From Ilyomonas limi (GTDB taxonomy: Bacteria; Bacteroidota; Bacteroidia; Chitinophagales; Chitinophagaceae): DNA of 64,000 nt. A program made the translations under genes and the position numbers. Under the pieces are notes generated by a model, which saw only the letters and a program-made list of their open reading frames with translations, made no database searches and was not told where the DNA came from. The stretch is from positions 1-64,000 of the forward strand of contig NZ_SZQL01000005.1 of NCBI RefSeq assembly GCF_005233845.1, read 5' to 3'. Positions 1 through 64,000 of this stretch are shown piece after piece (positions within the stretch are counted from its first letter, which is position 1; every line of letters begins with the position of its first letter).

Positions 1-762
1 TTTCAATACTTTTTGATACTCCACATATTCAGGCGTGAGTGCATTTTGTTTTTCCCGGATAGCACGCGCTTCACTCAATGCACCAATTACAAGCACAGCA
101 CTGTCGCGCTTCGCTTCTATAATATCATTTTCCGCTTTGGCACGTATGGCTTTCTGCTCATTTTCTATTCGCAATGCCTGTTGTATCGCATCGGCTTTGG
201 CGGCAATGGTAGCTGCCAGTTTCTCATCGGGCTGCAAACCGGAGGTAAAGGTGGAAACGGTGAAAAAAGGAGATAGTTTTTTATTCAGTCCACTTACAAT
301 GGCAGCGTCGTACAGTGATAGATTGTTCAATATACTATCAACGGTAAAAGTGTTAGTTACTTCGCGGATGGTAACAGATACCGCATTTTTCAAATAACCT
401 TCTTCCAACTGGTTGAGCGGCAGCCGGAAAGTTTGAAACATAGACCCTACTTCGCCAGGATTTAAATTGTAGTTAAACGAAGGATGTACGGTAAAGATGG
501 TTCCGCCCTTGGAAGGAACTACAAATGGCTCATACTCCTTGTGCTGCTGAAAGGTGGGGAACTCATAAATGCGGCTGATAAAGCGGCTGTAGAATACCCA
601 TCCCGTTACATACTCAGTTTTGGAAACACCCCGTTCGCCGCCGGCATTATTTACCTTAATGCCTACATTACCGGCATCAATGCGCTCGCAGCCCACAAAA
701 GAAAAGAAAAAGACGACCACTGCAACAATGGCTGCAGCATATAAAAGCCGTTTAGTGTTCAT
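1..762 (-). CDS. SPFH/band-7 (prohibitin-like) lipoprotein, 3' end outside window
   Basis: The minus strand is open from an ATG at 762 to the window edge (254 codons), so the C-terminus is missing. The product begins with a hydrophobic signal and a lipobox-like FVGC near residue 20. A prohibitin-type N-terminal domain follows (DAGNVGIKVNNAGGERGV, then IYEFPTFQQHKEYE). Next comes the helical, charged stretch typical of SPFH proteins (KAIRAKAENDIIEAKRD). SPFH proteins form membrane-bound oligomeric scaffolds; the exact role here is unknown. The gene starts 7 nt after the 58-aa membrane gene at 770-946, so the two are probably co-transcribed. The family call is from sequence character; a lipoprotein anchor is inferred. 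Confidence 0.8.
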   Translation of the reverse strand, partial: MNTKRLLYAAAIVAVVVFFFSFVGCERIDAGNVGIKVNNAGGERGVSKTEYVTGWVFYSRFISRIYEFPTFQQHKEYEPFVVPSKGGTIFTVHPSFNYNLNPGEVGSMFQTFRLPLNQLEEGYLKNAVSVTIREVTNTFTVDSILNNLSLYDAAIVSGLNKKLSPFFTVSTFTSGLQPDEKLAATIAAKADAIQQALRIENEQKAIRAKAENDIIEAKRDSAVLVIGALSEARAIREKQNALTPEYVEYQKVLK

Positions 763-769
763 GACTGTG

Positions 770-946
770 TTAGTTTTTATGATTGAAAAAAGACTTAAAT
801 ACAATGAATAAAACAAGCAGTGAAAAGGTAATAAGGGTAATACCTAAATAGAATTTTGACCATGAACTATAGTTCAGCAGGTCAACAGAGCTATAAATAA
901 CAAGTAGTGCAAATACAAGCAGCACCACTCTTTCAAAAGGTTTCAT
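770..946 (-). CDS. small two-helix membrane protein (58 aa)
   Basis: A short minus-strand reading frame runs from ATG at 946 to TAA at 770-772. Its 58-aa product has two hydrophobic segments (roughly residues 6-20 and 33-51) separated by a short polar loop, and ends in a basic tail (KSFFNHKN). I do not recognise the family. It lies immediately upstream of the SPFH lipoprotein gene with a 7-nt gap, which suggests one transcript and a possible role as a membrane partner of the SPFH protein. The amino-acid composition is clearly that of a membrane protein, so chance is unlikely, though no homology is shown. Confidence 0.6.
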   Translation of the reverse strand: MKPFERVVLLVFALLVIYSSVDLLNYSSWSKFYLGITLITFSLLVLFIVFKSFFNHKN

Positions 947-1277
947 AACTGTAAAAATTCATAACAGCAGTATCAGTGGTAAAAACAAGTTCGAACATCT
1001 TCTTTAGTGGTATTACAGTAAACAGCCGGCGCAATTACTATAATACCTTACAAATGAATACGCTGTTAAATTGGGCGAAAAATAGATAATTTTTTTAGGA
1101 AGGAGTATGAAAAAAAGATTATAAAATAAGGTGCCTGACTAAAGAAGTTTTTATTTCCTACTGGCGCAAATGCCCATTATCAACGGTTTATGTTATAAAG
1201 TGCAGTATTGCATTCATAATCCGTCTTGGTTCTTGTTTGTGATTTCCCGCTGTATCTAATCTCTTGGGGTTAGTTCC

Positions 1278-1787
1278 GCGAAGCTCTGCTTCGCCTTTGG
1301 TATTATCTTTATGTAGTGAGTGAATATATCCATAAGAGTCATAATGTATCAGTTTTATTGTATCATTATGTATGTCCTGCCAAGTATCGCAGGGTTGTAT
1401 TTTCAGAAGCGGTTGATGGAAGTTTAAAAGAAGTATGCCTTGAGATTTCAAAACGCTACGAGATGGAGTTCATTGAGATAGGAATGGATAAGGATCATGT
1501 CCACTTTTTGATCCAAAGTGTTCCTGCGATGAGTCCAACACAAATCATCCGGACTGTCAAAAGTATCACAGCCAGAGAGATTTTTAGATTGCATCCGGAA
1601 GTAAAACAAAAGCTTTGGGGTGGGGAGTTTTGGACGAAAGGATACTACGTAAATACCGTAGGCAGACATGGAGATGAAAATACCATTCAGCACTATGTCA
1701 AAGCGCAGGGAGCCGAAAAAGAATATAAAAGGATTCACCAACAGCAGCTAAGGCTGTTTTGATACCTCGTCAGCTTGCTGCGAGGTA
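1278..1787 (+). mobile_element. IS200/IS605-type insertion sequence (core, outer ends undefined)
   Basis: A Y1 transposase gene is flanked by two imperfect-palindrome hairpins. The left one (1278-1294) has a 7-bp stem GCGAAGC/GCTTCGC with loop TCT. The right one (1763-1787) has stem TACCTCG/CGAGGTA with an inner CAGC/GCTG. IS200 elements carry such subterminal hairpins instead of terminal inverted repeats and make no target duplication. The exact cleavage sites cannot be fixed by eye, so the limits given are those of the hairpins. No accessory tnpB is present. Confidence 0.7.
1316..1762 (+). CDS. tnpA: IS200-family Y1 (HUH) transposase TnpA
   Basis: The product is 148 aa, the usual length for an IS200 TnpA. 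It carries the HUH metal-binding motif in DKDHVHFLIQ (His-Val-His). Downstream is a helix with the likely catalytic tyrosine in TIQHYVKAQG. Y1 transposases cut and join single-stranded DNA at hairpin-marked ends through a 5'-phosphotyrosine bond. The start is a GTG; no better ATG lies upstream in frame. The frame is uninterrupted, so the enzyme could be active. It stands alone between the SPFH pair and the suf operon, and the right-end hairpin begins directly after the stop codon. Confidence 0.85.
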   Translation: MSEYIHKSHNVSVLLYHYVCPAKYRRVVFSEAVDGSLKEVCLEISKRYEMEFIEIGMDKDHVHFLIQSVPAMSPTQIIRTVKSITAREIFRLHPEVKQKLWGGEFWTKGYYVNTVGRHGDENTIQHYVKAQGAEKEYKRIHQQQLRLF

Positions 1788-2181
1788 GTTCATTACATTT
1801 TCAATATAATTTACCATTGTTCATCACTTACAATTGCCATTGGATAATAGAGCATACTGATTGTTGTAACGAAGATTCATGAGTGGTAAATCTTATTTCC
1901 GAAAGGGGATAATTTTTATTGAAAGATGCTTACGATATACCCGTAGCCCTCTCTTAATTATCTTTTATGTAATCTTAGACAAACCATTTTACCCATTTTA
2001 CCCAGCCCTAATTCCGTTTTGGTAATACGGTTATGGTTCCGGTTGAAATAAATTTTCTCCTGGAGCACTTCCTCCCGCAAACCTCTATGCTGGCGTGCAT
2101 TTGTGGGTACTTTTATTAGCGCTATCGGGAAAATTAAGGAAGGTTTTTACTTCTGTTTATACTTTTTTGTACAAACAGTGG
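1788..2181. other. intergenic region between IS element and suf operon
   Basis: AT-rich, with stop codons in all frames and no convincing gene. A small hairpin (CCGT...ACGG) lies near 2024-2040. Sequence immediately before sufB contains the promoter box at 2182-2189. Confidence 0.5.
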
Positions 2182-2189
2182 TACCTTTG
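2182..2189 (+). promoter_or_regulatory. Bacteroidetes -7 box (TAccTTTG) of the suf operon
   Basis: TACCTTTG matches the Bacteroidetes -7 consensus TAnnTTTG and ends 4 nt before the sufB ATG at 2194. This supports that start over an upstream in-frame ATG at 2095 and implies a leaderless or nearly leaderless mRNA. The -33 element is weak. Confidence 0.6.
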
Positions 2190-2193
2190 CCGC

Positions 2194-3678
2194 ATGAAAT
2201 CAGAAGATGTTTTAGAGCCTCAACTGGAAGCGCTTGATGAAGACCTCCTTACGATACACGACACTGTGAATCAGGAGTATAAATATGGCTTTGTCACTCA
2301 AATTGAAGCCGACTCTGCCCCGAAAGGGCTTACTGAAGATACCATTCGCTTTATCTCCGCCAAAAAAAATGAGCCGGAATGGATGCTGGAATGGCGGTTG
2401 AAAGCCTTCGGGCATTGGCAAAAAATGGAAGAGCCGCATTGGGCAAACCTGCATTATCCAAAAATTGATTATCAGGATATTATTTATTATTCTGCTCCAA
2501 AGCAAAAGCCAAAAGTAAATAGCCTTGATGAAATTGATCCTGAGCTGAGAAAAACGTTTGAAAAGCTGGGCATTTCTCTCGAAGAGCAAAAGCGGCTAAG
2601 CGGCGTTGCAGTGGATGCTGTAATTGATAGTGTTTCCATTGCTACAACGTTCAAAGAGCAGCTCGGAGAACTTGGAATCATTTTCTGCTCGATGAGTGAA
2701 GCTGTTAAAAATCATCCTGATTTGGTTAAACAGTATTTAAGCTCTGTTGTTCCAATTACCGATAATTATTTTGCTGCATTAAACGCTGCTGTATTTAGCG
2801 ATGGCTCCTTTGTGTATATTCCAAAAGGCGTTCGTTGCCCTATGGAATTATCCACCTATTTCCGCATTAACGCCGAGAATACCGGTCAGTTTGAAAGAAC
2901 GCTGATCATTGCCGATGAAGGTGCTTATGTAAGTTACCTCGAAGGTTGTACGGCGCCTATGCGTGATGAAAACCAGTTACACGCAGCCGTAGTAGAATTG
3001 ATTGCACTGGACAATGCAGAAATTAAATATTCAACTGTTCAAAACTGGTATCCCGGCGATAAAGAAGGCAATGGCGGCATCTACAACTTTGTAACGAAGC
3101 GGGGAATTTGCCGTGGGGTGAATTCAAAAATTTCGTGGACACAGGTAGAAACCGGTTCTGCTATTACCTGGAAATATCCGAGCGTGATTTTAAAAGGCGA
3201 TAATTCAACCGGCGAATTTTATTCCGTAGCCGTAACCAATAACCACCAGCAGGCAGATACCGGAACAAAGATGCTGCATCTTGGCAAAAACACAAGAAGC
3301 CGCATTGTATCAAAAGGTATTTCCGCAGGCTTTAGCAATAACAGCTACCGTGGCCTGGTGCATGTTGGTAAGAATGCCACCAATGCAAGAAACTTCTCTC
3401 AGTGCGATTCGCTGTTATTAGGTGATAAATGTGGTGCGCATACGTTCCCATACATCGAGGTGAAAAATAATACCGCTGTGGTTGAGCACGAAGCAACCAC
3501 TTCAAAAATTGGGGAAGATCAGATATTCTATTGCAACCAAAGAGGTATTAGTACCGAAACAGCAGTAGCATTAATCATTAATGGTTTTGCCAAAGAAGTG
3601 ATGAACAAATTGCCAATGGAATTTGCTATTGAAGCACAAAAACTGTTAGCAATTAGCCTGGAAGGTAGCGTAGGATAA
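2194..3678 (+). CDS. sufB: SufB, Fe-S cluster scaffold subunit
   Basis: SufB is the scaffold on which SUF builds [Fe-S] clusters, in a SufBC2D complex in the cytosol. The 494-aa product has the N-terminal [12 protein letters not shown] motif, [16 protein letters not shown] and [16 protein letters not shown]. Its C-terminal beta-helix core contains Cys404 (QCDSLL), in the position of E. coli Cys405, and Cys413. The frame extends upstream to 2095, but the family's usual N-terminus and the promoter box at 2182-2189 favour ATG 2194. It is the first gene of sufBCDSET, and sufC follows after 36 nt. Confidence 0.95.
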
Positions 3679-3714
3679 TTCATCAAAATATACTAAATAA
3701 GAAATAAGATAAAC

Positions 3715-4473
3715 ATGCTTTCGATAAACAATTTACATGCACGCATTGAAGAAAAGGAAATTTTAAAAGGAATTAACCTGGATATAAAAGCGGGCGAGGT
3801 GCACGCAATTATGGGACCAAATGGTTCGGGTAAAAGCACATTGGCTTCTGTACTGGCCGGACGCCCTGAGTATGAAGTAACAGGCGGCTCCGTTGAATTT
3901 TTAGAAAAAGATCTTTTGGAATTATCGCCGGAAGAAAGAGCCGGCGAAGGCATCTTCTTAGCCTTTCAATACCCGGTAGAAATTCCGGGATTAACAACCA
4001 CCAACTTTATTAAAACTGCGGTAAATGAAGTAAGAAAATACCGTGGACAAGCGCCTTATGATGCTGTACAGTTTTTAAAGCTGATGCGGGAAAAAATGGC
4101 AATGGTAGAGATTAACCAATCGCTGTTAAGCCGTTCATTAAATGAAGGTTTTTCCGGCGGTGAAAAGAAGCGTAATGAAATTTTCCAGATGGCAATGCTG
4201 GAGCCAAAGCTTGCCATTCTTGATGAAACGGATTCCGGGCTGGATATAGACGCCATTCGCATTGTTGCTAATGGCGTTAACAAACTTCGCAACAAAGACA
4301 ATGCGGTTTTATTAGTTACGCACTATCAGCGCCTCCTCGATTATATTGTTCCCGATTTTGTGCATGTGTTGTATAATGGTCGCATTGTAAAATCGGGTAC
4401 CAAAGAACTGGCTTTTGAGTTGGAAGAAAAAGGGTATGATTTTATCAAAAACGAAGTAGCTCAGGAAGCATAA
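3715..4473 (+). CDS. sufC: SufC, ABC-type ATPase of the SUF system
   Basis: SufC is the ATPase that drives conformational change in the SufBCD scaffold during cluster assembly. The 252-aa protein shows Walker A GPNGSGKST (34-42), the ABC signature FSGGEKKR (146-153), and Walker B with D-loop (LAILDETDSGLD, about 166-177). The final domain carries the switch His in LLVTHYQRLLDYI. The signature and the GLDIDAI stretch are the SufC type rather than a transporter ATPase. It lies between sufB and sufD in the same orientation and is clearly in the operon. Confidence 0.96.
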   Translation: MLSINNLHARIEEKEILKGINLDIKAGEVHAIMGPNGSGKSTLASVLAGRPEYEVTGGSVEFLEKDLLELSPEERAGEGIFLAFQYPVEIPGLTTTNFIKTAVNEVRKYRGQAPYDAVQFLKLMREKMAMVEINQSLLSRSLNEGFSGGEKKRNEIFQMAMLEPKLAILDETDSGLDIDAIRIVANGVNKLRNKDNAVLLVTHYQRLLDYIVPDFVHVLYNGRIVKSGTKELAFELEEKGYDFIKNEVAQEA

Positions 4474-4485
4474 CCAAGGAGGAAC

Positions 4486-5796
4486 ATGAACACGATTGAA
4501 ACAATAAAAGAAAGATACCAACAACTGCAATCCAATAATGGCAGCAGTGTATTAACGCCTATTGAGCAACATGCGTTCAATACCTTCAATACCTTGGGCA
4601 TACCAACGGTGAAAAATGAAGAATGGAAGTACACCAGAATCAATGGTGTATTCAATAAGGAATATGCTTTTAATCCCGAAGATATTTCTGCTTCCATCTC
4701 TGAAAGTGATTTAAATGCTATTCGCTTTCCCGGTGATGAAAAAACAAATGAACTGGTTTTTGTTAATGGTTTGTATTCAAATGAACTATCTACCATTCAT
4801 TCAGAAAATCTCACCGTTATTTCGTTGGAAGAAGCCACAAAGAGTGAATACCGGGAGCTTGTTTTACAACATCTTGGGCATAGCAGCAAATACATTAACG
4901 ATGGATTGAATGCGCTGAATACTGCATTTGCCGCAGAAGGTGTTTTTATTCATGTTAAAAAAGGAGATATTGTTGAGCATCCGGTGTATATCTATAACAT
5001 TATTGATGCCCGTTCAGCCAACATTCTTGCTCAGCCAAGAGTGCTTATTTATGTTGGAGAAAATGCACAGGTAATTTTTGCCGAAAATTATGCAACATTT
5101 GGCGCTGCGGAAAGCTTCACCAATCAGGTAACCGAAATTGTTGTTGAAAAAGATGCATTGGTTGAATATTATAAAATTCAAAATGATGCTGCACACACCA
5201 ACCAGGTAACCACCACGCATATTCGCCAGATAGGCAAGAGCCTGGTGAATACGGTTACTGTTTCGCTGGATGGCGGCATTGTTCGCAATAACCTCAATAT
5301 TGCCATGGAAGCGGAATATTCCGAATCCCACTTCTTTGGCTTGTATTTTTTAAAGGGGGCTACACATGTAGATAATCACACGGTAGTTGATAATGTAAAA
5401 CCGCATTGCCAAAGCAATGAATTGTACAAAGGTGCTGTGGATGATAACGCAACAGCCGTATTCAACGGAAAGATTTTTGTGCAGAAAGATGCCCAAAAAA
5501 CAAATGCCTATCAATCCAACAAAAACCTGCTACTTTCTAATAATGCCACGGTTAATACAAAGCCGCAGTTGGAAATTTTTGCCGATGATGTAAAGTGCTC
5601 ACATGGCTGTACCGTTGGGCAACTGGATGAAGAAGCCTTGTTTTATCTCCGCTCCAGAGGTATCAGCGAAGCAGCAGCAAAATCGTTGTTGATTCATGCT
5701 TTTGCTGTTGATATTCTCGGGCACATCAAACCAGAGGCTATTCGCCAGCATGTGGATGAACTGATTTCCAGGAGATTAGGAGTGGAAATAGAATAA
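4486..5796 (+). CDS. sufD: SufD, Fe-S cluster assembly scaffold partner
   Basis: SufD pairs with SufB to form the cluster-building interface and recruits SufC. The 436-aa product has the N-terminal helical region with PTVKNEEWKYTRI, a long right-handed beta-helix, and the conserved C-terminal block CSHGCTVGQLDEEALFYLRS ending RGIS. It begins 12 nt after sufC, with an AGGAGG ribosome-binding site (4478-4483) 3 nt before the ATG; such a strong site is unusual in Bacteroidota. It is divergent from SufB, as expected for SufD, but keeps the shared core. Confidence 0.94.
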   Translation: MNTIETIKERYQQLQSNNGSSVLTPIEQHAFNTFNTLGIPTVKNEEWKYTRINGVFNKEYAFNPEDISASISESDLNAIRFPGDEKTNELVFVNGLYSNELSTIHSENLTVISLEEATKSEYRELVLQHLGHSSKYINDGLNALNTAFAAEGVFIHVKKGDIVEHPVYIYNIIDARSANILAQPRVLIYVGENAQVIFAENYATFGAAESFTNQVTEIVVEKDALVEYYKIQNDAAHTNQVTTTHIRQIGKSLVNTVTVSLDGGIVRNNLNIAMEAEYSESHFFGLYFLKGATHVDNHTVVDNVKPHCQSNELYKGAVDDNATAVFNGKIFVQKDAQKTNAYQSNKNLLLSNNATVNTKPQLEIFADDVKCSHGCTVGQLDEEALFYLRSRGISEAAAKSLLIHAFAVDILGHIKPEAIRQHVDELISRRLGVEIE

Positions 5797-5830
5797 TACC
5801 AATTTTAATTCACGAATTATACGAATTAGA

Positions 5831-7075
5831 ATGATTGAAACAATTGAAATAGATAAAGCTTTTAATGTTGCGGCAGTACGCAAACATTTTCCTGCGCTTC
5901 AGCGGGAAGTGAAGGGGAAACCATTGGTGTATTTTGATAATGCTGCAACCACGCAAAAACCGCAGGCAGTAATTGATGCGTTGGTAAACTATTATAGTCA
6001 TTACAATGCAAATATTCACCGCGGCATTCATACGTTAGCCGAAGAAGCTACTGCTGCATTTGAGGCTACCAGAGATACTGTTCAGCAATTCATTAATGCA
6101 GCAAGCAGGGAGCAGATCATTTTTACAGGTGGGGCAACGGAAGGAATTAACCTGGTAGCGCAAACCTGGGGAAGACAAAACATAAAAGCCGGTGATGAAA
6201 TTATCATCTCCAGCATGGAACATCATTCCAACATTGTTCCATGGTATATGTTGGCGCAGGAAAAAGGTGCGGTTCTTAAAATCATTCCTATCAATGAGGA
6301 TGGTGAGTTGATGATGGATGAATTCCATAAGCTGCTTTCTGAGAAAACAAAACTGGTTTCTATTGTACATGTGTCCAATGTATTGGGAACGATCAATCCT
6401 GTAAAAAATATCATTGCAGGCGCGCATTCGGTGGGTGCAGTTACTTTGGTAGATGGCGCCCAATCAACTGTTCATTTGGATATAGATGTGCAGGATTTAG
6501 ACTGCGATTTTTTTGTTTTCTCTTCTCATAAAATTTATGGTCCAACAGGGGTTGGTGTGTTGTATGGTAAAAAGGAGTTACTGGAATCTATGCCGCCATA
6601 CCAGGGCGGCGGTGAAATGATAAAAGATGTGTATTTCGATGCCATTACCTACAACGACCTTCCTTATAAATTTGAAGCAGGCACGCCCAACATTGCCGAT
6701 ACCGTTGCTCTCAAAGCAGCATTGGATTTTACAAAATGGATTGGCAAACAAAAAATTCGCGAACATGAAAATGAATTGCTCTGTTATGCTACAGAACAAT
6801 TAATGCAGATTGAAGGTTTAAAAATTATTGGCAACGCAAAGAATAAAGTGAGCGTGATTTCTTTTGTAGTGGAGAAAGTACATCCGCAAGATTTGGGAAT
6901 ACTGTTGGATAACAGAGGCATTGCCGTGCGTACAGGACATCATTGCGCACAACCGTTGATGGAGTGTTATAAAATTCCCGGCACTGCAAGAGCATCGTTT
7001 GCCATGTACAATACGAAAGAAGAAATTGATAGTTTAATTACGGGTTTGCAAAAAGTAATTAAGATGTTGTTATGA
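5831..7075 (+). CDS. sufS: SufS, class II cysteine desulfurase
   Basis: SufS is a PLP enzyme that takes sulfur from L-cysteine as a persulfide and passes it to SufE. The 414-aa protein has the N-terminal YFDNAATTQKP motif, the PLP-binding SSHKIYGPTGVG with Lys234, and the catalytic Cys372 in TGHHCAQP. This short Cys loop is the class II (SufS) form, not IscS. The gene follows sufD by 34 nt. Its TGA stop overlaps the ATG of sufE (ATGA), which suggests translational coupling. Confidence 0.95.
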   Translation: MIETIEIDKAFNVAAVRKHFPALQREVKGKPLVYFDNAATTQKPQAVIDALVNYYSHYNANIHRGIHTLAEEATAAFEATRDTVQQFINAASREQIIFTGGATEGINLVAQTWGRQNIKAGDEIIISSMEHHSNIVPWYMLAQEKGAVLKIIPINEDGELMMDEFHKLLSEKTKLVSIVHVSNVLGTINPVKNIIAGAHSVGAVTLVDGAQSTVHLDIDVQDLDCDFFVFSSHKIYGPTGVGVLYGKKELLESMPPYQGGGEMIKDVYFDAITYNDLPYKFEAGTPNIADTVALKAALDFTKWIGKQKIREHENELLCYATEQLMQIEGLKIIGNAKNKVSVISFVVEKVHPQDLGILLDNRGIAVRTGHHCAQPLMECYKIPGTARASFAMYNTKEEIDSLITGLQKVIKMLL

Positions 7076-7509
7076 GTGAGCATAAGACAATAGATGAAAT
7101 TGAAAATGAGATTGTAGAGGAGTTTTCTTTGTTTGATAACTGGGATGACCGATACGAATACATCATTGACCTCGGAAAAAAATTGCCGCCAATAAAAGAG
7201 GCATATAGGAGAGATGAAAATAAAGTAAAAGGCTGTCAATCCTCTGTATGGCTGGTTGCTCATTACAACAATGGAAAAATTTTTTACGAAGCCGACAGTG
7301 ATGCAGTAATTGTAAAAGGATTGATCAGCATGCTGATACGGGTTTTATCCGGGCAAAATGCCGATGATATTGTGAACGCGAAGCTGGACTTCATTAATAA
7401 AATTGGCATGATGAATCATTTGGCTCAGACAAGATCAAATGGTTTATTATCTATGGTAAAGCAGATGAAAAATTATGCCCTGGCTTATAAACTTAAAAAT
7501 GTAGTATGA
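7072..7509 (+). CDS. sufE: SufE, sulfur acceptor protein
   Basis: SufE accepts the persulfide from SufS and delivers sulfur to SufB. The 145-aa product contains the key Cys55 in VKGCQSSVWL, plus the FSLFDNWDDRYEYIIDLGK and family-typical LDFINKIGMMNHLAQTRSNG blocks. It overlaps sufS by 4 nt at its start and sufT by 4 nt at its end, so the three are tightly coupled. Length and motif fit the SufE family throughout. Confidence 0.93.
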   Translation: MSEHKTIDEIENEIVEEFSLFDNWDDRYEYIIDLGKKLPPIKEAYRRDENKVKGCQSSVWLVAHYNNGKIFYEADSDAVIVKGLISMLIRVLSGQNADDIVNAKLDFINKIGMMNHLAQTRSNGLLSMVKQMKNYALAYKLKNVV

Positions 7510-7820
7510 TAGAAGCAGACGTTTTAAGAGATAAGGTGGTTGAATGTTTAAAAACCATTTTCGACCCCGAAATCCCGGTGAATATTTATGATATGGGATT
7601 GGTTTACCGGATAGACATTCTGCCAATCAATAATGTGCAGATCACCATGACGCTGACGGCGCCAAGCTGCCCGGCAGCGCAATCTTTGCCGGTAGAAGTA
7701 GATCAAAAAGTAAAAGAAATAGAAGGCGTGAATGATGTGCATGTTGCAGTTACATGGACTCCTTCCTGGGATAAAAGCATGATGTCGGAAGAAGCACAAC
7801 TGGAACTTGGATGGCTGTGA
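7506..7820 (+). CDS. sufT: SufT-like DUF59 (MIP18-family) Fe-S assembly protein
   Basis: This 104-aa protein is a single DUF59 domain. It carries the motif IFDPEIPVNIYDMGLVYRI near residues 18-36 and TAPSCPAAQSLP with one conserved cysteine around residue 58. SufT-type proteins assist Fe-S cluster maturation in the cytosol, probably at the carrier or target-delivery step. It overlaps sufE by 4 nt. Its position at the end of the SUF genes matches many Bacteroidetes and Firmicutes suf operons, so the operon context supports the assignment. Confidence 0.9.
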   Translation: MIEADVLRDKVVECLKTIFDPEIPVNIYDMGLVYRIDILPINNVQITMTLTAPSCPAAQSLPVEVDQKVKEIEGVNDVHVAVTWTPSWDKSMMSEEAQLELGWL

Positions 7821-7867
7821 TAAGACAGGATTGTATTTAACTAACGATTGATATTTACACATTAATA

Positions 7868-8350
7868 ATGAAAATAACTGCACAGGAAGAATATGGTTTG
7901 CGTTTGTTGGTGCGGATTGCCTCCTGCAACAATGCCAATGGCATGAGCATTCCGCAACTGAGCGAAGCAGAGGGCTTGACGCCGCATTATGTGGCGAAGC
8001 TCACCCGCATACTACGTTTGGCTGGTTTCATCAAAAGCACTCCTGGCAATATAGGTGGGTATCTATTAGCTTTACCTGCAAAAGAAATCGTCATTAATAA
8101 TGTGCTGAAAGCTTTAGGCGGACCGTTATATGATAACGGCTTTTGCGGCAATCATGCAGGTACCATGAAATTATGCACCCATTCTGTTGATTGCTCTGCC
8201 CGTTCCCTTTGGCAAATGATTCAATATACGATAGATCAGTTGTTGGATAAAGTGACACTTTATGATCTGATTAATCCTGAAAAAACTTCTGCGAAAATTT
8301 TAGAACAGTTACTTATCAATGGTATAAAAGATGAACAGGTTGTTGAATAG
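7868..8350 (+). CDS. Rrf2-family transcriptional regulator, probable Fe-S sensor
   Basis: The 160-aa protein opens with the Rrf2 winged-helix signature (TAQEEYGLRLLVRIA; LTPHYVAKLTRILRLAGFI; STPGNIGGYLLALPA). In its C-terminal half it has three cysteines, Cys93, Cys103 and Cys109, matching in number and region the [2Fe-2S]-binding cysteines of IscR. It lies 47 nt downstream of sufT, same strand, and is probably the last gene of the suf operon. Inference: it senses cluster supply and feeds back on suf expression. Its spacing (C-x9-C-x5-C) differs from E. coli IscR, so ligand use is unproven. Confidence 0.85.
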   Translation: MKITAQEEYGLRLLVRIASCNNANGMSIPQLSEAEGLTPHYVAKLTRILRLAGFIKSTPGNIGGYLLALPAKEIVINNVLKALGGPLYDNGFCGNHAGTMKLCTHSVDCSARSLWQMIQYTIDQLLDKVTLYDLINPEKTSAKILEQLLINGIKDEQVVE

Positions 8351-8418
8351 ACTAATGGAATAATTGCTACAGTAACAAGCGTTGATTAGTTTTACATTGC
8401 GCAGTAAAAAACCAAGTT

Positions 8419-9453
8419 TTGAAAACATTACTTTTCTTATCCATCTTTTTATGTACAGGTGCTTTTATCTGTGTTTATTCCCAGCCTGCCTCCACAAACC
8501 CTTTATCACCGGCTGATCCCAACCTTACCCTCTTTGGCCGTGGTATGTATCCGGGTGATGATTCTACTTATACGATGATAAAAGCCTCTGGTTTCACAAC
8601 GGTTATCCTATCCAGCTTTTACATACATGCAGACGGTGATGTGTATTCGGGCGATGATAGCAAGAACCCCATCATTCACAATGGTGAATATGTTGGCAAT
8701 GCGACATGGCTGAAACGTGTAGCCTCTTTAAAACAGTCACCTACAACGGTAACACGCATCGAAATTTTATTGGAAGGCAGATGGTATAACCAACCACCTA
8801 ACACATATGATTTTATAAAAGATTGGACTGATACGACTACAAAAGGAGTACCTGCAACCATCACCACAGGAACCGGCACCAACAGTACTTTGTACAACAT
8901 AAGCAAGGTGCTGAAAGACAAGATAGGCGTAGATGCGGTTTGCATTGATGATGAATCGGTATATGACAGCCCGTCTATTATCCAATTTGGAGAGATGATT
9001 GGTAAACTCAATATGCACATGACCCTATGCCCGTTTACCCGTAAGCAATATTGGAAAGCTATTATTGACGGATCACAGCGTGGATTGGTAGATGCTGTTT
9101 ATTTACAATGTTACGATGGCGGAACTCGTAATACCCCTGCGCCATGGCACGATAGCTTGGCAACCAATATTCCCGTGTATCCCATATTTCTCTGCCGCGG
9201 AGCTTTTGATAAATGCGCTACCAACCATAATAGCAAAACGCCCGATGAGATAAAGTTGGAAATGGTACGGTTTAAGAAAGATTATCCTGCTATGAGCGGT
9301 GGTGCCATCTGGCAAATGGCTGACGTAAAAAACTATATAAAAATGGGGTGTTCTGCTAAAGAGCCAGCATCCGGCAATGCTACTTCTGTAAGCGAATATC
9401 TTAAACAGTTAAATACAAGTTTAAAGGAAGGCTTGCAGGGGATGAATAAATAG
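8419..9453 (+). CDS. secreted GH18-like TIM-barrel protein, substrate unknown
   Basis: The 344-aa product starts at a TTG (no suitable ATG). It has a signal peptide ending near VYSQPAS, so it is exported. The mature part looks like a (beta/alpha)8 barrel. It has a GH18-like strand GVDAVCIDDES with Asp177, Asp178 and Glu179, a second strand VDAVYLQCYDGG, and a late tryptophan strand GGAIWQM. In GH18 the catalytic motif is DxxDxDxE; here the second Asp is replaced by Cys, but the last Asp and the Glu remain. It could be a divergent glycosidase or a non-catalytic binder. It has no obvious operon partner and converges with the molybdoenzyme gene. Confidence 0.5.
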   Translation: MKTLLFLSIFLCTGAFICVYSQPASTNPLSPADPNLTLFGRGMYPGDDSTYTMIKASGFTTVILSSFYIHADGDVYSGDDSKNPIIHNGEYVGNATWLKRVASLKQSPTTVTRIEILLEGRWYNQPPNTYDFIKDWTDTTTKGVPATITTGTGTNSTLYNISKVLKDKIGVDAVCIDDESVYDSPSIIQFGEMIGKLNMHMTLCPFTRKQYWKAIIDGSQRGLVDAVYLQCYDGGTRNTPAPWHDSLATNIPVYPIFLCRGAFDKCATNHNSKTPDEIKLEMVRFKKDYPAMSGGAIWQMADVKNYIKMGCSAKEPASGNATSVSEYLKQLNTSLKEGLQGMNK

Positions 9454-9505
9454 ATTTTAGAAAGGGCAATCCTGTAAATAATGTTTAGTATATACGCCCT
9501 CACTT

Positions 9506-10198
9506 TTAACTGTATCTATCATTCCGCCAGGGGTAAGCAGTGTTTGAGTAACCTCTTTTTTCCCAAAAGCCCAATCGGTTTGCTGTCATAAATTCAATAC
9601 GGTTTATCCACTTCGCGCCTTTCCATGCATACAGTTGCGGTGTTATCATCCGCACTGGCCCACCATGCTCTTCGGGTAATGGCATTCCTTCTACGGTATG
9701 CGCCAGCAGTACATCCGGCTTCAATGCCTCCTCCAGCAATAGGTTGGCACTATAATCATCATAGCCATAACACATAATGTGCGTAGCCTGCTCCTTTGGC
9801 TGCACCAGTGCTGCCAGGTCCATCAGCCGTACCCCTTTCCAATTCATATTCAGTTTTGACCAGGTTGTTACACAATGAAAGTCGGAGGTGCCTGTTGTTT
9901 GTGGTAGTGCCATAAATTCCTCCCACGTTAGCACCAAGGGATTTTCCACCGCGCCATCAATGGTAAGTCGCCAGTCTTGTAATGGTACTTCAGGCTGCTC
10001 ACCCAGGTCCAGTACCGGCCACTTTGTTGTTACTACCTGCCCTACAGGTATAGCCGGCATACCATGGCGGTTAAGCGGTCCGCTGCCCAGTGGCTTATTA
10101 TCAGCTATAGAAGGCGTTAGCTTCATCTTCTCTTCAAAGCGGGATTTCAATTTCATACGGGCTTCTATCACCCGTTCTTTTTTGCCTTCGTTTTCCAT
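9506..10198 (-). CDS. sulfite-oxidase-fold molybdopterin oxidoreductase
   Basis: The 230-aa product has the sulfite oxidase/MsrP molybdopterin fold. It includes Cys109 in TSDFHCVTTWSK, the cysteine that ligates Mo, followed by NWKGVRLMDL, GYDDYSANL, LPEEHGGPVRMITPQLYAWKG and KWINRIEF. The open frame extends upstream to 10357, but that part looks non-coding, and MENEGKKERV at 10198 is the better start. There is no signal peptide or Tat motif, so this resembles the cytosolic YuiH-type sulfite-oxidase-like group rather than exported MsrP. No Moco biosynthesis genes are nearby; the substrate is unknown. Confidence 0.85.
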   Translation of the reverse strand: MENEGKKERVIEARMKLKSRFEEKMKLTPSIADNKPLGSGPLNRHGMPAIPVGQVVTTKWPVLDLGEQPEVPLQDWRLTIDGAVENPLVLTWEEFMALPQTTGTSDFHCVTTWSKLNMNWKGVRLMDLAALVQPKEQATHIMCYGYDDYSANLLLEEALKPDVLLAHTVEGMPLPEEHGGPVRMITPQLYAWKGAKWINRIEFMTANRLGFWEKRGYSNTAYPWRNDRYS

Positions 10199-10286
10199 AC
10201 ATTGAAAATACGCATTTGTTTTTTGCAACGAGTAGTATGTGCCTGAATGAATGCTTTTGCTCAACAGGTTTTGGTTATTAAGACAT

Positions 10287-10547
10287 ATGCAACACATGGA
10301 AGTAGGAAGATTAATAAATACCTTGAACCCACAAGTATTTAAAGCCTTACTTACCAAAATTGACGATACAAAACAAACGGCTGCACAAGACCTTTCTAAA
10401 ATCCCAGCATTATTTGTAACATTCTGCCGGACGAAAGACTTGGATCCAAATCATTTAATGTATATCCACAACAGAGAATTGGCTGTTATGTCTAAGCGGC
10501 TCTTTATTGCTGATATGATTGCTATGTATGATCCCCCTTTATATTGA
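10287..10547 (+). CDS. hypothetical protein (86 aa), possibly a fragment
   Basis: A plus-strand frame from ATG 10287 gives 86 aa with sensible composition (EVGRLINTLNPQVFKALLTK; LDPNHLMYIHNRELAVMS). The frame extends upstream to 10251 without support. I do not recognise the family. It is helical and charged, with no signal or membrane segment. The next 320 bp contain a further short open run (DHYSNVLRYRLREAITTA) in another frame, so this could be the intact front of a decayed gene. It is divergent from the molybdoenzyme gene. Confidence 0.4.
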   Translation: MQHMEVGRLINTLNPQVFKALLTKIDDTKQTAAQDLSKIPALFVTFCRTKDLDPNHLMYIHNRELAVMSKRLFIADMIAMYDPPLY

Positions 10548-10872
10548 TCACTACTCTAATGTGCTTCGTTATCGTTTAAGAGAAGCAATAACTACCGCAA
10601 TTGGCACTTCCGCACCTTGGTTTCTAAGGTTACTCAGGACTCAGGATTTGAATATCATAAATTAAAAGGCTTTGCAGCAGAGCTACAGCAAACAATTATG
10701 CTGCTGAAGATAAATTATGACTGCCTCTGCTATTTGCAGGCGGCAGCTTGAGATTGTTTATCAGATGATGAAGTGAGTAACATTACTTTTGCCGCCCAAA
10801 TGAAGGTACAGATTATAAAAGTAGCTTCTCGCCTGAGCATATCAACTCCTCAAGAGCATGAAGCCCTGTGCT
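10548..10872. other. gene-poor stretch, possible decayed coding sequence
   Basis: No intact gene. A 39-codon open run without a start begins near 10547 (HYSNVLRYRLREA...) and stops near 10665. Later sequence is coding-like in composition but interrupted. This may be a degraded extension of the gene before it; a random origin cannot be excluded. Confidence 0.35.
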
Positions 10873-11079
10873 TTACTCATGTTTATGCTTTTGCTTCTGC
10901 TTAAAAATCTTTCTTATCTCAATAAGTATAAAAGTTGACACTAAGGCAAATACGACAGGCATGGCCGATAAATAAAACAGGAGACTTTGAGCGATGAATT
11001 TCAGAAGATCAATATTGGTTCCTAAGCCAAATAAACATGCCAGGAAATAAAATGCCTCGCCACTCAGTTCAGATTCCAT
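10873..11079 (-). CDS. small membrane protein (68 aa)
   Basis: Minus-strand frame from ATG 11079. The product has two hydrophobic segments (about residues 7-20 and 33-54) and a strongly basic tail (RKIFKQKQKHKHE), as in small inner-membrane proteins with a positive cytoplasmic end. I do not recognise the family. Its start overlaps the end of the upstream 64-aa membrane gene by 16 nt, so the two are probably translated from one mRNA. Function unknown. Confidence 0.5.
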   Translation of the reverse strand: MESELSGEAFYFLACLFGLGTNIDLLKFIAQSLLFYLSAMPVVFALVSTFILIEIRKIFKQKQKHKHE

Positions 11080-11258
11080 TCAGAAAACCTACCAAACTTT
11101 CTATATGTGCCTTTGCGCTCTTGTGGCTTGTCTTTGTCCTCAACTGGTTTGGCTTTAAACGGCGCTCTGAACCGGATAAATAGAATATAAATGAATAAGA
11201 CGAGTATGCCAATAACAATAGCTACCGAATACACGATGTGCAGTGTGATGAATTTCAT
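11064..11258 (-). CDS. small single-pass membrane protein (64 aa)
   Basis: The frame is open from 11318, but ATG 11258 (MKFITLHIVYSVAIVIG) gives a clean N-terminal transmembrane helix of about 25 residues. A highly charged cytoplasmic tail follows (AKPVEDKDKPQERKGTYRKF). The layout is that of a single-pass anchor or a small subunit. No family is recognised. It overlaps the next gene (10873-11079) by 16 nt, which argues for a two-gene operon. Confidence 0.5.
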   Translation of the reverse strand: MKFITLHIVYSVAIVIGILVLFIYILFIRFRAPFKAKPVEDKDKPQERKGTYRKFGRFSEWNLN

Positions 11259-11318
11259 AGCAAGCGGGGATTTTAGATACTGATTCCTATGGGAATATGA
11301 CAATAAAAATGATGCCAA

Positions 11319-11673
11319 GTAGGAAGTCTTTTATAACACAAGCAAAGTAGGTACATGTTGGTGATCCCTTCCAATCACCCGTTGTACTCTCCGGTGAATG
11401 GACTTATAGGTAATGGAACGAGGAAATTTTAAAATCAAGGTATCGTTTCCGCGCTGTGGCTGGCGCAGCAGGTAATTAAAACTTTACAGCAATGCTTTAT
11501 CTTGTTTCATAGATACTTTATTTATCAAACTGATACATTAACTAAAATATGCCTGTCATAATAAACAAACAAACTTTAGACGCTTATCATTGAATTAGCC
11601 AACTATTCAGCCATCTGAGTAAGCTGTAAACAAAATAAGAGATTGAATATCAACCCCTTATTTTATGTTTATG
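11319..11673. other. intergenic region, no gene seen
   Basis: AT-rich, stops in all frames, no hairpin of note. It separates the small membrane-gene pair from tRNA-Arg. Confidence 0.5.
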
Positions 11674-11745
11674 TGGTCTTGTCAGGAATCGAACCTGAAT
11701 CAAAGGCTTCGGAGACCCTTATACTATCCATTGTACTACAAGACC
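11674..11745 (-). tRNA. tRNA-Arg (anticodon CCG)
   Basis: Read on the minus strand, the 72-nt sequence folds as a cloverleaf with acceptor stem GGTCTTG/CAAGACC and discriminator A. The anticodon loop CTCCGAA gives anticodon CCG, reading codon CGG. The T arm is CAGGT-TCGATTC-type. No CCA is encoded. A TAcaTTTG promoter box lies 6 nt upstream at 11752-11759. Confidence 0.93.
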
Positions 11746-11751
11746 GGGCTG

Positions 11752-11759
11752 CAAATGTA
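11752..11759 (-). promoter_or_regulatory. -7 box (TAcaTTTG) of tRNA-Arg
   Basis: On the minus strand, TACATTTG matches TAnnTTTG and sits 6 nt before the mature 5' end. The -33 region is weak. Confidence 0.55.
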
Positions 11760-11789
11760 ATTATAAACACATACGATAATAAATCCCTT

Positions 11790-12284
11790 TTAAAAAAGCA
11801 GCTTATTTTTCTCAATCAATACCGTAGCATACGCCATCACGCCTTCTTCACGACCTACAAAGCCCAAGCCTTCGGCAGTGGTGGCCTTTACCGAAATGGC
11901 ATCTTTTTCTACTTTCAAAATATGCGCTATTACTTCCTGCATTAGAGGTATATAGGGCTTTATTTTAGGCGCCTGCAGGCAAAGCATACAATCTATGTTA
12001 ATAACGGTGTAAACATGCTGTTCCAGCAACTCCATCGTGCGTTGCAGTAAAATTTTACTGTCAATATTTTTAAACTCCTGCGAGGTATCGGGGAAGTGGG
12101 TGCCAATATCGCCCAAACAGGCTGCGCCAAGCAGTGCATCGCATATAGCATGAAGCAATACATCGGCATCGCTGTGGCCCAAAGCGCCTTTGGTATGTGG
12201 TACTAATACACCGCCCAGCCACAAATCCCTGCCTTCCACCAGCCGGTGAAAATCCACACCTTGTCCTATTCTAAGATTACTCAT
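11790..12284 (-). CDS. ispF: IspF, 2-C-methyl-D-erythritol 2,4-cyclodiphosphate synthase
   Basis: IspF cyclises CDP-ME 2-phosphate to MEcPP with loss of CMP, in the non-mevalonate isoprenoid pathway. The 164-aa product has the Zn-binding GVDFHRL (Asp11, His13) and the long HSDADVLLHAICDALLGA motif. It also has the DIGTHFPDT loop and the C-terminal SVKATTAEGLGFVGREEG cofactor block. Length and motifs are complete. It follows porV on the same strand, but a strong terminator at 12297-12326 separates the two. Confidence 0.95.
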   Translation of the reverse strand: MSNLRIGQGVDFHRLVEGRDLWLGGVLVPHTKGALGHSDADVLLHAICDALLGAACLGDIGTHFPDTSQEFKNIDSKILLQRTMELLEQHVYTVINIDCMLCLQAPKIKPYIPLMQEVIAHILKVEKDAISVKATTAEGLGFVGREEGVMAYATVLIEKNKLLF

Positions 12285-12296
12285 AATACAGATGAA

Positions 12297-12326
12297 AAAA
12301 AGCGAAGGTAACTGCCTTCGCTTTTT
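12297..12326 (-). terminator. Rho-independent terminator after porV
   Basis: Stem AAAAGCGAAGG/CCTTCGCTTTT with a 6-nt loop and flanking A/T runs on both sides, so it could work in both directions. It lies between the 3' end of porV and the start of ispF. Confidence 0.8.
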
Positions 12327-12352
12327 GTTTTAATATTTTATGCAAAAGCACT

Positions 12353-13528
12353 TTATTGTCCGCCAAGCGTGCCGTTGGTTTCATTATCCAGGTCGAACAT
12401 TAAACTAAAGCGAAGCGTATTTGACAGTGGATTCTGCGTAGTGCCATTGCCACCCGATGGAACAAGATAAGAAAAATTAAACCCAAACACATTATACTTC
12501 AAACCTACGCCCAGCGTAAAGTATTTGCGGTTGCCCGATTCTTTTGTTTCCCAATAGTAACCGGCGCGTGCGGCAAACTGGTTGTTGTACCAAAACTCGG
12601 CGCCCAGTGATAGTGAATAGCTCTTATTATCAAACGACTTAAACCAGCTTTCAAATACGCCCGTGCTGCGGTAATCATCAATCTTTTGCTGGTTGGGTAT
12701 AGAGTCTGCCGGATCAGAACTTAATACCGGTGGAGCAGGTACTAATAAGTGGTTCAAATCGGCTGCTAAAGTTATCTTGCTGTCTTCATCAATAAGGCTG
12801 GTATAAGCTGCACCAATGGCTATATTGGCAGGTATAAAATCCTTTGCCTGTGCATTATTGGTATAACCAATTTTGGCACCAAGGTTAGTAATAGCCATAC
12901 CCCAGGTAAAGCCTTTGCCGTCTTCATCCAATCCACTGTGATACAAGCTAAGGTCGCCGGCTACGGAATTGCCGGCGCGGTAATCGGTACCACCAATAGC
13001 ACCGGAAGCCAGGCTGGAATTGATATAGCGCAAAGCCACACCGAGGCTAAGCCGGTCAGATAATTTGCGGGTATAGCCAAAATCCAGTCCAAACTCGCGG
13101 GGGCGTTGGCTGCCGAGCGAATTGCCGTTATAATCCGTAAATTCTATTTGGCCCAAATTAAAATATCGCAATCCAACATTAATAGCCTGTTCATCGTCTA
13201 TCTTGTAGTATCCCGCTAAGGAAGCAAGATACACATCCTGGGTTATTTTGCGCAGCCATGGCGTATAGGTGGCAGATATCTGGGTTCTGCTTTGGGCAAA
13301 GGGAATTTTTGCCAGATTGGAAAAACCAGAGTTGGCATCGGGCAACGTAGCAATACCAGCCTCGCCCATACCACCGGTGCGCGCATCGGGCGATACGCGC
13401 AAAAAAGGCACCGCCGTAGTTACAATGTTAATTGTACTGCCATCGCCTGTAGTTTGCGCGCGGGCACAAAAAAATCCAAAACATACCATAGCTGTAAAAG
13501 CAGCAGTAAGCAGTTGTTGTAGCTTCAT
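12353..13528 (-). CDS. porV: PorV, T9SS outer-membrane beta-barrel
   Basis: PorV (LptO) is an outer-membrane barrel of the type IX secretion system. It binds cargo leaving the SprA translocon and shuttles it to the attachment complex. The 391-aa product has a signal peptide (cleavage near CARAQTT), then the family opening TTAVPFLRVSPDARTGGMGE and AGIATLPDANSGFSNLAK. A FadL-like barrel of about 14 strands follows, ending with NTLRFSLMFDLDNE. SprA is encoded about 3 kb away on the other strand, which supports the assignment. Confidence 0.93.
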   Translation of the reverse strand: MKLQQLLTAAFTAMVCFGFFCARAQTTGDGSTINIVTTAVPFLRVSPDARTGGMGEAGIATLPDANSGFSNLAKIPFAQSRTQISATYTPWLRKITQDVYLASLAGYYKIDDEQAINVGLRYFNLGQIEFTDYNGNSLGSQRPREFGLDFGYTRKLSDRLSLGVALRYINSSLASGAIGGTDYRAGNSVAGDLSLYHSGLDEDGKGFTWGMAITNLGAKIGYTNNAQAKDFIPANIAIGAAYTSLIDEDSKITLAADLNHLLVPAPPVLSSDPADSIPNQQKIDDYRSTGVFESWFKSFDNKSYSLSLGAEFWYNNQFAARAGYYWETKESGNRKYFTLGVGLKYNVFGFNFSYLVPSGGNGTTQNPLSNTLRFSLMFDLDNETNGTLGGQ

Positions 13529-13972
13529 CAGAGTTTACTTTTTTAGATTGAAACAGTAGTGTGCTGCCAGTGGTGCATAGCAAAGTAAGCAACAAACAAT
13601 AAGCAGCAATGATACGGGTAGATATGTTTCGATAAAAAAAATTATAGTCAGTCAATAAACAGTGCAATCTATGCAGTAGCGCAAAGATGCTGTTTTTTTA
13701 CATTACTTATCCATTTTAATATAACGCTGATATATTAAAATATTTTATGCCGGTTAATAATAAATTTCCTGGTTGTATAAATTTTTTACTGTTCCAGCGG
13801 GCGCGGCACTTACCGATAGCAGCCTGCCGGATGGTTAAACACCCTCTGAGATAACGGTCAATTATTTTAAGTTTATACAGGAAATAGTGTAAAAAATTGA
13901 TTGCTATTTTAAATTATTTCAGATTCCGACGGGTAAGGATATCTGTAGAATATGGCTAATAAAGCTGTAGGG
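13529..13972. other. intergenic region upstream of porV
   Basis: No gene. AT-rich sequence that should hold the porV promoter; no good TAnnTTTG match was found on the minus strand. Confidence 0.45.
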
Positions 13973-14647
13973 TTAAACATTCCCCTGTAGAGGATAGGGG
14001 CTTTGAACATTTTCTTTCAACACTTTTATAAATGCCTCGCGGCTTATCATTCCTGCACCCAGACTTTCCAGGTGTTGCGTATAAACCTGGCAATCTATCA
14101 ATATCACCCCTTCTTTTATCAACTGTTGCACATAACTAATAAAAGCATATTTGCTGGCATTGCTTTGCAGGCTGAACATGCTTTCGCCAAAAAAAAGATT
14201 GCTGAGCCGTATGCCGTACAAGCCGCCTACGAGTTGTTCATCTTGCCATACTTCGGCGCTATGTGCAAAACCCTGATAATGCAAGGTGGTGTATGCTTCT
14301 ATTACATCCTCGTTTATCCATGTGCCACCTTGCCCGGGACGTTCTATGAGCATACATTGCTTAATGACTTGTTCAAAAGCTGTATTGATAGTAAAATGAA
14401 ATTTCTGTTGCTTCAGCAACTGCTTCATGCTCTTGCTGATACGAAGGTTATGGGGATATAAAACAAAGCGCGGGTCGGGGCTCCACCACAGCGGCACATC
14501 GCCATCATACCAGGGAAAAATACCTTGCCTGTAAGCGAGCAGTAAACGCGCTACTGAAAGGTCTCCGCCAATAGCAAGTAAGCCATCCTCCAAAGCATCG
14601 TTTACAGGTGGAAACCATATTCTGCTATCCAGTATGTGCAGCGGCAT
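13973..14647 (-). CDS. aat: Aat, leucyl/phenylalanyl-tRNA-protein transferase
   Basis: Aat attaches Leu or Phe from charged tRNA to proteins with N-terminal Arg or Lys, creating N-degrons. The 224-aa product has FPPVNDALEDGLLAIGGDLS, AYRQGIFPWY, LWWSPDPRFVL, GGTWINEDVIEAY, and the catalytic-domain LVGGLYGIRLSNLFFGESMF with a later DCQVYTQHLESLGA. ATG 14647 (MPLHILDSR) is preferred over a TTG one codon upstream. It sits 9 nt downstream of clpS, whose product delivers exactly these N-degrons to ClpAP-type proteases, so the pair forms a functional operon. Confidence 0.95.
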   Translation of the reverse strand: MPLHILDSRIWFPPVNDALEDGLLAIGGDLSVARLLLAYRQGIFPWYDGDVPLWWSPDPRFVLYPHNLRISKSMKQLLKQQKFHFTINTAFEQVIKQCMLIERPGQGGTWINEDVIEAYTTLHYQGFAHSAEVWQDEQLVGGLYGIRLSNLFFGESMFSLQSNASKYAFISYVQQLIKEGVILIDCQVYTQHLESLGAGMISREAFIKVLKENVQSPYPLQGNV

Positions 14648-14656
14648 CAAAAAAGG

Positions 14657-14962
14657 TTATTTTTCTACAACAGACTCTATGGTGGCCCCAATGCCACGAT
14701 CGGTTATCGCATCGCGCATAGGCTTTAGGGTATCGTAGTCGCCCTGCTTTACGGCGTATTTGCCTTTGGTATGAATAAGCATGGCGCACTGCTCTGCCTG
14801 CTCGGGCGAGTGGTGGCAGATTTCAATCAATGTTTCTATCACCCACTCAAAGGTATTCACCTCGTCATTCCATACAATCAGATGGTAAGGAAATTCGTGC
14901 ATGGTAAGCACGTCCACATCCTCCTCCTGCTGAGGTTTGAATCCTATGTTTACAACATTCAT
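14657..14962 (-). CDS. clpS: ClpS, N-degron adaptor for Clp protease
   Basis: ClpS binds N-terminal Leu, Phe, Tyr or Trp residues and hands the substrate to a ClpA/ClpC-type unfoldase. The 101-aa protein has the typical flexible N-tail, then PYHLIVWNDEVNTFEWVIE (binding-pocket region), HHSPEQAEQCAMLIHTKGK and the C-terminal GIGATIE. It lies just upstream of aat on the same strand. A TAatTTTG box ends 4 nt before the ATG, suggesting a nearly leaderless mRNA. Confidence 0.94.
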   Translation of the reverse strand: MNVVNIGFKPQQEEDVDVLTMHEFPYHLIVWNDEVNTFEWVIETLIEICHHSPEQAEQCAMLIHTKGKYAVKQGDYDTLKPMRDAITDRGIGATIESVVEK

Positions 14963-14966
14963 ACTG

Positions 14967-14974
14967 CAAAATTA
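14967..14974 (-). promoter_or_regulatory. -7 box (TAatTTTG) of clpS-aat
   Basis: On the minus strand, TAATTTTG matches the -7 consensus and ends 4 nt before the clpS ATG at 14962. Confidence 0.55.
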
Positions 14975-15021
14975 GGTTATGAAAATTTATATGAAAAAAG
15001 TGTGCTGGTATTTAAAAAAAA

Positions 15022-15052
15022 TTTGGACAAATAAAATGGGCGGTTATCTTTG
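15022..15052 (+). promoter_or_regulatory. promoter of tRNA-Val (TTTG-N19-TAtcTTTG)
   Basis: A -33 TTTG (15022-15025) and a -7 TATCTTTG (15045-15052) are separated by exactly 19 nt, a full match to the Bacteroidetes housekeeping promoter. The mature tRNA begins 17 nt downstream of the -7 box. Confidence 0.85.
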
Positions 15053-15069
15053 CACTCCCAATCACAAAA

Positions 15070-15144
15070 GGGAGCATAGCTCAGCTGGTTTAGAGCATCT
15101 GCCTTACAAGCAGAGGGTCCGCGGTTCGAACCCGTGTGCTCCCA
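15070..15144 (+). tRNA. tRNA-Val (anticodon TAC)
   Basis: The 75-nt cloverleaf has acceptor stem GGGAGCA/TGCTCCC with discriminator A and D arm AGCTCAGCTGGTTTAGAGC. The anticodon stem TCTGC/GCAGA has loop CTTACAA (anticodon TAC), and the T arm is CGGTTCGAACCCG. No CCA is encoded. It is flanked by a consensus promoter and a terminator, so it is its own transcription unit. Confidence 0.96.
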
Positions 15145-15145
15145 C

Positions 15146-15173
15146 AAAGACCCTGCATTTGCGGGGTCTTTTT
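15146..15173 (+). terminator. terminator after tRNA-Val
   Basis: Stem AAAGACCCTGC/GCGGGGTCTTT with loop ATTT, one G-T pair, then a T-rich tail. It begins 2 nt after the tRNA. Confidence 0.85.
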
Positions 15174-15598
15174 ATTTATATATACTCACTCAATATTCTT
15201 TATTCCAGTCTTAAAGACAAGTAGTACGTAGGGTACACAGGTGATGTGCTGAAAGAACGCTTACGGAAGCAAGATTCTAATTTATAAAGGATATACTTGT
15301 AATGCGCTGATTAAAAAGCTATTTATACGGAGAAGTATAAAGATAAAAGGCAGGTTATAAGAAAAAAGACAGCAGCTAAATCCTGGAAAAGCAGTAAAAA
15401 AATTGAATAATTGGCTGAATAAACGCCATCTTAACTATAACTATATTGGTTTGATTATGCAGGATTGAGATTTATACTTAATAATTAGAAGTATAATTAT
15501 CGCCCTGTTATTCTTAATACTTTTAAAACCAATTAGTACAACACTTAAAAGTAATCGCCGCTCCACCAAAATAAAATAGGCTGTTTATCATAAAACCA
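15174..15598. other. intergenic region upstream of ruvA
   Basis: AT-rich, with frequent stops in every frame. No gene is seen; short coding-like runs could be old debris. Confidence 0.45.
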
Positions 15599-15606
15599 TA
15601 ATTTTG
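15599..15606 (+). promoter_or_regulatory. -7 box (TAatTTTG) upstream of ruvA
   Basis: TAATTTTG matches TAnnTTTG and ends 14 nt before the ruvA ATG. No clear -33 element is seen, so the site is tentative. Confidence 0.45.
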
Positions 15607-15620
15607 AACCACTAAAGTTT

Positions 15621-16208
15621 ATGATTGCTTTTGTAAGAGGGAATTTTATTATTAAATCGCCGGCGCAGGTAATTGTAGATGTCAATGGCGTAGGCTACGA
15701 GCTACAAATCAGCCTGAATACCTACACCGCTATTGCCAACAGCAGCAGCGGCCAGTTGTCCACATATCTGCACATTACCGAAAATGCGCAAACGCTCTTT
15801 GGTTTTCATGATAACCGGGAAAAAGAGTTATTTCTGCAGCTCATCAGTGTTTCTGGCGTAGGTGCTTCTACGGCGCGCATGATGCTCTCGGGTATGAAGC
15901 CCGATGAAATAGTAAAAGCTATTGTGCAAGGCAATGTAAAGCAGTTGGAAAGCATAAAAGGGATTGGTAAGAAAACTGCCGAAAGGCTCATTGTAGAACT
16001 TAAGGATAAATTAAGCAAGGGAAGCACTGCAAATCTGGATGCTTTTGTACCGCAAAGCAATACTATCGAGGTTGATGCGTTAAATGCACTAACCTCACTT
16101 GGTATTGGCCGGCCGCTGGCAGAGGCAGCCTTAAAGAAAGCCCTGAAAAACGCAACATCCAATACCCCCTTGGAGGAATTAATAAGAATATCACTAAAAA
16201 ACATGTAA
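15621..16208 (+). CDS. ruvA: RuvA, Holliday junction-binding subunit
   Basis: RuvA binds four-way DNA junctions and recruits the RuvB motor for branch migration. The 195-aa product has the N-terminal OB fold (FVRGNFIIKSPAQVIVDVNG; VGYELQISLNTY) and two helix-hairpin-helix motifs (SVSGVGASTARMMLSG and IKGIGKKTAERLIVELKDK). A C-terminal RuvB-interacting domain of about 50 residues follows. It is complete in length. It lies directly upstream of sprA, an arrangement known in other Bacteroidetes genomes and likely co-transcribed (41-nt gap). Confidence 0.96.
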   Translation: MIAFVRGNFIIKSPAQVIVDVNGVGYELQISLNTYTAIANSSSGQLSTYLHITENAQTLFGFHDNREKELFLQLISVSGVGASTARMMLSGMKPDEIVKAIVQGNVKQLESIKGIGKKTAERLIVELKDKLSKGSTANLDAFVPQSNTIEVDALNALTSLGIGRPLAEAALKKALKNATSNTPLEELIRISLKNM

Positions 16209-16249
16209 GCTTATAAGGGAAAATTCTACTTCAACAGAGCTGACTGAAA

Positions 16250-19200
16250 TTGGGCTATCAATCTTTTTTATTTCGCGTTGTATTATTTACAGCCGGTGTG
16301 TGGTGCTGCTTACAGGCTGCGGCGCAAACCGCTGCCGATACATTGCGTCCATTATCCAAAGACTCGCTGCATTACCCTTTTAATGACAGGCGCGGAGACC
16401 GTTTTACTTATTCTAACCGCAATCCGTTTTATTTAAGTGATACCGGCATTGTAAAACAGGATATTCAATACGATCCTAAAACAAAGCAGTATTATATTAT
16501 AGAAAAAATAGGCAACTCATATTATCGCAAGCCTACCTATTTAAGCTTTGATGAATTTTGGAAACTGCAAAATCAACGGGCAGAGGAGGCGTATTTTAAT
16601 GAGCGTGCCAAAACACTGGACTGGCTTAATCGCAGAGCACAGCGTCCGCCTATGCAGGTATATAACACTTTGTTCGACCGTATTTTCGGTTTGGATTCTG
16701 CTGGTTTAAAAGTGTCCATCAAGCCGCAGGGAAATGTAGACATACGTCTTGGTTATCAGGGGCAAAATATTAAAAACCCAACACTTTCCGAAAGAGCGCG
16801 CAAGAATGGCGGCTTCGATTTTGACATGGATGCCAACATGAATGTGATGGCCAACATTGGCAACAAGTTAAAGCTGCCTATTAACTATAATACCCTCGCC
16901 AATTTCGACTTTGAAAACCAGCTAAAACTTGATTATAAAGGCAAGGACGATGAAATTTTAAAATCAATAGAAGCCGGTAATATCTCCTTCCAAACCAAAG
17001 GCACACTCATGAGCAGTGTGCAAAGTTTGTTTGGCTTGAAAACCCAGTTGCAGTTTGGCAGGCTGTTCATTACCGCTGCTTTGGCTAATGAACGCTCGCA
17101 AAAGCAATCCATCACTTTGCAGGGCGGTGGCTTATCGCAGCAAATTAATAAGCGGCTCGATGATTATGATGAGAACCGCAACTTTCTCATGGCGCAGTAT
17201 TTTAGAAAGAATTTCAACAATGCCATGCGCAGCCTGCCGGTGGTAAACAGTCAGATACAAATACAGCGCATAGAAGTATGGGTTACCAATCATACCGGCA
17301 CTACTACGCAGGCGCGGGATGTAGTAGGTTTTATGGATTTGGGTGAAAATCAGCCTTATAATCAAAATATTCACTCTATCACCAGCGAAAGTTTGCCACA
17401 AAACAATGCTAACGATTTATATTCCTTCTTAACTGCTAGTGCAGTCAACAGAAATCCGTCTGCCATCAATAGTGTGTTGGTTGCAAAAGGGTTAAAGCCG
17501 GTGGAGGATTACGAAAAAACATTTGCCCGCCAGCTTTCGCCTAATGAATACTTTTTTAATCCGCAGGTGGGTTTTATTTCGCTTTACCAGCAATTGCAGC
17601 CCGATGAAGTGCTTGCCGTGGCATACCAGTATTCTTACAACGGCAGGGTATATCAGGTGGGGGAGTTTTCGCAGGATGTGGCGGTAGATTCTTCCAACCA
17701 GGGCGTGCAAAAAGTACTGTTTTTGAAATTGTTGAAAGCCACTTCGCAGCGCGTTAATTTGCCTATCTGGCAGTTGATGATGAAGAACGTGTATTCGTTA
17801 GATATGTCGGGTGTAAGCCAGGAAGATTTTAACCTGAATGTTTTTTATCAGGAACCCAGCGGCGGACAGAAGCGTTACCTGCCCGAAGGGGATCAGAATG
17901 CGATCGGTACACCGTTAATTTCTATTTTACGGGCAGACCGGCTCAATAACCGCAACGACCCAATGCCAGATGGCCAGTACGATTATGTGGATAGTTTTAC
18001 TGTTTTATCGCAACAGGGCAAAATTATTTTTCCGGTACTCGAGCCGTTTGGTAAAGACCTCGATTCATTTGCCTTTAGCAATCAGCCGCCGAATATTAAG
18101 GACAAATACGTTTACTACCAGCTATACGATTCCATCAAAGCCATTGCGCAAACCTATGCCAACCTCAACCGCTATGTATTGTATGGAACGGTAAAAGGCT
18201 CTTCTAATACCGATATTTATTTGGGTGGTTTTAATATTCCGCAAGGCTCCGTTGTCGTCACGGCTGGTGGGCAAATATTGCAGGAAAACAGCGATTATAC
18301 CGTTGACTACAATTTAGGTACGCTTAAGATTATCAACCAGGCAATTATCAACTCGGGCGTGCCGGTAAATGTGCAGTTTGAAAACAATGCCACTTTCAAT
18401 ATCCAGCAGCGCAGTTTTATTGGTTTACGGGCAGATTATCTGGTCAATAAAAACCTGAGCCTTGGAGCCACAATGGAGAAAATTAATGAGCGGCCATATT
18501 TCACCAAAATGAACTACGGCGAAGATCCCATCAGCAACAGTATGTACGGCGTGGATTTTAACTATCGCGCCGAGTTGCCGGGGCTTACACGCCTGTTGGA
18601 TAAATTGCCCTTTTACACCACTACTGCTGCCAGCAACATCAATGCGTATGGCGAAGCGGCGTTGCTGAAACCGGGACATCCGCAGCAAATAGGTAAAGGC
18701 AATAATGGCCTGATTTATATTGATGACTTTGAAGGTAGCACCAGCAATGTGGACTTGCGTTATCCGTTAGTTTCCTGGACACTTGCCTCCACGCCGCAAG
18801 GTACTGCCCGTTTTCCCGAAGCTACCCTCACCAACGATCTGGCATACGGCAAAAACAGGGCAAAACTCGCATGGTACAATATTGAGCCAGTACTGCAGGA
18901 TAAAAACAGCCCAAGCAACCCGCTACGCAGAGACCTGAATGCACTCAGCGACCCGCGCGTTCGCCCGGTATATACCAATGAACTTTTTCCGCAACGCACT
19001 ACCAACATCACCGATGTGCAAAGCACTACATTTGATATGGCGTATTATCCCACTGATCCGGGACCATATAATTACGAAACCAACCCATCAGAAATTTCGG
19101 GCAGCGGCAAGCTGCTAAACCCGCAAAAGCGTTGGGGCGGTATTATGCGCAGCATAGACCAAACCGATTTTGTAACCAGTAATGTGCAGTTTATTGAATT

Positions 19201-22200
19201 TTGGATACAAGATCCGTTTATTAAAAATCCAACCAGCACCGGCGGTAAACTGGTTATTAACCTGGGTAATATCAGCGAAGATATATTGAAGGATGGCCGT
19301 CGGTTTTACGAAAACGGGTTAAGCACGCCTACGCAGCCGGCGACAGTAGATACCTCCTCGGTATGGGGCAAAACGCCGGTAAACCCCATTCAGGTAACCA
19401 ATGCTTTCAGCAACGATCCTGCCGACCGGCCTTACCAGGATGTAGGTTTTGATGGACTGACTGATGATTCCGAAAAAATTGTGCGCCGTCAATACCTGCA
19501 AGATATTGCCACTAACTTTGGTACTGCATCCGCTCTTTATCAGCGCGCCAATACCGATCCTTCCAACGACGATTATTTATGGTATCGCGACAGCCGCTTT
19601 GATGCAGCTAATGCCGGCATTCAGCAGCGCTACAAAAATTTTAATAACCCGCAAGGCAATTCGCCGGTGGCTACCAACGCATCGGAGTTTTCTCCGGCAG
19701 CTACGTTGTACCCCGATAACGAAGACCTCAACCGTGATAATACGCTCAACGAAACGGAAGAATATTATGAATATGATGTGGAACTGAAACCCGGAATGGA
19801 TGTAGGTCTTACAAAGTACATTACCGATAAGCGGCTCGTAAAAGCAAAACTGGCGAATGGCGCTGTATCCGAAGAAAACTGGTACCTTTTCCGCGTGCCG
19901 ATTGATGAATATACGGCTAAAGTGGGTAATATCCCTGATTTCAAATCCATCCGCTTTATCCGTATGTATATGACCGGCTTTGAGGATTCGGTAGTATTGC
20001 GTTTTGCAACCATGGATCTCGTGCGCAATCAGTGGCGCAACTTTACCTACGAACTCGACACTACCGGCGCTTACACCCAACTGCCCGAAAACAGCAAGAC
20101 CAACTTTGATGTACTGGCTGTTAACCTCGAAGAAAACAGTGCCCGCTACCCCGTGCCTTACAAAATCCCGCCCGGCATAGAGCGCGTGCAGGCACTGAGC
20201 AATAATGGCATCAACCTTTTGCAAAACGAGCAGAGTATGAGCTTGCGTGTGCAAAATTTAACGGATGGCGATGCCCGTGCAGTATTTAAAACACTCAACC
20301 TCGATATGCGCCAGTACGGCGAGTTATCTATGTTTATCCATGCGGAATCGCTGGGTATAGATAATCTGCAGGATGGACAGGTAAATGCAGTTGTTCGTAT
20401 TGGGCAGGATTTCCTTAATAATTATTACGAAGTAAAAATACCACTGAAAATTACGCGGTGGGGTGCTTCGGATCCGGCTATTATTTGGCCGGAAGCAAAC
20501 AACCTTGATTTTGCATTAAGTGAACTGGTAAATTTAAAAATACGCCGCAACAGCAGCAATGCACCAATCAACACTATTTACCGCGAAGTGATTGATGGTA
20601 AAACATTCTCGGTAATGGGTAATCCTAACTTGGGCGAAGTAAGGGGCTTTTTGATAGGCGTGGAAAATCCAAAAGACGGTAGTACTAGCTCTATTGGTAC
20701 CGAAGTATGGATAAATGAATTGCGCCTTTCGCACATAGATGAAAGGGGCGGTTATGCAGCGCTGGGTAGAGTAGATATGCAGTTAGCAGATTTGGGTACG
20801 CTGTCCGTCTCTGCCAATACCTACTCTACGGGCTGGGGCGGCATAGAGCAGCGCGTAAATGAACGGGCGCTCAACAGCATGGTGCAATACGATGCGGCAT
20901 TGGAAATAGATGCCGGCAGGTTGCTGCCCAAAAAAGCAGGCATCACCATACCGGTGTATGCCAGCATCAACAAAACCATTATGATACCGGAGTACGACCC
21001 GTATGATATGGATGTAAAGTATAAATACAAGCTGGCGAACAGTAAGAATAGAGACTCGGTACGGAAAGCCGCGCTCGATCAGATGACGGTTAAAACGATC
21101 AACTTTACCAATGTGCGATTTGCGCAGCCCACCGGTAATCCAAAATTATGGAGCCTGAGCAATTTCGACTTCACGTACTCCTTTACCCAAATACAGCAGT
21201 CTACACCTATCATTAATAAAAATGATATCCGCCGTAATCGGGGTGGCTTTGGATATACCTACAATGGCAATGCCCGGTATAAAGAGCCGTTCAAACGACT
21301 TATCCGCAATAACAGTCCGTGGTTTGCATTAGTGAGGGATTTTAATTACAATCTCAATCCTTCGCTCCTGAGCTTCCGGGCAGATATAGACCGGCAGTTT
21401 GGTGAATATGTGCCGCGCATTGTAAATACGTACGACAGTAAAGTGGAAAGGGTAGATACCACCTACGATAAATATTTTACGTTTGACCGGTATTACAATG
21501 CACGCTGGGACTTAACCCGTAGCCTGAACTTCGACTTTAGTGCCATCAATAATGCACGCATTGATGAGCCATTTGGAAAGCTGGATTCCAAATCGAAAAA
21601 GGACAGTATCTGGCGTAATTTCCTGAAAGGCGGTAGAAATACATTGTACCAGCAAAAGGCCACGCTTAGCTACAATTTGCCTTTAAGCAAACTGCCAATT
21701 ACCGATTGGATAACAGCACGCTACAGCTACAGCGCTACCTACAACTGGATTGGTGCGAGTTTGCTGCCAGGCGCATTAGAAACCATAGGTAATACACTGG
21801 AAAACAGTCAGCAAAATAACTTTAATGGTGAGTTTGATTTTACACGTCTGTACAGCAAATCGCGCTGGCTAAACGCAGTAAATACGCCGGCTGCACCCAA
21901 AGCGCCCAGTGATAATGAGAATGAAAGTGGAACAGAAAAAACACGCGATAGCAGCCAGCGCACCAGAGCGGAAGTGGTAAAAGGATTAAAAGGTAGAAAA
22001 AAGAAAGAAGCTTTGCGTGCATGGCGCCGTCAGAAGCGCGAAACCCGCAAAGCGATGCGCCAGGCCAACTTTAACCAGCCCATGGAAGTAAGCGGACTGG
22101 CGCGTACCGGCGGGCAGTTGCTGACTATGGTAAAAAGAGCATCGGTAAACTACAGCGAAAACTACTACAGCCGCGTACCCGGCTATACTGATAGCACGCG

Positions 22201-23548
22201 CCTTTTAGGGCAAAACTTTAATACCATGCAGCCGGGATTGGATTATGTATTTGGCCGGCAGCCCGATACAAGCTGGCTCAATCAAAAGGCGCGCGAAGGT
22301 GTGATAACAAAGAGTGATTCTTTTAATATCTTATTTCGCCAAACGTACGAGCAACGCCTGAGCATCACCGCGTCGCTGGAGCCGATACCAGAGTTGAATA
22401 TTGATATCAATTTAGAAAGATCGTTCAGTAAAGATTACTCCGAGTTATTTAAAGATACCACCGGAACAGGCGCCAATTTTGGTCATTTAAGTCCGTATGC
22501 GAGTGGTGGCTTTAGCGTGTCGTATATCAGTTTTCAGACTTTGTTTGGCAAGCATCGTCCTAACGAGATTTCCGAAACATTTACAAAGTTTGAAGCTAAT
22601 CGCCAGGCTATATCCAAACGGCTGGCGGCTAATAATAAATATTACAACGGCGGCACTACTGCGGATGGTTTTGCTGCCGGTTATGGACGTTACTCGCAGG
22701 ATGTATTAATACCGGCATTCCTCGCGGCTTATACCGGCAAAAGTACTGATGAGGTAATGCTGATTAAACAAAGTAATACCTCTATCAAACAAAACCCGTT
22801 CAGCGGTTTGAAAGCCTTGCCCAACTGGCGCGTGACCTATACCGGTTTAACTAAAATTCCGGCATTAGCCAACGTGTTTTCCAGCATTTCACTCACGCAT
22901 GGTTATAACAGTACGGTAAGTATGAACTCTTTTACCAGCGCGCTCAATTATTACGATCCGCTGCACTATGGCTCACCCGGATTTATAGATACCGTTTCGG
23001 GTAATTTTGTACCATTTTTCTTAGTGCCCAATTTAACGATACAGGAGCAGTTTAGTCCGTTAATTGGTATTGATGTGACCACAACCAACCAAACAAACTT
23101 CAATTTCCAGTTTATTAAGAGCAGGCAGTTGAGTTTGAGCTTGGTAGATTACCAACTAAGTGAAGTAAATAGTACGCAATTTGTGATTGGCGCCAGCATC
23201 CGCAAAAAGAATGTAAACCTGCCATTTAAGTTGCCCGGATTTAAAAAGCTGGACCCGAATGCGCCTACTACCAGCGGACTGAACCAGGGCAACGACCTGA
23301 ACTTGAGGCTTGATTTTTCGATACGCGATGATGCGCAAAGCAATAGCCGCCTCGACCAGCCAACTTCTTACAGTACAGGCGGGCAAAAGGTCATCAGCAT
23401 ACAGCCTTCGCTGGATTATGTGCTGAACAGCCGCGTGAACATTCAATTGTACTTCGATCAGCAGCGAACGATCCCGTATATCTCTACTTCGGCGCCGATT
23501 ACCACTACCAGAGCCGGACTGCTGATACGGATCTCACTAGCACAGTAA
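16250..23548 (+). CDS. sprA: SprA/Sov, T9SS outer-membrane translocon
   Basis: SprA forms the very large (36-strand) outer-membrane barrel through which T9SS cargo leaves the cell, and is needed for gliding in motile species. The 2432-aa length fits the family (about 2400). A signal peptide precedes QTAADTLRP. The early conserved stretch has FDRIFGLDSAGLKVSIKPQG and VDIRLGYQGQNIKNPTL, and the long plug/barrel region includes GLIYIDDFEGSTSNVDLRYP. The C-terminus ends in an outer-membrane-type strand (TTRAGLLIRISLAQ). The start is TTG 16250; no closer ATG gives the signal peptide. The partner porV is nearby. Confidence 0.96.
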   Translation: MGYQSFLFRVVLFTAGVWCCLQAAAQTAADTLRPLSKDSLHYPFNDRRGDRFTYSNRNPFYLSDTGIVKQDIQYDPKTKQYYIIEKIGNSYYRKPTYLSFDEFWKLQNQRAEEAYFNERAKTLDWLNRRAQRPPMQVYNTLFDRIFGLDSAGLKVSIKPQGNVDIRLGYQGQNIKNPTLSERARKNGGFDFDMDANMNVMANIGNKLKLPINYNTLANFDFENQLKLDYKGKDDEILKSIEAGNISFQTKGTLMSSVQSLFGLKTQLQFGRLFITAALANERSQKQSITLQGGGLSQQINKRLDDYDENRNFLMAQYFRKNFNNAMRSLPVVNSQIQIQRIEVWVTNHTGTTTQARDVVGFMDLGENQPYNQNIHSITSESLPQNNANDLYSFLTASAVNRNPSAINSVLVAKGLKPVEDYEKTFARQLSPNEYFFNPQVGFISLYQQLQPDEVLAVAYQYSYNGRVYQVGEFSQDVAVDSSNQGVQKVLFLKLLKATSQRVNLPIWQLMMKNVYSLDMSGVSQEDFNLNVFYQEPSGGQKRYLPEGDQNAIGTPLISILRADRLNNRNDPMPDGQYDYVDSFTVLSQQGKIIFPVLEPFGKDLDSFAFSNQPPNIKDKYVYYQLYDSIKAIAQTYANLNRYVLYGTVKGSSNTDIYLGGFNIPQGSVVVTAGGQILQENSDYTVDYNLGTLKIINQAIINSGVPVNVQFENNATFNIQQRSFIGLRADYLVNKNLSLGATMEKINERPYFTKMNYGEDPISNSMYGVDFNYRAELPGLTRLLDKLPFYTTTAASNINAYGEAALLKPGHPQQIGKGNNGLIYIDDFEGSTSNVDLRYPLVSWTLASTPQGTARFPEATLTNDLAYGKNRAKLAWYNIEPVLQDKNSPSNPLRRDLNALSDPRVRPVYTNELFPQRTTNITDVQSTTFDMAYYPTDPGPYNYETNPSEISGSGKLLNPQKRWGGIMRSIDQTDFVTSNVQFIEFWIQDPFIKNPTSTGGKLVINLGNISEDILKDGRRFYENGLSTPTQPATVDTSSVWGKTPVNPIQVTNAFSNDPADRPYQDVGFDGLTDDSEKIVRRQYLQDIATNFGTASALYQRANTDPSNDDYLWYRDSRFDAANAGIQQRYKNFNNPQGNSPVATNASEFSPAATLYPDNEDLNRDNTLNETEEYYEYDVELKPGMDVGLTKYITDKRLVKAKLANGAVSEENWYLFRVPIDEYTAKVGNIPDFKSIRFIRMYMTGFEDSVVLRFATMDLVRNQWRNFTYELDTTGAYTQLPENSKTNFDVLAVNLEENSARYPVPYKIPPGIERVQALSNNGINLLQNEQSMSLRVQNLTDGDARAVFKTLNLDMRQYGELSMFIHAESLGIDNLQDGQVNAVVRIGQDFLNNYYEVKIPLKITRWGASDPAIIWPEANNLDFALSELVNLKIRRNSSNAPINTIYREVIDGKTFSVMGNPNLGEVRGFLIGVENPKDGSTSSIGTEVWINELRLSHIDERGGYAALGRVDMQLADLGTLSVSANTYSTGWGGIEQRVNERALNSMVQYDAALEIDAGRLLPKKAGITIPVYASINKTIMIPEYDPYDMDVKYKYKLANSKNRDSVRKAALDQMTVKTINFTNVRFAQPTGNPKLWSLSNFDFTYSFTQIQQSTPIINKNDIRRNRGGFGYTYNGNARYKEPFKRLIRNNSPWFALVRDFNYNLNPSLLSFRADIDRQFGEYVPRIVNTYDSKVERVDTTYDKYFTFDRYYNARWDLTRSLNFDFSAINNARIDEPFGKLDSKSKKDSIWRNFLKGGRNTLYQQKATLSYNLPLSKLPITDWITARYSYSATYNWIGASLLPGALETIGNTLENSQQNNFNGEFDFTRLYSKSRWLNAVNTPAAPKAPSDNENESGTEKTRDSSQRTRAEVVKGLKGRKKKEALRAWRRQKRETRKAMRQANFNQPMEVSGLARTGGQLLTMVKRASVNYSENYYSRVPGYTDSTRLLGQNFNTMQPGLDYVFGRQPDTSWLNQKAREGVITKSDSFNILFRQTYEQRLSITASLEPIPELNIDINLERSFSKDYSELFKDTTGTGANFGHLSPYASGGFSVSYISFQTLFGKHRPNEISETFTKFEANRQAISKRLAANNKYYNGGTTADGFAAGYGRYSQDVLIPAFLAAYTGKSTDEVMLIKQSNTSIKQNPFSGLKALPNWRVTYTGLTKIPALANVFSSISLTHGYNSTVSMNSFTSALNYYDPLHYGSPGFIDTVSGNFVPFFLVPNLTIQEQFSPLIGIDVTTTNQTNFNFQFIKSRQLSLSLVDYQLSEVNSTQFVIGASIRKKNVNLPFKLPGFKKLDPNAPTTSGLNQGNDLNLRLDFSIRDDAQSNSRLDQPTSYSTGGQKVISIQPSLDYVLNSRVNIQLYFDQQRTIPYISTSAPITTTRAGLLIRISLAQ

Positions 23549-23565
23549 GCAGATTATTTTATATA

Positions 23566-23604
23566 AAAAAGCCTTTGCATTTGGTGGAAGTGCAAAGGCT
23601 TTTT
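23566..23604 (+). terminator. terminator after sprA
   Basis: Perfect 14-bp stem AAAAAGCCTTTGCA/TGCAAAGGCTTTTT with an 11-nt loop, starting 17 nt after the sprA stop. Confidence 0.88.
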
Positions 23605-24176
23605 GGTGTAATTGTTTAAGATAAGAAGTGTATGGAGTTGATTATAACTGTAATGAACTTTTTGTTTTTGGGTTGCTGGAATTTATATAGAAGATGATGA
23701 GCATTGTATAAGGCTGATGATTCACTATTGCCCATGTGAACGCAAAGCTTTGAAAGTTATCTCCTCAAAATACAACACAACGGCATACTATTAACCAGCC
23801 GTTTGTGAAAGAATAAAATATTGCTTTTGTATTGTTTATCTATAATGAGTTGCCCTGCACCCAACGGCACAGTGGATGAACAATAAAAGAAATCGCTGTT
23901 TAGAATACCAAATCATGGTCGTGCTCATCAGCAGCATAGCAATTGTGGCGCTTGGCAGAAGTAAAAGGTAAAAAGAATAAAACAACTAATACTACAACCG
24001 GAATTAAAATATACATGTCAGTCATACCAACTAATAGCCAAGCAGGATGCCAAATAAAAACGTATTGAAAATGAGTTATTTAGAAAGTATATATACAGGA
24101 GGATAGTTTCATATTTGGAATAATTTGTAATTATGGGAGTGGTTTCCTGCTATAATCCGAAAAGCATTCGGAAGAT
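23605..24176. other. intergenic region between sprA and repeat element
   Basis: No gene is seen; AT-rich with stops in all frames. Confidence 0.45.
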
Positions 24177-24358
24177 CGTCATTGCGACTGCGAGGCACTA
24201 AGCAGGGAACAATCTGTGGTATGCTGTAAATCAACATTAATAGCAGATTTTGAATTCCATGGTAAAACTTTAGTAAGCTTTATTGGGAGAGACAATATTA
24301 AAGGCTTACATTGATTATACAATCATTTACAGATTGCTTCGTTGCGTTCGCAATGACG
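24177..24358. repeat. MITE-like intergenic inverted-repeat element (copy 1)
   Basis: An 11-bp perfect terminal inverted repeat CGTCATTGCGA/TCGCAATGACG bounds 182 bp. A second inner inverted pair lies at CAATCTGT (24210-24217) and ACAGATTG (24329-24336). No coding capacity. A relative with the same two-tier layout lies at 54949-55098. This resembles the short, palindrome-ended intergenic repeats common in Bacteroidetes chromosomes; how it moves is unknown. Confidence 0.65.
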
Positions 24359-24422
24359 ATTGTAGCCGTATTTCAAAGATTGAAATTGTCTTCAGGGCAA
24401 CTTTAGTGAAATGCCGTTTTCT

Positions 24423-26276
24423 TTAAATCATTTTTCCCTTCAATGCTTCGCTTACTGCTTTGTCCATAGCACGCTCTGCGAAAGGCTTGGTTACTTCGTT
24501 CAGTTCTTCTGTTTTCGTATGGATTAAATCTTTATCCGCCATAGTAAGCGCCAGTTGCAGTGCCTGCATAGCCGCCGCTGTTGCAGTCATTTCTTCGCTC
24601 GTTATCAGCGAAGCATGATTAAGCAAAAACTTTTCGGTGGCTTGCAACAAATGCTCGCCTTCGGTGCGGACTTCTACCAGTGCGCGCTGCCGCATATCGT
24701 CTTTTGCATAGGTAATGCTGTCTAAAAGCATGTGTTCTACTTCTGCATCCGTCAAGCCATATTGTGGCTTTACTTCAATGCTTTGCTCTACGCCGCTGCG
24801 CAGTTCCTTTGCTTTTACCACCAGAATACCATCGGCATTTATCAAAAAACTCACTTCCACTTTAGGCAATCCGGCAGGCATACCCGGAATGCCGGTGAGG
24901 TTAAATTCGGCCAGCTTGCGATTGTCTTTTACTAAATCCCTTTCGCCCTGGAACACCGATATGCGCATACTGCTCTGGCCATCTTTTTGCGTGGTATATT
25001 GTCTTCCCACTTTGGCAGGTATTTTACTGTTGCGTGGTATTAATACATCCATTAACCCGCCCATTGTTTCTATACCAACACTAAGTGGTGTAATATCCAG
25101 GAGTAAAAAATCTTTATTGTTTCCCGCCAAAATATCCGCCTGCACTGCAGCACCCAGCGCCACCACTTCATCGGGGTTTACCGAATCGTTTACGGGCTTG
25201 CCAAAAAAATCGCTGACCGTTTTTTTTACTGCCGGCACGCGTGTACTGCCACCTACCATTACCACCACATCAATATCCTGTGCAGTAAGCTGTGCATCCC
25301 TTAGCGCACTGCGGCAGCAATCAATGGTTTTATTAATTAAAGGTTGTATCAGCGCTTCAAACTGATGGCGTGAAATGTCCAGTACATCGTCATCAAAGCC
25401 AGTTATAAATCCGTCTTCTTCGCTCAGACGCTTCTTTGCTTCTTCGGCGCGGAGGCGCAAAGCCTGCATCTTGCTTTTATCCTGGTGTATGGCTTCTGTA
25501 TCGTATTCTTTGGTTTCAATCCAGTATTCTATGAGCTGCCTGTCAAAATCATCGCCACCTAGATAAGTATCGCCATGGGTACTCAATACTTCAAAAATGC
25601 CATTGACGATCTTTAATATCGAAACATCAAAGGTGCCACCACCCAAGTCGTACACGGCGATGGTTTTTTCCTCATCTTTTTTCAAACCCAAACCATACGC
25701 CAGACTTGCAGCCGTGGGTTCATTTACGATGCGTAATACATCCAGCCCCGCCAACTTGCCGGCATCGCGGGTAGCTTGCCGCTGTGCATCGTTGAAGTAA
25801 GCAGGAACGGTGATAACGGCTTTGTTGACGGGTGTTTTAAGAATATGCTCGGCGCGTGCTTTCAATTCCTTCAAAATAAGCGAAGACAACTCGATAGGAG
25901 AGTAGAACTTGTTGCCCACCTGCACTTTTACCAGCCGCTCAGTATTATCATCAATTATTTTATAGCTGAAAAAGTTGGCGTGTTCCTGTATGTCGTTATA
26001 GCTTTTGCCCATCAATCGCTTTACACTGAAGATGGTGTTGGCGGGATCGGTTTCGAGATATTGCTTCGCTGCTTCGCCCACTATTATATTGCCGTTTTCA
26101 AAATGTACCACGCTGGGCACGAGGCTGCTACTATTGTGCTCCTTCAATGCTACAGGTTTACCGCTTTCGGGGTGAATAATGGCCACAAGACTATTGGTTG
26201 TGCCTAAATCAATCCCTACAATCATCTCTGTCCGCTGCAGGCTGCCTGTTGCTATATTAATTCCAATCTTTGCCAT
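24423..26276 (-). CDS. hscA: HscA-like Hsp70 chaperone
   Basis: The 617-aa protein is a full Hsp70. It has an ATPase domain (VGIDLGTTNSLVAI near residue 20; VPAYFNDAQRQATRDAG; IVNEPTAASLAYGLG; YDLGGGTFDVSIL; VMVGGSTRVPAVK), then a linker and substrate domain (DITPLSVGIETMGG). The N-terminal extension MAKIGINIATGSLQ is typical of Bacteroidetes HscA, the chaperone of Fe-S cluster transfer, rather than DnaK. The C-terminus lacks the long acidic tail of DnaK. No hscB, iscU or fdx lies nearby. A TAccTTTG box at 26293-26300 precedes it. Confidence 0.8.
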   Translation of the reverse strand: MAKIGINIATGSLQRTEMIVGIDLGTTNSLVAIIHPESGKPVALKEHNSSSLVPSVVHFENGNIIVGEAAKQYLETDPANTIFSVKRLMGKSYNDIQEHANFFSYKIIDDNTERLVKVQVGNKFYSPIELSSLILKELKARAEHILKTPVNKAVITVPAYFNDAQRQATRDAGKLAGLDVLRIVNEPTAASLAYGLGLKKDEEKTIAVYDLGGGTFDVSILKIVNGIFEVLSTHGDTYLGGDDFDRQLIEYWIETKEYDTEAIHQDKSKMQALRLRAEEAKKRLSEEDGFITGFDDDVLDISRHQFEALIQPLINKTIDCCRSALRDAQLTAQDIDVVVMVGGSTRVPAVKKTVSDFFGKPVNDSVNPDEVVALGAAVQADILAGNNKDFLLLDITPLSVGIETMGGLMDVLIPRNSKIPAKVGRQYTTQKDGQSSMRISVFQGERDLVKDNRKLAEFNLTGIPGMPAGLPKVEVSFLINADGILVVKAKELRSGVEQSIEVKPQYGLTDAEVEHMLLDSITYAKDDMRQRALVEVRTEGEHLLQATEKFLLNHASLITSEEMTATAAAMQALQLALTMADKDLIHTKTEELNEVTKPFAERAMDKAVSEALKGKMI

Positions 26277-26292
26277 ATATGTAAATTGGCTG

Positions 26293-26300
26293 CAAAGGTA
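26293..26300 (-). promoter_or_regulatory. -7 box (TAccTTTG) of hscA-like gene
   Basis: On the minus strand, TACCTTTG matches TAnnTTTG exactly and lies 16 nt upstream of the ATG at 26276. Confidence 0.6.
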
Positions 26301-26360
26301 AAAAGGATAGCCTGAACCACAGTTTTATAAGATTGACAGAATTACTCTGATTCTCTTTTT

Positions 26361-26466
26361 ACAGAGGAGACGTAAAGACGTTAAAGAATTTGGTGGACGA
26401 GCCATAAAATTGTAAAGGGATGCGTTTCCCTGAAGTCTCTTAATTCCTTTATCGTGTCTCTGTGGT
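26361..26466. repeat. intergenic repeat of the ACCACAGAGACACG type
   Basis: On the minus strand the element opens with ACCACAGAGACACG and closes with ACGTCTTTACGTCTCCTCTGT-like sequence, giving imperfect inverted ends. A GGGA...TCCC hairpin (26418-26431) lies inside. Shorter related strings occur near 31024-31050 and 34270-34302. It lies between two divergent genes and has no coding capacity. Confidence 0.5.
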
Positions 26467-26548
26467 TCAAAAAATATCATTTAAAACAATCATTCTTAAT
26501 GTATTAAGCTGCCGGACATCTTACCATTTTCTTTGGCATTTTTTCTGT

Positions 26549-26556
26549 TAGTTTTG
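26549..26556 (+). promoter_or_regulatory. -7 box (TAgtTTTG) of DUF4476-truA
   Basis: TAGTTTTG matches TAnnTTTG and lies 21 nt before ATG 26578. It overlaps the frame that is open from 26533, so it supports the downstream start. Confidence 0.55.
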
Positions 26557-26577
26557 CGGGTAAACGACATCAGATCA

Positions 26578-27888
26578 ATGAGGCATTTGTTTAAGACATA
26601 TATACGTACCTTTCTGCTATCCGCTTTTATGGCATTATCGCTGGCCACTTACGCGCAGCAGTTGCATTTTATTTATATACAAGCCGATAACAAACAACCT
26701 TTTTCGGTAGCGCTCAATGGAAAATATTACAGTTCTTCTTCCATTGGCTATATTATTTTGCCAAAGCTTACAGATGGCACTTATACGTTAGCCATCAATT
26801 TTGCAAAAGACAGTTATCCTGAGCAAGCTTTTACGGTAAATGTTGCCGGAAAAGACTATGGGTATGCACTGAAGAATTTTGGTGACAAGGGCTGGGGGTT
26901 GTTCAATTTTCAAACTACAGATGTAGTAATGAACAGTACAGCTGCCCCGCAGGAAAATAATCAGACTAATGTAACTACCAATAATTCTGCTTTTGGCAAC
27001 ATGCTTGCCGATGTGGTGAATGATAAAAGTATTAATAATTTATCAACTGCCGATACTGTTACAGCAACTAATAAAAATAGCCGGCCACCTGCAAATGATA
27101 ACCAGGCGGCTGCAGCTACTACTGATTTGCCCGATACCGTTGTAGCTGCAAAAGATACGATAACAAACACCATTACACGAAATGATGATGCTGCCCAGGA
27201 GGCTACCGACACGCTGAACGAAAAGGTAAGAGCAGATACGCTGGCAGCGGATAATGATACCACCGCTTTTACTACTACCGGCGTTATTAAAGCAGAAGAA
27301 AAGGTGGGTGAAAAAGGAACCGACTTAACCTTTATTGATTTTAATGGTACGCACAATGATACGATCAAAGCATTTATCCCGGCTATACCGAAAAAGCAAC
27401 CTGCCAAAACGGAAACGCAGAATGTAAATGTAAAAGCTGCTGAGGCAGACAGCGCAAAAGGTAAAGTGAATAATCCTTTTTTTGCACAAAAAAATAATGT
27501 AGATACTAATGCTGCCGCAACATCTGTAAAGCCCAATTTGATGGAAGATCAAAATGCGGCTTCTACCGCGCCAACAACTGCTGCAATGGTCAATACCGCC
27601 TGCAACAATATGGTAAGTGACCGGGATTTGGATAAGCTGAAGAAGAGAATCGTTTCGCAATCCGACCAGGACGACATCCTGCAAACCGTAAAGAAGAATT
27701 TAAGAAACAAATGCATCACCACCGCGCAGGTAAAAGATTTGGGCAACCTGTTTTTGAATGACGATAACCGATATGGTTTTTACGATGCGGTATATCCTTT
27801 TGTGTATGACTACGGCAGTTATCCTACGCTCGAAAGCACCCTCATTGATCCTTATTACAAAACGCGCTTTAAAGCGCTGTTGCGCTAA
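26578..27888 (+). CDS. secreted DUF4476-domain protein
   Basis: The 436-aa product has a signal peptide (cleavage near TYAQQ), then an N-terminal beta domain (LHFIYIQADNKQPFSVALNG). A long low-complexity linker rich in Thr, Asn, Asp and Ala covers roughly residues 130-330. The C-terminal DUF4476 domain of about 90 residues starts at CNNMVSDRDLDKLKKRI and ends in YPTLESTLIDPYYKTRF. DUF4476 proteins are Bacteroidetes-specific and of unknown function. The frame is open from 26533 (TTG), but the signal peptide and promoter box favour 26578. truA follows after 6 nt, so the two are co-transcribed. Confidence 0.8.
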   Translation: MRHLFKTYIRTFLLSAFMALSLATYAQQLHFIYIQADNKQPFSVALNGKYYSSSSIGYIILPKLTDGTYTLAINFAKDSYPEQAFTVNVAGKDYGYALKNFGDKGWGLFNFQTTDVVMNSTAAPQENNQTNVTTNNSAFGNMLADVVNDKSINNLSTADTVTATNKNSRPPANDNQAAAATTDLPDTVVAAKDTITNTITRNDDAAQEATDTLNEKVRADTLAADNDTTAFTTTGVIKAEEKVGEKGTDLTFIDFNGTHNDTIKAFIPAIPKKQPAKTETQNVNVKAAEADSAKGKVNNPFFAQKNNVDTNAAATSVKPNLMEDQNAASTAPTTAAMVNTACNNMVSDRDLDKLKKRIVSQSDQDDILQTVKKNLRNKCITTAQVKDLGNLFLNDDNRYGFYDAVYPFVYDYGSYPTLESTLIDPYYKTRFKALLR

Positions 27889-27894
27889 CCTGCA

Positions 27895-28653
27895 ATGCAA
27901 CGATACTTTTTAGAAATTGCCTATAAGGGAACTGCTTACAAAGGTTTTCAAAAGCAGCCCAATGCCGCTACTATCCAATCGGAAGTGGAAACGGCTTTAC
28001 ATACTTTATTTCATCAAACCATCGAGCTTACCGGCTCTTCGCGCACCGACGCGGGTGTACATGCGTTGCAAAACTTTTTTCATTTCGATACGGATATTGC
28101 TCTTCAATCCAAACAGTTATATAATCTGAATGCTATTTTGCCCGAAGATATTGTGGTGAAAAGTCTGGTGCCCGTTGATATGCAGGCGCATAGCCGTTTT
28201 AGCGCTACTTCGCGCGAATACACGTACTATATTTACAGGGTAAAAAACCCGTTTTTGAAAGACCGGGCTTATTTTTATCCCTATCAATTAGATTTGAGAT
28301 TGTTGCAGCAAGCCGCGGAAGTCCTGTTTACTTATACTGATTTTACTACTTTTTCCAAGCGCAACACGCAGGTAAAAACATTTGATTGCACCATTATAAC
28401 TGCAAGATGGAGTACCACTTACGACCAGATCATTTTTAATGTTGCGTCCAACCGTTTCTTGCGCGGCATGGTGCGCGGGTTGGTTGGTACTATGTTGCGC
28501 GTAGGCAGAGGTATAGTTTCGATAGATGAGTTTAAAAAAATTATTGAAAGTAAAGACTGCAGCAATGCCGACTTTTCAGTACCGCCGCAGGGCTTGTTTT
28601 TAAGCGCTGTAAATTATCCTGAAGTGGTATGGACAGGCAGCAATAATTGCTGA
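27895..28653 (+). CDS. truA: TruA, tRNA pseudouridine(38-40) synthase
   Basis: TruA converts uridines 38-40 of the tRNA anticodon arm to pseudouridine. The 252-aa product shows the family start RYFLEIAYKGTAYKGFQKQP and the catalytic GSSRTDAGVHALQNFFHF with Asp52. HSRFSATSREYTYYIYR and FLRGMVRGLVGTMLRVGRG follow. The C-terminal part ends in FSVPPQGLFLSAVNYP. It is complete. It starts 6 nt after the DUF4476 gene. Confidence 0.96.
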   Translation: MQRYFLEIAYKGTAYKGFQKQPNAATIQSEVETALHTLFHQTIELTGSSRTDAGVHALQNFFHFDTDIALQSKQLYNLNAILPEDIVVKSLVPVDMQAHSRFSATSREYTYYIYRVKNPFLKDRAYFYPYQLDLRLLQQAAEVLFTYTDFTTFSKRNTQVKTFDCTIITARWSTTYDQIIFNVASNRFLRGMVRGLVGTMLRVGRGIVSIDEFKKIIESKDCSNADFSVPPQGLFLSAVNYPEVVWTGSNNC

Positions 28654-28857
28654 TTATTTTATCTATAGAAGCTGGTTAGAGTTTCCAGACTTTGGGGATA
28701 GAATGTAGTTAGAGGCTCATCATGACTATGCAGGAAGTATTTCTGTTATAGGTTGTTCATTAGCATTACAGTGTTTTCACACTTCGGTCGAAAATAATGA
28801 AGCACTGCTTCTTAGAATGCAAAAATTAAACAGTCTTACATTTATCATACTCCTTCC

Positions 28858-31008
28858 TCAATTCACAAATACTTCATCCATAAATACCCAACCTTTATCG
28901 CCTTTTCCGCGATGCCATGCCGGTAAGGCTTCAACCGGCTTTGCCTCAAACTTAATGTACTGCAACGCCGTAGGTGGAAAGGTGCATTCAGCACTGATTA
29001 GCCGGTTAGCGTCTTTATCTTTTTGCTCCGGCTGTTTGGGAGTAATATTTCCAAGTGTTTTCCATTGCTTGCCATCAGTTGAAGCCCAAACGGTAATTTG
29101 TTGCGGTGGAAAAATATACGCATCTACATTCTCCAACATGCTAAAGCTGATGTTTTTGGCGGTAATTGTCTGCGGAAAATAAAAAGTTGCGAGTACCGGC
29201 TTATCCCTGTAACCCAGCCATTTGCCATCACCAAAATTGAGGCTGCCTTTTTGTAAATCTATAAGCGTTTTAGCGCCGCTTGCAGCCCTGCTTTTATCCG
29301 GTTGCGTAAGCAGCACAGCACTATCTGGCTCATAACTGCTTTTGTAAAAATGCTGTTCAATAATATCGCTGCTTATCCAGCCTTTTTTGTAGGCTTTTGC
29401 TTTTACCGTTACATTGTTATCCAGCATTACATTGCTGTTATATACCGGTGAATGAATGCTGTCTGGCTCAGTACCATCTAATGTATAACGGATGGTGGTG
29501 CCATTAACGTAATGTTTCAGCCTGAGGGGCTCGGCTTTACTAATTACCTGTTCTTCATTCTCTACCACCGGCGGATTTAACTTTAATACTACTGTATCAC
29601 CAGTAAAGCCGGTTTGATAAACAATATTTTTATTTTTTGATTCTAACAATTGCACATCGCCCGATGCGGCCGTTGTATTCCATAAATATACCGCCCGGAG
29701 TTTGGGTAAATTGGCTAAAGCTGTAAGCTGTGATGCTTTTACCGCCGTGCCCGATAGCGATATACTTCTTAAAAATTGTAGCTTTCCCAACTCACTCAAT
29801 GTACTTCCTGTAACATCGCTAAAGTTCAAATTCAGCTTGCGCAGATTGCTAAATCCGCTAATCACTTTCAGGTCCTCATCTTTCACCGGCATGTTATCCA
29901 AATTCAGTTCTACAATTTTGTCTTTTACCGGTGCTAATTCTTCCAGTGCTTTTTTGTTGTAAAAAGGTTTATTGAAAAAATTAACTGCCAACGCCGGCGA
30001 GCCAATAGCCAAAGGCGTAATCACCCGGTTATTATTGTTTAATTTTGATATCTCTTTTTCATCTGCTGGTGCAAAAGCGTACTGCTCATCAGCTGAGGAC
30101 TTCAACACTTTACCTGCTAAGATGCGCAGCGTATCGGTGGGAGATAAATCCGTTACTTTTTTATCAAACTCAGCACCACTTTTTATCCAGGCATATAAGA
30201 TGGTCATTTCGTTCTCGGTGAGTTGTGGTTTGCCAGCCGGTGGCATGTGTTCTTTTTCTTCTTCAGGCAAATGGATTCTGGTCATCAGCAAGCCCATATC
30301 CGGCTTGGTAGTATCCCACAGTTTGCCATCTTTACCACCTTTTAGCAGTAAATCTTTGGTGTCCATCGCCAGTTCACCTTTCGATTTGTTGCTGTTGTGA
30401 CAGCCCATACATTTATCCTGTAAAATAGGCTCCACCAAATCGGCATACACAAATGCATCTTCCAACGCAGCACGTTGCTTTACTTCCTGGTGAATAATGG
30501 GGGCTGTTACAAAATTATCACCGTGTGTAATATCGGCGCCTAAATGCCCGGTGTAAATAACTACCAAGGCAGCAATGCCTACACCTACCTTCAACACGTT
30601 GCTATACCGTTGTAGCCAGTCGTGCAACTGATACATGATAAACAACACCAACGCTGTAAGTACGCCGGTATATTTATGCAATTGCAAAGCATCAACATCG
30701 TAGCCCGGCTCCCTGGATAAAAACAACCCCATCAGCGCCGTTAGTGAAGCGGTAAAAGCGGCCGAGAGCAAAAAAACTTCTGCTAAAGTGGTGTACCACT
30801 TTTCTACCTTGTACACTTTTGGGACGGCTAAAACAAACACCACATACAGCAGGATGAGTACAATTGGAAAATGAAGAAACAGCGGATGCATGCGACCAAA
30901 CACCTGCAGCCATGCCGGAACAACCACTCGGTCGCCGGCAATTAATAAAAAAAGCAATAAAGTATTAAGCGGAATAAGCGATGCCGCCGCAATATTTTTA
31001 AACTTCAT
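28858..31008 (-). CDS. DUF2231 membrane cytochrome c with LRR, CHB_HEX and discoidin-like modules
   Basis: A 716-aa multidomain protein. Residues 1-165 form about five transmembrane helices (DUF2231-like; FGRMHPLFLHFPIVLILLY). Residues 185-290 are a planctomycete-type cytochrome with heme motif CMGCH (200-204) and a distal-Met candidate in HMPPAGKP. Residues 350-450 hold leucine-rich segments (LRKLNLNFSDV; FLRSISLSGTAV). Residues about 500-550 match a chitobiase-type C-terminal domain (TIRYTLDGTEPDS), and a discoidin-like tail follows (WLGYRDKPVLATFYF; WVFMDEVFVN). It is the last gene of the minus-strand block from 37169. Likely role: membrane electron transfer coupled to glycan binding (inference). 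Confidence 0.85.
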   Translation of the reverse strand: MKFKNIAAASLIPLNTLLLFLLIAGDRVVVPAWLQVFGRMHPLFLHFPIVLILLYVVFVLAVPKVYKVEKWYTTLAEVFLLSAAFTASLTALMGLFLSREPGYDVDALQLHKYTGVLTALVLFIMYQLHDWLQRYSNVLKVGVGIAALVVIYTGHLGADITHGDNFVTAPIIHQEVKQRAALEDAFVYADLVEPILQDKCMGCHNSNKSKGELAMDTKDLLLKGGKDGKLWDTTKPDMGLLMTRIHLPEEEKEHMPPAGKPQLTENEMTILYAWIKSGAEFDKKVTDLSPTDTLRILAGKVLKSSADEQYAFAPADEKEISKLNNNNRVITPLAIGSPALAVNFFNKPFYNKKALEELAPVKDKIVELNLDNMPVKDEDLKVISGFSNLRKLNLNFSDVTGSTLSELGKLQFLRSISLSGTAVKASQLTALANLPKLRAVYLWNTTAASGDVQLLESKNKNIVYQTGFTGDTVVLKLNPPVVENEEQVISKAEPLRLKHYVNGTTIRYTLDGTEPDSIHSPVYNSNVMLDNNVTVKAKAYKKGWISSDIIEQHFYKSSYEPDSAVLLTQPDKSRAASGAKTLIDLQKGSLNFGDGKWLGYRDKPVLATFYFPQTITAKNISFSMLENVDAYIFPPQQITVWASTDGKQWKTLGNITPKQPEQKDKDANRLISAECTFPPTALQYIKFEAKPVEALPAWHRGKGDKGWVFMDEVFVN

Positions 31009-31133
31009 CTACAACCGTGTTTTATACCGCGAAAGCGCGAAGACGCAAAGGATTTTTTTATGAGATAATTTTTAAAATATCCATTTACTATTGAAAATTC
31101 ATTATTCACAACCGACAACTACTACTCACACCA

Positions 31134-32162
31134 CTATACTCTTTTCAGTTTATACGGATATACTTTTCCAGATGCCCACTGTGCTACATACAGGTTTTCA
31201 TCGCTGTCCACACATACATCGTGCGGGTGCACAAATATTTTTTCGGTTTGATGCATCGGTTGCAATACACCATTTGCATAAGTAGGCTCGCTGCCACCAA
31301 TGTTGCTTACCACTTTGTTGTCTTTATCTAAAATGGTTACAAAACCGGTGCCTTCGGCATTTAAGTCGGGCGAGCGCAAGACGGCTGCATACAAATGATC
31401 GCCATGAATTACCGGGCGGCATACACAGGCGCCGGGCAGATGAATAACTTCTATCAATTTACCGTCTTTAGTAAAGCGTTTGAAGCAGTTGCGTGTACGG
31501 TCTGTTACCAATAAACTGGCATCGTTGCGGCGCGTATCGAAGGTAATGCCATGTGCGTTATCCAGATGCATATCGCCCTCGCCTTTGCCTCCAAAATAGT
31601 GAAGCAGCTTGCCGTTTTTATCATAATGCAACACATACTGAGCACCATAGCCATCGGCAATAAAAATGTCACCGTTGCTGTCAATAATTGTCTCGGTTGG
31701 TACAAACTCTTCTGCTTTTTTGTAAATGCCATCTGCGTCCAATGGTGCATCTATCGTCAGCAATATTTTGCCGTCCATGGTAGTTTTATATACCTGGTGT
31801 TTTACGGTATCGGTAATGTATAAATATTCTGTACCGTTTTCGTTGTGCAAGGTCAAACCGTGTGCGCCGGGAAATTCGTGCCCCCACGTGTCCAGCAGTT
31901 TGCCTTTGGTATTATAGATAAGCACATTATTTTTTGTTTCATTCGTCAGCAGCAGTATGCGGCCATGCTTATCCTGCACCATTTCATGGCAATCATTCAC
32001 CGGGTACTTATTGGCATCCGCCTGGCTCCAGCCAGTATCTAATGTGTACTGCATCCCATTGTAACCATACGATTTTCCTTTAGGTTTGGCATATAAATCT
32101 TTCATAAGCAACATGCTGCCTGCAGCAAGTGCTGTGTTTTGTATAAATGTTTTTCTGTTCAT
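31134..32162 (-). CDS. exported six-bladed beta-propeller (NHL-like) protein
   Basis: The 342-aa product begins MNRKTFIQNTALAAGSMLLM, a Tat-like/Sec export signal. It then shows repeated propeller blades of NHL type (HEMVQDKHGRILLLTNE; AHGLTLHNENGTEYLYITDT; HGITFDTRRNDASLLVTDR; HPHDVCVDSDENLYVAQW). Such proteins act as binding platforms or as lyase/monooxygenase-like enzymes; the substrate is unknown. It sits between the DUF1648 gene and the DUF2231 cytochrome gene, all on the minus strand. The gene set, not the fold alone, suggests a role in an exported redox process. Confidence 0.8.
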   Translation of the reverse strand: MNRKTFIQNTALAAGSMLLMKDLYAKPKGKSYGYNGMQYTLDTGWSQADANKYPVNDCHEMVQDKHGRILLLTNETKNNVLIYNTKGKLLDTWGHEFPGAHGLTLHNENGTEYLYITDTVKHQVYKTTMDGKILLTIDAPLDADGIYKKAEEFVPTETIIDSNGDIFIADGYGAQYVLHYDKNGKLLHYFGGKGEGDMHLDNAHGITFDTRRNDASLLVTDRTRNCFKRFTKDGKLIEVIHLPGACVCRPVIHGDHLYAAVLRSPDLNAEGTGFVTILDKDNKVVSNIGGSEPTYANGVLQPMHQTEKIFVHPHDVCVDSDENLYVAQWASGKVYPYKLKRV

Positions 32163-32258
32163 AATATCAATATGTTTAAAATTGTAAATAATCGTTGTTA
32201 TCTGTTTTCATTTACTTTTAAAAGCTCTGTTGTACCATTATCTTATCAAGTCCCGAAT

Positions 32259-32759
32259 TTACTTTTCTATTTTATACGATTTAGCAATAAAGTATGCAGT
32301 TGGAATTAGCAGCAAAGCGAGCATAGATGGCAAAAACCAATTGCTTAAGCCGTTACTTTTTCCTGTTGCGGTTAAGTAAGTAAATAAAAGAATAATGGTA
32401 AAAATTACAATAATAGCTGTTTTAAGATAGCGAATAATCCTTGTTCCATAAGTATATTGCTTCAATGCATTTGATGCGGTGATGTTTACCGGATAGTTAA
32501 AAATGTAAGGATATTTATTTAGCAAGGTCATTACTATAAAAATAATAAGTGCGGTAAAAGGTAAAATAAATATGGTAGCTTTTTGCCCATAGCCATCTGG
32601 TTTTCCCGATGCGTCAAAATGTATAGGAATGGTATCGGGTAAAATAAAAAAATAATAAATTGCCAAGCCCCACATGAAGAGTAATGTAAATAAGCCGGTA
32701 AACTCTATGGCTTTATCCATAGGCGTAAGTTTGACTTTCAACTTTGGCCGCCTTTCCAT
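32259..32759 (-). CDS. DUF1648-domain membrane protein
   Basis: The 166-aa product has a DUF1648 signature (LPDTIPIHFDASGKPDGYGQ) between transmembrane helices. There are four to five hydrophobic segments in all (residues about 20-37, 63-80, 110-128, 140-158). The N-terminus is basic and cytosolic. DUF1648 proteins are small membrane proteins often near regulators or export genes; their role is not settled. It lies between the DUF1501 and propeller genes with gaps of 51 and 96 nt on the same strand, so it probably belongs to that operon. Confidence 0.75.
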   Translation of the reverse strand: MERRPKLKVKLTPMDKAIEFTGLFTLLFMWGLAIYYFFILPDTIPIHFDASGKPDGYGQKATIFILPFTALIIFIVMTLLNKYPYIFNYPVNITASNALKQYTYGTRIIRYLKTAIIVIFTIILLFTYLTATGKSNGLSNWFLPSMLALLLIPTAYFIAKSYKIEK

Positions 32760-32810
32760 ATTACCCGGGTTTTAGAAACATATCATTACAATATTTAACC
32801 GAACACATCT

Positions 32811-34256
32811 TTACGCAATTATATCATTCACCACTTTACCAGCCACATCAGTCAATCTAAATCTTCTGCCCTGACTTTTATATGTAAGCTTTTCGTGGTC
32901 TATACCTAAAAGTGCTAATGCTGTTGCATGAAAATCGTGCACATGCACCGGATTCTTTACTATGTTATAGCCAAAATCATCTGTTTCGCCATACACGCCG
33001 GGTTTTATACCGCCGCCTGCCATCCAGATGGTAAAGCAGCGTGGGTGATGGTCGCGGCCATAATTATCCTTGGTCAGCTTGCCCTGGCAATAATTGGTTC
33101 TGCCAAATTCGCCACCCCAGATCACCAAAGTTTCATCCAGCAAGCCACGTTGTTTTAAATCGGTTATCAGTGCCGCACTGCTTTGGTCCACATCTTTACA
33201 TTGCCCTACAATTTGCCCCGGCAAATTATCGTGTGCATCCCAGCCCTGGTGGTACAACTGTACAAATCGAACACCGTTTTCGCTAAGCTTTCTTGCCAGC
33301 AAACAGTTGGCAGCAAATGTGCCCGGTACCAGGCAATCCGGTCCATACATTTTAATGATGGATTCCGGCTCTTTGCTCATGTCGGTTATTTCGGGAACGG
33401 CAGTTTGCATCCGGTATGCCATTTCGTATTGCTGCACTTTGGCGTTTATTTCGGGATCACCAAATTCTTTATACGCCAAATCATTCAGTTCGCCCAGTTT
33501 ATCCAGCATTCTTCTTCTGTCTGTTTTATCCACGCCGTCCGGATTGTTTAAATATAATACCGGATTTTCGCCACTGCTAAACTGTACGCCCTGGTGAATA
33601 GAATCTAAAAAGCCATTCGTCCACAACTTGGAATATACACCTTGCCCATTGCCTTTACCTTTGGAAAGCAATACGCAAAAAGCAGGAAGGTTTTTGTTTT
33701 CGCTACCTAAACCATAACTCAGCCAGGCGCCCATGCTGGGGCGGTTGCCTATTTGTGCACCGGTTTGAAAAAAGGTCAATGCCGGGTCGTGGTTAATAGC
33801 TTCGGTGTACATGCTTTTGATGATACATATATCATCCACCACGCCTGCGGTATAAGGCAATAATTCGCTTATTTCTGCTCTTGCCTGCCCATATTGGTTG
33901 AACTTATAAATAGTAGGTGCCAGAGGAAATTTTGTCTGATCTGCCGTCATACCGGTTAGGCGCTGACCCATGCGCACAGAGGCGGGCAAATCTTCGCCAA
34001 ACATTTTTTGCAGTAATGGTTTATGATCAAATAAATCCAACTGCGAGGGCGCACCGTTTTGGAACAGGTAAATAACGCGCTTTGCTTTTGGTGCGAAATG
34101 CGGTAGTCCGGCAATTACAGCCTCTTCAGGATTGCTGCTGAATAAATCAGGGATTAGTAACGAACCCAATGCTACGCTGCCAATACCAAGGCTTAATCTT
34201 GATAAAAAGCGGCGGCGGTTCATGTTCAATCCGTGTTCTAATATTTCTTTTTGCAT
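32811..34256 (-). CDS. Tat-exported DUF1501 protein (alkaline phosphatase/sulfatase superfamily)
   Basis: The 481-aa protein carries a twin-arginine signal, NRRRFLSRLSLGIGSVALGS, after an 11-residue leader. The DUF1501 core follows: RVIYLFQNGAPSQLDLFDHK, NHDPALTFFQTGAQIGNRPS, SLGS-type metal-site regions, DETLVIWGGEFGRTNY and GRDHHPRCFTIWMAGGGIKPG. DUF1501 is related to the sulfatase/alkaline phosphatase fold and is usually encoded beside DUF1549/DUF1553 cytochrome proteins in Planctomycetes. The same pairing is seen here, with a GNAT gene between. The Tat signal implies folding with cofactor before export. The enzymatic reaction is unknown. Confidence 0.9.
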   Translation of the reverse strand: MQKEILEHGLNMNRRRFLSRLSLGIGSVALGSLLIPDLFSSNPEEAVIAGLPHFAPKAKRVIYLFQNGAPSQLDLFDHKPLLQKMFGEDLPASVRMGQRLTGMTADQTKFPLAPTIYKFNQYGQARAEISELLPYTAGVVDDICIIKSMYTEAINHDPALTFFQTGAQIGNRPSMGAWLSYGLGSENKNLPAFCVLLSKGKGNGQGVYSKLWTNGFLDSIHQGVQFSSGENPVLYLNNPDGVDKTDRRRMLDKLGELNDLAYKEFGDPEINAKVQQYEMAYRMQTAVPEITDMSKEPESIIKMYGPDCLVPGTFAANCLLARKLSENGVRFVQLYHQGWDAHDNLPGQIVGQCKDVDQSSAALITDLKQRGLLDETLVIWGGEFGRTNYCQGKLTKDNYGRDHHPRCFTIWMAGGGIKPGVYGETDDFGYNIVKNPVHVHDFHATALALLGIDHEKLTYKSQGRRFRLTDVAGKVVNDIIA

Positions 34257-34335
34257 GGCTTTGTTCTTTTAACCACAGCGGCAGAGAGACACACAGAGAT
34301 GCAGGCGTTTGTGTATTTCTATATGCCTTTTTTGC

Positions 34336-34788
34336 CTATGTGGTTGTATCAACCAGTTTATAAATACAATTCATCTCGGTTTCATCCACAACAGCGCCCA
34401 GCTTTTTGTAAAAGCTAATGGCGCTTTCATTCCATCTTGATACTTGCCAGCGTACACTTTTGCATTGCTGTTCGTTGGCAAATTGGATAACGGTGTTTAA
34501 TAGCTTTGTTCCTATGTTTGCTTGTCTATATTCTTCTTTTACATACAAATCATCTACATACACTGCTTTGCCACTCCACGAGTAATAAGCAAAAAAGAAA
34601 GAAGCAAAGGCTACAATTGTGTTATCAACTTCTGCTACTAAACATTGAAATATGTCTTTGTCTCTCACCATTTGCTCCAGCGTAACCGTTACTTTTTCAG
34701 GTGTTTTTTGAAAAACGGCAAACGCATTAATTAACGCTAATATCTGCTCATAATCCTGTACAACGCCCTTTCTTATAATTACGTCCAT
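34336..34788 (-). CDS. GNAT-family N-acetyltransferase
   Basis: The 150-aa product is a single GNAT domain. It has an N-terminal beta strand (DVIIRKGVVQDYEQILALIN), the acetyl-CoA loop region (VDDLYVKEEYRQANIGTKLL), and the final strand-helix part (SVRWQVSRWNESAISFYKKLGA). The sequence is like the spermidine/diamine acetyltransferase subgroup, but the substrate cannot be read from motifs. It is cytosolic, unlike its exported neighbours, and lies between the PSCyt/DUF1553 and DUF1501 genes (gaps of 56 and 79 nt). It may be in the operon by chance. Confidence 0.85.
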   Translation of the reverse strand: MDVIIRKGVVQDYEQILALINAFAVFQKTPEKVTVTLEQMVRDKDIFQCLVAEVDNTIVAFASFFFAYYSWSGKAVYVDDLYVKEEYRQANIGTKLLNTVIQFANEQQCKSVRWQVSRWNESAISFYKKLGAVVDETEMNCIYKLVDTTT

Positions 34789-34844
34789 GTCTATCGAAAT
34801 AAATTGCTATCCATTCATTACATAAAATAATTGCGCAAAAAGTG

Positions 34845-37169
34845 TCATGTTTTTGTGATTGCCTCTTCCAGATTGTATATCATGCTTATTGTCTTCATCA
34901 ACGCTGCTTCGCTATTCTTATCCAGCTTATCATCATGCGGATACTCGCCTTGCTGCAACGTTGTATCGGCACTTAACTGCTTTTGTTTAAAAAGATTTAG
35001 TTGCTCATTATAATAATCTTGTAATAGTTGCAACTCTTTTGCTTCCGGCCGCCGGCAAATAATAAGGCGAAATGCTTTTACAATTTTATCATTAGCCGGG
35101 GTGTTCTCTGCACTTAATTTTTGCGATAGCACTCTTGCTGCTTCCAATGCAGTGGGGTCGTTCATCATCATTAATGCCTGCAAAGGAGTGTTGGTGCGCA
35201 TGCGTCTTACCTGGCACTGGTCGCGGTTACTTGCATCAAACAAAATCATAGAGGGCGGTGGAACTGTAAGCTTGATAAACGTGTACATGCCACGACGGTA
35301 TAGATCATCCTTATGGTCTTGCTTGTAGGTTGCCAGGACCCCGCGCCCCGAAGTAGCTGCTTCCCACAAACCTTTGGGCTGGTAAGGTTTTACGCTGGGG
35401 CCGCCAATGGTGCGCACCAGCAAGCCGCTGCTTGTTAAAACCATATCTCTGATGAACTCTGCTTGTAGCCGCACGCGCGGACCACGCGAGAGATATACAT
35501 TTTCAGGATCAACTTCCAGTTTCTCCGGCGTTACTTTGGACGACTGGCGATAGGTGGCGCTCATCACTATTTGTTTTACCAAACGTTTTACATCCCAACC
35601 ATGCTCCATAAAGTCCACGGCCAGCCAATCAAGTAGTTCGGGGTTTGATGGTAACTCGCCCTGCATACCAAAATCGTCAGCCGTTTTTACAATACCGCGG
35701 CCAAAGAGCTCCTGCCACATTTGGTTGACAAACACACGTGCAGTAAGCGGGTTGTTTTTATTTACTGTCCATGCTGCCAATCCCAGGCGGTTGCGTGGAT
35801 ATTGAGCCGTATCAAACTGCATAACTGCGGGAATCGCATTCGGCTTTACTTCTTCGGCGGGTTTATCATACGCGCCACGCTTGAGCAGGTATGTTTTGCG
35901 GAGCGTATCCTGTTCGCCCATTACCGATACATATAAATTGCCGGTATCTTTGTCATTAATATACGTAAAAATATTTTTGCGGTCGGCTTCGCTGATGGTC
36001 AGTACAGGCATTTTAGCCGGCTTTGACACCGATACATCCCCTTCATAGCCTACTTCTTTGGTGTTGTTGAAAAAGGCATACATCGAATAATAATCTTTCT
36101 GGCTGAAAGGATCGTATTTATGATCGTGACATTGCGCACATTCAATAGTAACACCTAAGATGCCTTTTCCGTAAGTTTTTGTTTTATCAATGATATACTC
36201 CACTCGGTATTCCTCCGGCACCACGCCACCTTCTTCAGTATATTTATGATTGCGGAAAAAACCGGTAGCTAATATCTGTTCTTTAGTAGCATTGGGCAGC
36301 ATATCGCCGGCTATTTGCCAGGTAATAAACTGGTTGTACGGCATGTTATCGTTAAACGCATGAATCAGCCAATCACGCCACGGCCATTGCGTGCGGATAT
36401 TATCATCCTGATAGCCATATGAGTCGGCATAGCGGGCTACATCCAGCCAGTGCACTGCCATCTTTTCGCCGTAGGCAGTACTTTGTAATAAGCGATCCAC
36501 CACTTTTTCGTACGCATTGGGGCTATTGTCTTTTTCAAAATCATCCATCAGTTGCAGCGAAGGTGGCAAGCCGGTCAAATCGAGAGACACGCGTTTAAGT
36601 AGCCGTTCTTTGTCGGCTTCTGCATTAGGCTGTAAATGCTTTTCAGCAAGTTTGGCAAGTACAAAATGGTCTATTTCATTTTTAGCCCAGCCAGTGTCTT
36701 TCACGGTTGGTACCGGCGATTTTTTGGGTGAGGTAAAAGCCCAGTGACGCTCGTATTTTGCGCCTTGCTCAATCCATTTTTTAATAATAGCAACTTCTGT
36801 TTCGCTCAATAAGCCCAAATGCGATTCGGGTGCCGGCATCTGGTAAGAAGGATCGGTAGAAATGATGCGCTTATATACTTCGCTTTGTTCGGGCTTGCCC
36901 GGCACAATAGCAAATGCGTTTTTATCATCTTTCAATGGTGCATAAGCAGAAGCTGCCATATCCAGCCGGAGATCGGCCTTTCGTTTGTTTGCATCTGGTC
37001 CATGACAAATAAAGCATTTATCGGACAAGATAGGACGCACGTGGAAATTGTAGCTGATGGTTTGCGGTATAGCATCGCTGTTATTACTACTGCTATTGTT
37101 GTTGCAGGCAGTGGTTATCAGCACAAAAGAACCAGTACATAAGAGCAGGCAACCAATAATCCTCTTCAT
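34845..37169 (-). CDS. PSCyt1-DUF1549-DUF1553 (PSD1) cytochrome lipoprotein
   Basis: The 774-aa protein is a lipoprotein (MKRIIGCLL..., lipobox LITTAC). It has a first heme-binding CFICH (52-56) with the PSCyt1 tail [13 protein letters not shown]1549 domain ([34 protein letters not shown]) carries a second CAQCH (344-348). A DUF1553 domain follows ([51 protein letters not shown]). These are planctomycete-type modules with unknown activity. It is first in the block, preceded by tandem 22-bp repeats at 37204-37247. The frame also allows GTG 37178, but ATG 37169 gives a proper lipoprotein signal. Confidence 0.92.
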
Positions 37170-37203
37170 ATAAGACACAAGCTTAAATCGTCAAGCAAAT
37201 CGT

Positions 37204-37247
37204 TTTCTGTTATAAGATATACAGATTTCTGTTATAAGATATACAGA
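37204..37247. repeat. two contiguous perfect 22-bp direct repeats, operator-like
   Basis: Two identical 22-bp units (37204-37225 and 37226-37247) sit 35 nt upstream of the PSCyt/DUF1553 ATG. Each unit is nearly palindromic: TCTG-T-TATA-AGA-TATA-CAGA. Tandem near-palindromes beside a start codon are typical of a regulator binding two adjacent sites. No regulator gene lies nearby. Confidence 0.75.
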
Positions 37248-37441
37248 GACAAATTAAGTAATTAAAAGAAATTTGAGGGCGTTAAGATAATAAATAAGTT
37301 GTAATTGTTCAAATAGGTAAGAAGGAATCTAATTTGAAGCATCGGCACAGGTACCTCAAATTAGGTGGATAAATGTGCTTTAAACTATAGAGTATTTGTG
37401 GCACTTTTTTATTTTATTGATGGTTAATAAAACATGCAGTC

Positions 37442-37642
37442 ATGAAGAAACTTTTTATTATTGCGTCGGTTTTTTGATGTTTAACCGCTTGTAATGGTAA
37501 CAACAATAGCAATATGCCCGACCATGCCATTCGGGACAGTGTAAGAGATCCATCAACCGTTCAGCTAGAACCGGAAGCTGTTCCTGAAGATATGACTATT
37601 AAAAAAGATTTGGTGATAGTGCCGGACTCTTCGCAAATTTAA
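37442..37642 (+). pseudogene. small lipoprotein gene with in-frame TGA in the signal peptide
   Basis: From ATG 37442 the frame reads MKKLFIIASVF, then TGA at 37475-37477, then CLTACNGNNNSNMPD... to TAA at 37640-37642. Ignoring the TGA gives a 66-codon frame with a good signal peptide and lipobox (LTAC), acidic in its mature part. The simplest change is a single T-to-G turning a Leu codon TTA into TGA. No other start rescues the signal. It is similar in type (short, acidic, Cys-anchored, ending PDS...) to the lipoprotein at 63096. A sequencing error is possible. Confidence 0.7.
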
Positions 37643-38160
37643 AAATAACTGTTCAAAAGGTACTTTTTATAGTAAAGCTGTACCAGAAAGCATTCCTCTC
37701 TTTACTTTGAGCGCAGTTTCAATATTGTTATTGCGGAACACCATTAAATGGTTGTAAAATGGCAGCAATGTCTTGCACTAACATGTGAGGCTTTTTTATA
37801 AGGTTGGAGGCAGGCTTTCGGGATAGAAGGAATAAGAAAAACATCTGTTTACCATTATGTATGACTCCTTTATTATCACTTTTTAACAGTCCTGTTTATT
37901 TAGAATGCTTAAGTTTGTAGTATGCCAACAAGCAGTGTAAATAGCAAGCTTCCATCATCCAACGAGTACTATATAGTGCTTGATACGAGGGATTGTTTTA
38001 CCTGCTCATTTACTGAGTTTTTACCTTTTACTCCCAAACTATACTACTTCTCTTCTTTCAAAGACTTTAAAACGCTTACCCCGGCCTAACCTTTCTTTTC
38101 TTCAGGCACGGGAAATTGTATTTATCTTCTGTTTAGTTAAACATTTAAATCAAATCATGT
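37643..38160. other. gap with one doubtful 55-aa ORF
   Basis: AT-rich. A plus-strand frame at 37922-38089 (MPTSSVNSKLPSSNEYYIVL...) is open but has no membrane segment, recognisable domain or clear ribosome-binding site. I do not call it a gene. Confidence 0.35.
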
Positions 38161-38349
38161 ATGTCACGAAATCCACGTGAGGTTTCGGCAGGTGGTAGTA
38201 TCATTGTTTTATTTGTACTACTTACAGCTATTGCACTTAAGAATGCACTAACAACTGACGAAAGGTGGTATTGGTGCCTGTTAATTACTATTCCTGCAAT
38301 AGTACTTGTCGCCTTTTTTGTCCGCAGCAAACGGATTCACATTAAGTAA
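38161..38349 (+). CDS. small membrane protein (62 aa)
   Basis: The product has two hydrophobic helices (SIIVLFVLLTAIALKNAL, about residues 13-29, and YWCLLITIPAIVLVAFFV, about 37-54). A short polar turn lies between them, with a basic C-terminus (RSKRIHIK). No family is recognised. It precedes the 157-aa gene at 38384 by 34 nt on the same strand, so the two could be co-transcribed. The composition and complete layout make it a plausible real gene. Confidence 0.5.
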   Translation: MSRNPREVSAGGSIIVLFVLLTAIALKNALTTDERWYWCLLITIPAIVLVAFFVRSKRIHIK

Positions 38350-38383
38350 ATCATCATTCATATTCGTAAAAACCTGTTTTATT

Positions 38384-38857
38384 ATGATAACGATTGTAGC
38401 GCCTTTTTACACTTATTTTAGTAAAAAAGTAAAGGAGCTAAAAAAACGGAATAAAATGACTGGCAGTAAAAAAAAGATGCTTTTTTGGAAACGGGAAACA
38501 GTAGGAAGCAATCTGATAGCATTGGATATTACCAAAAGAAATTTGTTGTACTTTAATAAAGTCAATAACAAGCCGGCATGTGTAATCATCAATTTGAAAG
38601 ATATACATAGCTGTACCATTAAAAAACAGTATCATGGTATAAATGCCGGCGGACTGATGAAGCAAAAGCTGCAGGATTACCTAAAAAATATCCTTTTGTA
38701 TCTGTGTTTTAACAATGGCAGCCGCTCCATTGCATTGCCTTTTTATGAAGAACAGGACAACAGAAAAGAAGATGCAGAACGCCTGGAGATAAAAGCGAAA
38801 GAATGGGAAACCACTATTTCTAAACTGCTGAACAGGCAAGTAGCCGAAAGAGCATGA
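38384..38857 (+). CDS. hypothetical protein (157 aa)
   Basis: The frame is open from 38306, where it overlaps the preceding gene; ATG 38384 (MITIVAPFYTYFSKKVKELK) avoids that. The N-terminus is hydrophobic for about 14 residues, then basic. The rest is a mixed alpha/beta domain (NLIALDITKRNLLYFNKVN; ACVIINLKDIHSCTIKKQY; SIALPFYEEQDNRKEDAERL) ending in a charged helix. This arrangement resembles membrane-anchored PH-like proteins of Bacteroidetes, but I cannot name a family. Start choice and function are uncertain. Confidence 0.6.
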   Translation: MITIVAPFYTYFSKKVKELKKRNKMTGSKKKMLFWKRETVGSNLIALDITKRNLLYFNKVNNKPACVIINLKDIHSCTIKKQYHGINAGGLMKQKLQDYLKNILLYLCFNNGSRSIALPFYEEQDNRKEDAERLEIKAKEWETTISKLLNRQVAERA

Positions 38858-39024
38858 TTGTGATTAACAGAATGGGTGGCTGCTGCTTTTTTTACTTGAT
38901 TTTTGGAGCATGCAGCCCCATTCTTAATAGCATTTAATCTGGCTTTGCTGCTGCCGGGCAAATAACAGGAGCAAGATGGTTATACAATGAAAAGCTCGCT
39001 ACATAATGCCTGTCATATGCTTGT
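38858..39024. other. short gap
   Basis: No gene or clear hairpin seen between the 157-aa gene and the small membrane gene on the other strand. Confidence 0.4.
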
Positions 39025-39135
39025 TCAGTCTGCCCTTGGGGTATTGCCTTTATCTTTCTTTTTATTGTTCACTATAATATAAGCAACAACCGCAATTATT
39101 ACAACAATCAGGGCTATTAAAGGAATAGTAATCAT
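39025..39135 (-). CDS. 36-aa single-helix membrane peptide
   Basis: Minus-strand ATG 39135 to TGA 39025-39027 gives a 36-residue product. One strong hydrophobic helix (ITIPLIALIVVIIAVVAYII) is followed by a Lys-rich tail (NNKKKDKG). Such peptides are common as small membrane proteins in Bacteroidetes. No neighbour suggests its job. Confidence 0.5.
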   Translation of the reverse strand: MITIPLIALIVVIIAVVAYIIVNNKKKDKGNTPRAD

Positions 39136-39440
39136 AACACTGCAACTTTTTGAAGATAATAAATAGGTTAACAGGTTAGCTTAATAAGAAATAAAATTGT
39201 TCTTATAGGACAGGAGGAAAAAATGTGCCAGTTTCAGGATATTCTTTGTGGTATTAGTAAAAATTGTTACTCCTCTATCCCGCCTTCCTTGGTAGAAATA
39301 AAAAGGTAAAACGATTATTTAAAAGGTCTCTCAACAATGCCAGAATTATTCTTACAATATACTCCTGCGTAAAATGTGCTTTGAAGTTTACCCGCAATAA
39401 GTTTTAGAGATTTGTAGTAATGAAAAAACGGGCAACGTGT
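39136..39440. other. intergenic region, no gene seen
   Basis: AT-rich, stops in all frames; lies downstream of the SPW gene. Confidence 0.4.
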
Positions 39441-39800
39441 TTATTGCATGTGTGCAGGATGTTTTTGAAATAAAGACCGCCAGCCACCACCATATTGCCC
39501 CTTTATCTTTCTTTTCGCAAAGGAAAGCACTATAATGAGCAGTCCGCAAATAACAGCCATCCACGTAGCGGTAGCCGGTTGAAAATGAAAGAGAAAAGGA
39601 GCAATGAGTAGCCATAAACCCGCAGGAACATTGAAGTAGCGCGCCGAATGGTTGACCTCCCATAAAGACACAATTGCGAAAGTGACAACGATCGGTCCTA
39701 CAATATGGTAGTGGTTAGCAATAGTTTTATTAAAATGAAATACGGCCGGTGCAATCATTACAAACAAACCGATGATAATATTGGTGATAGCTGCCCACAT
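39441..39800 (-). CDS. SPW-repeat membrane protein
   Basis: The 119-aa product consists of four transmembrane helices arranged as two similar halves (WAAITNIIIGLFVMIAPAVF and AGLWLLIAPFLFHF), with SLWEV between. This two-fold pattern with the S-x-W motif is the SPW repeat family. Its function is unknown. It begins 3 nt after the VKOR-like gene on the same strand, a pairing seen for SPW proteins in other genomes, so the two are probably translated together. Confidence 0.75.
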   Translation of the reverse strand: MWAAITNIIIGLFVMIAPAVFHFNKTIANHYHIVGPIVVTFAIVSLWEVNHSARYFNVPAGLWLLIAPFLFHFQPATATWMAVICGLLIIVLSFAKRKIKGQYGGGWRSLFQKHPAHMQ

Positions 39801-39802
39801 AA

Positions 39803-40369
39803 TTAATCTACCTGATTGATGATCGTTTTATTTCCCCAAAAAGCTTTCCATACCGGGTTGCCGCTTCTTTTTACCCGTTGCAGGTATTGCAGGCTTGCCA
39901 GCAATTCATCCATAGCAGGGCTGATCATGATTACCGAGATCAATGCTGATGTAAGACATAAGGTACACCAGGCGCCTACTACTACCGGCTGCAATATCAC
40001 CAGCAATATACTTACTGCACCCAGCGGACCAACTGCTATACCAAATACAATTACCATCCATGGCATTGTTCTCCACCGGTGCGTTTTACCTATCAATCCC
40101 GACACCACATCCATTACATAGCCCAATGCACCCAGCATAGCATCGGGTATGGGAAAGTCTTTTGCAATGGAAGAGGTTAGCACCTGCTTAGTGCCATCAC
40201 CAAAAAACGGATCCCATACGGTGGAAAAGACACCCATCTGGTATAAACCCATATAAACAGCAATCAAAAAGCCGATTGAAGCAAGGATGGCTAACGGTAT
40301 GCGCTGCTCCCAGGCTGATGGATTATAATCCCAGGCAGGCGGTATATAGGCAGGTGATTTTTTAAACAT
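39803..40369 (-). CDS. VKOR-family membrane protein lacking the loop cysteine pair
   Basis: The 188-aa product has a VKOR-type four-helix core. It has the conserved PIPDAMLGALGYVMD helix start and the active-site CTLC (Cys135, Cys138) at a membrane helix (VVVGAWCTLCLTSALIS). VKOR enzymes normally also carry a cysteine pair in the first periplasmic loop. Here that loop (FFGDGTKQVLTSSIAK) has none. These are the only two cysteines in the protein. It may act as a reductase needing a separate redox partner, or have lost quinone-linked disulfide formation. The SPW gene follows after 3 nt. Confidence 0.8.
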   Translation of the reverse strand: MFKKSPAYIPPAWDYNPSAWEQRIPLAILASIGFLIAVYMGLYQMGVFSTVWDPFFGDGTKQVLTSSIAKDFPIPDAMLGALGYVMDVVSGLIGKTHRWRTMPWMVIVFGIAVGPLGAVSILLVILQPVVVGAWCTLCLTSALISVIMISPAMDELLASLQYLQRVKRSGNPVWKAFWGNKTIINQVD

Positions 40370-40527
40370 TATTCTTTTGGCAGAAAAGATTATGCCTAAA
40401 GCAGGCTGGTCTTACATCTGATGCTTAAAGATGCTGAATTCTTTACCTGATTGGGCGCAATGTTTTGTATAAAAACAGTGTTTGCTCCTGCATACAACAG
40501 ATTTTGTTGTGAAGGGATTTTTATGCC

Positions 40528-40552
40528 TTTGCCGGTGTTCTTCACCGGCAAA
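40528..40552. repeat. hairpin 1 of a mirrored pair
   Basis: Stem TTTGCCGGTG/CACCGGCAAA with loop TTCTT. Its 13-nt core GGTGTTCTTCACC is the exact reverse complement of the core of the next hairpin. Confidence 0.75.
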
Positions 40553-40559
40553 TAATAGT

Positions 40560-40582
40560 CTGTTGGTGAAGAACACCAACAG
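40560..40582. repeat. hairpin 2 of a mirrored pair
   Basis: Stem CTGTTGGTG/CACCAACAG with loop AAGAA; core GGTGAAGAACACC. The two hairpins could instead pair with each other across the gap. They lie between an exported hydrolase gene and the VKOR-like gene, both on the minus strand. Confidence 0.75.
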
Positions 40583-40610
40583 CGGTGAAATATCATTAAT
40601 AAGAATAAGT

Positions 40611-41561
40611 TCATTTTAAAAAGTCAAGCACTGCATTCATAAATTGTTCAGGTACTTGTATATGAGGTATATGTCCCACACCTTCCAGTTCTATCAGCTT
40701 TGAATGGTTTATCTGCTGATGCAGCCATTTGCCCAAGGCAGGATAATTGCCATTTTGTGCAGCTACTTCTTTCGATAATAAACTTTTGCCAACAATTGTT
40801 CTGTCTTCCTGGCCAATGATGATGAGTGTAGGGCGTGTAATATTTTTAAATTCATACACCACAGGCTGTTCATAAATCATCTCGTAGGTAATGGCACTTG
40901 CCCAGGTTGCTGTTTTGAAATCAGGAATTTGCAATGCTGCATATTGCGCTGCAACATATTGCTCATACTCCGGCTTCCACTCCGGATAATAACCCTGCTG
41001 ATATTTTTTTATTGATTCAAAAGTGGCTTTCAATTCATGTGCATATTGCAAGTCAAGCGGCTGGTAAGGAACAAACGTTTTGTAATCTTCCAGTCCAATA
41101 GGATCTTCATAAATCAATTTATCTACGGTGGTGGAATACATTAATGCAAATCTGGTAGCCAGCATGCCACCCATAGAATGACCAATTACATGCACTTTGG
41201 CAATGCCCAACGAATCCAGCAACTTTTTGGTATTGGCAGCCAGCATTTGAAAGCTGTAATGAAGATTAGGCTTATCAGATTGTCCCCAGCCCACCTGGTC
41301 GGGTACTACTACGCGGTAGCCAGTGTTATTAAGTGCAGCAATAACATCTTTCCAATAATAACCATTAAAGTTTTTGCCGTGCAGCAGCAACACGGTTTGT
41401 CCGTTGGGCTTCGGTGATGGTACATCCATATACGCCATTTGTACCGGCTGCTGTTCTATAGTAAGATGGAGAAAGTGTACCGGGTAAGCATACTGCAGTG
41501 ATTGAGCGTAAGTATGCAAACACAAAGCGATAATGCTGCTGAGTAAGGTTAACTGCTTCAT
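40611..41561 (-). CDS. exported alpha/beta hydrolase
   Basis: The 316-aa product has a signal peptide (cleavage near TYAQS) and an alpha/beta-hydrolase fold. The oxyanion region is LLLHGKNFNGYYWKDVI, the nucleophile elbow is VIGHSMGGMLATRFAL (Ser), and the late Asp/His appear in IIGQEDRTI and LEGVGHIPHIQVPEQF. Closely related enzymes act as esterases or lyases; no substrate can be assigned. It lies downstream of the beta-helix gene (82-nt gap, same strand), which could place it in a carbohydrate-ester role (inference). Confidence 0.88.
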   Translation of the reverse strand: MKQLTLLSSIIALCLHTYAQSLQYAYPVHFLHLTIEQQPVQMAYMDVPSPKPNGQTVLLLHGKNFNGYYWKDVIAALNNTGYRVVVPDQVGWGQSDKPNLHYSFQMLAANTKKLLDSLGIAKVHVIGHSMGGMLATRFALMYSTTVDKLIYEDPIGLEDYKTFVPYQPLDLQYAHELKATFESIKKYQQGYYPEWKPEYEQYVAAQYAALQIPDFKTATWASAITYEMIYEQPVVYEFKNITRPTLIIIGQEDRTIVGKSLLSKEVAAQNGNYPALGKWLHQQINHSKLIELEGVGHIPHIQVPEQFMNAVLDFLK

Positions 41562-41643
41562 AGTTATAGTTGTGCTGAAGCCCGCTCAAATTATACACCA
41601 GTTTATTGCGGGTAGAATTCTACCTTCAATAAAAATGACATAT

Positions 41644-43722
41644 TTATTTCCGCTTTCGCGGTCCTACTATCGAAATATCTATCGGTTCAAAACCCAATTT
41701 TAATGCAGGCGAATTTGGTGAAAGCGTAAAGTTGTAATGCTGTGGATCTATAAACAAAGGATCGGTATATTGAGAGTGCACATCCTTGCCTTTTTGCTGC
41801 CATTGCTGCCAGGTAAGTGTATTAAATTGTATGCTATCCAAAGGGAGTAATGGATTGTAATATACATTGTAATCTATATCAAATGTGCTGGTTACTTCGT
41901 GTACGCCTTCTTTGCCCATTGGATTGAAATAAAACTGGTAAGGCTCGTCCTGCCAATTGCCATCGAACAATACGCCTTCCTTCCAATACACAATGTTATT
42001 TTCAAAATAGACACTCTTGTGTGGATCTACACGTGTTCTGTTCAATTGTTGTAAACGACCAAAAGCAAAGATGTTATTACGTACAGTTATTTCTTTTGCA
42101 TAATGAATATTATAGCCGGCAAACTTGGTATTGTACACAATATTGTTTTCTATCAGGATACCGGTAGAACCTTCATCATTATAAATACCCCAGCCCCCAT
42201 AATTATGCGCATCTACATCGTGAATAAGATTATTACGAATAACCGTTCCCGGCGAAACACCTAAGGTATAAATAGCACCCATATCTGATAACAATCCCTG
42301 GCCAATATTATGAATATGATTATAAGCAACAACATTATCGCGACTGATGCTCCGCTGATAACCCCATTCCCAACCCACAGAAATGCCGGTATAAAAACCA
42401 TCATGAATGTGGTTGTGAATTATCTGATTGTTGTACGTCTGCATCAGGAGCACACCCACAGCCGAAGGATATTGCAAGCCATACGGACCAATATCATTAT
42501 CGCTGATGATATTACTGTGTGTTTGCAACAGCGGATGTGCCGGCGGAATACCACCATTTACCCGGAAACCTCCACCCGCTAAGTTGGCAAGACGATTATA
42601 ACTAAAAAGATTATTACTGCAACCTTCCTGCAACTCAATTGCAAAACCCCCAATATTTTGTATAGTACAATCTGTAAATGAACAACTTTTTGCACCTTTC
42701 ATTGTAATAGCGGCAGCCAGTGAAGAAGAACCCTGTGCATCATTCACATTACCTTGAGGCAATTGCACATGAGCATATTCAAATTGAATGTTGTTGAAGT
42801 GCAGATTGGTTACCCGGTTTCTACTTACTGCATCGCCATTGATATGAATAAATGCAGGTGTTACCGGCGCATATACTGCAATGGTATTCATGTCTTCGCT
42901 CTGCATAGGAATGTAATACAATATGCCTTGTTGCTTATCTAAATACCAATCACCCTGCTGCTGCAAACCTTCCCATACATTTTCTACTACATATCTTGCA
43001 CCCTCATTGTTGAAATCATCGGTAAACACTTTTCCGCTTGGATATTTAAAACTAACGATATGTTTTTTATCATCAATAGAGTCCACCGTTAAGTGCGTGT
43101 CTGTCCAAAAATGATAGACTACAATATCTATGTCATTTTTATTTTTCCAGTTGGGTTTAATATCGCCGGCGGCATATCCAAACCGCCTGCTTTTTGTTTG
43201 ATAACCTATTTCCAGTCCACCATCCGGAAAACCTTTTACGCGATAAAAACCAGTATCAGGAAGCCTTGCTCTTCTGCGCGGATTGCCATTTACATACAAT
43301 TGCGAAAATGACCAGCCTTTAGTAAGCACTTCTTTTACCGGCGCCATCCAGATGTTGTTTTTATATCTGCGCCATCCGGTTATTCTTTTGCCGCCATTCC
43401 AAATTACCTTATTGCCGGGCTGTGCGGTATAGATGACCGGCGCTGCTGTAGTACCGCCATCCTGTGGTTCAAAAATCAATGGCTCTTTAATAGAATATTC
43501 ACCCGAAGAAAAGTAGATAAAAATGCTGTCTGCCGGATGCTGTACCTTGTATGCACGCACTTTTTCCTGTGCTTTTTGTATGGTTTGTAATGCCGTAGTT
43601 TGCGTGGTGCCTGCTGCGGCATCATTGCCCTGCGGAGCAATGTAAAACGCGGTTGATTGTGCATGAATAATAGGTAAAAAGAAAACAGAAAACAAAAAAG
43701 GCAGGCAATATTTCATATCCAT
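41644..43722 (-). CDS. secreted right-handed beta-helix protein, GH141-like
   Basis: The 692-aa product has a signal peptide (about residues 1-21). The opening TAFYIAPQGNDAAAGTTQTT is typical of secreted pectate-lyase-like beta-helix proteins. A GKRITGW-type region follows, then many parallel beta-helix coils rich in N and H (NNIQFEYAHVQLP; DNVVAYNHIHNIGQG; NNLIHDVDAHNYGGWGIYN; IENNIVYNTKFAGYNIH). The layout resembles GH141, which includes fucosidase and xylanase activities, but the activity is not certain. It is divergent from the GH20 gene, with only about 50 bp between start codons. Confidence 0.75.
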   Translation of the reverse strand: MDMKYCLPFLFSVFFLPIIHAQSTAFYIAPQGNDAAAGTTQTTALQTIQKAQEKVRAYKVQHPADSIFIYFSSGEYSIKEPLIFEPQDGGTTAAPVIYTAQPGNKVIWNGGKRITGWRRYKNNIWMAPVKEVLTKGWSFSQLYVNGNPRRRARLPDTGFYRVKGFPDGGLEIGYQTKSRRFGYAAGDIKPNWKNKNDIDIVVYHFWTDTHLTVDSIDDKKHIVSFKYPSGKVFTDDFNNEGARYVVENVWEGLQQQGDWYLDKQQGILYYIPMQSEDMNTIAVYAPVTPAFIHINGDAVSRNRVTNLHFNNIQFEYAHVQLPQGNVNDAQGSSSLAAAITMKGAKSCSFTDCTIQNIGGFAIELQEGCSNNLFSYNRLANLAGGGFRVNGGIPPAHPLLQTHSNIISDNDIGPYGLQYPSAVGVLLMQTYNNQIIHNHIHDGFYTGISVGWEWGYQRSISRDNVVAYNHIHNIGQGLLSDMGAIYTLGVSPGTVIRNNLIHDVDAHNYGGWGIYNDEGSTGILIENNIVYNTKFAGYNIHYAKEITVRNNIFAFGRLQQLNRTRVDPHKSVYFENNIVYWKEGVLFDGNWQDEPYQFYFNPMGKEGVHEVTSTFDIDYNVYYNPLLPLDSIQFNTLTWQQWQQKGKDVHSQYTDPLFIDPQHYNFTLSPNSPALKLGFEPIDISIVGPRKRK

Positions 43723-43773
43723 AATGAATTATTAATAACTTTCTTCGCTTAACAGCCGGTTTGTATGACAGCG

Positions 43774-46101
43774 ATGAAAGTTAAACAGTTTTCAGGTACA
43801 TTACTTTTCTTTCTTTTTTATTGTGTATGTTATGCTCAAACAGTCACGAGCATTATTCCATTACCCAACAATATAACATGGGGAAAGGATAGCTTTAGTT
43901 TTTCTCCGTGCACACACTTGGTCTGGGATAATAAAAATGCGGCATTAAAAGATGCGCTTCATCCTTTGGTAATGAAAATGAAAAAGGCTGCAGGATTGGA
44001 CCTGTTGTCAGCAACTAATTGCAACAAGAACAGGGTAGTAGTTAGTATTGATACAAGTATTAAAAGTGAAGAAGGATATTCTCTTGCCATACAACCCGAT
44101 GAAATACGCATAACAGCCGGAAAGCCTGCAGGTGTGTGGTATGCAGTACAAACACTCCTGCAATCATTACCATCACAAATTGAATCACCTGTAGTAGTTA
44201 GGAATATACTATGGAAAGTGCCTTGTGTTACTGTTGAAGATACGCCGCGATTTGCTTACCGCGGCCTTATGCTGGATGTGGCACGCAATTACATGGCAGT
44301 AGATTCTGTAAAGCGGCTGATAGATTTAATGGCAATGCTAAAGCTTAACCGTTTTCACTGGCATTTAACAGACAATGATGGCTGGCGTTTTGAAAGTAAA
44401 AGATACCCGAAATTAACAACAATAGGTGCTTACAGAAAAGGTAGTCCGATTGGTAATAATATCACCTACAATTACAACAGTTTGCCGCACGATACACGCT
44501 ACGGTGGCTATTATACTGTTGCACAAATGAAAGACGTAGTAGCATATGCTGCCGAACGTTTTATCACTGTTATCCCCGAGATAGAAATGCCTGCACATGC
44601 GATGGCGGCTATTGCTTCCTATCCATTTCTCTCCTGTGTGGATAGTAATGGGCATCCTTTTCCATATCCCGAACAAATACAAGGCGAGTTTTGTACGCGC
44701 GATGAAGTATTTACTTTTTTAGATACCATATTATCAGAAGTGATGGATATTTTTCCATCTGAATATATACACATAGGCGGCGATGAAGCAGAAAAAGAAA
44801 ACTGGAAGAAATGCACTTATTGCCGCCAGCGGATGAAAGAAGAAGGCATCACCAATGTGAATGAATTGCAGAGTTATTTTATTGAACGGATTGAAAAATT
44901 TGTAAACAGTAAGGGCAGAAAAATTATTGGCTGGGACGAGATTATGCAGGGTGGCGTGGCTCCTAATGCAGCGGTAATGAGTTGGACAGGAGAGGAGAAC
45001 GGAATGAAGGCTGCGTCCGAAGGACGTCCGGTAGTAATGACGCCTTTGCCTTATTGCTACTTTGATCATTACCAGGCGAGTGATCCCGGTGAACCAAGTG
45101 GCTATCCCGGCTTAACAAGGTTGGTAGACGTGTATGGATATAATCCCTTGTCAAAAGAAGTGGACACTAATTTAGCCCATAATATTACAGGTGCACAAGG
45201 TAACTTATGGACCGAATATGTGCCTACTGCATCCAAGGCCGATTATATGTTGTTTCCACGTTCCATAGCTTTAGCTGAAGTGGCATGGACGCAACCTCAA
45301 TTGAAAGATTATAATGACTTTGTAAGGCGATTGCAGGAATACAATAAGCGGTTGGATTTACACAGTGTTAATTACTCCAGACATATGCACGATCTCCAAT
45401 TGAGCAATATGGAAAATAAAAAGGGTGATCATTATATGACCATCAAAAGTTCCATAATCGGAGATACTATTTATTACACACTTGATGGCAGTACGCCCAC
45501 AATGCATTCATCCATTTATACACAACCTATTAATATTACTAAAACAAGCACATTGCAGGCTGCTGTTATCAAAAACGGGCAAATTATTGACCTACAGGTA
45601 AAAAAATATATACTGCATAAAGCGGTAGGCGTAAAGGGGGCACTGGAAATTGCACCTGATTACAACATCTTGGGAGATACGGATAGCTGGCACAATGGAA
45701 GCCTTGCAGATAATACAAGAATGAACGACTACCGCTTTAAAGATGAAATCCGTTATAATGGCGATAAATGGCTGGGCTGGAATGATAAACCATTTATTGG
45801 CACACTCGATTTTACAAAGCCGGAACGAATAAATAAAGTAACCCTGCGCTTTTATCATAATGTTCCATTCGGAATACTCATTCCTAAGTCGGTTACACTG
45901 CAAAGCTCCGGTGATGGCGTAGTATTTAAAGATCTGGCTACAGCAACCATTCCTTATCCTGCAGTTACCGGAGCAGTTACTTTGCCGGTTGAGCTTTCTG
46001 ATATAACAACGCGTTATCTCAAAATTATTGCACAACCCTATGGCAAAACGCCAGCCGGCAACAATGCTTACTTGTTTGTAGATGAAGTGATAGTAGAGTA
46101 G
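43774..46101 (+). CDS. GH20 beta-N-acetylhexosaminidase with CHB_HEX and discoidin-like tail
   Basis: A secreted exo-hexosaminidase that removes GlcNAc or GalNAc from glycan ends. The 775-aa product has a signal peptide ending near CYAQT and a GH20 N-domain. The catalytic barrel has NRFHWHLTDNDGWRFESKRY, PEIEMPAHAMAAI and the catalytic Asp-Glu pair in YIHIGGDEAEKENW (about residues 337-338). It also has WDEIMQGG and GAQGNLWTEYV. A CHB_HEX-like domain (IYYTLDGSTPT) and a discoidin-like domain (KWLGWNDKPFIGTLDF; YLFVDEVIVE) form the tail. The frame also allows ATG 43765. It is divergent from the beta-helix gene. Confidence 0.94.
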   Translation: MKVKQFSGTLLFFLFYCVCYAQTVTSIIPLPNNITWGKDSFSFSPCTHLVWDNKNAALKDALHPLVMKMKKAAGLDLLSATNCNKNRVVVSIDTSIKSEEGYSLAIQPDEIRITAGKPAGVWYAVQTLLQSLPSQIESPVVVRNILWKVPCVTVEDTPRFAYRGLMLDVARNYMAVDSVKRLIDLMAMLKLNRFHWHLTDNDGWRFESKRYPKLTTIGAYRKGSPIGNNITYNYNSLPHDTRYGGYYTVAQMKDVVAYAAERFITVIPEIEMPAHAMAAIASYPFLSCVDSNGHPFPYPEQIQGEFCTRDEVFTFLDTILSEVMDIFPSEYIHIGGDEAEKENWKKCTYCRQRMKEEGITNVNELQSYFIERIEKFVNSKGRKIIGWDEIMQGGVAPNAAVMSWTGEENGMKAASEGRPVVMTPLPYCYFDHYQASDPGEPSGYPGLTRLVDVYGYNPLSKEVDTNLAHNITGAQGNLWTEYVPTASKADYMLFPRSIALAEVAWTQPQLKDYNDFVRRLQEYNKRLDLHSVNYSRHMHDLQLSNMENKKGDHYMTIKSSIIGDTIYYTLDGSTPTMHSSIYTQPINITKTSTLQAAVIKNGQIIDLQVKKYILHKAVGVKGALEIAPDYNILGDTDSWHNGSLADNTRMNDYRFKDEIRYNGDKWLGWNDKPFIGTLDFTKPERINKVTLRFYHNVPFGILIPKSVTLQSSGDGVVFKDLATATIPYPAVTGAVTLPVELSDITTRYLKIIAQPYGKTPAGNNAYLFVDEVIVE

Positions 46102-46584
46102 GAATAGGATGTGAAGGATGGTCATTAAGAATTTAAAGCTATTAACATTGTAAACTTATACACGATGCAGCGATGCTGCAGGCTACATGTGTTTAAAAGC
46201 TGTGTCATGGCGGGCTTCGCTCCCCTCTCAATGGCTACAATGCCGTACTACAAAATATTGAATGCACATTTCTTATACTTATGCTGCAAACTTTACTGAG
46301 ATTTAGCCCTTACAACCTTTGATTAAGAACTAATGAAAAAGCAGTATAGTATTTTTACTTAAATACCAATTTATTTTTAATCCTACTATTAGGGCATGTT
46401 ACAGCCTGAAGCATGTATTTTATCACCTTAGTAGCTCTATATCATAGCAAAAGACAGTAAAGTTGAAGCATACCTGATGTACAATATTTGCATCCTGCAA
46501 ATGCCATGTGCTTAAATATTTTTAAGATGGATGAAAAGTTCTATAAAATTGATTTATAATGTACTAACAGCCAACTATAGCCTT
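46102..46584. other. intergenic region upstream of the GH-A lipoprotein
   Basis: No gene is seen. A small GCAGC/GCTGC hairpin lies near 46166-46178; the rest is AT-rich with stops in all frames. Confidence 0.45.
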
Positions 46585-46592
46585 TATTTTTG
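46585..46592 (+). promoter_or_regulatory. -7 box (TAttTTTG) of the GH-A lipoprotein gene
   Basis: TATTTTTG matches TAnnTTTG and lies 34 nt before ATG 46627. It falls inside the upstream open frame, so it favours the 46627 start. Confidence 0.5.
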
Positions 46593-46626
46593 CAGTGTTT
46601 TTAAATCCAATATCACATCCAATATC

Positions 46627-47655
46627 ATGAAAAACTACTATCTACTTGCAGTAGCATTTACTGCCCTGTTGTTTTGCAGTTGTCAAAAAGAAGAATTAAA
46701 AGGCCGCTTTCCCGACAATTTGGGCAGAGACAAAGAATCTTCTTCTTTACCCCGGGATCAAGCCCAGCTTTCAAAAACAAGAAGCGTACAGTATGGTGCT
46801 TTAATCAATGCCCCCAGTAAAAAAGGCAGTTTAGATTTTCAGGTTAATGTTGCAAACCAGCTTGGTATTTCCTGCCTCAGATCTCGTGTTATAGTATCCG
46901 ATCCGGGTGAAGTAGCTATTTTAAACTCCGGTTATAAAGTGCTACTCAACTTTAATAGTGATTACGAGGGAACTCCTTTGCCTTTTGTATCAAACCTTGC
47001 ACAATATCAAACAGATTTGCAACAAATAATCTCCAATTTTTCAGCATTGCCAGTGGTGGCTGCCATTGAAAATGAAGAGTCTAATAGAATGTATCACTCC
47101 GGCACAGCGCAGGAGTATATCAATCAGTTAAGTGTAGCTATTGATGTAATGCACGCCAACGGCATTAAGGTAACAAATGGTGGTATTACAGATGCAGGCC
47201 TTAACTATCTGGTTTATCAGGATTTTATGAATCAGGGTAAATACGATTCTGCAGAACAGTTTAAGAAGCTTGTACATGTAACTCCAAAAAACCCTAATAC
47301 TCAAAACAGAGGCAGATATGTTGATACATTATTACAGGCGTATGCACAAATGGAACTGGATTATGTAAACTTCCACTGGAAGGCTGGCTCGGCAGATATG
47401 CAGGCTTTAACAGAAGTAATTGCTTATCTGAAGAAAAGAACCGGCAAGCCCATTATCAGCAATGAACTGGGACAGTTTGATAAAGATCCTAATACTTTAA
47501 CAGCGCTTATTCAAAAGTGTACCGATGAAGATTTCCCTTATATTATATGGTATAGCCCGGATGAAAATGCCGGCAAAAAAGACGCACCATTACAGTATAG
47601 CGATGCCTCACTTACGCCTTCCGGTATTGCTTACCAGCGTTATCCTAAACATTAA
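46627..47655 (+). CDS. clan GH-A-like TIM-barrel lipoprotein
   Basis: The frame is open from 46531, but ATG 46627 (MKNYYLLAVAFTALLFCSCQ) gives a lipoprotein signal with lipidated Cys19. The 342-aa product has the hallmarks of a clan GH-A barrel. A strand ends in a likely acid/base Glu (VVAAIENEESN), another in a likely nucleophile (KPIISNELGQFD), with YVNFHWKAGS and FPYIIWYSPDEN near. I cannot assign a GH family or substrate. It is on the same strand as the GH20 gene, but 525 bp apart with its own promoter box, and is followed by a terminator. Confidence 0.65.
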   Translation: MKNYYLLAVAFTALLFCSCQKEELKGRFPDNLGRDKESSSLPRDQAQLSKTRSVQYGALINAPSKKGSLDFQVNVANQLGISCLRSRVIVSDPGEVAILNSGYKVLLNFNSDYEGTPLPFVSNLAQYQTDLQQIISNFSALPVVAAIENEESNRMYHSGTAQEYINQLSVAIDVMHANGIKVTNGGITDAGLNYLVYQDFMNQGKYDSAEQFKKLVHVTPKNPNTQNRGRYVDTLLQAYAQMELDYVNFHWKAGSADMQALTEVIAYLKKRTGKPIISNELGQFDKDPNTLTALIQKCTDEDFPYIIWYSPDENAGKKDAPLQYSDASLTPSGIAYQRYPKH

Positions 47656-47690
47656 ATGTTATTTGTTGTAGGTTAGAGAGCATAAACAAT

Positions 47691-47737
47691 AAAAGCTTAT
47701 TCTGCTTAATACATTCAAAAGCAGAATAAGCTTTTTT
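47691..47737 (+). terminator. terminator after the GH-A-like lipoprotein
   Basis: Perfect 17-bp stem AAAAGCTTATTCTGCTT/AAGCAGAATAAGCTTTT with an 11-nt loop and a T run. Confidence 0.9.
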
Positions 47738-47874
47738 ATTACTGTTATAAACTATAAAACAGCTTACGTACTTAGTTATGCTTGTGTACGCACTTTACAT
47801 AAAGCAATAACAATTCACAGCATTAGTTATTGCTTTATTCACTATCTTTTTAATTCCCGGTAAATACAATGGTT

Positions 47875-48681
47875 TTATTTTACAGCTTCGTAAACTACTG
47901 CGCTCAAGGTTGTTTTAAAGGTTTCCTCACCAAACATCTCCGTCAGTTCCTTGCCTGCTATTTCCACCAGTTTTTCGGGTGCATTTGGATCTTTGTTTGC
48001 TATTATTTTAAATGCGGGAGTGCCTAAAATCAAGCCTTTTGCAGCATCATAAGGCGTTCCATAAATACCTTCTTTACTTACAGCTTCAATATGTATATCA
48101 CTAAAACCTGCTTTTTTTAATAAAGATTCTATTGTTTGCTGATCGTAAAAAGAAAACGGCACATTGTAAAAATCGGCAGCCGCTTCATCCACATACTTTG
48201 CTGTTATGTTTCTGATGATAAGGGTAAGCTCATTGTTTTCTAATTTATCCCAGGTACTAAACAACAATTTGCCGCCACTTTTCAACACGCGATAGACTTC
48301 ATCAAATGCTTTTTGCTTATCAGGAATAAACATAAAGCCAAACTGGCAAACAACGGTATCAAAGCTATCATTGTCAAAGGGTAATTGTTGTGCATCTGCT
48401 TCTGCAAATTGCAGGTTTTGATGCTGTATATTTTGTTTTGCAACGGCTACCATTCCGGCATTCAAATCTGTTGCAATCAAGGTGGCATCGGGCAATAAAT
48501 GTTGTATTAAATGGCGTGTAACCCTGCCTGTTCCGCAAGCTATTTCCAACACCTTTTTAGCTTTATTGGTATCTATGCGTTGTACTAAATCTATAGCATA
48601 CGGTTCAAAAAATAATGGACCCATGTACTTATCATAATTTGCCGGAATGGAGCCTGCGAATTGTGTATGTTCTGTTTTCAT
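47875..48681 (-). CDS. class I SAM-dependent methyltransferase
   Basis: The 268-aa product has the Rossmann methyltransferase motifs: motif I VLEIACGTGRVTRHLI, ATDLNAGMVAVAK, then FAEADAQQLPFDNDSFDTVV and the post-II DEVYRVLKSGGKLLFSTWD. This is the ubiE/menG-like class, but the substrate is not clear. It is isolated and divergent from the SnoaL-like gene. Confidence 0.85.
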   Translation of the reverse strand: MKTEHTQFAGSIPANYDKYMGPLFFEPYAIDLVQRIDTNKAKKVLEIACGTGRVTRHLIQHLLPDATLIATDLNAGMVAVAKQNIQHQNLQFAEADAQQLPFDNDSFDTVVCQFGFMFIPDKQKAFDEVYRVLKSGGKLLFSTWDKLENNELTLIIRNITAKYVDEAAADFYNVPFSFYDQQTIESLLKKAGFSDIHIEAVSKEGIYGTPYDAAKGLILGTPAFKIIANKDPNAPEKLVEIAGKELTEMFGEETFKTTLSAVVYEAVK

Positions 48682-48988
48682 AAAGCAAATGTTTGGTGTG
48701 TAAAAGGGATAATGAAATTAGGTATAAAGGTTGATAAAGGCTATAAAACAAATGGGAAATAAAATGCTGAGCAACTGCAGCATTTTATCTGGTAAATAGT
48801 ACTTCTTTCAATAAAAGAAAATTAATAATTTGTAGTACCTTTCCTTGTAGAATAGGTGCTGCTATAATTCATACTCCTGCTCCGGATTTGCTCCTTATGG
48901 CTGTAAAATAGCTTGTACGTACCGGCAGCATCTTTAACTGTTATTTTCATTCACCAGTCTGTACCTCTACAGACACAAAACTTTCGCT
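48682..48988. other. divergent intergenic region
   Basis: AT-rich gap between two divergent genes; probably holds both promoters. No exact TAnnTTTG box found (a near match, AACATTTG, precedes the methyltransferase). Confidence 0.4.
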
Positions 48989-49396
48989 ATGCAAACTATT
49001 TTAGACAACGCTGCTACTGTAGCACAAATGTTCGATGCCTTTAAAAAGGGAGAGGTTGACAAGTTGCTCTCTTTCATGCATCCCAGAGTTATATGGACGA
49101 TATCTGGTGCTGCACCAATACCTTATGCCCGCACTTACAGGGGAAAGCAGGATACAGCTTCCTTTTTTCCGGAGGTTGCCAGAGCAGTAACCTTTACAGA
49201 ATTTGAGCCGGAAAAAATTGTAAACATTGACGATCACACGGTAGTGTCTATTGGTCACCTTACCGCTATTGCAAACGAAACAGGTAAAGAAATGAAGAGT
49301 GATTGGGTGATGTTATCTGAGTTTGACGAAGAAGGAATGCTGGTACGATTCAGAGATTATACAGATACACAAACTGTTGCAAAGGCTTTTCAATAA
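48989..49396 (+). CDS. SnoaL-like/NTF2-fold protein
   Basis: The 135-aa product fits the nuclear-transport-factor-2-like fold. It has an N-terminal helix (TILDNAATVAQMFDAFKKGE), then LSFMHPRVIWTISGAAPIPYART, and strands ending in DWVMLSEFDEEGMLVRFRDYTD. SnoaL-like proteins act as isomerases, cyclases or small-molecule binders; this one has no assigned reaction. No signal peptide. It is alone on its strand, with long gaps on both sides. Confidence 0.7.
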   Translation: MQTILDNAATVAQMFDAFKKGEVDKLLSFMHPRVIWTISGAAPIPYARTYRGKQDTASFFPEVARAVTFTEFEPEKIVNIDDHTVVSIGHLTAIANETGKEMKSDWVMLSEFDEEGMLVRFRDYTDTQTVAKAFQ

Positions 49397-49967
49397 AGGA
49401 TACCTGCTACCAAAATAAAAGTGTGTAATTATTTCACCTGCAGAAGTTTGCTTGTGTGGGGTGAAATTTTGCTGTCTTTCCTTTTTTGCATGAATAAATG
49501 GTGCAGGAAAAATAGATGAAATCCATTCTTCACATAAAGACGCCATATAGGATTTATAACTGCTTTTGTTGCTGTTTATCGCCCGGCACATTCGCCTTTT
49601 TGAGCCTCAATCCACGTTCCTCACGATTAAGTAATACTACAAAGCACATTGAATAAATGTAAGCACTACAATTGTGCAAGCCAACGGTACAAATGGTAGG
49701 TAGCTATACAGTGTATTAGTGCTGCGCACTTTGAAGTAAAATGTAACGATAACCCGCCAACTGTTTTCATTAATATAATTGCTCTTATAAGGAGCATCTG
49801 TCAAAATAAATTCATTATTCAGTTAATTCAATCATAGCCTCTATATAGTAAAGATATATAGCTTAAAATCACATTATATTAGATGCAGCAGCAAACAAGT
49901 AACTATTTTATCTGCTTATTTTGCACATCATTACAATTCAATATCAATCGAAACAAAGGTGCTTTTT
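49397..49967. other. long intergenic region, no gene seen
   Basis: 571 bp of AT-rich sequence with stops in all frames and no recognisable element. A transcription start for the next gene is likely near its end. Confidence 0.45.
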
Positions 49968-50519
49968 ATGTTCCTTAAAAAACAAATCTTCCTGCTGTGT
50001 TTGCTATTATCCGGTTATCTGTTTTCCAATGCGCAAATAGAAGTGAATCACGTATCACTCAAAGGCTTTAAAGAAACAGGTTTTGGTGCATTCTTAAACT
50101 TTAGTGTGCCGGTTTCCGATGCCAATTACGTAACGCTCGAAGGCGGCTTGCAATATTACATTAACGAATATGACGAAGACTTAGGATTAATACCAGTATT
50201 GGCAGGCTATCGCTATACACTTAACGGCAGTGGCACCGGACTGTATGTAGAACCGAATGCGGGCTATATGTTTGGATCTTCTTCCATAGAAGAATATGAT
50301 GCTAATGGAAACCCGGTACAGGATGGCTATGATGTTGCACACGAAAAGGTTGCCGGACCAGTGGCCGGTATTAACCTCGGCTATCTGTTTGAGCCCGGTG
50401 GCAGAATTCAATTCAATGTAGCGCTGCGCTACGAGCATAGTTTTGGATCTTATGCTACCAACACAATTGGTTTGCGCATTGCGCATGCTTTCACCTTTGG
50501 CAGAAGGAATGACTATTAA
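49968..50519 (+). CDS. outer-membrane beta-barrel protein (183 aa)
   Basis: The product has a signal peptide (cleavage near FSNAQ) and then alternating amphipathic strands (FGAFLNFSVPVSD; YVTLEGGLQYYINEYDE; IPVLAGYRYTLNGSG; GPVAGINLGYLFEPGG; IQFNVALRYEHSFG). It ends in a barrel-type strand (TIGLRIAHAFTFG). This is the pattern of a small outer-membrane barrel. The ATG at 49968 gives a better signal than the GTG at 49959. It precedes another barrel gene by 47 nt and is probably in one operon with it. Confidence 0.75.
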   Translation: MFLKKQIFLLCLLLSGYLFSNAQIEVNHVSLKGFKETGFGAFLNFSVPVSDANYVTLEGGLQYYINEYDEDLGLIPVLAGYRYTLNGSGTGLYVEPNAGYMFGSSSIEEYDANGNPVQDGYDVAHEKVAGPVAGINLGYLFEPGGRIQFNVALRYEHSFGSYATNTIGLRIAHAFTFGRRNDY

Positions 50520-50566
50520 TAAACTTTCCTCATTTTATAATACAATTAATTGCGACTTAAACAGAT

Positions 50567-51829
50567 ATGAAAAAAACAATAGTGCTTGCGCTTTGTTGCC
50601 TGGTTTTTATTACCTCCTATGCACAAAAAAACATGAAGGAAGGCTTTGTTGTACTGAACAGCGGCGATACTTTAAAAGGCTTTATTGATTATCGTGAATG
50701 GTACAAAAATCCCGGCAGTATATTGTTTGGCGTTGCTAATGCAGGAGATATGCGACGGTACAAACTGAAGGATATTACCTGCTTTGCTGTTGACGGCAGC
50801 GAAATGTACCAACGGTATTATGTAAAGATGAGTATGGATAGAATATTAATGGGCAATATCGGCGAAAAAGATACGTCAAGCCGTATGGATACCGTTTTTT
50901 TGAAAGTATTGCAAACAGGCAATAAAGTAACCCTGTTTTCTTACTCAGATGATGTAAAGAAAAGATTGTACATACTTCCGGCAAACGAAACCATACCCGT
51001 TGAATTGCAAAACAGTGAGTATATAGTTAACGGGCAGGTGATCAATGAAAAAGAATACCGCTCTGTTTTGTTAAGTATTGCACGCAATTACATGCCGGAT
51101 GCAGCAGATTTACAAACGTTTATCTATAATCAGGATTATTCTCAAAATAATATCATGAATATCTGCTACAAAATTAATGGGATCAGCCCGCAAGCTGTTG
51201 TTAAGCAGAAAGAAAAAAATATACCATCCCGCTTCCGTTTTTTTGCGGGTGTTGGGGTAAACAGCGGCGAGATAAGTATCGGCGGCAACAATCATTATGC
51301 AGGTAAAACAGCAGGCGCAACTTATGGAACTATAGTAGATGCCGGTGCAGATATATTGGTTAATCCTTCGATTGGCAGATTATTTCTCAGAAGCCAGTTA
51401 ACTGCTTCAGCGTATAAAACTAATGCCTATACTTCTGTAAAATATTACGAAGCGAAAGAAAATTATTACCTGACATTTAATCAGCGCAATATAGCATTGC
51501 ATGAACAACTGAATTATAACCTGTATAACGGACATAATTTAAAATGGTTTGTGGGTGCAGGTGTTGGTGTTAATTTTTCATCTTATCCTGAAAATGAAGA
51601 AAAATTTATACGCGAAGGCTTGGGAGATACAACCAGTAGTATTAATGATAAGTACGTCGTTACCATCAAGAATTTCTGGCTTAATACAGCTCTTAGATCC
51701 GGGTTTACAATAAAGAATTTAGATGTTGCGCTTGCGTATTACCCCAAAACCTCACTCTCTCAAAATTCTGTTATTGGTGTTTACAACTCATCGCTTCAAT
51801 TACAGGTGAATTATGTGTTTTTTAAGTAG
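50567..51829 (+). CDS. secreted protein with C-terminal beta-barrel (420 aa)
   Basis: A signal peptide (cleavage near SYAQK) is followed by an N-terminal domain of about 200 residues (KEGFVVLNSGDTLKGFIDYR; RRYKLKDITCFAVDG). This matches a Bacteroidetes family often found as outer-membrane proteins of unknown role. From about residue 215, strands alternate (FRFFAGVGVNSGEISIGG; FLRSQLTASAYKTNAYTS; LNTALRSGFTIKNLDVALAY) and the protein ends in LQLQVNYVFFK, a barrel-type terminus. It follows the 183-aa barrel gene by 47 nt. A terminator lies 58 nt downstream. Confidence 0.7.
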   Translation: MKKTIVLALCCLVFITSYAQKNMKEGFVVLNSGDTLKGFIDYREWYKNPGSILFGVANAGDMRRYKLKDITCFAVDGSEMYQRYYVKMSMDRILMGNIGEKDTSSRMDTVFLKVLQTGNKVTLFSYSDDVKKRLYILPANETIPVELQNSEYIVNGQVINEKEYRSVLLSIARNYMPDAADLQTFIYNQDYSQNNIMNICYKINGISPQAVVKQKEKNIPSRFRFFAGVGVNSGEISIGGNNHYAGKTAGATYGTIVDAGADILVNPSIGRLFLRSQLTASAYKTNAYTSVKYYEAKENYYLTFNQRNIALHEQLNYNLYNGHNLKWFVGAGVGVNFSSYPENEEKFIREGLGDTTSSINDKYVVTIKNFWLNTALRSGFTIKNLDVALAYYPKTSLSQNSVIGVYNSSLQLQVNYVFFK

Positions 51830-51886
51830 TTTTAGTATTGATATATGCATTGTTTTTAGTACTGTTTGCGCAGTACATCACACAAT

Positions 51887-51919
51887 AAAAAAGGCAGGTT
51901 TACAAGACCTGCCTTTTTT
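51887..51919 (+). terminator. Rho-independent terminator
   Basis: Perfect 13-bp stem AAAAAAGGCAGGT/ACCTGCCTTTTTT with a 7-nt loop. Runs of A and T at both ends allow it to work in both directions. Confidence 0.88.
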
Positions 51920-52024
51920 ATTGCAATTATTTTTATACTGATGTTGTTGGTTACAATCATCTTTACACAATTAAAATTTTTACTACTTTCACCTCTCATT
52001 GTTCATCAACGATTACAGCTATCC

Positions 52025-52717
52025 ATGAAGCCCATTATCCAGATTTCTCTTGATATTATTGATATAGATGAAGCGCTCAAAACAGCAGCCATGGCTATGC
52101 GTGCAGGTGTTGATTGGCTGGAAGCCGGTACGCCACTTATTCTCGCGGAAGGATTGAATGGTGTAAGAAAGCTAAGAGAAGCTTTTCCTCACGTTCCCAT
52201 TGTTGCCGACCTAAAAACCATGGATGGTGGCTACCTCGAAGCAGAGATGATGTTTAAAGCCGGCGCTACGCATGTAGTAGTAATGGCACGCGCGCATGAA
52301 GAAACCATCAAATGCGTAGTGCAGGCAGGTAAAGATTTTAGTGGCAAAGTGATGGGCGATAATCTGGCTTGTGAGGATAAAATAGACGCAGCAAAAATGC
52401 TGGAAGATTTAGGTTGCGATTATATAGTACATCACATTGGTTATGATGAACGGCGCGGCATTGCCGCAAAGGGCTTGCGCATGCCAAGTCCTCTGGATCA
52501 ATTGAAAGAAGTAGCAGCAGCAGTACAGATACCTGTACAGGCAGTAGGTGGTTTAACGCTGGAGCAAGTGGTTAAATGTCCTCTATACGGTGCTCCGTTA
52601 GTAGTGCTTGGTGCTCCCGTAACCATTGATGCCGACGCCTTTAAAACCGCCGATGGAAATGTAGAAGCGTCATTGAAAATGATTTGTGATAGGATACATG
52701 GGTATGGTGAGAGGTGA
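52025..52717 (+). CDS. HPS/KGPDC-family (orotidine-decarboxylase superfamily) sugar-phosphate enzyme
   Basis: The frame is open from 51866, but the terminator at 51887-51919 rules out translation from there and ATG 52025 fits the family. The 230-aa product is a TIM barrel with the superfamily motif DxKxxD in VADLKTMDGGY (Asp62, Lys64, Asp67). It also has GVDWLEAGTPLILAEG at the start, KVMGDNLACEDKIDAAKM and VQAVGGLTLEQV. Relatives are 3-hexulose-6-phosphate synthase and 3-keto-L-gulonate-6-phosphate decarboxylase; motif reading cannot separate them. It lies 399 bp before a dehydrogenase gene and may act in the same sugar pathway. Confidence 0.8.
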   Translation: MKPIIQISLDIIDIDEALKTAAMAMRAGVDWLEAGTPLILAEGLNGVRKLREAFPHVPIVADLKTMDGGYLEAEMMFKAGATHVVVMARAHEETIKCVVQAGKDFSGKVMGDNLACEDKIDAAKMLEDLGCDYIVHHIGYDERRGIAAKGLRMPSPLDQLKEVAAAVQIPVQAVGGLTLEQVVKCPLYGAPLVVLGAPVTIDADAFKTADGNVEASLKMICDRIHGYGER

Positions 52718-53116
52718 GTAGTAAATTGTGAATAATTAATTGTGAACGGTGAATATCATGTATTCAAAACAGGTTGGTATCCTGAAAAAAATATACAGAG
52801 GATTTTTGTCAGCCAAACCATACATCTAAAAATTAAAATCCATCTTAGATTAAATGGCGCGCTGCACGGATGGATGCGCGGAGCGATCATGCCGTCCTTG
52901 AACTAGCGAAGTAGCTCATTGAGGCAAAAGAAAATAGTAGTTCACGAAATAACTAAGCGAAGTGATTTCATGAATACCATTGAAAAAACATCAATACATT
53001 CATAGCTTTTTGTTACTTTTTTCTTTCAGGAGAAAAAGTAAATATGAACTATAGTTATAAAATCACCTCCAATACTTATGGTGTTTCACTAAATAAAAAT
53101 TAAGTTAGTCTCATAT
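52718..53116. other. intergenic region with repeat-like sequence
   Basis: No gene. It contains short GCGAAG-rich strings (near 52917 and 52962) and inverted TTCATGAA-type sequence, like other intergenic repeats in this window, but no clear ends. Confidence 0.4.
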
Positions 53117-54142
53117 ATGAAATCACCCGCAGTCATCAACTACGCACCCCAAAAAGGTAGTGTAGAAATACGAGAAATAGATGCGCCCATCATTGGCGAA
53201 GAAGACGTATTACTCGAAGTTGTCAATGTAGGCGTATGCGGCAGCGACCTCCACCAATGGACTGCCGACCATAGCTGGCCGGTAAATTATCCAGTTGTAT
53301 TAGGTCATGAATTTGGCGGTATAATTACCGAAGTAGGCAACCGTGTAAGTGCCTGGAAAGCAGGCGACAGAGTGGTAAGCGAAACCGCCGCTATCATTGA
53401 TGCCAACAACCCCATGACCAAAGCTGGTTTATATAATTTAGACCCTACCAGAAAGGGCTTTGGCTATGGTGTAAATGGTGCCATGACGCGTTATGTAAAA
53501 GTGCCCGCCCGGTGCCTCCATCACATACCTGATGCATTGCCTTTTGAGCAGGCTTGCCTCACCGAACCTTGTTGTGTTGCCTATAATGCTATTATTGGTA
53601 ACTCGCACATTGCACCCGGCGATCAGGTAATTGTAATTGGTCCGGGAACGATTGGAATTCTCTGCGCAGCAGTAGCCAGATTGTGCGGTGCCGATGTAGC
53701 AGTAATGGGCTTGCCTTGCGATGATGCGCGTTTACAAATTGCCCGGCAATACGGTTGCGAAACCATTACCGGCGATGCTACCGGATGGGCAAGACGAAAA
53801 GATGGCTTAGGCGCACATACTGTAGTAGATGCAGCCGGCTCCAGCAATACGCTGAAGATAGCTATGGAATTAGTAAGACCAAACGGGCACATTACCAAAG
53901 TGGGCTGGGGACCACAACCTTGTGGCTTTTCGCTCGATCCGTTAGTTCAGAAAAATGTAACCCTGCAGGGTAGCTTCAGCCACACCTGGCCGATATGGGA
54001 AAAAGTAATTGACCTGCTGGCAACCGGCAAACTAAACGTACAACCCATCATCGGTGGCATTTGGCCGGTTACGCAATGGGAAGAAGCATTTCATAAAATG
54101 CATAAAGGCGAAATTGTAAAAAGTGTACTTAAACCTGTTTAA
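53117..54142 (+). CDS. zinc-dependent medium-chain alcohol/polyol dehydrogenase
   Basis: The 341-aa product is an MDR dehydrogenase. The catalytic Zn ligands appear in VGVCGSDLHQW (Cys41) and LGHEFGGI (His64, Glu65). A Rossmann nucleotide site is present (VIGPGTIGILCAAVARLCGA). The four-cysteine structural-zinc loop found in many relatives is absent: the region SETAAIIDANNPMTKAG has no cysteines. It is closest in type to sorbitol/threonine dehydrogenases, and the natural substrate is probably a polyol or sugar acid. An SDR gene starts 3 nt after its stop codon, so both are in one operon. Confidence 0.9.
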   Translation: MKSPAVINYAPQKGSVEIREIDAPIIGEEDVLLEVVNVGVCGSDLHQWTADHSWPVNYPVVLGHEFGGIITEVGNRVSAWKAGDRVVSETAAIIDANNPMTKAGLYNLDPTRKGFGYGVNGAMTRYVKVPARCLHHIPDALPFEQACLTEPCCVAYNAIIGNSHIAPGDQVIVIGPGTIGILCAAVARLCGADVAVMGLPCDDARLQIARQYGCETITGDATGWARRKDGLGAHTVVDAAGSSNTLKIAMELVRPNGHITKVGWGPQPCGFSLDPLVQKNVTLQGSFSHTWPIWEKVIDLLATGKLNVQPIIGGIWPVTQWEEAFHKMHKGEIVKSVLKPV

Positions 54143-54145
54143 TAC

Positions 54146-54943
54146 ATGCGATTGCAAAACAAAGTGATTATTGTTACCGGCAGTACCACCGGCATTGGCA
54201 AAGCTATTGCCATCCGTTGTGCCGCCGAAGGAGCTAAAATAGTGGTACATGGACTGGAAAATGATTGGGGAAAGGAAGTGGTAGAACAATTAGGAAAAGA
54301 TAAAGCTGTATTACACATTGAAGACCTTAGTAATGAAGGCACACCCGAACGTTTAGTGCAATTAGCCATTAACACTTTCGGCAAGCTGGATGCGGTAGTG
54401 AATAATGCTGCCATTGTTGCTTCCTCCAACATTCACACTACCGGTCTTTCTTTTTTGCGAAAGCTGCTGGAAGTAAATGCCATTGCACCTTTTGCATTAA
54501 TCAAAGCCGCTTTGCCCGAGCTTACAAAAAATAAAGGTTGCGTATTAAACATTGGCTCCGTAAATGCATATAGCGGCGAGCCTAACCTGCTTGCCTACAG
54601 CATGACCAAAGGCGCTTTAATGACCATGACGCGCAACCTTGGCGATACCTTGCACAGAGAAAACGGGGTACGTGTTAATCAAATTAATCCTGGCTGGGTA
54701 TTAACCGAAACAGAAACAATAAGAAAACGCGAACATGGCTTGCCCGATAATTGGTACGAAGACATTGCACCCGTATATGCCCCTGCCGGCAGAATCTTAT
54801 GGCCGCACGAAATAGCTGCTGCTGCCGTGTATTGGCTGGCAGATGAAAGCGGACCTATCAGCGGGCAGGTAGTAGATCTGGAGCAACATCCGTTTATCGG
54901 GCGCAACCCGCCAAAAGATGCGAGTGCGATTGTGAAGAAGTAA
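54146..54943 (+). CDS. SDR-family oxidoreductase
   Basis: The 265-aa product is a classical short-chain dehydrogenase. It has the cofactor loop VTGSTTGIGKAIAI (about 10-23), the NNAAI motif, and the catalytic triad region LNIGSVNAYSG...YSMTKGAL (Ser, Tyr, Lys). Its C-terminal part ends in GPISGQVVDLEQHPFIG. It starts 3 nt after the Zn dehydrogenase gene. Two dehydrogenases of different folds in tandem suggest two successive oxidation/reduction steps on a sugar derivative (inference). A repeat element follows its stop. Confidence 0.9.
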   Translation: MRLQNKVIIVTGSTTGIGKAIAIRCAAEGAKIVVHGLENDWGKEVVEQLGKDKAVLHIEDLSNEGTPERLVQLAINTFGKLDAVVNNAAIVASSNIHTTGLSFLRKLLEVNAIAPFALIKAALPELTKNKGCVLNIGSVNAYSGEPNLLAYSMTKGALMTMTRNLGDTLHRENGVRVNQINPGWVLTETETIRKREHGLPDNWYEDIAPVYAPAGRILWPHEIAAAAVYWLADESGPISGQVVDLEQHPFIGRNPPKDASAIVKK

Positions 54944-54948
54944 TCCAT

Positions 54949-55098
54949 CATTGCAAGGGCGAGCGAAGCAATTTGTGCTTAGCTATTAATCATATAGTTG
55001 GCTTAGTGAGAACAATAGTAAAATTTACCGCTATTCAACAGTATAGCTTATGTTGATTGTGCTATAACTCACAAATTGCCTCGCCTGCGCTTGCAATA
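54949..55098. repeat. MITE-like intergenic inverted-repeat element (copy 2)
   Basis: Outer inverted ends CATTGCAAG (54949-54957) and CTTGCAATA (55090-55098, one mismatch) enclose a perfect inner pair, GCAATTTGTG (54968-54977) and CACAAATTGC (55070-55079). The design and the CATTGC/GAAGCAAT motifs match the element at 24177-24358. It splits the SDR gene from the isomerase gene. Confidence 0.65.
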
Positions 55099-55205
55099 AC
55101 AATGATAAACTAACTTTAAAACAGCATCCATTTTATCAGGAGCAATACAATATTCAATTAAAGGTTCGTGCCTGCACGAATCTGAGCAAAATAAAATAAA
55201 GTTCT

Positions 55206-56087
55206 ATGCCTCACCTTGCCGCCTTTCCCAAAGCTTTCATGAACGCACTCTGTAAAGATGGTTCTATGAAAGTAGCCGACTGGATACAACTTGCTTCCAA
55301 ACTCGATATTGATGGATTGGAATGGTATGCCGGATTTATAGAAATGCAGGATGAAAACAATTGGGAAATATTCCGCCGTATGGTGGAGGACACCGGCAAG
55401 TGTATTCCCATGATGTGTTGCTCTCCCGATTTTACCCATCCCGATAAAACGTTTAGAGAAAAAGAGATAGTCAAAGAGAAACGCTGGATTGATATGACAT
55501 ACACCCTGGGGGGTAGTTATTGTCGTGTGTTATCGGGGCAGAGAAGGCCAGAGTTGTCTGTGGAAGAAGGCGTACAACTCGCTGCCGATTGCATCAATGA
55601 GTGTTTGCCGTATGCTGCTGAAAGAGGTATTACTTTAATACTCGAAAACCATTATAAAGATGACTTTTGGGAGTACCCGGAATTTGCCCAAAAAATGGCT
55701 GTTTTTTCCAGGCTGGTAGATAGTATTCATCACCCTTATTTTGGCGTGAACTACGATCCCAGCAATACCTATCTCGCAGGTGAAGACCCGATGGATCTGT
55801 TAAAAAGTGTATCCAATCGTGTTGTTACCATGCATGCCAGCGACCGCTATTTAAAAGAAGGCACCATAGCGGATTTGCGGCGCGAAGAAGGCGGTAGTGC
55901 AGGCTATGCCAAACGTTTAAGTCACGGTGAAATTGGTAAAGGACTGAATGATTATAATGTAATCTTTTCTGAGTTAAAACGCGCAGGTTTTAACGGCTGG
56001 ATAAGCATTGAAGATGGGGTAGAAGGCATGGAACAGTTGGAAAGAAGTGTGGCTTTCGTGAGACGAAAAATAAAAGAATACTGGTAA
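55206..56087 (+). CDS. sugar phosphate isomerase/epimerase (AP endonuclease 2 superfamily)
   Basis: The 293-aa product is a TIM barrel of the xylose-isomerase-like superfamily. It has LDIDGLEWYAGFIEMQ early and metal ligands in ITLILENHYKDDFWEY (Glu) and FGVNYDPSNTYLAGED (Asp). VVTMHASDRYL (His) and NGWISIEDGVEG (Glu) follow, with FMNALCKDGSMKVADW at the start. Members isomerise or epimerise sugars, keto-acids or inositol derivatives. It lies downstream of the dehydrogenase pair on the same strand, separated by a repeat element, and probably acts in the same pathway. Confidence 0.85.
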   Translation: MPHLAAFPKAFMNALCKDGSMKVADWIQLASKLDIDGLEWYAGFIEMQDENNWEIFRRMVEDTGKCIPMMCCSPDFTHPDKTFREKEIVKEKRWIDMTYTLGGSYCRVLSGQRRPELSVEEGVQLAADCINECLPYAAERGITLILENHYKDDFWEYPEFAQKMAVFSRLVDSIHHPYFGVNYDPSNTYLAGEDPMDLLKSVSNRVVTMHASDRYLKEGTIADLRREEGGSAGYAKRLSHGEIGKGLNDYNVIFSELKRAGFNGWISIEDGVEGMEQLERSVAFVRRKIKEYW

Positions 56088-56356
56088 TACGGCAGTTGTC
56101 TCTTATCTCGAAAAATCATACCTGTTATTAATGCGAAACAGCGGTTGATACAGGATCCTTGATAGAAGGAAAACTGCATTTTTATTTACTTATATATTTT
56201 TTATTTATATATAATACTTATTTTAAGCTGTATCTTTCACAGAGCTTCAAAAGTTAACCTTAATATTTCCTTATACCACTTAATATAAGTATAAAATACA
56301 TATCAAAAAGGCGTTTTTAGCTTTAATTTGTAGCTGCATTCCAATGTCAAATTCCA

Positions 56357-57892
56357 ATGAATCCATTAATACAACAGGACATAACGTATATCGAACAATT
56401 AAAAAGAGCAGAAGCAAACTATTATGAGTTGTTTGATAAAGCCAGTGTTGGTATTTTAATATTAGATGCAGATACCGGGATAATTCTGGATGTGAACGCG
56501 ATGGCTACTCAAATAACAGGCTTTAGTAAGGAAGAATTTATTAATAAACACCCTTACGACACGCTTTCGTCGCTGGATTGTTCTGTTACAAAGGCAAGTG
56601 CTGCCGAGAATATGAAAAAGGCAATACAAGGTTGTTCTGTAGTGTCTGACCGGCAATACATTCATAAAGAAGGTCATGTTTTTTGGGTGCAGGCGAGTAT
56701 TTCAAAAGCTATTATTGATAACCGCGAGCGTATAATCGTATGCTTTCACGAAATAGACAGGCGTAAAAAAGCCGAGCAGGCACTTCGTAAATCGGAGGCT
56801 AATCTTCGGTCTATTTTCGACAATACGCATATTGGTTTTGCACTACTCGATCAATCGCTCAATGTTGTTTGTTGCAATGCCCGTGCTAATGATTGGGCTA
56901 CAGACTCCCTCGGCGTTGAGCTGGAAGAGGGTAAAAACGTTACTACACTGCTAAGGGATTACAACAAAAAAGAATACCTGGCAATGCTGCATAGGGCGCT
57001 TAACGGGGAATCTATCAATATAGAAACAGCATATCCGTTATTAGATGGCAGCATTAACTGGTACAGGGTGCGTATGAATGCGGTGCATACGCCGGAAGAA
57101 AACACTATAGGTGTTATTGTATCGGCAGAGAATATTACAGCCAGTAGGCTGGACCGCATGGACAGAGACCGGATAATAAAGGAATTGATACAGCGTAATA
57201 AAGAGCATGAGCAGTTTGCTTATATTGTTTCGCACAACTTGCGCGGACCTTTAGCGAATATATTGGGTTATACCAGCCTGATTCAGGAGGAAGATAACAC
57301 ATGCGAAGATAAAGAAGAGTACCTTCAACTGCTTTCGGCATCTGCAAACAAACTGGATGAAACGATACGTGACCTGGGTAAGCTATTGCAGTTAAAAAAG
57401 GATATCAGCGAAGTAAAGGAATGGGTAAAATTTAGCCAAATTGTAGAGGATGTAAAAATAGGCGTGCGGAATATAATAGATGATCACATAGTTGTATTTG
57501 ATACCGACTTCTCCGAAGCAGATGAAATGTTTACTTTCAAAATATATTTATACAGTATTTTTTATAATCTTATTTCCAACAGTATTAAATATAAAAATCA
57601 CAACCGAAAGAAAACCATCATAAAAATTAAGAGCTATAAAAAGGGAAATAAAATAAAGCTGATCTTCAGAGATAATGGGATAGGTATAGACTTAGAGAAA
57701 AATAAAGAGTTTGTCTTTGGATTGTATAAACGTTTTCATCCGCAGGTAAGCGCCGGCAAAGGCGTGGGGCTTTGTATGACTAAGATGCAGATAGAAGCAT
57801 TGGGTGGTAAAATAGATATTAAGAGTAAGGTAAATAGCGGCACTCAATTTGTCATTTACCTGCCAAACGAAGTGGAAGCGAATTACCCTTGA
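56357..57892 (+). CDS. PAS-domain sensor histidine kinase
   Basis: The 511-aa cytosolic kinase has two PAS domains: about residues 20-135 (NYYELFDKASVGILILDADT) and 148-265 (NLRSIFDNTHIGFALLDQS). A HisKA domain carries the phospho-acceptor His in FAYIVSHNLRGPLANILGY. A HATPase domain follows (FRDNGIGIDLEKNKEFVFGL; GKGVGLCMTKMQIEALGG). No transmembrane segments are seen. The PAS-PAS-HisKA layout is common in Bacteroidetes; the signal is unknown. The response regulator gene follows by 30 nt, so they form a two-component pair. Confidence 0.92.
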   Translation: MNPLIQQDITYIEQLKRAEANYYELFDKASVGILILDADTGIILDVNAMATQITGFSKEEFINKHPYDTLSSLDCSVTKASAAENMKKAIQGCSVVSDRQYIHKEGHVFWVQASISKAIIDNRERIIVCFHEIDRRKKAEQALRKSEANLRSIFDNTHIGFALLDQSLNVVCCNARANDWATDSLGVELEEGKNVTTLLRDYNKKEYLAMLHRALNGESINIETAYPLLDGSINWYRVRMNAVHTPEENTIGVIVSAENITASRLDRMDRDRIIKELIQRNKEHEQFAYIVSHNLRGPLANILGYTSLIQEEDNTCEDKEEYLQLLSASANKLDETIRDLGKLLQLKKDISEVKEWVKFSQIVEDVKIGVRNIIDDHIVVFDTDFSEADEMFTFKIYLYSIFYNLISNSIKYKNHNRKKTIIKIKSYKKGNKIKLIFRDNGIGIDLEKNKEFVFGLYKRFHPQVSAGKGVGLCMTKMQIEALGGKIDIKSKVNSGTQFVIYLPNEVEANYP

Positions 57893-57922
57893 GAATAGTA
57901 GATTGCACCGTAATATTTACTT

Positions 57923-58315
57923 ATGCAGATACCTCCACGATTTATACTTATAGATGATGAAATGTATAGCAATAAGATCAGCAAAACATTTATAAAAAAA
58001 ATGTTCCCTGATGCCGAAATAGTAGACTTTACTTCTCCGTTGGAGGCACTTCAATATATCAATACTGCATATACAACGCGCCCAGTTTCTACAGCCATTT
58101 TGCTGGATATTAATATGCCCGAATTAAACGGATGGCAGGTACTGGAAAAACTACAAGCATTGCCTTTACCTGTCAAAGATTATATATCTGTTTACATGCT
58201 TTCTTCCTCCATAGATCCGAAAGACAAACAAAGGGCAGAAGATCATCCGCTTATTAAAGGCTATATTGAAAAGCCATTATCAAGAGAGATCTTACAGGAG
58301 ATATTTGTTGGATAG
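57923..58315 (+). CDS. single-domain response regulator (CheY-like)
   Basis: The 130-aa product is a lone receiver domain. It has the acidic pair Asp11-Asp12 (ILIDDEMYSNK), the phospho-acceptor Asp62 in AILLDINMPELNG, a Ser/Thr switch in VYMLSSSIDP, and Lys in YIEKPLS. There is no DNA-binding output domain, so it acts by protein contact or phosphotransfer. It follows the histidine kinase gene by 30 nt and is its likely partner. Confidence 0.93.
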   Translation: MQIPPRFILIDDEMYSNKISKTFIKKMFPDAEIVDFTSPLEALQYINTAYTTRPVSTAILLDINMPELNGWQVLEKLQALPLPVKDYISVYMLSSSIDPKDKQRAEDHPLIKGYIEKPLSREILQEIFVG

Positions 58316-58568
58316 GCATAAGCCTGTACACTATTTACCAATATTATATGTTACCCCATCAGATGCGGTGTAGTATAAGTTATTAAAGAAAAGCAGCGCT
58401 ACGTATAACTGTGTTAGCACTGCCTATATGATCGTTATGGAATATGCACTGCCTCCTGGTGAGTGTCTGTTATTTGTAAAAGAAAACATCACTGAAAAAC
58501 TAAAACCCGCTTCCGGATAAAATACTTCAACTCTAAATGTTGACATTTGCACGTAGATAAATGGACCT

Positions 58569-59516
58569 ATGAAAATATGCTCTTTCCTGCCTGCAGCTAC
58601 CCGCATGATCTACGATATGGGATTGCAGGAGTATTTATACGGTGTTACGTTCGAGTGTCCCTCCGAAGCTTTACTGCAAAAGCCCAAAATAGTTCGGTGC
58701 ATGCTGGAAGGTAAAGACTACTCCAGTGCAGAAATTGATGCAATATTCTCTGCCTCCAAGGCACAGGGCAAGAGCTTGTATTATGTAGACGAAACATTGC
58801 TGCAGCAAATAGAACCCGATATTATTTTTACACAGGATGTTTGCGATGTATGCCAGATTGATAGCGCCTGCACATCGGCTGCTATAGCACGTTTACATAA
58901 AAAGCCATTGCTGATTTCGCTTACACCCAAAAGTTTAGATGATGTATATCAAACGGCTGTTACCATTGCCGCTGCTATTGGTGAAGAAAAAGCAGCTTGC
59001 ACTTACTTAGCCGGTCTTACCAGAAGAACAGATGCCATACTTAAGCAGCTATATAAAAATAGAATACCTTTAAAAAGAGTAAGCTTCCTGGAATGGATAG
59101 ATCCGGTGTACAATTGCGGGCATTGGATACCCTATCAAATTGCACAAGCCGGTGGTATAGATATGTTGAGTAATCCTGCCGGTTATTCTGTAGTTATACC
59201 CTGGGAAAAGATAATGCGGTACGATCCGATAATCATTATCATTGCTCCGTGTGGCTTTAGTACGAAGCGCGCAATAGCTGAGTTACACCTCTTAATGAAA
59301 AAAGAAGGGTGGCAACAGTTGCAGGCGGTACAAAATAAGCGGGTGTATGTATTGGATTTCGATTTGTTTACGCAGCCAAGTGCCGGTACATTGGTAAGCG
59401 GTATAGAACTACTGGCCGCCCTGTTTCATCCCACGGTATTTACAGTGCCGGCACAGGTGCAACATAAATACAGAAATGCTTTTGATGAAATGCCTGAAGC
59501 AGTTGCCGTCTTATAA
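58569..59516 (+). CDS. BtuF-like cobalamin-binding/periplasmic-binding-fold protein without signal peptide
   Basis: The 315-aa product has the two-lobe periplasmic-binding fold of BtuF-type corrinoid/siderophore binders (COG0614). It starts with the first strand (MKICSFLPAATRMIYDMGL), then GVTFECPSEALL, PDIIFTQDVCDVCQI, VSFLEWIDPVYNCGHWIPYQ and IIIIAPCGFSTKRAIAEL. It lacks a signal peptide and lipobox, so it is probably cytosolic, unlike transporter binding proteins. No permease or ATPase genes are adjacent. The next gene is a Dph6-like ATP pyrophosphatase 48 nt away, which suggests a shared task. Confidence 0.75.
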   Translation: MKICSFLPAATRMIYDMGLQEYLYGVTFECPSEALLQKPKIVRCMLEGKDYSSAEIDAIFSASKAQGKSLYYVDETLLQQIEPDIIFTQDVCDVCQIDSACTSAAIARLHKKPLLISLTPKSLDDVYQTAVTIAAAIGEEKAACTYLAGLTRRTDAILKQLYKNRIPLKRVSFLEWIDPVYNCGHWIPYQIAQAGGIDMLSNPAGYSVVIPWEKIMRYDPIIIIIAPCGFSTKRAIAELHLLMKKEGWQQLQAVQNKRVYVLDFDLFTQPSAGTLVSGIELLAALFHPTVFTVPAQVQHKYRNAFDEMPEAVAVL

Positions 59517-59564
59517 AAAGGCATTATTTCAACACATTTATACCGATCGATTTACTTATCGTTA

Positions 59565-60296
59565 ATGTACAATATGCATAAAGCTTATTTCAATTGGAGT
59601 GGCGGCAAAGACTCTGCATTAGCGTTATATTATGCCTTGCAAAACAACATCCATGTACAAAAATTATTAACCAATGTAAATGCAGTGCACAACCGTATCT
59701 CCATGCATGGTGTGCGCAGAAGTTTACTGGAAGCGCAGGCAAAAGCCATTGGCTTGCCGCTTGATACCATCGAACTGCCTGAGCAGCCTTCTATGAAGGA
59801 CTATGAGCAGGCAGTGGTACAAAAGTTAACTGCTCTAAAAGAAGAAGGTTTTAACAGCGCTGTTTTTGGTGATATATTTTTAGAAGATTTAAAACAATAC
59901 AGAGAAAACCAGTTAGCCTCCATAGGCTTCAAAGCTATTTTTCCGCTATGGAAAAGAAATACCACCGAACTCATACATACGTTTATAGATCTTGGCTTTA
60001 AAACCATTGTAGTTTGTACCAATGCCGAAATATTGGATGAAAGCTTTGCCGGAAGAGTAATTGACCGGGACTTCCTGAAAGATATTCCAGCGCATGTAGA
60101 TCCGTGCGGCGAGAATGGTGAGTTTCACACGTTTGTATATGATGGTCCTATTTTTCAGCAACCGGTTGAATTTACAACAGGTGAGAAAGTTTTTAGGGAG
60201 TACATAGCACCGAAAGATAACCGGGACCAATGTTTTAGCAAGCAACCACAAACCAGCAATATGGGGTTTTGGTTTTGGGACTTATTGCCTGCCTGA
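59565..60296 (+). CDS. Dph6-like ATP pyrophosphatase (ATP_bind_4)
   Basis: The 243-aa product belongs to the N-type ATP pyrophosphatase family. It has the PP-loop FNWSGGKDSALALYYAL near residues 9-25, VNAVHNRISMHGVRRSLL, FGDIFLEDLKQYRE, and the conserved HVDPCGENGEFHTFVYDGP. In eukaryotes this fold makes diphthamide amide (Dph6); bacteria have no diphthamide, so its bacterial substrate is unknown. It follows the corrinoid-binding-type gene by 48 nt. The start could also be ATG 59574. Confidence 0.82.
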   Translation: MYNMHKAYFNWSGGKDSALALYYALQNNIHVQKLLTNVNAVHNRISMHGVRRSLLEAQAKAIGLPLDTIELPEQPSMKDYEQAVVQKLTALKEEGFNSAVFGDIFLEDLKQYRENQLASIGFKAIFPLWKRNTTELIHTFIDLGFKTIVVCTNAEILDESFAGRVIDRDFLKDIPAHVDPCGENGEFHTFVYDGPIFQQPVEFTTGEKVFREYIAPKDNRDQCFSKQPQTSNMGFWFWDLLPA

Positions 60297-60783
60297 AATA
60301 TAAACGAAATTACTATCGTAAGCTGCCGCTTGTAGTAAAGATATATACCCTTTAGTGACTTTTATGCTCATCAATCCGGTAAGGCGTATAATTTATTTGC
60401 AGTAAATGCATATTGCATAAAGCATAAGTAGTTATTTATTTAGCCGTATAACAATTGTCACCTACAAAACTTTTAACTTATAAAGCAGGTATTTACGCTA
60501 TTGCTTACTTTTTTATTATCAGTTCTTCGTCATACTACGCCGCCTGGTACTGTTGATTTGTTCTTTGATGTAAATGGTAGTAATATGTAATAATTCACCG
60601 GGAGCATAACAGGAGTTATATGCCCGGTTTAATGGTAAAAGGAAGTCAGCATGGCATCACTACAATTTGCCAAAGTATCTTTTGCCTGTTTCTTTATTAT
60701 AAAAAAATTTCAAAAAATCTCCACAGATGTCCAATTTCAGAAATCTCAAGCATTATTCAGTTGTAATCAAACAATATACAGTT
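60297..60783. other. intergenic region, no gene seen
   Basis: AT-rich with stops in all frames. It should hold the promoter of the AhpD-like gene. Confidence 0.45.
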
Positions 60784-61257
60784 ATGAAACAAAGAATGAA
60801 TTTTTATGAAAAAGGCTTTAGGGCAATGAAACCACTCTTTAGTTTAGGTGCTTATTTATCAAGATCAAGTGTGGATCCATCGCTGCTCGAACTGATGAGC
60901 TTCCGGATATCACAGATAAACGGGTGTGCGTATTGCCTGGATATGCACTCCAAAGATCTGCGTGCAAAAGGCGAAAGCGAACAGCGATTGTATATGATCT
61001 GTGCATGGCGGGAAACAACTTTGTACAGCCAGCGTGAACGTGCAGCACTTGCCTGGGCAGAAGCCGTTACAAAACTGGAAAATAATGAAGTGCCGGACGA
61101 TGTATATGAAAAGGCATTGCAGGCATTTTCGGAAGAAGAACTGATTGATTTAACCATGGCAGTAATTGGCATCAACAGTTATAACCGCATTAATGTGGCC
61201 TTCCGCACACCGGCAGGTGATTATGTGCCGGGACAGCATGCGGCATTGTTGAATTAA
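60784..61257 (+). CDS. AhpD-like carboxymuconolactone decarboxylase-family protein
   Basis: The 157-aa product has the AhpD active site: CAYCLDMHSKDLR with Cys48, Cys51 and His55 (CxxCxxxH). Around it is the alkylhydroperoxidase helical core (MSFRISQINGCAY; ERAALAWAEAVTKLEN; LTMAVIGINSYNRINVAFR). Such proteins reduce peroxides or related electrophiles through the cysteine pair. The frame is open from 60727, but ATG 60784 fits the family start. It is 49 nt before the YCII/DGPF gene; this arrangement is seen beside ECF42-type sigma factors. Confidence 0.88.
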   Translation: MKQRMNFYEKGFRAMKPLFSLGAYLSRSSVDPSLLELMSFRISQINGCAYCLDMHSKDLRAKGESEQRLYMICAWRETTLYSQRERAALAWAEAVTKLENNEVPDDVYEKALQAFSEEELIDLTMAVIGINSYNRINVAFRTPAGDYVPGQHAALLN

Positions 61258-61306
61258 TTACTATCGAAATTTCAATTTATATTTTTAACATTAAATAAAA
61301 CAAGGC

Positions 61307-61645
61307 ATGAAAGAATTTGTATTGTTATTCAGGCAGCCAAACTATGATTACCGTAACGCTGATCCTGAAAAAATGAAAGAACTGGGTAAGAAATGGCAGG
61401 ATTGGGTAGGAGGGTTAGTGGCTCAGGGAAAATTTAGTAATAATGGTATTCGCCTTGCTATGGAAGGAAAAGTACTGAAGCCTGGTGGTGTGGTAACAGA
61501 CGGACCCTTTGTAGAGATAAAAGAAAAATTGGGAAGCTTCATTGTAGTAAAGGCTGAAAACCTGGAAGAAGCAACAACGTTGGCACATGGTTGCCCTGCA
61601 ATTGATGAAGGTGGCAGTGTAGAAATAAGGCCTGTTTTTTCATAA
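61307..61645 (+). CDS. DGPF/YCII-domain protein
   Basis: The 112-aa product is one YCII-related domain: EFVLLFRQPNYDYRNADPEK at the start, then KWQDWVGGLVAQGKFSNNG, VVTDGPFVEIKEKLGSFIVV (the DGPF block is at TDGPF), and GCPAIDEGGSVEIRPVF at the end. DGPF proteins are the signature partners of ECF42 sigma factors, here 49 nt downstream, and are thought to be regulated by them. Their activity is unknown. A terminator lies between the two genes. Confidence 0.9.
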   Translation: MKEFVLLFRQPNYDYRNADPEKMKELGKKWQDWVGGLVAQGKFSNNGIRLAMEGKVLKPGGVVTDGPFVEIKEKLGSFIVVKAENLEEATTLAHGCPAIDEGGSVEIRPVFS

Positions 61646-61652
61646 ACTATTT

Positions 61653-61686
61653 AAAAACCTGCAATAATCCTTGCAGGCTTTTAATT
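61653..61686 (+). terminator. terminator between DGPF gene and ECF42 gene
   Basis: Stem CCTGCAA/TTGCAGG with loop TAATCC and a T-rich tail. The tail overlaps the putative promoter box of the sigma gene. Confidence 0.7.
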
Positions 61687-61688
61687 TG
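61681..61688 (+). promoter_or_regulatory. -7-like box (TTaaTTTG) of ECF42 gene
   Basis: TTAATTTG matches TAnnTTTG at all fixed positions except the second base. It ends 5 nt before ATG 61694, so the mRNA would be leaderless or nearly so. Confidence 0.4.
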
Positions 61689-61693
61689 CAATC

Positions 61694-62932
61694 ATGAACG
61701 AGCAAGTACTTATATCCGACATATTCAGGCAGGAATTTGCAAAAATGGTAGCGGTTATCAGTAAAAGCTTTGGCTTGCAACATATTGAACTAGCAGAGGA
61801 TATTGTAAGCGAGACATTTTTAACCGCAACAGAAAACTGGAAGGAAAAAGGAACGCCTGCACAGCCTATTGCCTGGTTGTATGCAGTAGCCAGGCAAAAA
61901 ATATTATATCATTTCAGAAGAAAGAAAATTCTGGATGAAAAAATAATGCCTGCTATAAAAAGTGAGCAGGATCAATCGTATGAAGAGAACATAGATTTCT
62001 CCACTGAAAATATCCGCGACAGTCGCCTGCAAATGATGTTTGCGGTTTGCGATCCCGCTATTGCAAGTGAAGCCCAGATAGCTTTGGCACTTCGCATTTT
62101 GTGCGGCTTTGGCATTGATGAAATTGCAGAAGCTTTTTTAACCAATAAAGAAGCGGTTAACAAAAGATTATTCCGGGCTAAAAAAAAATTGAGAACGGAA
62201 AAGATGCGGCTGGAAATGCCTTCAGAAAAAGAGATGAATAAACGCCTTGATACCGTTCTCCACATCATTTATCTGCTGTTTAATGAGGGTTATTATTCCG
62301 CTACTCAAAACCAGATATTAAGAAAAGAGCTTTGCCTGGAGGCATTGCAATTAGGCTTATTGTTGGCCGAATACGACAAGACCAACTTACCCAAAACAAA
62401 TGCATTAATTGCACTGATGTGTTTTCATACGTCGCGGTTTGATGCAAGACAGAACGATGCCGGTCATTTTATTTTATACGAGCAACAGGATGAAGCATTA
62501 TGGAATAAGGAATTGATAGCGCAAGGCAAATATTTCTTACAGGCAGCCGCCAGCGGAAGTGATATCAGTTCGTATCACCTCGAAGCGGGTATTGCTTTTT
62601 TGCATTGTGTGAAAGAAGAAACAGAAGAAAAGTGGCAACATATTTTACAGCATTATGATCTGTTATTACAAATAAATTATTCGCCCGTTGTGGCATTAAA
62701 CAGATTATACGCCTTGTATAAAGTAAAAGGAAAAGTAACGGCATTAAAAGAGGCGGAGCAACTACAATTGACAAATAATCATTTTTACTTTACATTGTTG
62801 GGTGAGTTGTATTCGGGCATGGATAATAACAAAGCAAAGGAATGTTTTAAAACTGCCATTTCTCTGGCAAGAACAGCAACCGAAAAGCAAAGCATTGGTG
62901 AAAAACTGGGCGCACTGGAGTTTTGTGTATAA
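61694..62932 (+). CDS. ECF42-type RNA polymerase sigma factor with C-terminal TPR-like extension
   Basis: The 412-aa product has sigma region 2 (ELAEDIVSETFLTATENW; PIAWLYAVARQKILYHFRRK), then region 4 (LALRILCGFGIDEIAEAFLT; KRLFRAKKKLR), and a helical extension of about 200 residues (DUF6596/TPR-like). The long tail and the DGPF partner define the ECF42 group, where the tail, not an anti-sigma factor, is thought to set activity. No anti-sigma gene is present nearby. It is preceded by the AhpD-like and DGPF genes, the probable targets. Confidence 0.92.
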   Translation: MNEQVLISDIFRQEFAKMVAVISKSFGLQHIELAEDIVSETFLTATENWKEKGTPAQPIAWLYAVARQKILYHFRRKKILDEKIMPAIKSEQDQSYEENIDFSTENIRDSRLQMMFAVCDPAIASEAQIALALRILCGFGIDEIAEAFLTNKEAVNKRLFRAKKKLRTEKMRLEMPSEKEMNKRLDTVLHIIYLLFNEGYYSATQNQILRKELCLEALQLGLLLAEYDKTNLPKTNALIALMCFHTSRFDARQNDAGHFILYEQQDEALWNKELIAQGKYFLQAAASGSDISSYHLEAGIAFLHCVKEETEEKWQHILQHYDLLLQINYSPVVALNRLYALYKVKGKVTALKEAEQLQLTNNHFYFTLLGELYSGMDNNKAKECFKTAISLARTATEKQSIGEKLGALEFCV

Positions 62933-63095
62933 CGTTGCTACCGTAAATCTATGTTCGTCAATGTGTTCGTCTTTATAAGGCTTCATCTTCGAGGCTTTTC
63001 TGTTTAGCATGTGAACTCTATGGCAAGGAGGTTTAGTATTTAAAAATGGCATAGAATTAAGGGCCTATAAGAGGAGCGTTTAAAATATTTTCAAA

Positions 63096-63326
63096 ATGCA
63101 AAAACTTTATATAGTGCTTCTGTCCATCATGCTATTTGCACTTATTGGTACTGGTTGTAATGGCATGATTACAAATAATGATACTGACACCATCGGTATT
63201 CCTGCTGTTAAGGACACAATGCCGGTATTACATCCCGGAAATATGGACAGTAATAGCATCATTAAAACACCTCCGGTAAATGATAGTAATGCGATAATGC
63301 CGGATTCGGCAATAAAGAATAAATAG
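63096..63326 (+). CDS. small lipoprotein (76 aa)
   Basis: A signal peptide with lipobox LIGTGC gives a lipidated cysteine near residue 21, followed by a short acidic, Asp/Asn/Pro-rich mature part (TNNDTDTIGIPAVKDTMPVL; PPVNDSNAIMPDS). No domain is recognised. It resembles in style the broken lipoprotein gene at 37442-37642. It is alone between the sigma gene and ispH. Confidence 0.6.
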   Translation: MQKLYIVLLSIMLFALIGTGCNGMITNNDTDTIGIPAVKDTMPVLHPGNMDSNSIIKTPPVNDSNAIMPDSAIKNK

Positions 63327-63441
63327 GCGGCAAATGCCTGTGCCTGCCTGCTCTGCTTCAAATGACGTAGCTTTTACAACATTTTGCATTATTAGTGCAC
63401 TTCTCACCTTCTCTTAACAACCCACACTTCCTCCAAGTTTG

Positions 63442-63449
63442 TACCTTTG
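63442..63449 (+). promoter_or_regulatory. -7 box (TAccTTTG) of ispH
   Basis: TACCTTTG matches the consensus exactly and ends 8 nt before ATG 63458; the -33 element is weak. It is the same box as that before sufB. Confidence 0.6.
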
Positions 63450-63457
63450 CGTCCTGT

Positions 63458-64000
63458 ATGAAGCATTTTACGGTTCCTAATATATATCGCAGCGGGCTGA
63501 TTTCGGCTATCAAAAGCAAGCGTAAACTGGCCGACCGGCTGAAGAAAGATTTTACACCAACTATCCTCGATTTTGGTACGGTACAGATACTGCTGGCAAG
63601 GCATTTCGGCTTTTGCTATGGTGTAGAAAATGCCATAGATATTGCTTTTAAAACTATTGAGACAAATCAGGGCAGGCGCATCTTTCTGCTTAGCGAAATG
63701 ATACACAACCCGCAGGTGAATGCTGATTTAAAAGCCTTGGGTGTGCAGTTTTTGCAGGATACTTACGGCAGGCAGGTCATCCCTTTCGAAGCATTGACCG
63801 GCGATGATGTTGTAATTATTCCTGCCTTTGGCACCACCTTGGAAATTCAGCAATTATTGGAGGAAAAAGGTATCTCTACCGAGCAGTACGATACAACCTG
63901 CCCGTTTGTGCGCAAAGTATGGAACCGTAGCGAACAGATAGCTGAAAAAGGCTACAGCATTGTGGTGCATGGTAAGCCCAAACACGAAGAGACCCGGGCT
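63458..64000 (+). CDS. ispH: IspH (LytB), 4-hydroxy-3-methylbut-2-enyl diphosphate reductase, 3' end outside window
   Basis: IspH reduces HMBPP to IPP and DMAPP with a [4Fe-4S] cluster, the last step of the non-mevalonate pathway. The visible 181 codons include the first cluster Cys53 (ARHFGFCYGVENA), the substrate His in EMIHNPQVN, the second cluster Cys in DTTCPFVRKVW, and HGKPKHEETRA. The N-terminus has an extra 40-50 residues compared with E. coli IspH, typical of Bacteroidetes. The gene is open to the window edge. It needs the Fe-S machinery encoded by the suf operon in this window. Confidence 0.95.
   Translation, partial: MKHFTVPNIYRSGLISAIKSKRKLADRLKKDFTPTILDFGTVQILLARHFGFCYGVENAIDIAFKTIETNQGRRIFLLSEMIHNPQVNADLKALGVQFLQDTYGRQVIPFEALTGDDVVIIPAFGTTLEIQQLLEEKGISTEQYDTTCPFVRKVWNRSEQIAEKGYSIVVHGKPKHEETRA

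Follow-up and report, generated by a model that had tools for sequence, protein, structure and literature searches.

A signal-less BtuF-like protein and a DUF71-B12 ATP pyrophosphatase in Ilyomonas limi: a gene pair probably displaced from a riboswitch-controlled B12 operon

A 64-kb stretch of contig C45 (hereafter the window) was analysed from the genome of Ilyomonas limi, which comprises 5.88 Mb in 70 contigs and is listed as 100% complete. Two intact ORFs on the same (+) strand are the subject of this report, and lie in the window together with the following features:

58554..58556, + strand: in-frame TAG stop, 15 nt 5' of the BtuF-like start codon (sequence reading)
58569..59516, + strand: signal-less BtuF-like protein, 315 aa, class III substrate-binding fold (PF01497, 5.4e-15; model pLDDT 89.7)
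58833..58862, + strand: QDVCDVCQID motif of the BtuF-like protein, residues 89-98 (alignment of homologues)
59112..59132, + strand: NCGHWIP motif of the BtuF-like protein, residues 182-188 (alignment of homologues)
59517..59564, no strand: 48-nt intergenic gap between the BtuF-like and DUF71 genes (ORF coordinates)
59565..60296, + strand: ATP pyrophosphatase of the DUF71-B12 subgroup, 243 aa (PF01902, 9e-42; Dph6 profile, 103 bits)
59598..59615, + strand: PP-loop SGGKDS of DUF71, residues 12-17, the ATP site (ORF translation, alignment)
60108..60128, + strand: GENGEFH motif of DUF71, residues 182-188 (alignment; motif as defined in the available part of PMC3541065)

Both domains, Peripla_BP_2 and Diphthami_syn_2, scored above the Pfam cut-off, so the pair described in an earlier note on this DNA, a BtuF-like ORF and an ATP pyrophosphatase ORF 48 nt apart, is real; the reading that the note gave of the pair as a whole was supported in part. 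The neighbours (Pfam scan, 56.4-62.9 kb) are a histidine kinase, a response regulator, a CMD protein, a YCII protein and an ECF-type sigma factor, and there is no transporter among these five proteins. A cobalamin riboswitch was not found in the window, nor a decayed one at E values up to 1 over 58100-59700. Bacteroidota-type promoter motifs, in the patterns tried, had no match over 58301-59700, with no -7 box over 57901-60700.

The BtuF-like protein appears to lack an export signal. In the window, the upstream TAG leaves four codons before the ATG and thereby excludes an N-terminal signal extension, and the protein has nothing ahead of the mature domain seen in BtuF-type proteins: its first model residue aligns with residue 2 of E. 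coli BtuF (chain 1n4a). Reading of the upstream frame gave no export signal in the 10 other related genomes that carry the protein, the frame being closed within 20 codons; in one of them (L037) a start 15 residues earlier is possible, but the added stretch has no hydrophobic core. Among the best 80 of 223 confirmed BtuF-like loci, some of them on short sequence stretches, 68 had no in-frame upstream start that would give an extension of 12-60 aa; the other 12 have such a start, with a weakly hydrophobic stretch at L090 and L100. Judged from sequence, the statement of the earlier note that the protein bears neither signal peptide nor lipobox thus held in the window and well beyond it.

The AlphaFold model of the window protein is that of a class III binding protein, and its structural matches include heme-binding 2r79 (Z 23.9) as well as BtuF (5ysc, Z 22.2; 1n4a, Z 21.8). 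Because heme/iron binding proteins and BtuF match about equally, the ligand cannot be read from the fold. The motifs are strongly conserved, with C92 and C95 of QDVCDVCQID invariant in 45 aligned homologues and NCGHWIP present in 80/80 (best 80 of 223 confirmed loci).

The second protein has His188 aligned with the catalytic Glu of the Dph6 EGGE/DxE motif, and scored 103.3 bits against NCBIfam TIGR03679 (Dph6), the cut-off of which is 197.3; structure 3rjz matches it at 4.3e-25. A diphthamide enzyme was ruled out by the motif and the sub-cut-off score, in agreement with the earlier claim that this ATPase does not make diphthamide. The accompanying label "Dph6-type" stands insofar as the protein is a PF01902 ATP pyrophosphatase, but the ENGEFH motif places it in the DUF71-B12 subgroup rather than in Dph6, a separation drawn by de Crecy-Lagard et al. 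2012 (PMC3541065, available part). Two marks of that subgroup, PF01902 with the PP-loop SGGKDS and the ENGEF/YH motif (residues 183-188), are present in the window protein; the third, clustering with B12 genes, is seen in its relatives, the sole B12-type neighbour of the window copy being the BtuF-like gene. ENGEFH-type motifs occurred in 63 of 64 DUF71 sequences from 66 loci (best 80 of 223), with the Dph6 form in none, and in 39/40 DUF71 loci of the relatives. A link of DUF71-B12 to B12 salvage was already predicted in 2012 (PMC3541065, available part), and the B12 connection of the ATPase is accordingly not new.

Co-occurrence of the two genes was assessed across 119 related genomes, the window genome (G000) included. 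The BtuF-like protein was present in 11 and DUF71 in 47, and all 11 BtuF-like genomes have DUF71 (hypergeometric p 4e-5 for the 10 other genomes, a statistic that ignores kinship). In 8/11 (G000, G002, G029, G035, G038, G039, G058 and G061) a same-strand DUF71 gene follows at no more than 0.9 kb; in G060 it comes 6.7 kb further on, and the two genes are ∼26 kb apart in G055 and ∼1.07 Mb apart in G014. Of the best 80 of 223 loci, 66 likewise have a same-strand DUF71 gene downstream, 65 of them within 1.5 kb; none was found in the other 14 within the available stretch, which in some was short. Adjacency is therefore common, and the argument from rare adjacency against the earlier reading fails. 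A BtuF-like protein was absent from 36 of the 47 DUF71 genomes, so DUF71 can work without it. Mirror-tree analysis of 58 loci gave a BtuF-DUF71 distance correlation of r 0.85, which is not decisive because the BtuF-DUF6580 value (0.80) is nearly as high.

In the relatives, the genes follow the same-strand order btuB, DUF6580, BtuF-like, (cobU), DUF71, (cobT, cobS, cobC), marC. Besides the 66 loci with DUF71, the best 80 of 223 included 74 with a btuB-type TonB receptor (counted with one query at E 1e-8), 70 with DUF6580, 37 with cobU, 36 with cobT, 33 with cobS, 32 with cobC and 21 with marC. All 10 other BtuF-like genomes (G002, G014, G029, G035, G038, G039, G055, G058, G060 and G061) have a same-strand cobalamin riboswitch upstream, and one was found at 7 of the 8 named loci examined for it, L120 being the exception; B12 control elsewhere, a check proposed in the earlier note, thus extends to both genes. 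The remark that no transporter genes lie nearby is correct for the window but peculiar to the window genome, since related genomes carry the pair behind btuB and DUF6580, the latter encoding a membrane protein. As a separate observation, a SIR2 sirtuin gene (PF02146) lies between the BtuF-like and DUF71 genes in 23/80 loci (best 80 of 223), for example L131:8950-9630 (6.5e-43), the remaining 22 falling in the range L123-L160. These loci belong to Pedobacter and one Sphingobacteriaceae, and none of the 23 has cobU or cobS. The sirtuin CobB was once tied to cobT function in Salmonella.

Two cobalamin riboswitches were found in the window genome. One (G000:C34:153829-154028) precedes btuB, which is followed after 77 nt by marC (L077:9084-11761), and this arrangement, on another contig, is an operon shell whose middle, including the pair, is missing. 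Because the shell remains elsewhere and the window pair has no riboswitch, the positions suggest that the two genes moved, together, out of their riboswitch operon. The other riboswitch (G000:C56:168777-168970, L076) precedes the small and large chains of a class I ribonucleotide reductase, which suggests B12 control of a B12-independent ribonucleotide reductase. Conservation was compared between the displaced genes and their homologues: the BtuF-like protein departs at 9 of 153 conserved columns (0-12 among 45 sequences, only 3 of which have a higher count) and DUF71 at 3 of 73 (0-13 among 30 sequences). Relaxed selection on the displaced pair was rejected, as these departures are within the range of the homologues, toward its upper end for the BtuF-like protein.

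A pair freed in this way from B12 control might serve another ligand, be it heme, a siderophore or an unknown cofactor. The loss of riboswitch and operon context in the window is in line with such a change, as are the structural ties to heme/iron binding proteins and the distant signal-less homologues that occur outside B12 operons; however, both proteins are still typical at conserved columns and the pair stayed together, and we regard a change of ligand as improbable. The distant homologues comprise 58 matches (135-224 bits, most of the model covered) in 55/395 genomes of the phylum. Among the 20 of 58 matches examined, none had DUF71, DUF6580 or a cob gene nearby, 4 had a TonB receptor on the opposite strand, and no shared neighbour that would explain them emerged. 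Proteins of this wider signal-less family (L191-L210) start like MRIVSLLPSATE and carry GRSHECDYP.

The genes for assembly of the nucleotide loop bear on the reaction of DUF71. CbiZ was found in 0/119 genomes, CbiB (PF03186) in 2 (1/47 with DUF71), CobT in 14 and CobS in 15 (12/47 with DUF71), and the window genome gave no match to any of these four proteins. Seven genomes (G004, G007, G038, G044, G058, G061 and G063; 94-100% complete as listed) have, among the matches listed, a same-strand riboswitch upstream of DUF71 and no match to CobS, CobT or CbiB. Rebuilding of the nucleotide loop by known routes therefore seems impossible there, and DUF71 likely acts on the corrinoid as imported. As 34 of the 66 DUF71 loci (best 80 of 223) also have no cob gene in the available stretch, the function of DUF71 seems not to need loop rebuilding.

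These results can be set against the published idea (PMC3541065, available part), which left the reaction of bacterial DUF71 open and proposed that DUF71-B12 does the job of bacterial CbiZ, providing cobyric acid for CbiB, or acts in another pseudo-B12 salvage route. DUF71 would then strip the loop from pseudo-B12, and CbiB and later enzymes would convert the resulting cobyric acid to cobalamin. According to the same part of that paper, 75/102 DUF71-B12 genes adjoin B12 transport genes, 18/102 adjoin cbiB, and bacterial DUF71-B12 is anti-correlated with CbiZ; our data add the complete lack of CbiZ matches and the 32-37 of 80 loci (best 80 of 223) that carry cobU, cobT, cobS or cobC. The rarity of CbiB and CobS among DUF71 genomes and the seven riboswitch-linked DUF71 genes described above argue against it, and the proposed route from cobyric acid to CbiB should not run in the window genome, where CbiB was not found; a CbiB gene to use the product belongs to that published model of function, whereas the subgroup is defined by sequence without it. 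The cobyric acid reaction is thus unlikely in this clade, and CbiZ replacement as an account of the window pair highly improbable.

We consider it most likely that DUF71 acts with ATP on an imported, intact corrinoid. Chemistry yielding AMP and PPi is a family trait of PP-loop ATP pyrophosphatases, and the relative Dph6 amidates a carboxylate using ATP. The simplest guess by this analogy, close to the amidation idea of the earlier note, is hence that DUF71 amidates a side-chain carboxylate of the corrin, repairing or completing incomplete corrinoids, a guess that we would expect to fail more often than to hold.

Permease genes and the closed upstream frames together address whether the BtuF-like protein might be a periplasmic subunit. 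The window genome, 100% complete as listed, gave no match to a FecCD (BtuC-type) permease (PF01032), which was found in only two of the 11 BtuF-like genomes, G035 and G061. In G035, a riboswitch-linked importer set lies directly upstream of riboswitch-btuB-BtuF-like-cobU-DUF71-cobT-cobS. It consists of a second Peripla_BP_2 protein, which bears a lipobox-like LFSGC, together with a BtuC-type permease and an ABC ATPase, and this side-by-side presence of an importer and the signal-less protein argues against the latter as the periplasmic subunit of a transporter. An importer subunit exported without a classical signal, its permease unrecognised here, is therefore the least probable alternative of all, despite the BtuF-type fold, the shared operon with btuB and a membrane protein, and the few loci where an N-terminal extension could be read.

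The membrane protein of the operon, DUF6580 (PF20221), was found in 100/119 genomes. It is exemplified by L041:7509-8087, and the copy of the window genome (G000:C3:81051-81581) is not riboswitch-linked. FecCD genes were counted by eye as linked when a same-strand riboswitch lay no more than 7 kb upstream of them, using riboswitch matches listed to E 1.1e-17. Among the matches listed, 10 genomes had a linked FecCD (G035, G070, G078, G084, G090, G097, G099, G103, G109 and G111). All 10 belong to the 19 genomes without DUF6580; the 100 genomes with it contribute none (Fisher p 9e-10; the genomes are not independent, the 10 falling in four families). Strong FecCD matches of any kind, linked or not, occurred in 13/19 genomes without DUF6580 vs 14/100 with it (p 3e-6), so unlinked FecCD genes do occur alongside DUF6580.

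A model of the operon DUF6580 (pLDDT 88.7) gave BtuM as the first Foldseek match, at E 0.04-0.05, with no match passing 0.001. In a second aligner, rows 1-19 were S-component-type proteins (Z 13.6-8.2), followed by a drop to 6.6. The predicted model thus shows the six-helix S-component fold, with Z 13.5-13.6 and a clear gap to other folds, although Z values up to about 13 are common among helical bundles. DUF6580 had no sequence match to a solved structure up to E 1, and its fully or almost fully conserved positions, judged over 38 sequences, include no cysteine that could correspond to the Co-ligating cysteine, the invariant residue that defines BtuM (PMC6072759, available part). Given the predicted S-component fold, the first rank of BtuM and the lack of any riboswitch-linked BtuC alongside it (among the matches listed), we put DUF6580 forward as a candidate inner-membrane B12 transporter, which may work like BtuM but is not a BtuM.

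On balance, we favour the view that the window pair is a displaced piece of an operon for B12 uptake and handling, and think this probable without being confident of it. A corrinoid would enter through the outer-membrane receptor BtuB and then through DUF6580, which is probably the corrinoid transporter of the inner membrane; in the cytosol, the signal-less BtuF-like protein would hold the corrinoid and hand it to DUF71, which would use ATP through its PP-loop to modify it, leaving the nucleotide loop intact. Within this scheme, the BtuF-like protein likely binds corrinoid and is most likely a cytosolic corrinoid carrier, and its passing of corrinoid to DUF71 is plausible. A more specific version, which we think less likely than not, is an ABC-free B12 line in which a solitary S-component-type DUF6580 would replace BtuCD behind BtuB, an inward-turned BtuF would act as receiver and DUF71 would amidate or complete the corrinoid. 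If so, a periplasmic binding protein would have switched membrane sides and become a cofactor chaperone.

Genomes in which DUF71 has a cytosolic BtuF-type partner and loop assembly is missing restrict the possible reaction to one on intact corrinoids. In bacteria with BtuB but without BtuCDF the inner-membrane B12 transporter is a gap, as stated in the available part of PMC6072759, for which the same operon provides a candidate. For annotation there is a warning, as the window protein could pass as BtuF and so imply a BtuCDF that the genome seems not to have; BtuFCD homologues were reported in over 90% of B12-importing organisms in a 2009 survey (PMC2667541, available part).

Titles and abstract beginnings among the literature matches listed revealed no cytosolic BtuF beside DUF71. 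The available part of PMC3541065 makes no mention of a signal-less BtuF, and the words "periplasm" and "TonB" are absent from its main text. A later answer on the bacterial DUF71 reaction was not found in the literature searched (PMC5481537 merely cites the 2012 paper), nor was DUF6580 mentioned there, "DUF" and "PF20221" being absent from the main text of the S-component paper PMC11109136. The signal-less BtuF partner of DUF71 and DUF6580 as a likely B12 transporter were thus not found in the literature searched; this analysis adds both, together with the riboswitch operon and the findings that speak against a CbiB route for this clade.

Compared with known systems, the window DUF71 shares its fold family and ATP site with Dph6, the archaeal and eukaryotic diphthine-ammonia ligase, but differs in the change from Glu to His, a score under the curated cut-off and a bacterial host. 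The BtuF-like protein resembles the BtuF of BtuCDF in its class III fold, whereas it has no export signal, its genome has no detected BtuC-type permease, and in one relative (G035) it coexists with a separate SBP-BtuC-ATPase set. DUF6580 recalls BtuM, the solitary S-component-type B12 transporter (PMC6072759, available part), in its predicted fold and its place beside btuB, but not in sequence or in a conserved Co-ligand cysteine. The closest likeness is with DUF71-B12 (PF01902/COG2102) as described in the available part of PMC3541065: although CbiB and the loop-assembly genes were not found in Ilyomonas limi, nor was CbiZ, in keeping with that family, the window protein has its ENGEFH motif, its PP-loop, its bacterial host and, through its relatives, its links to B12 operons.
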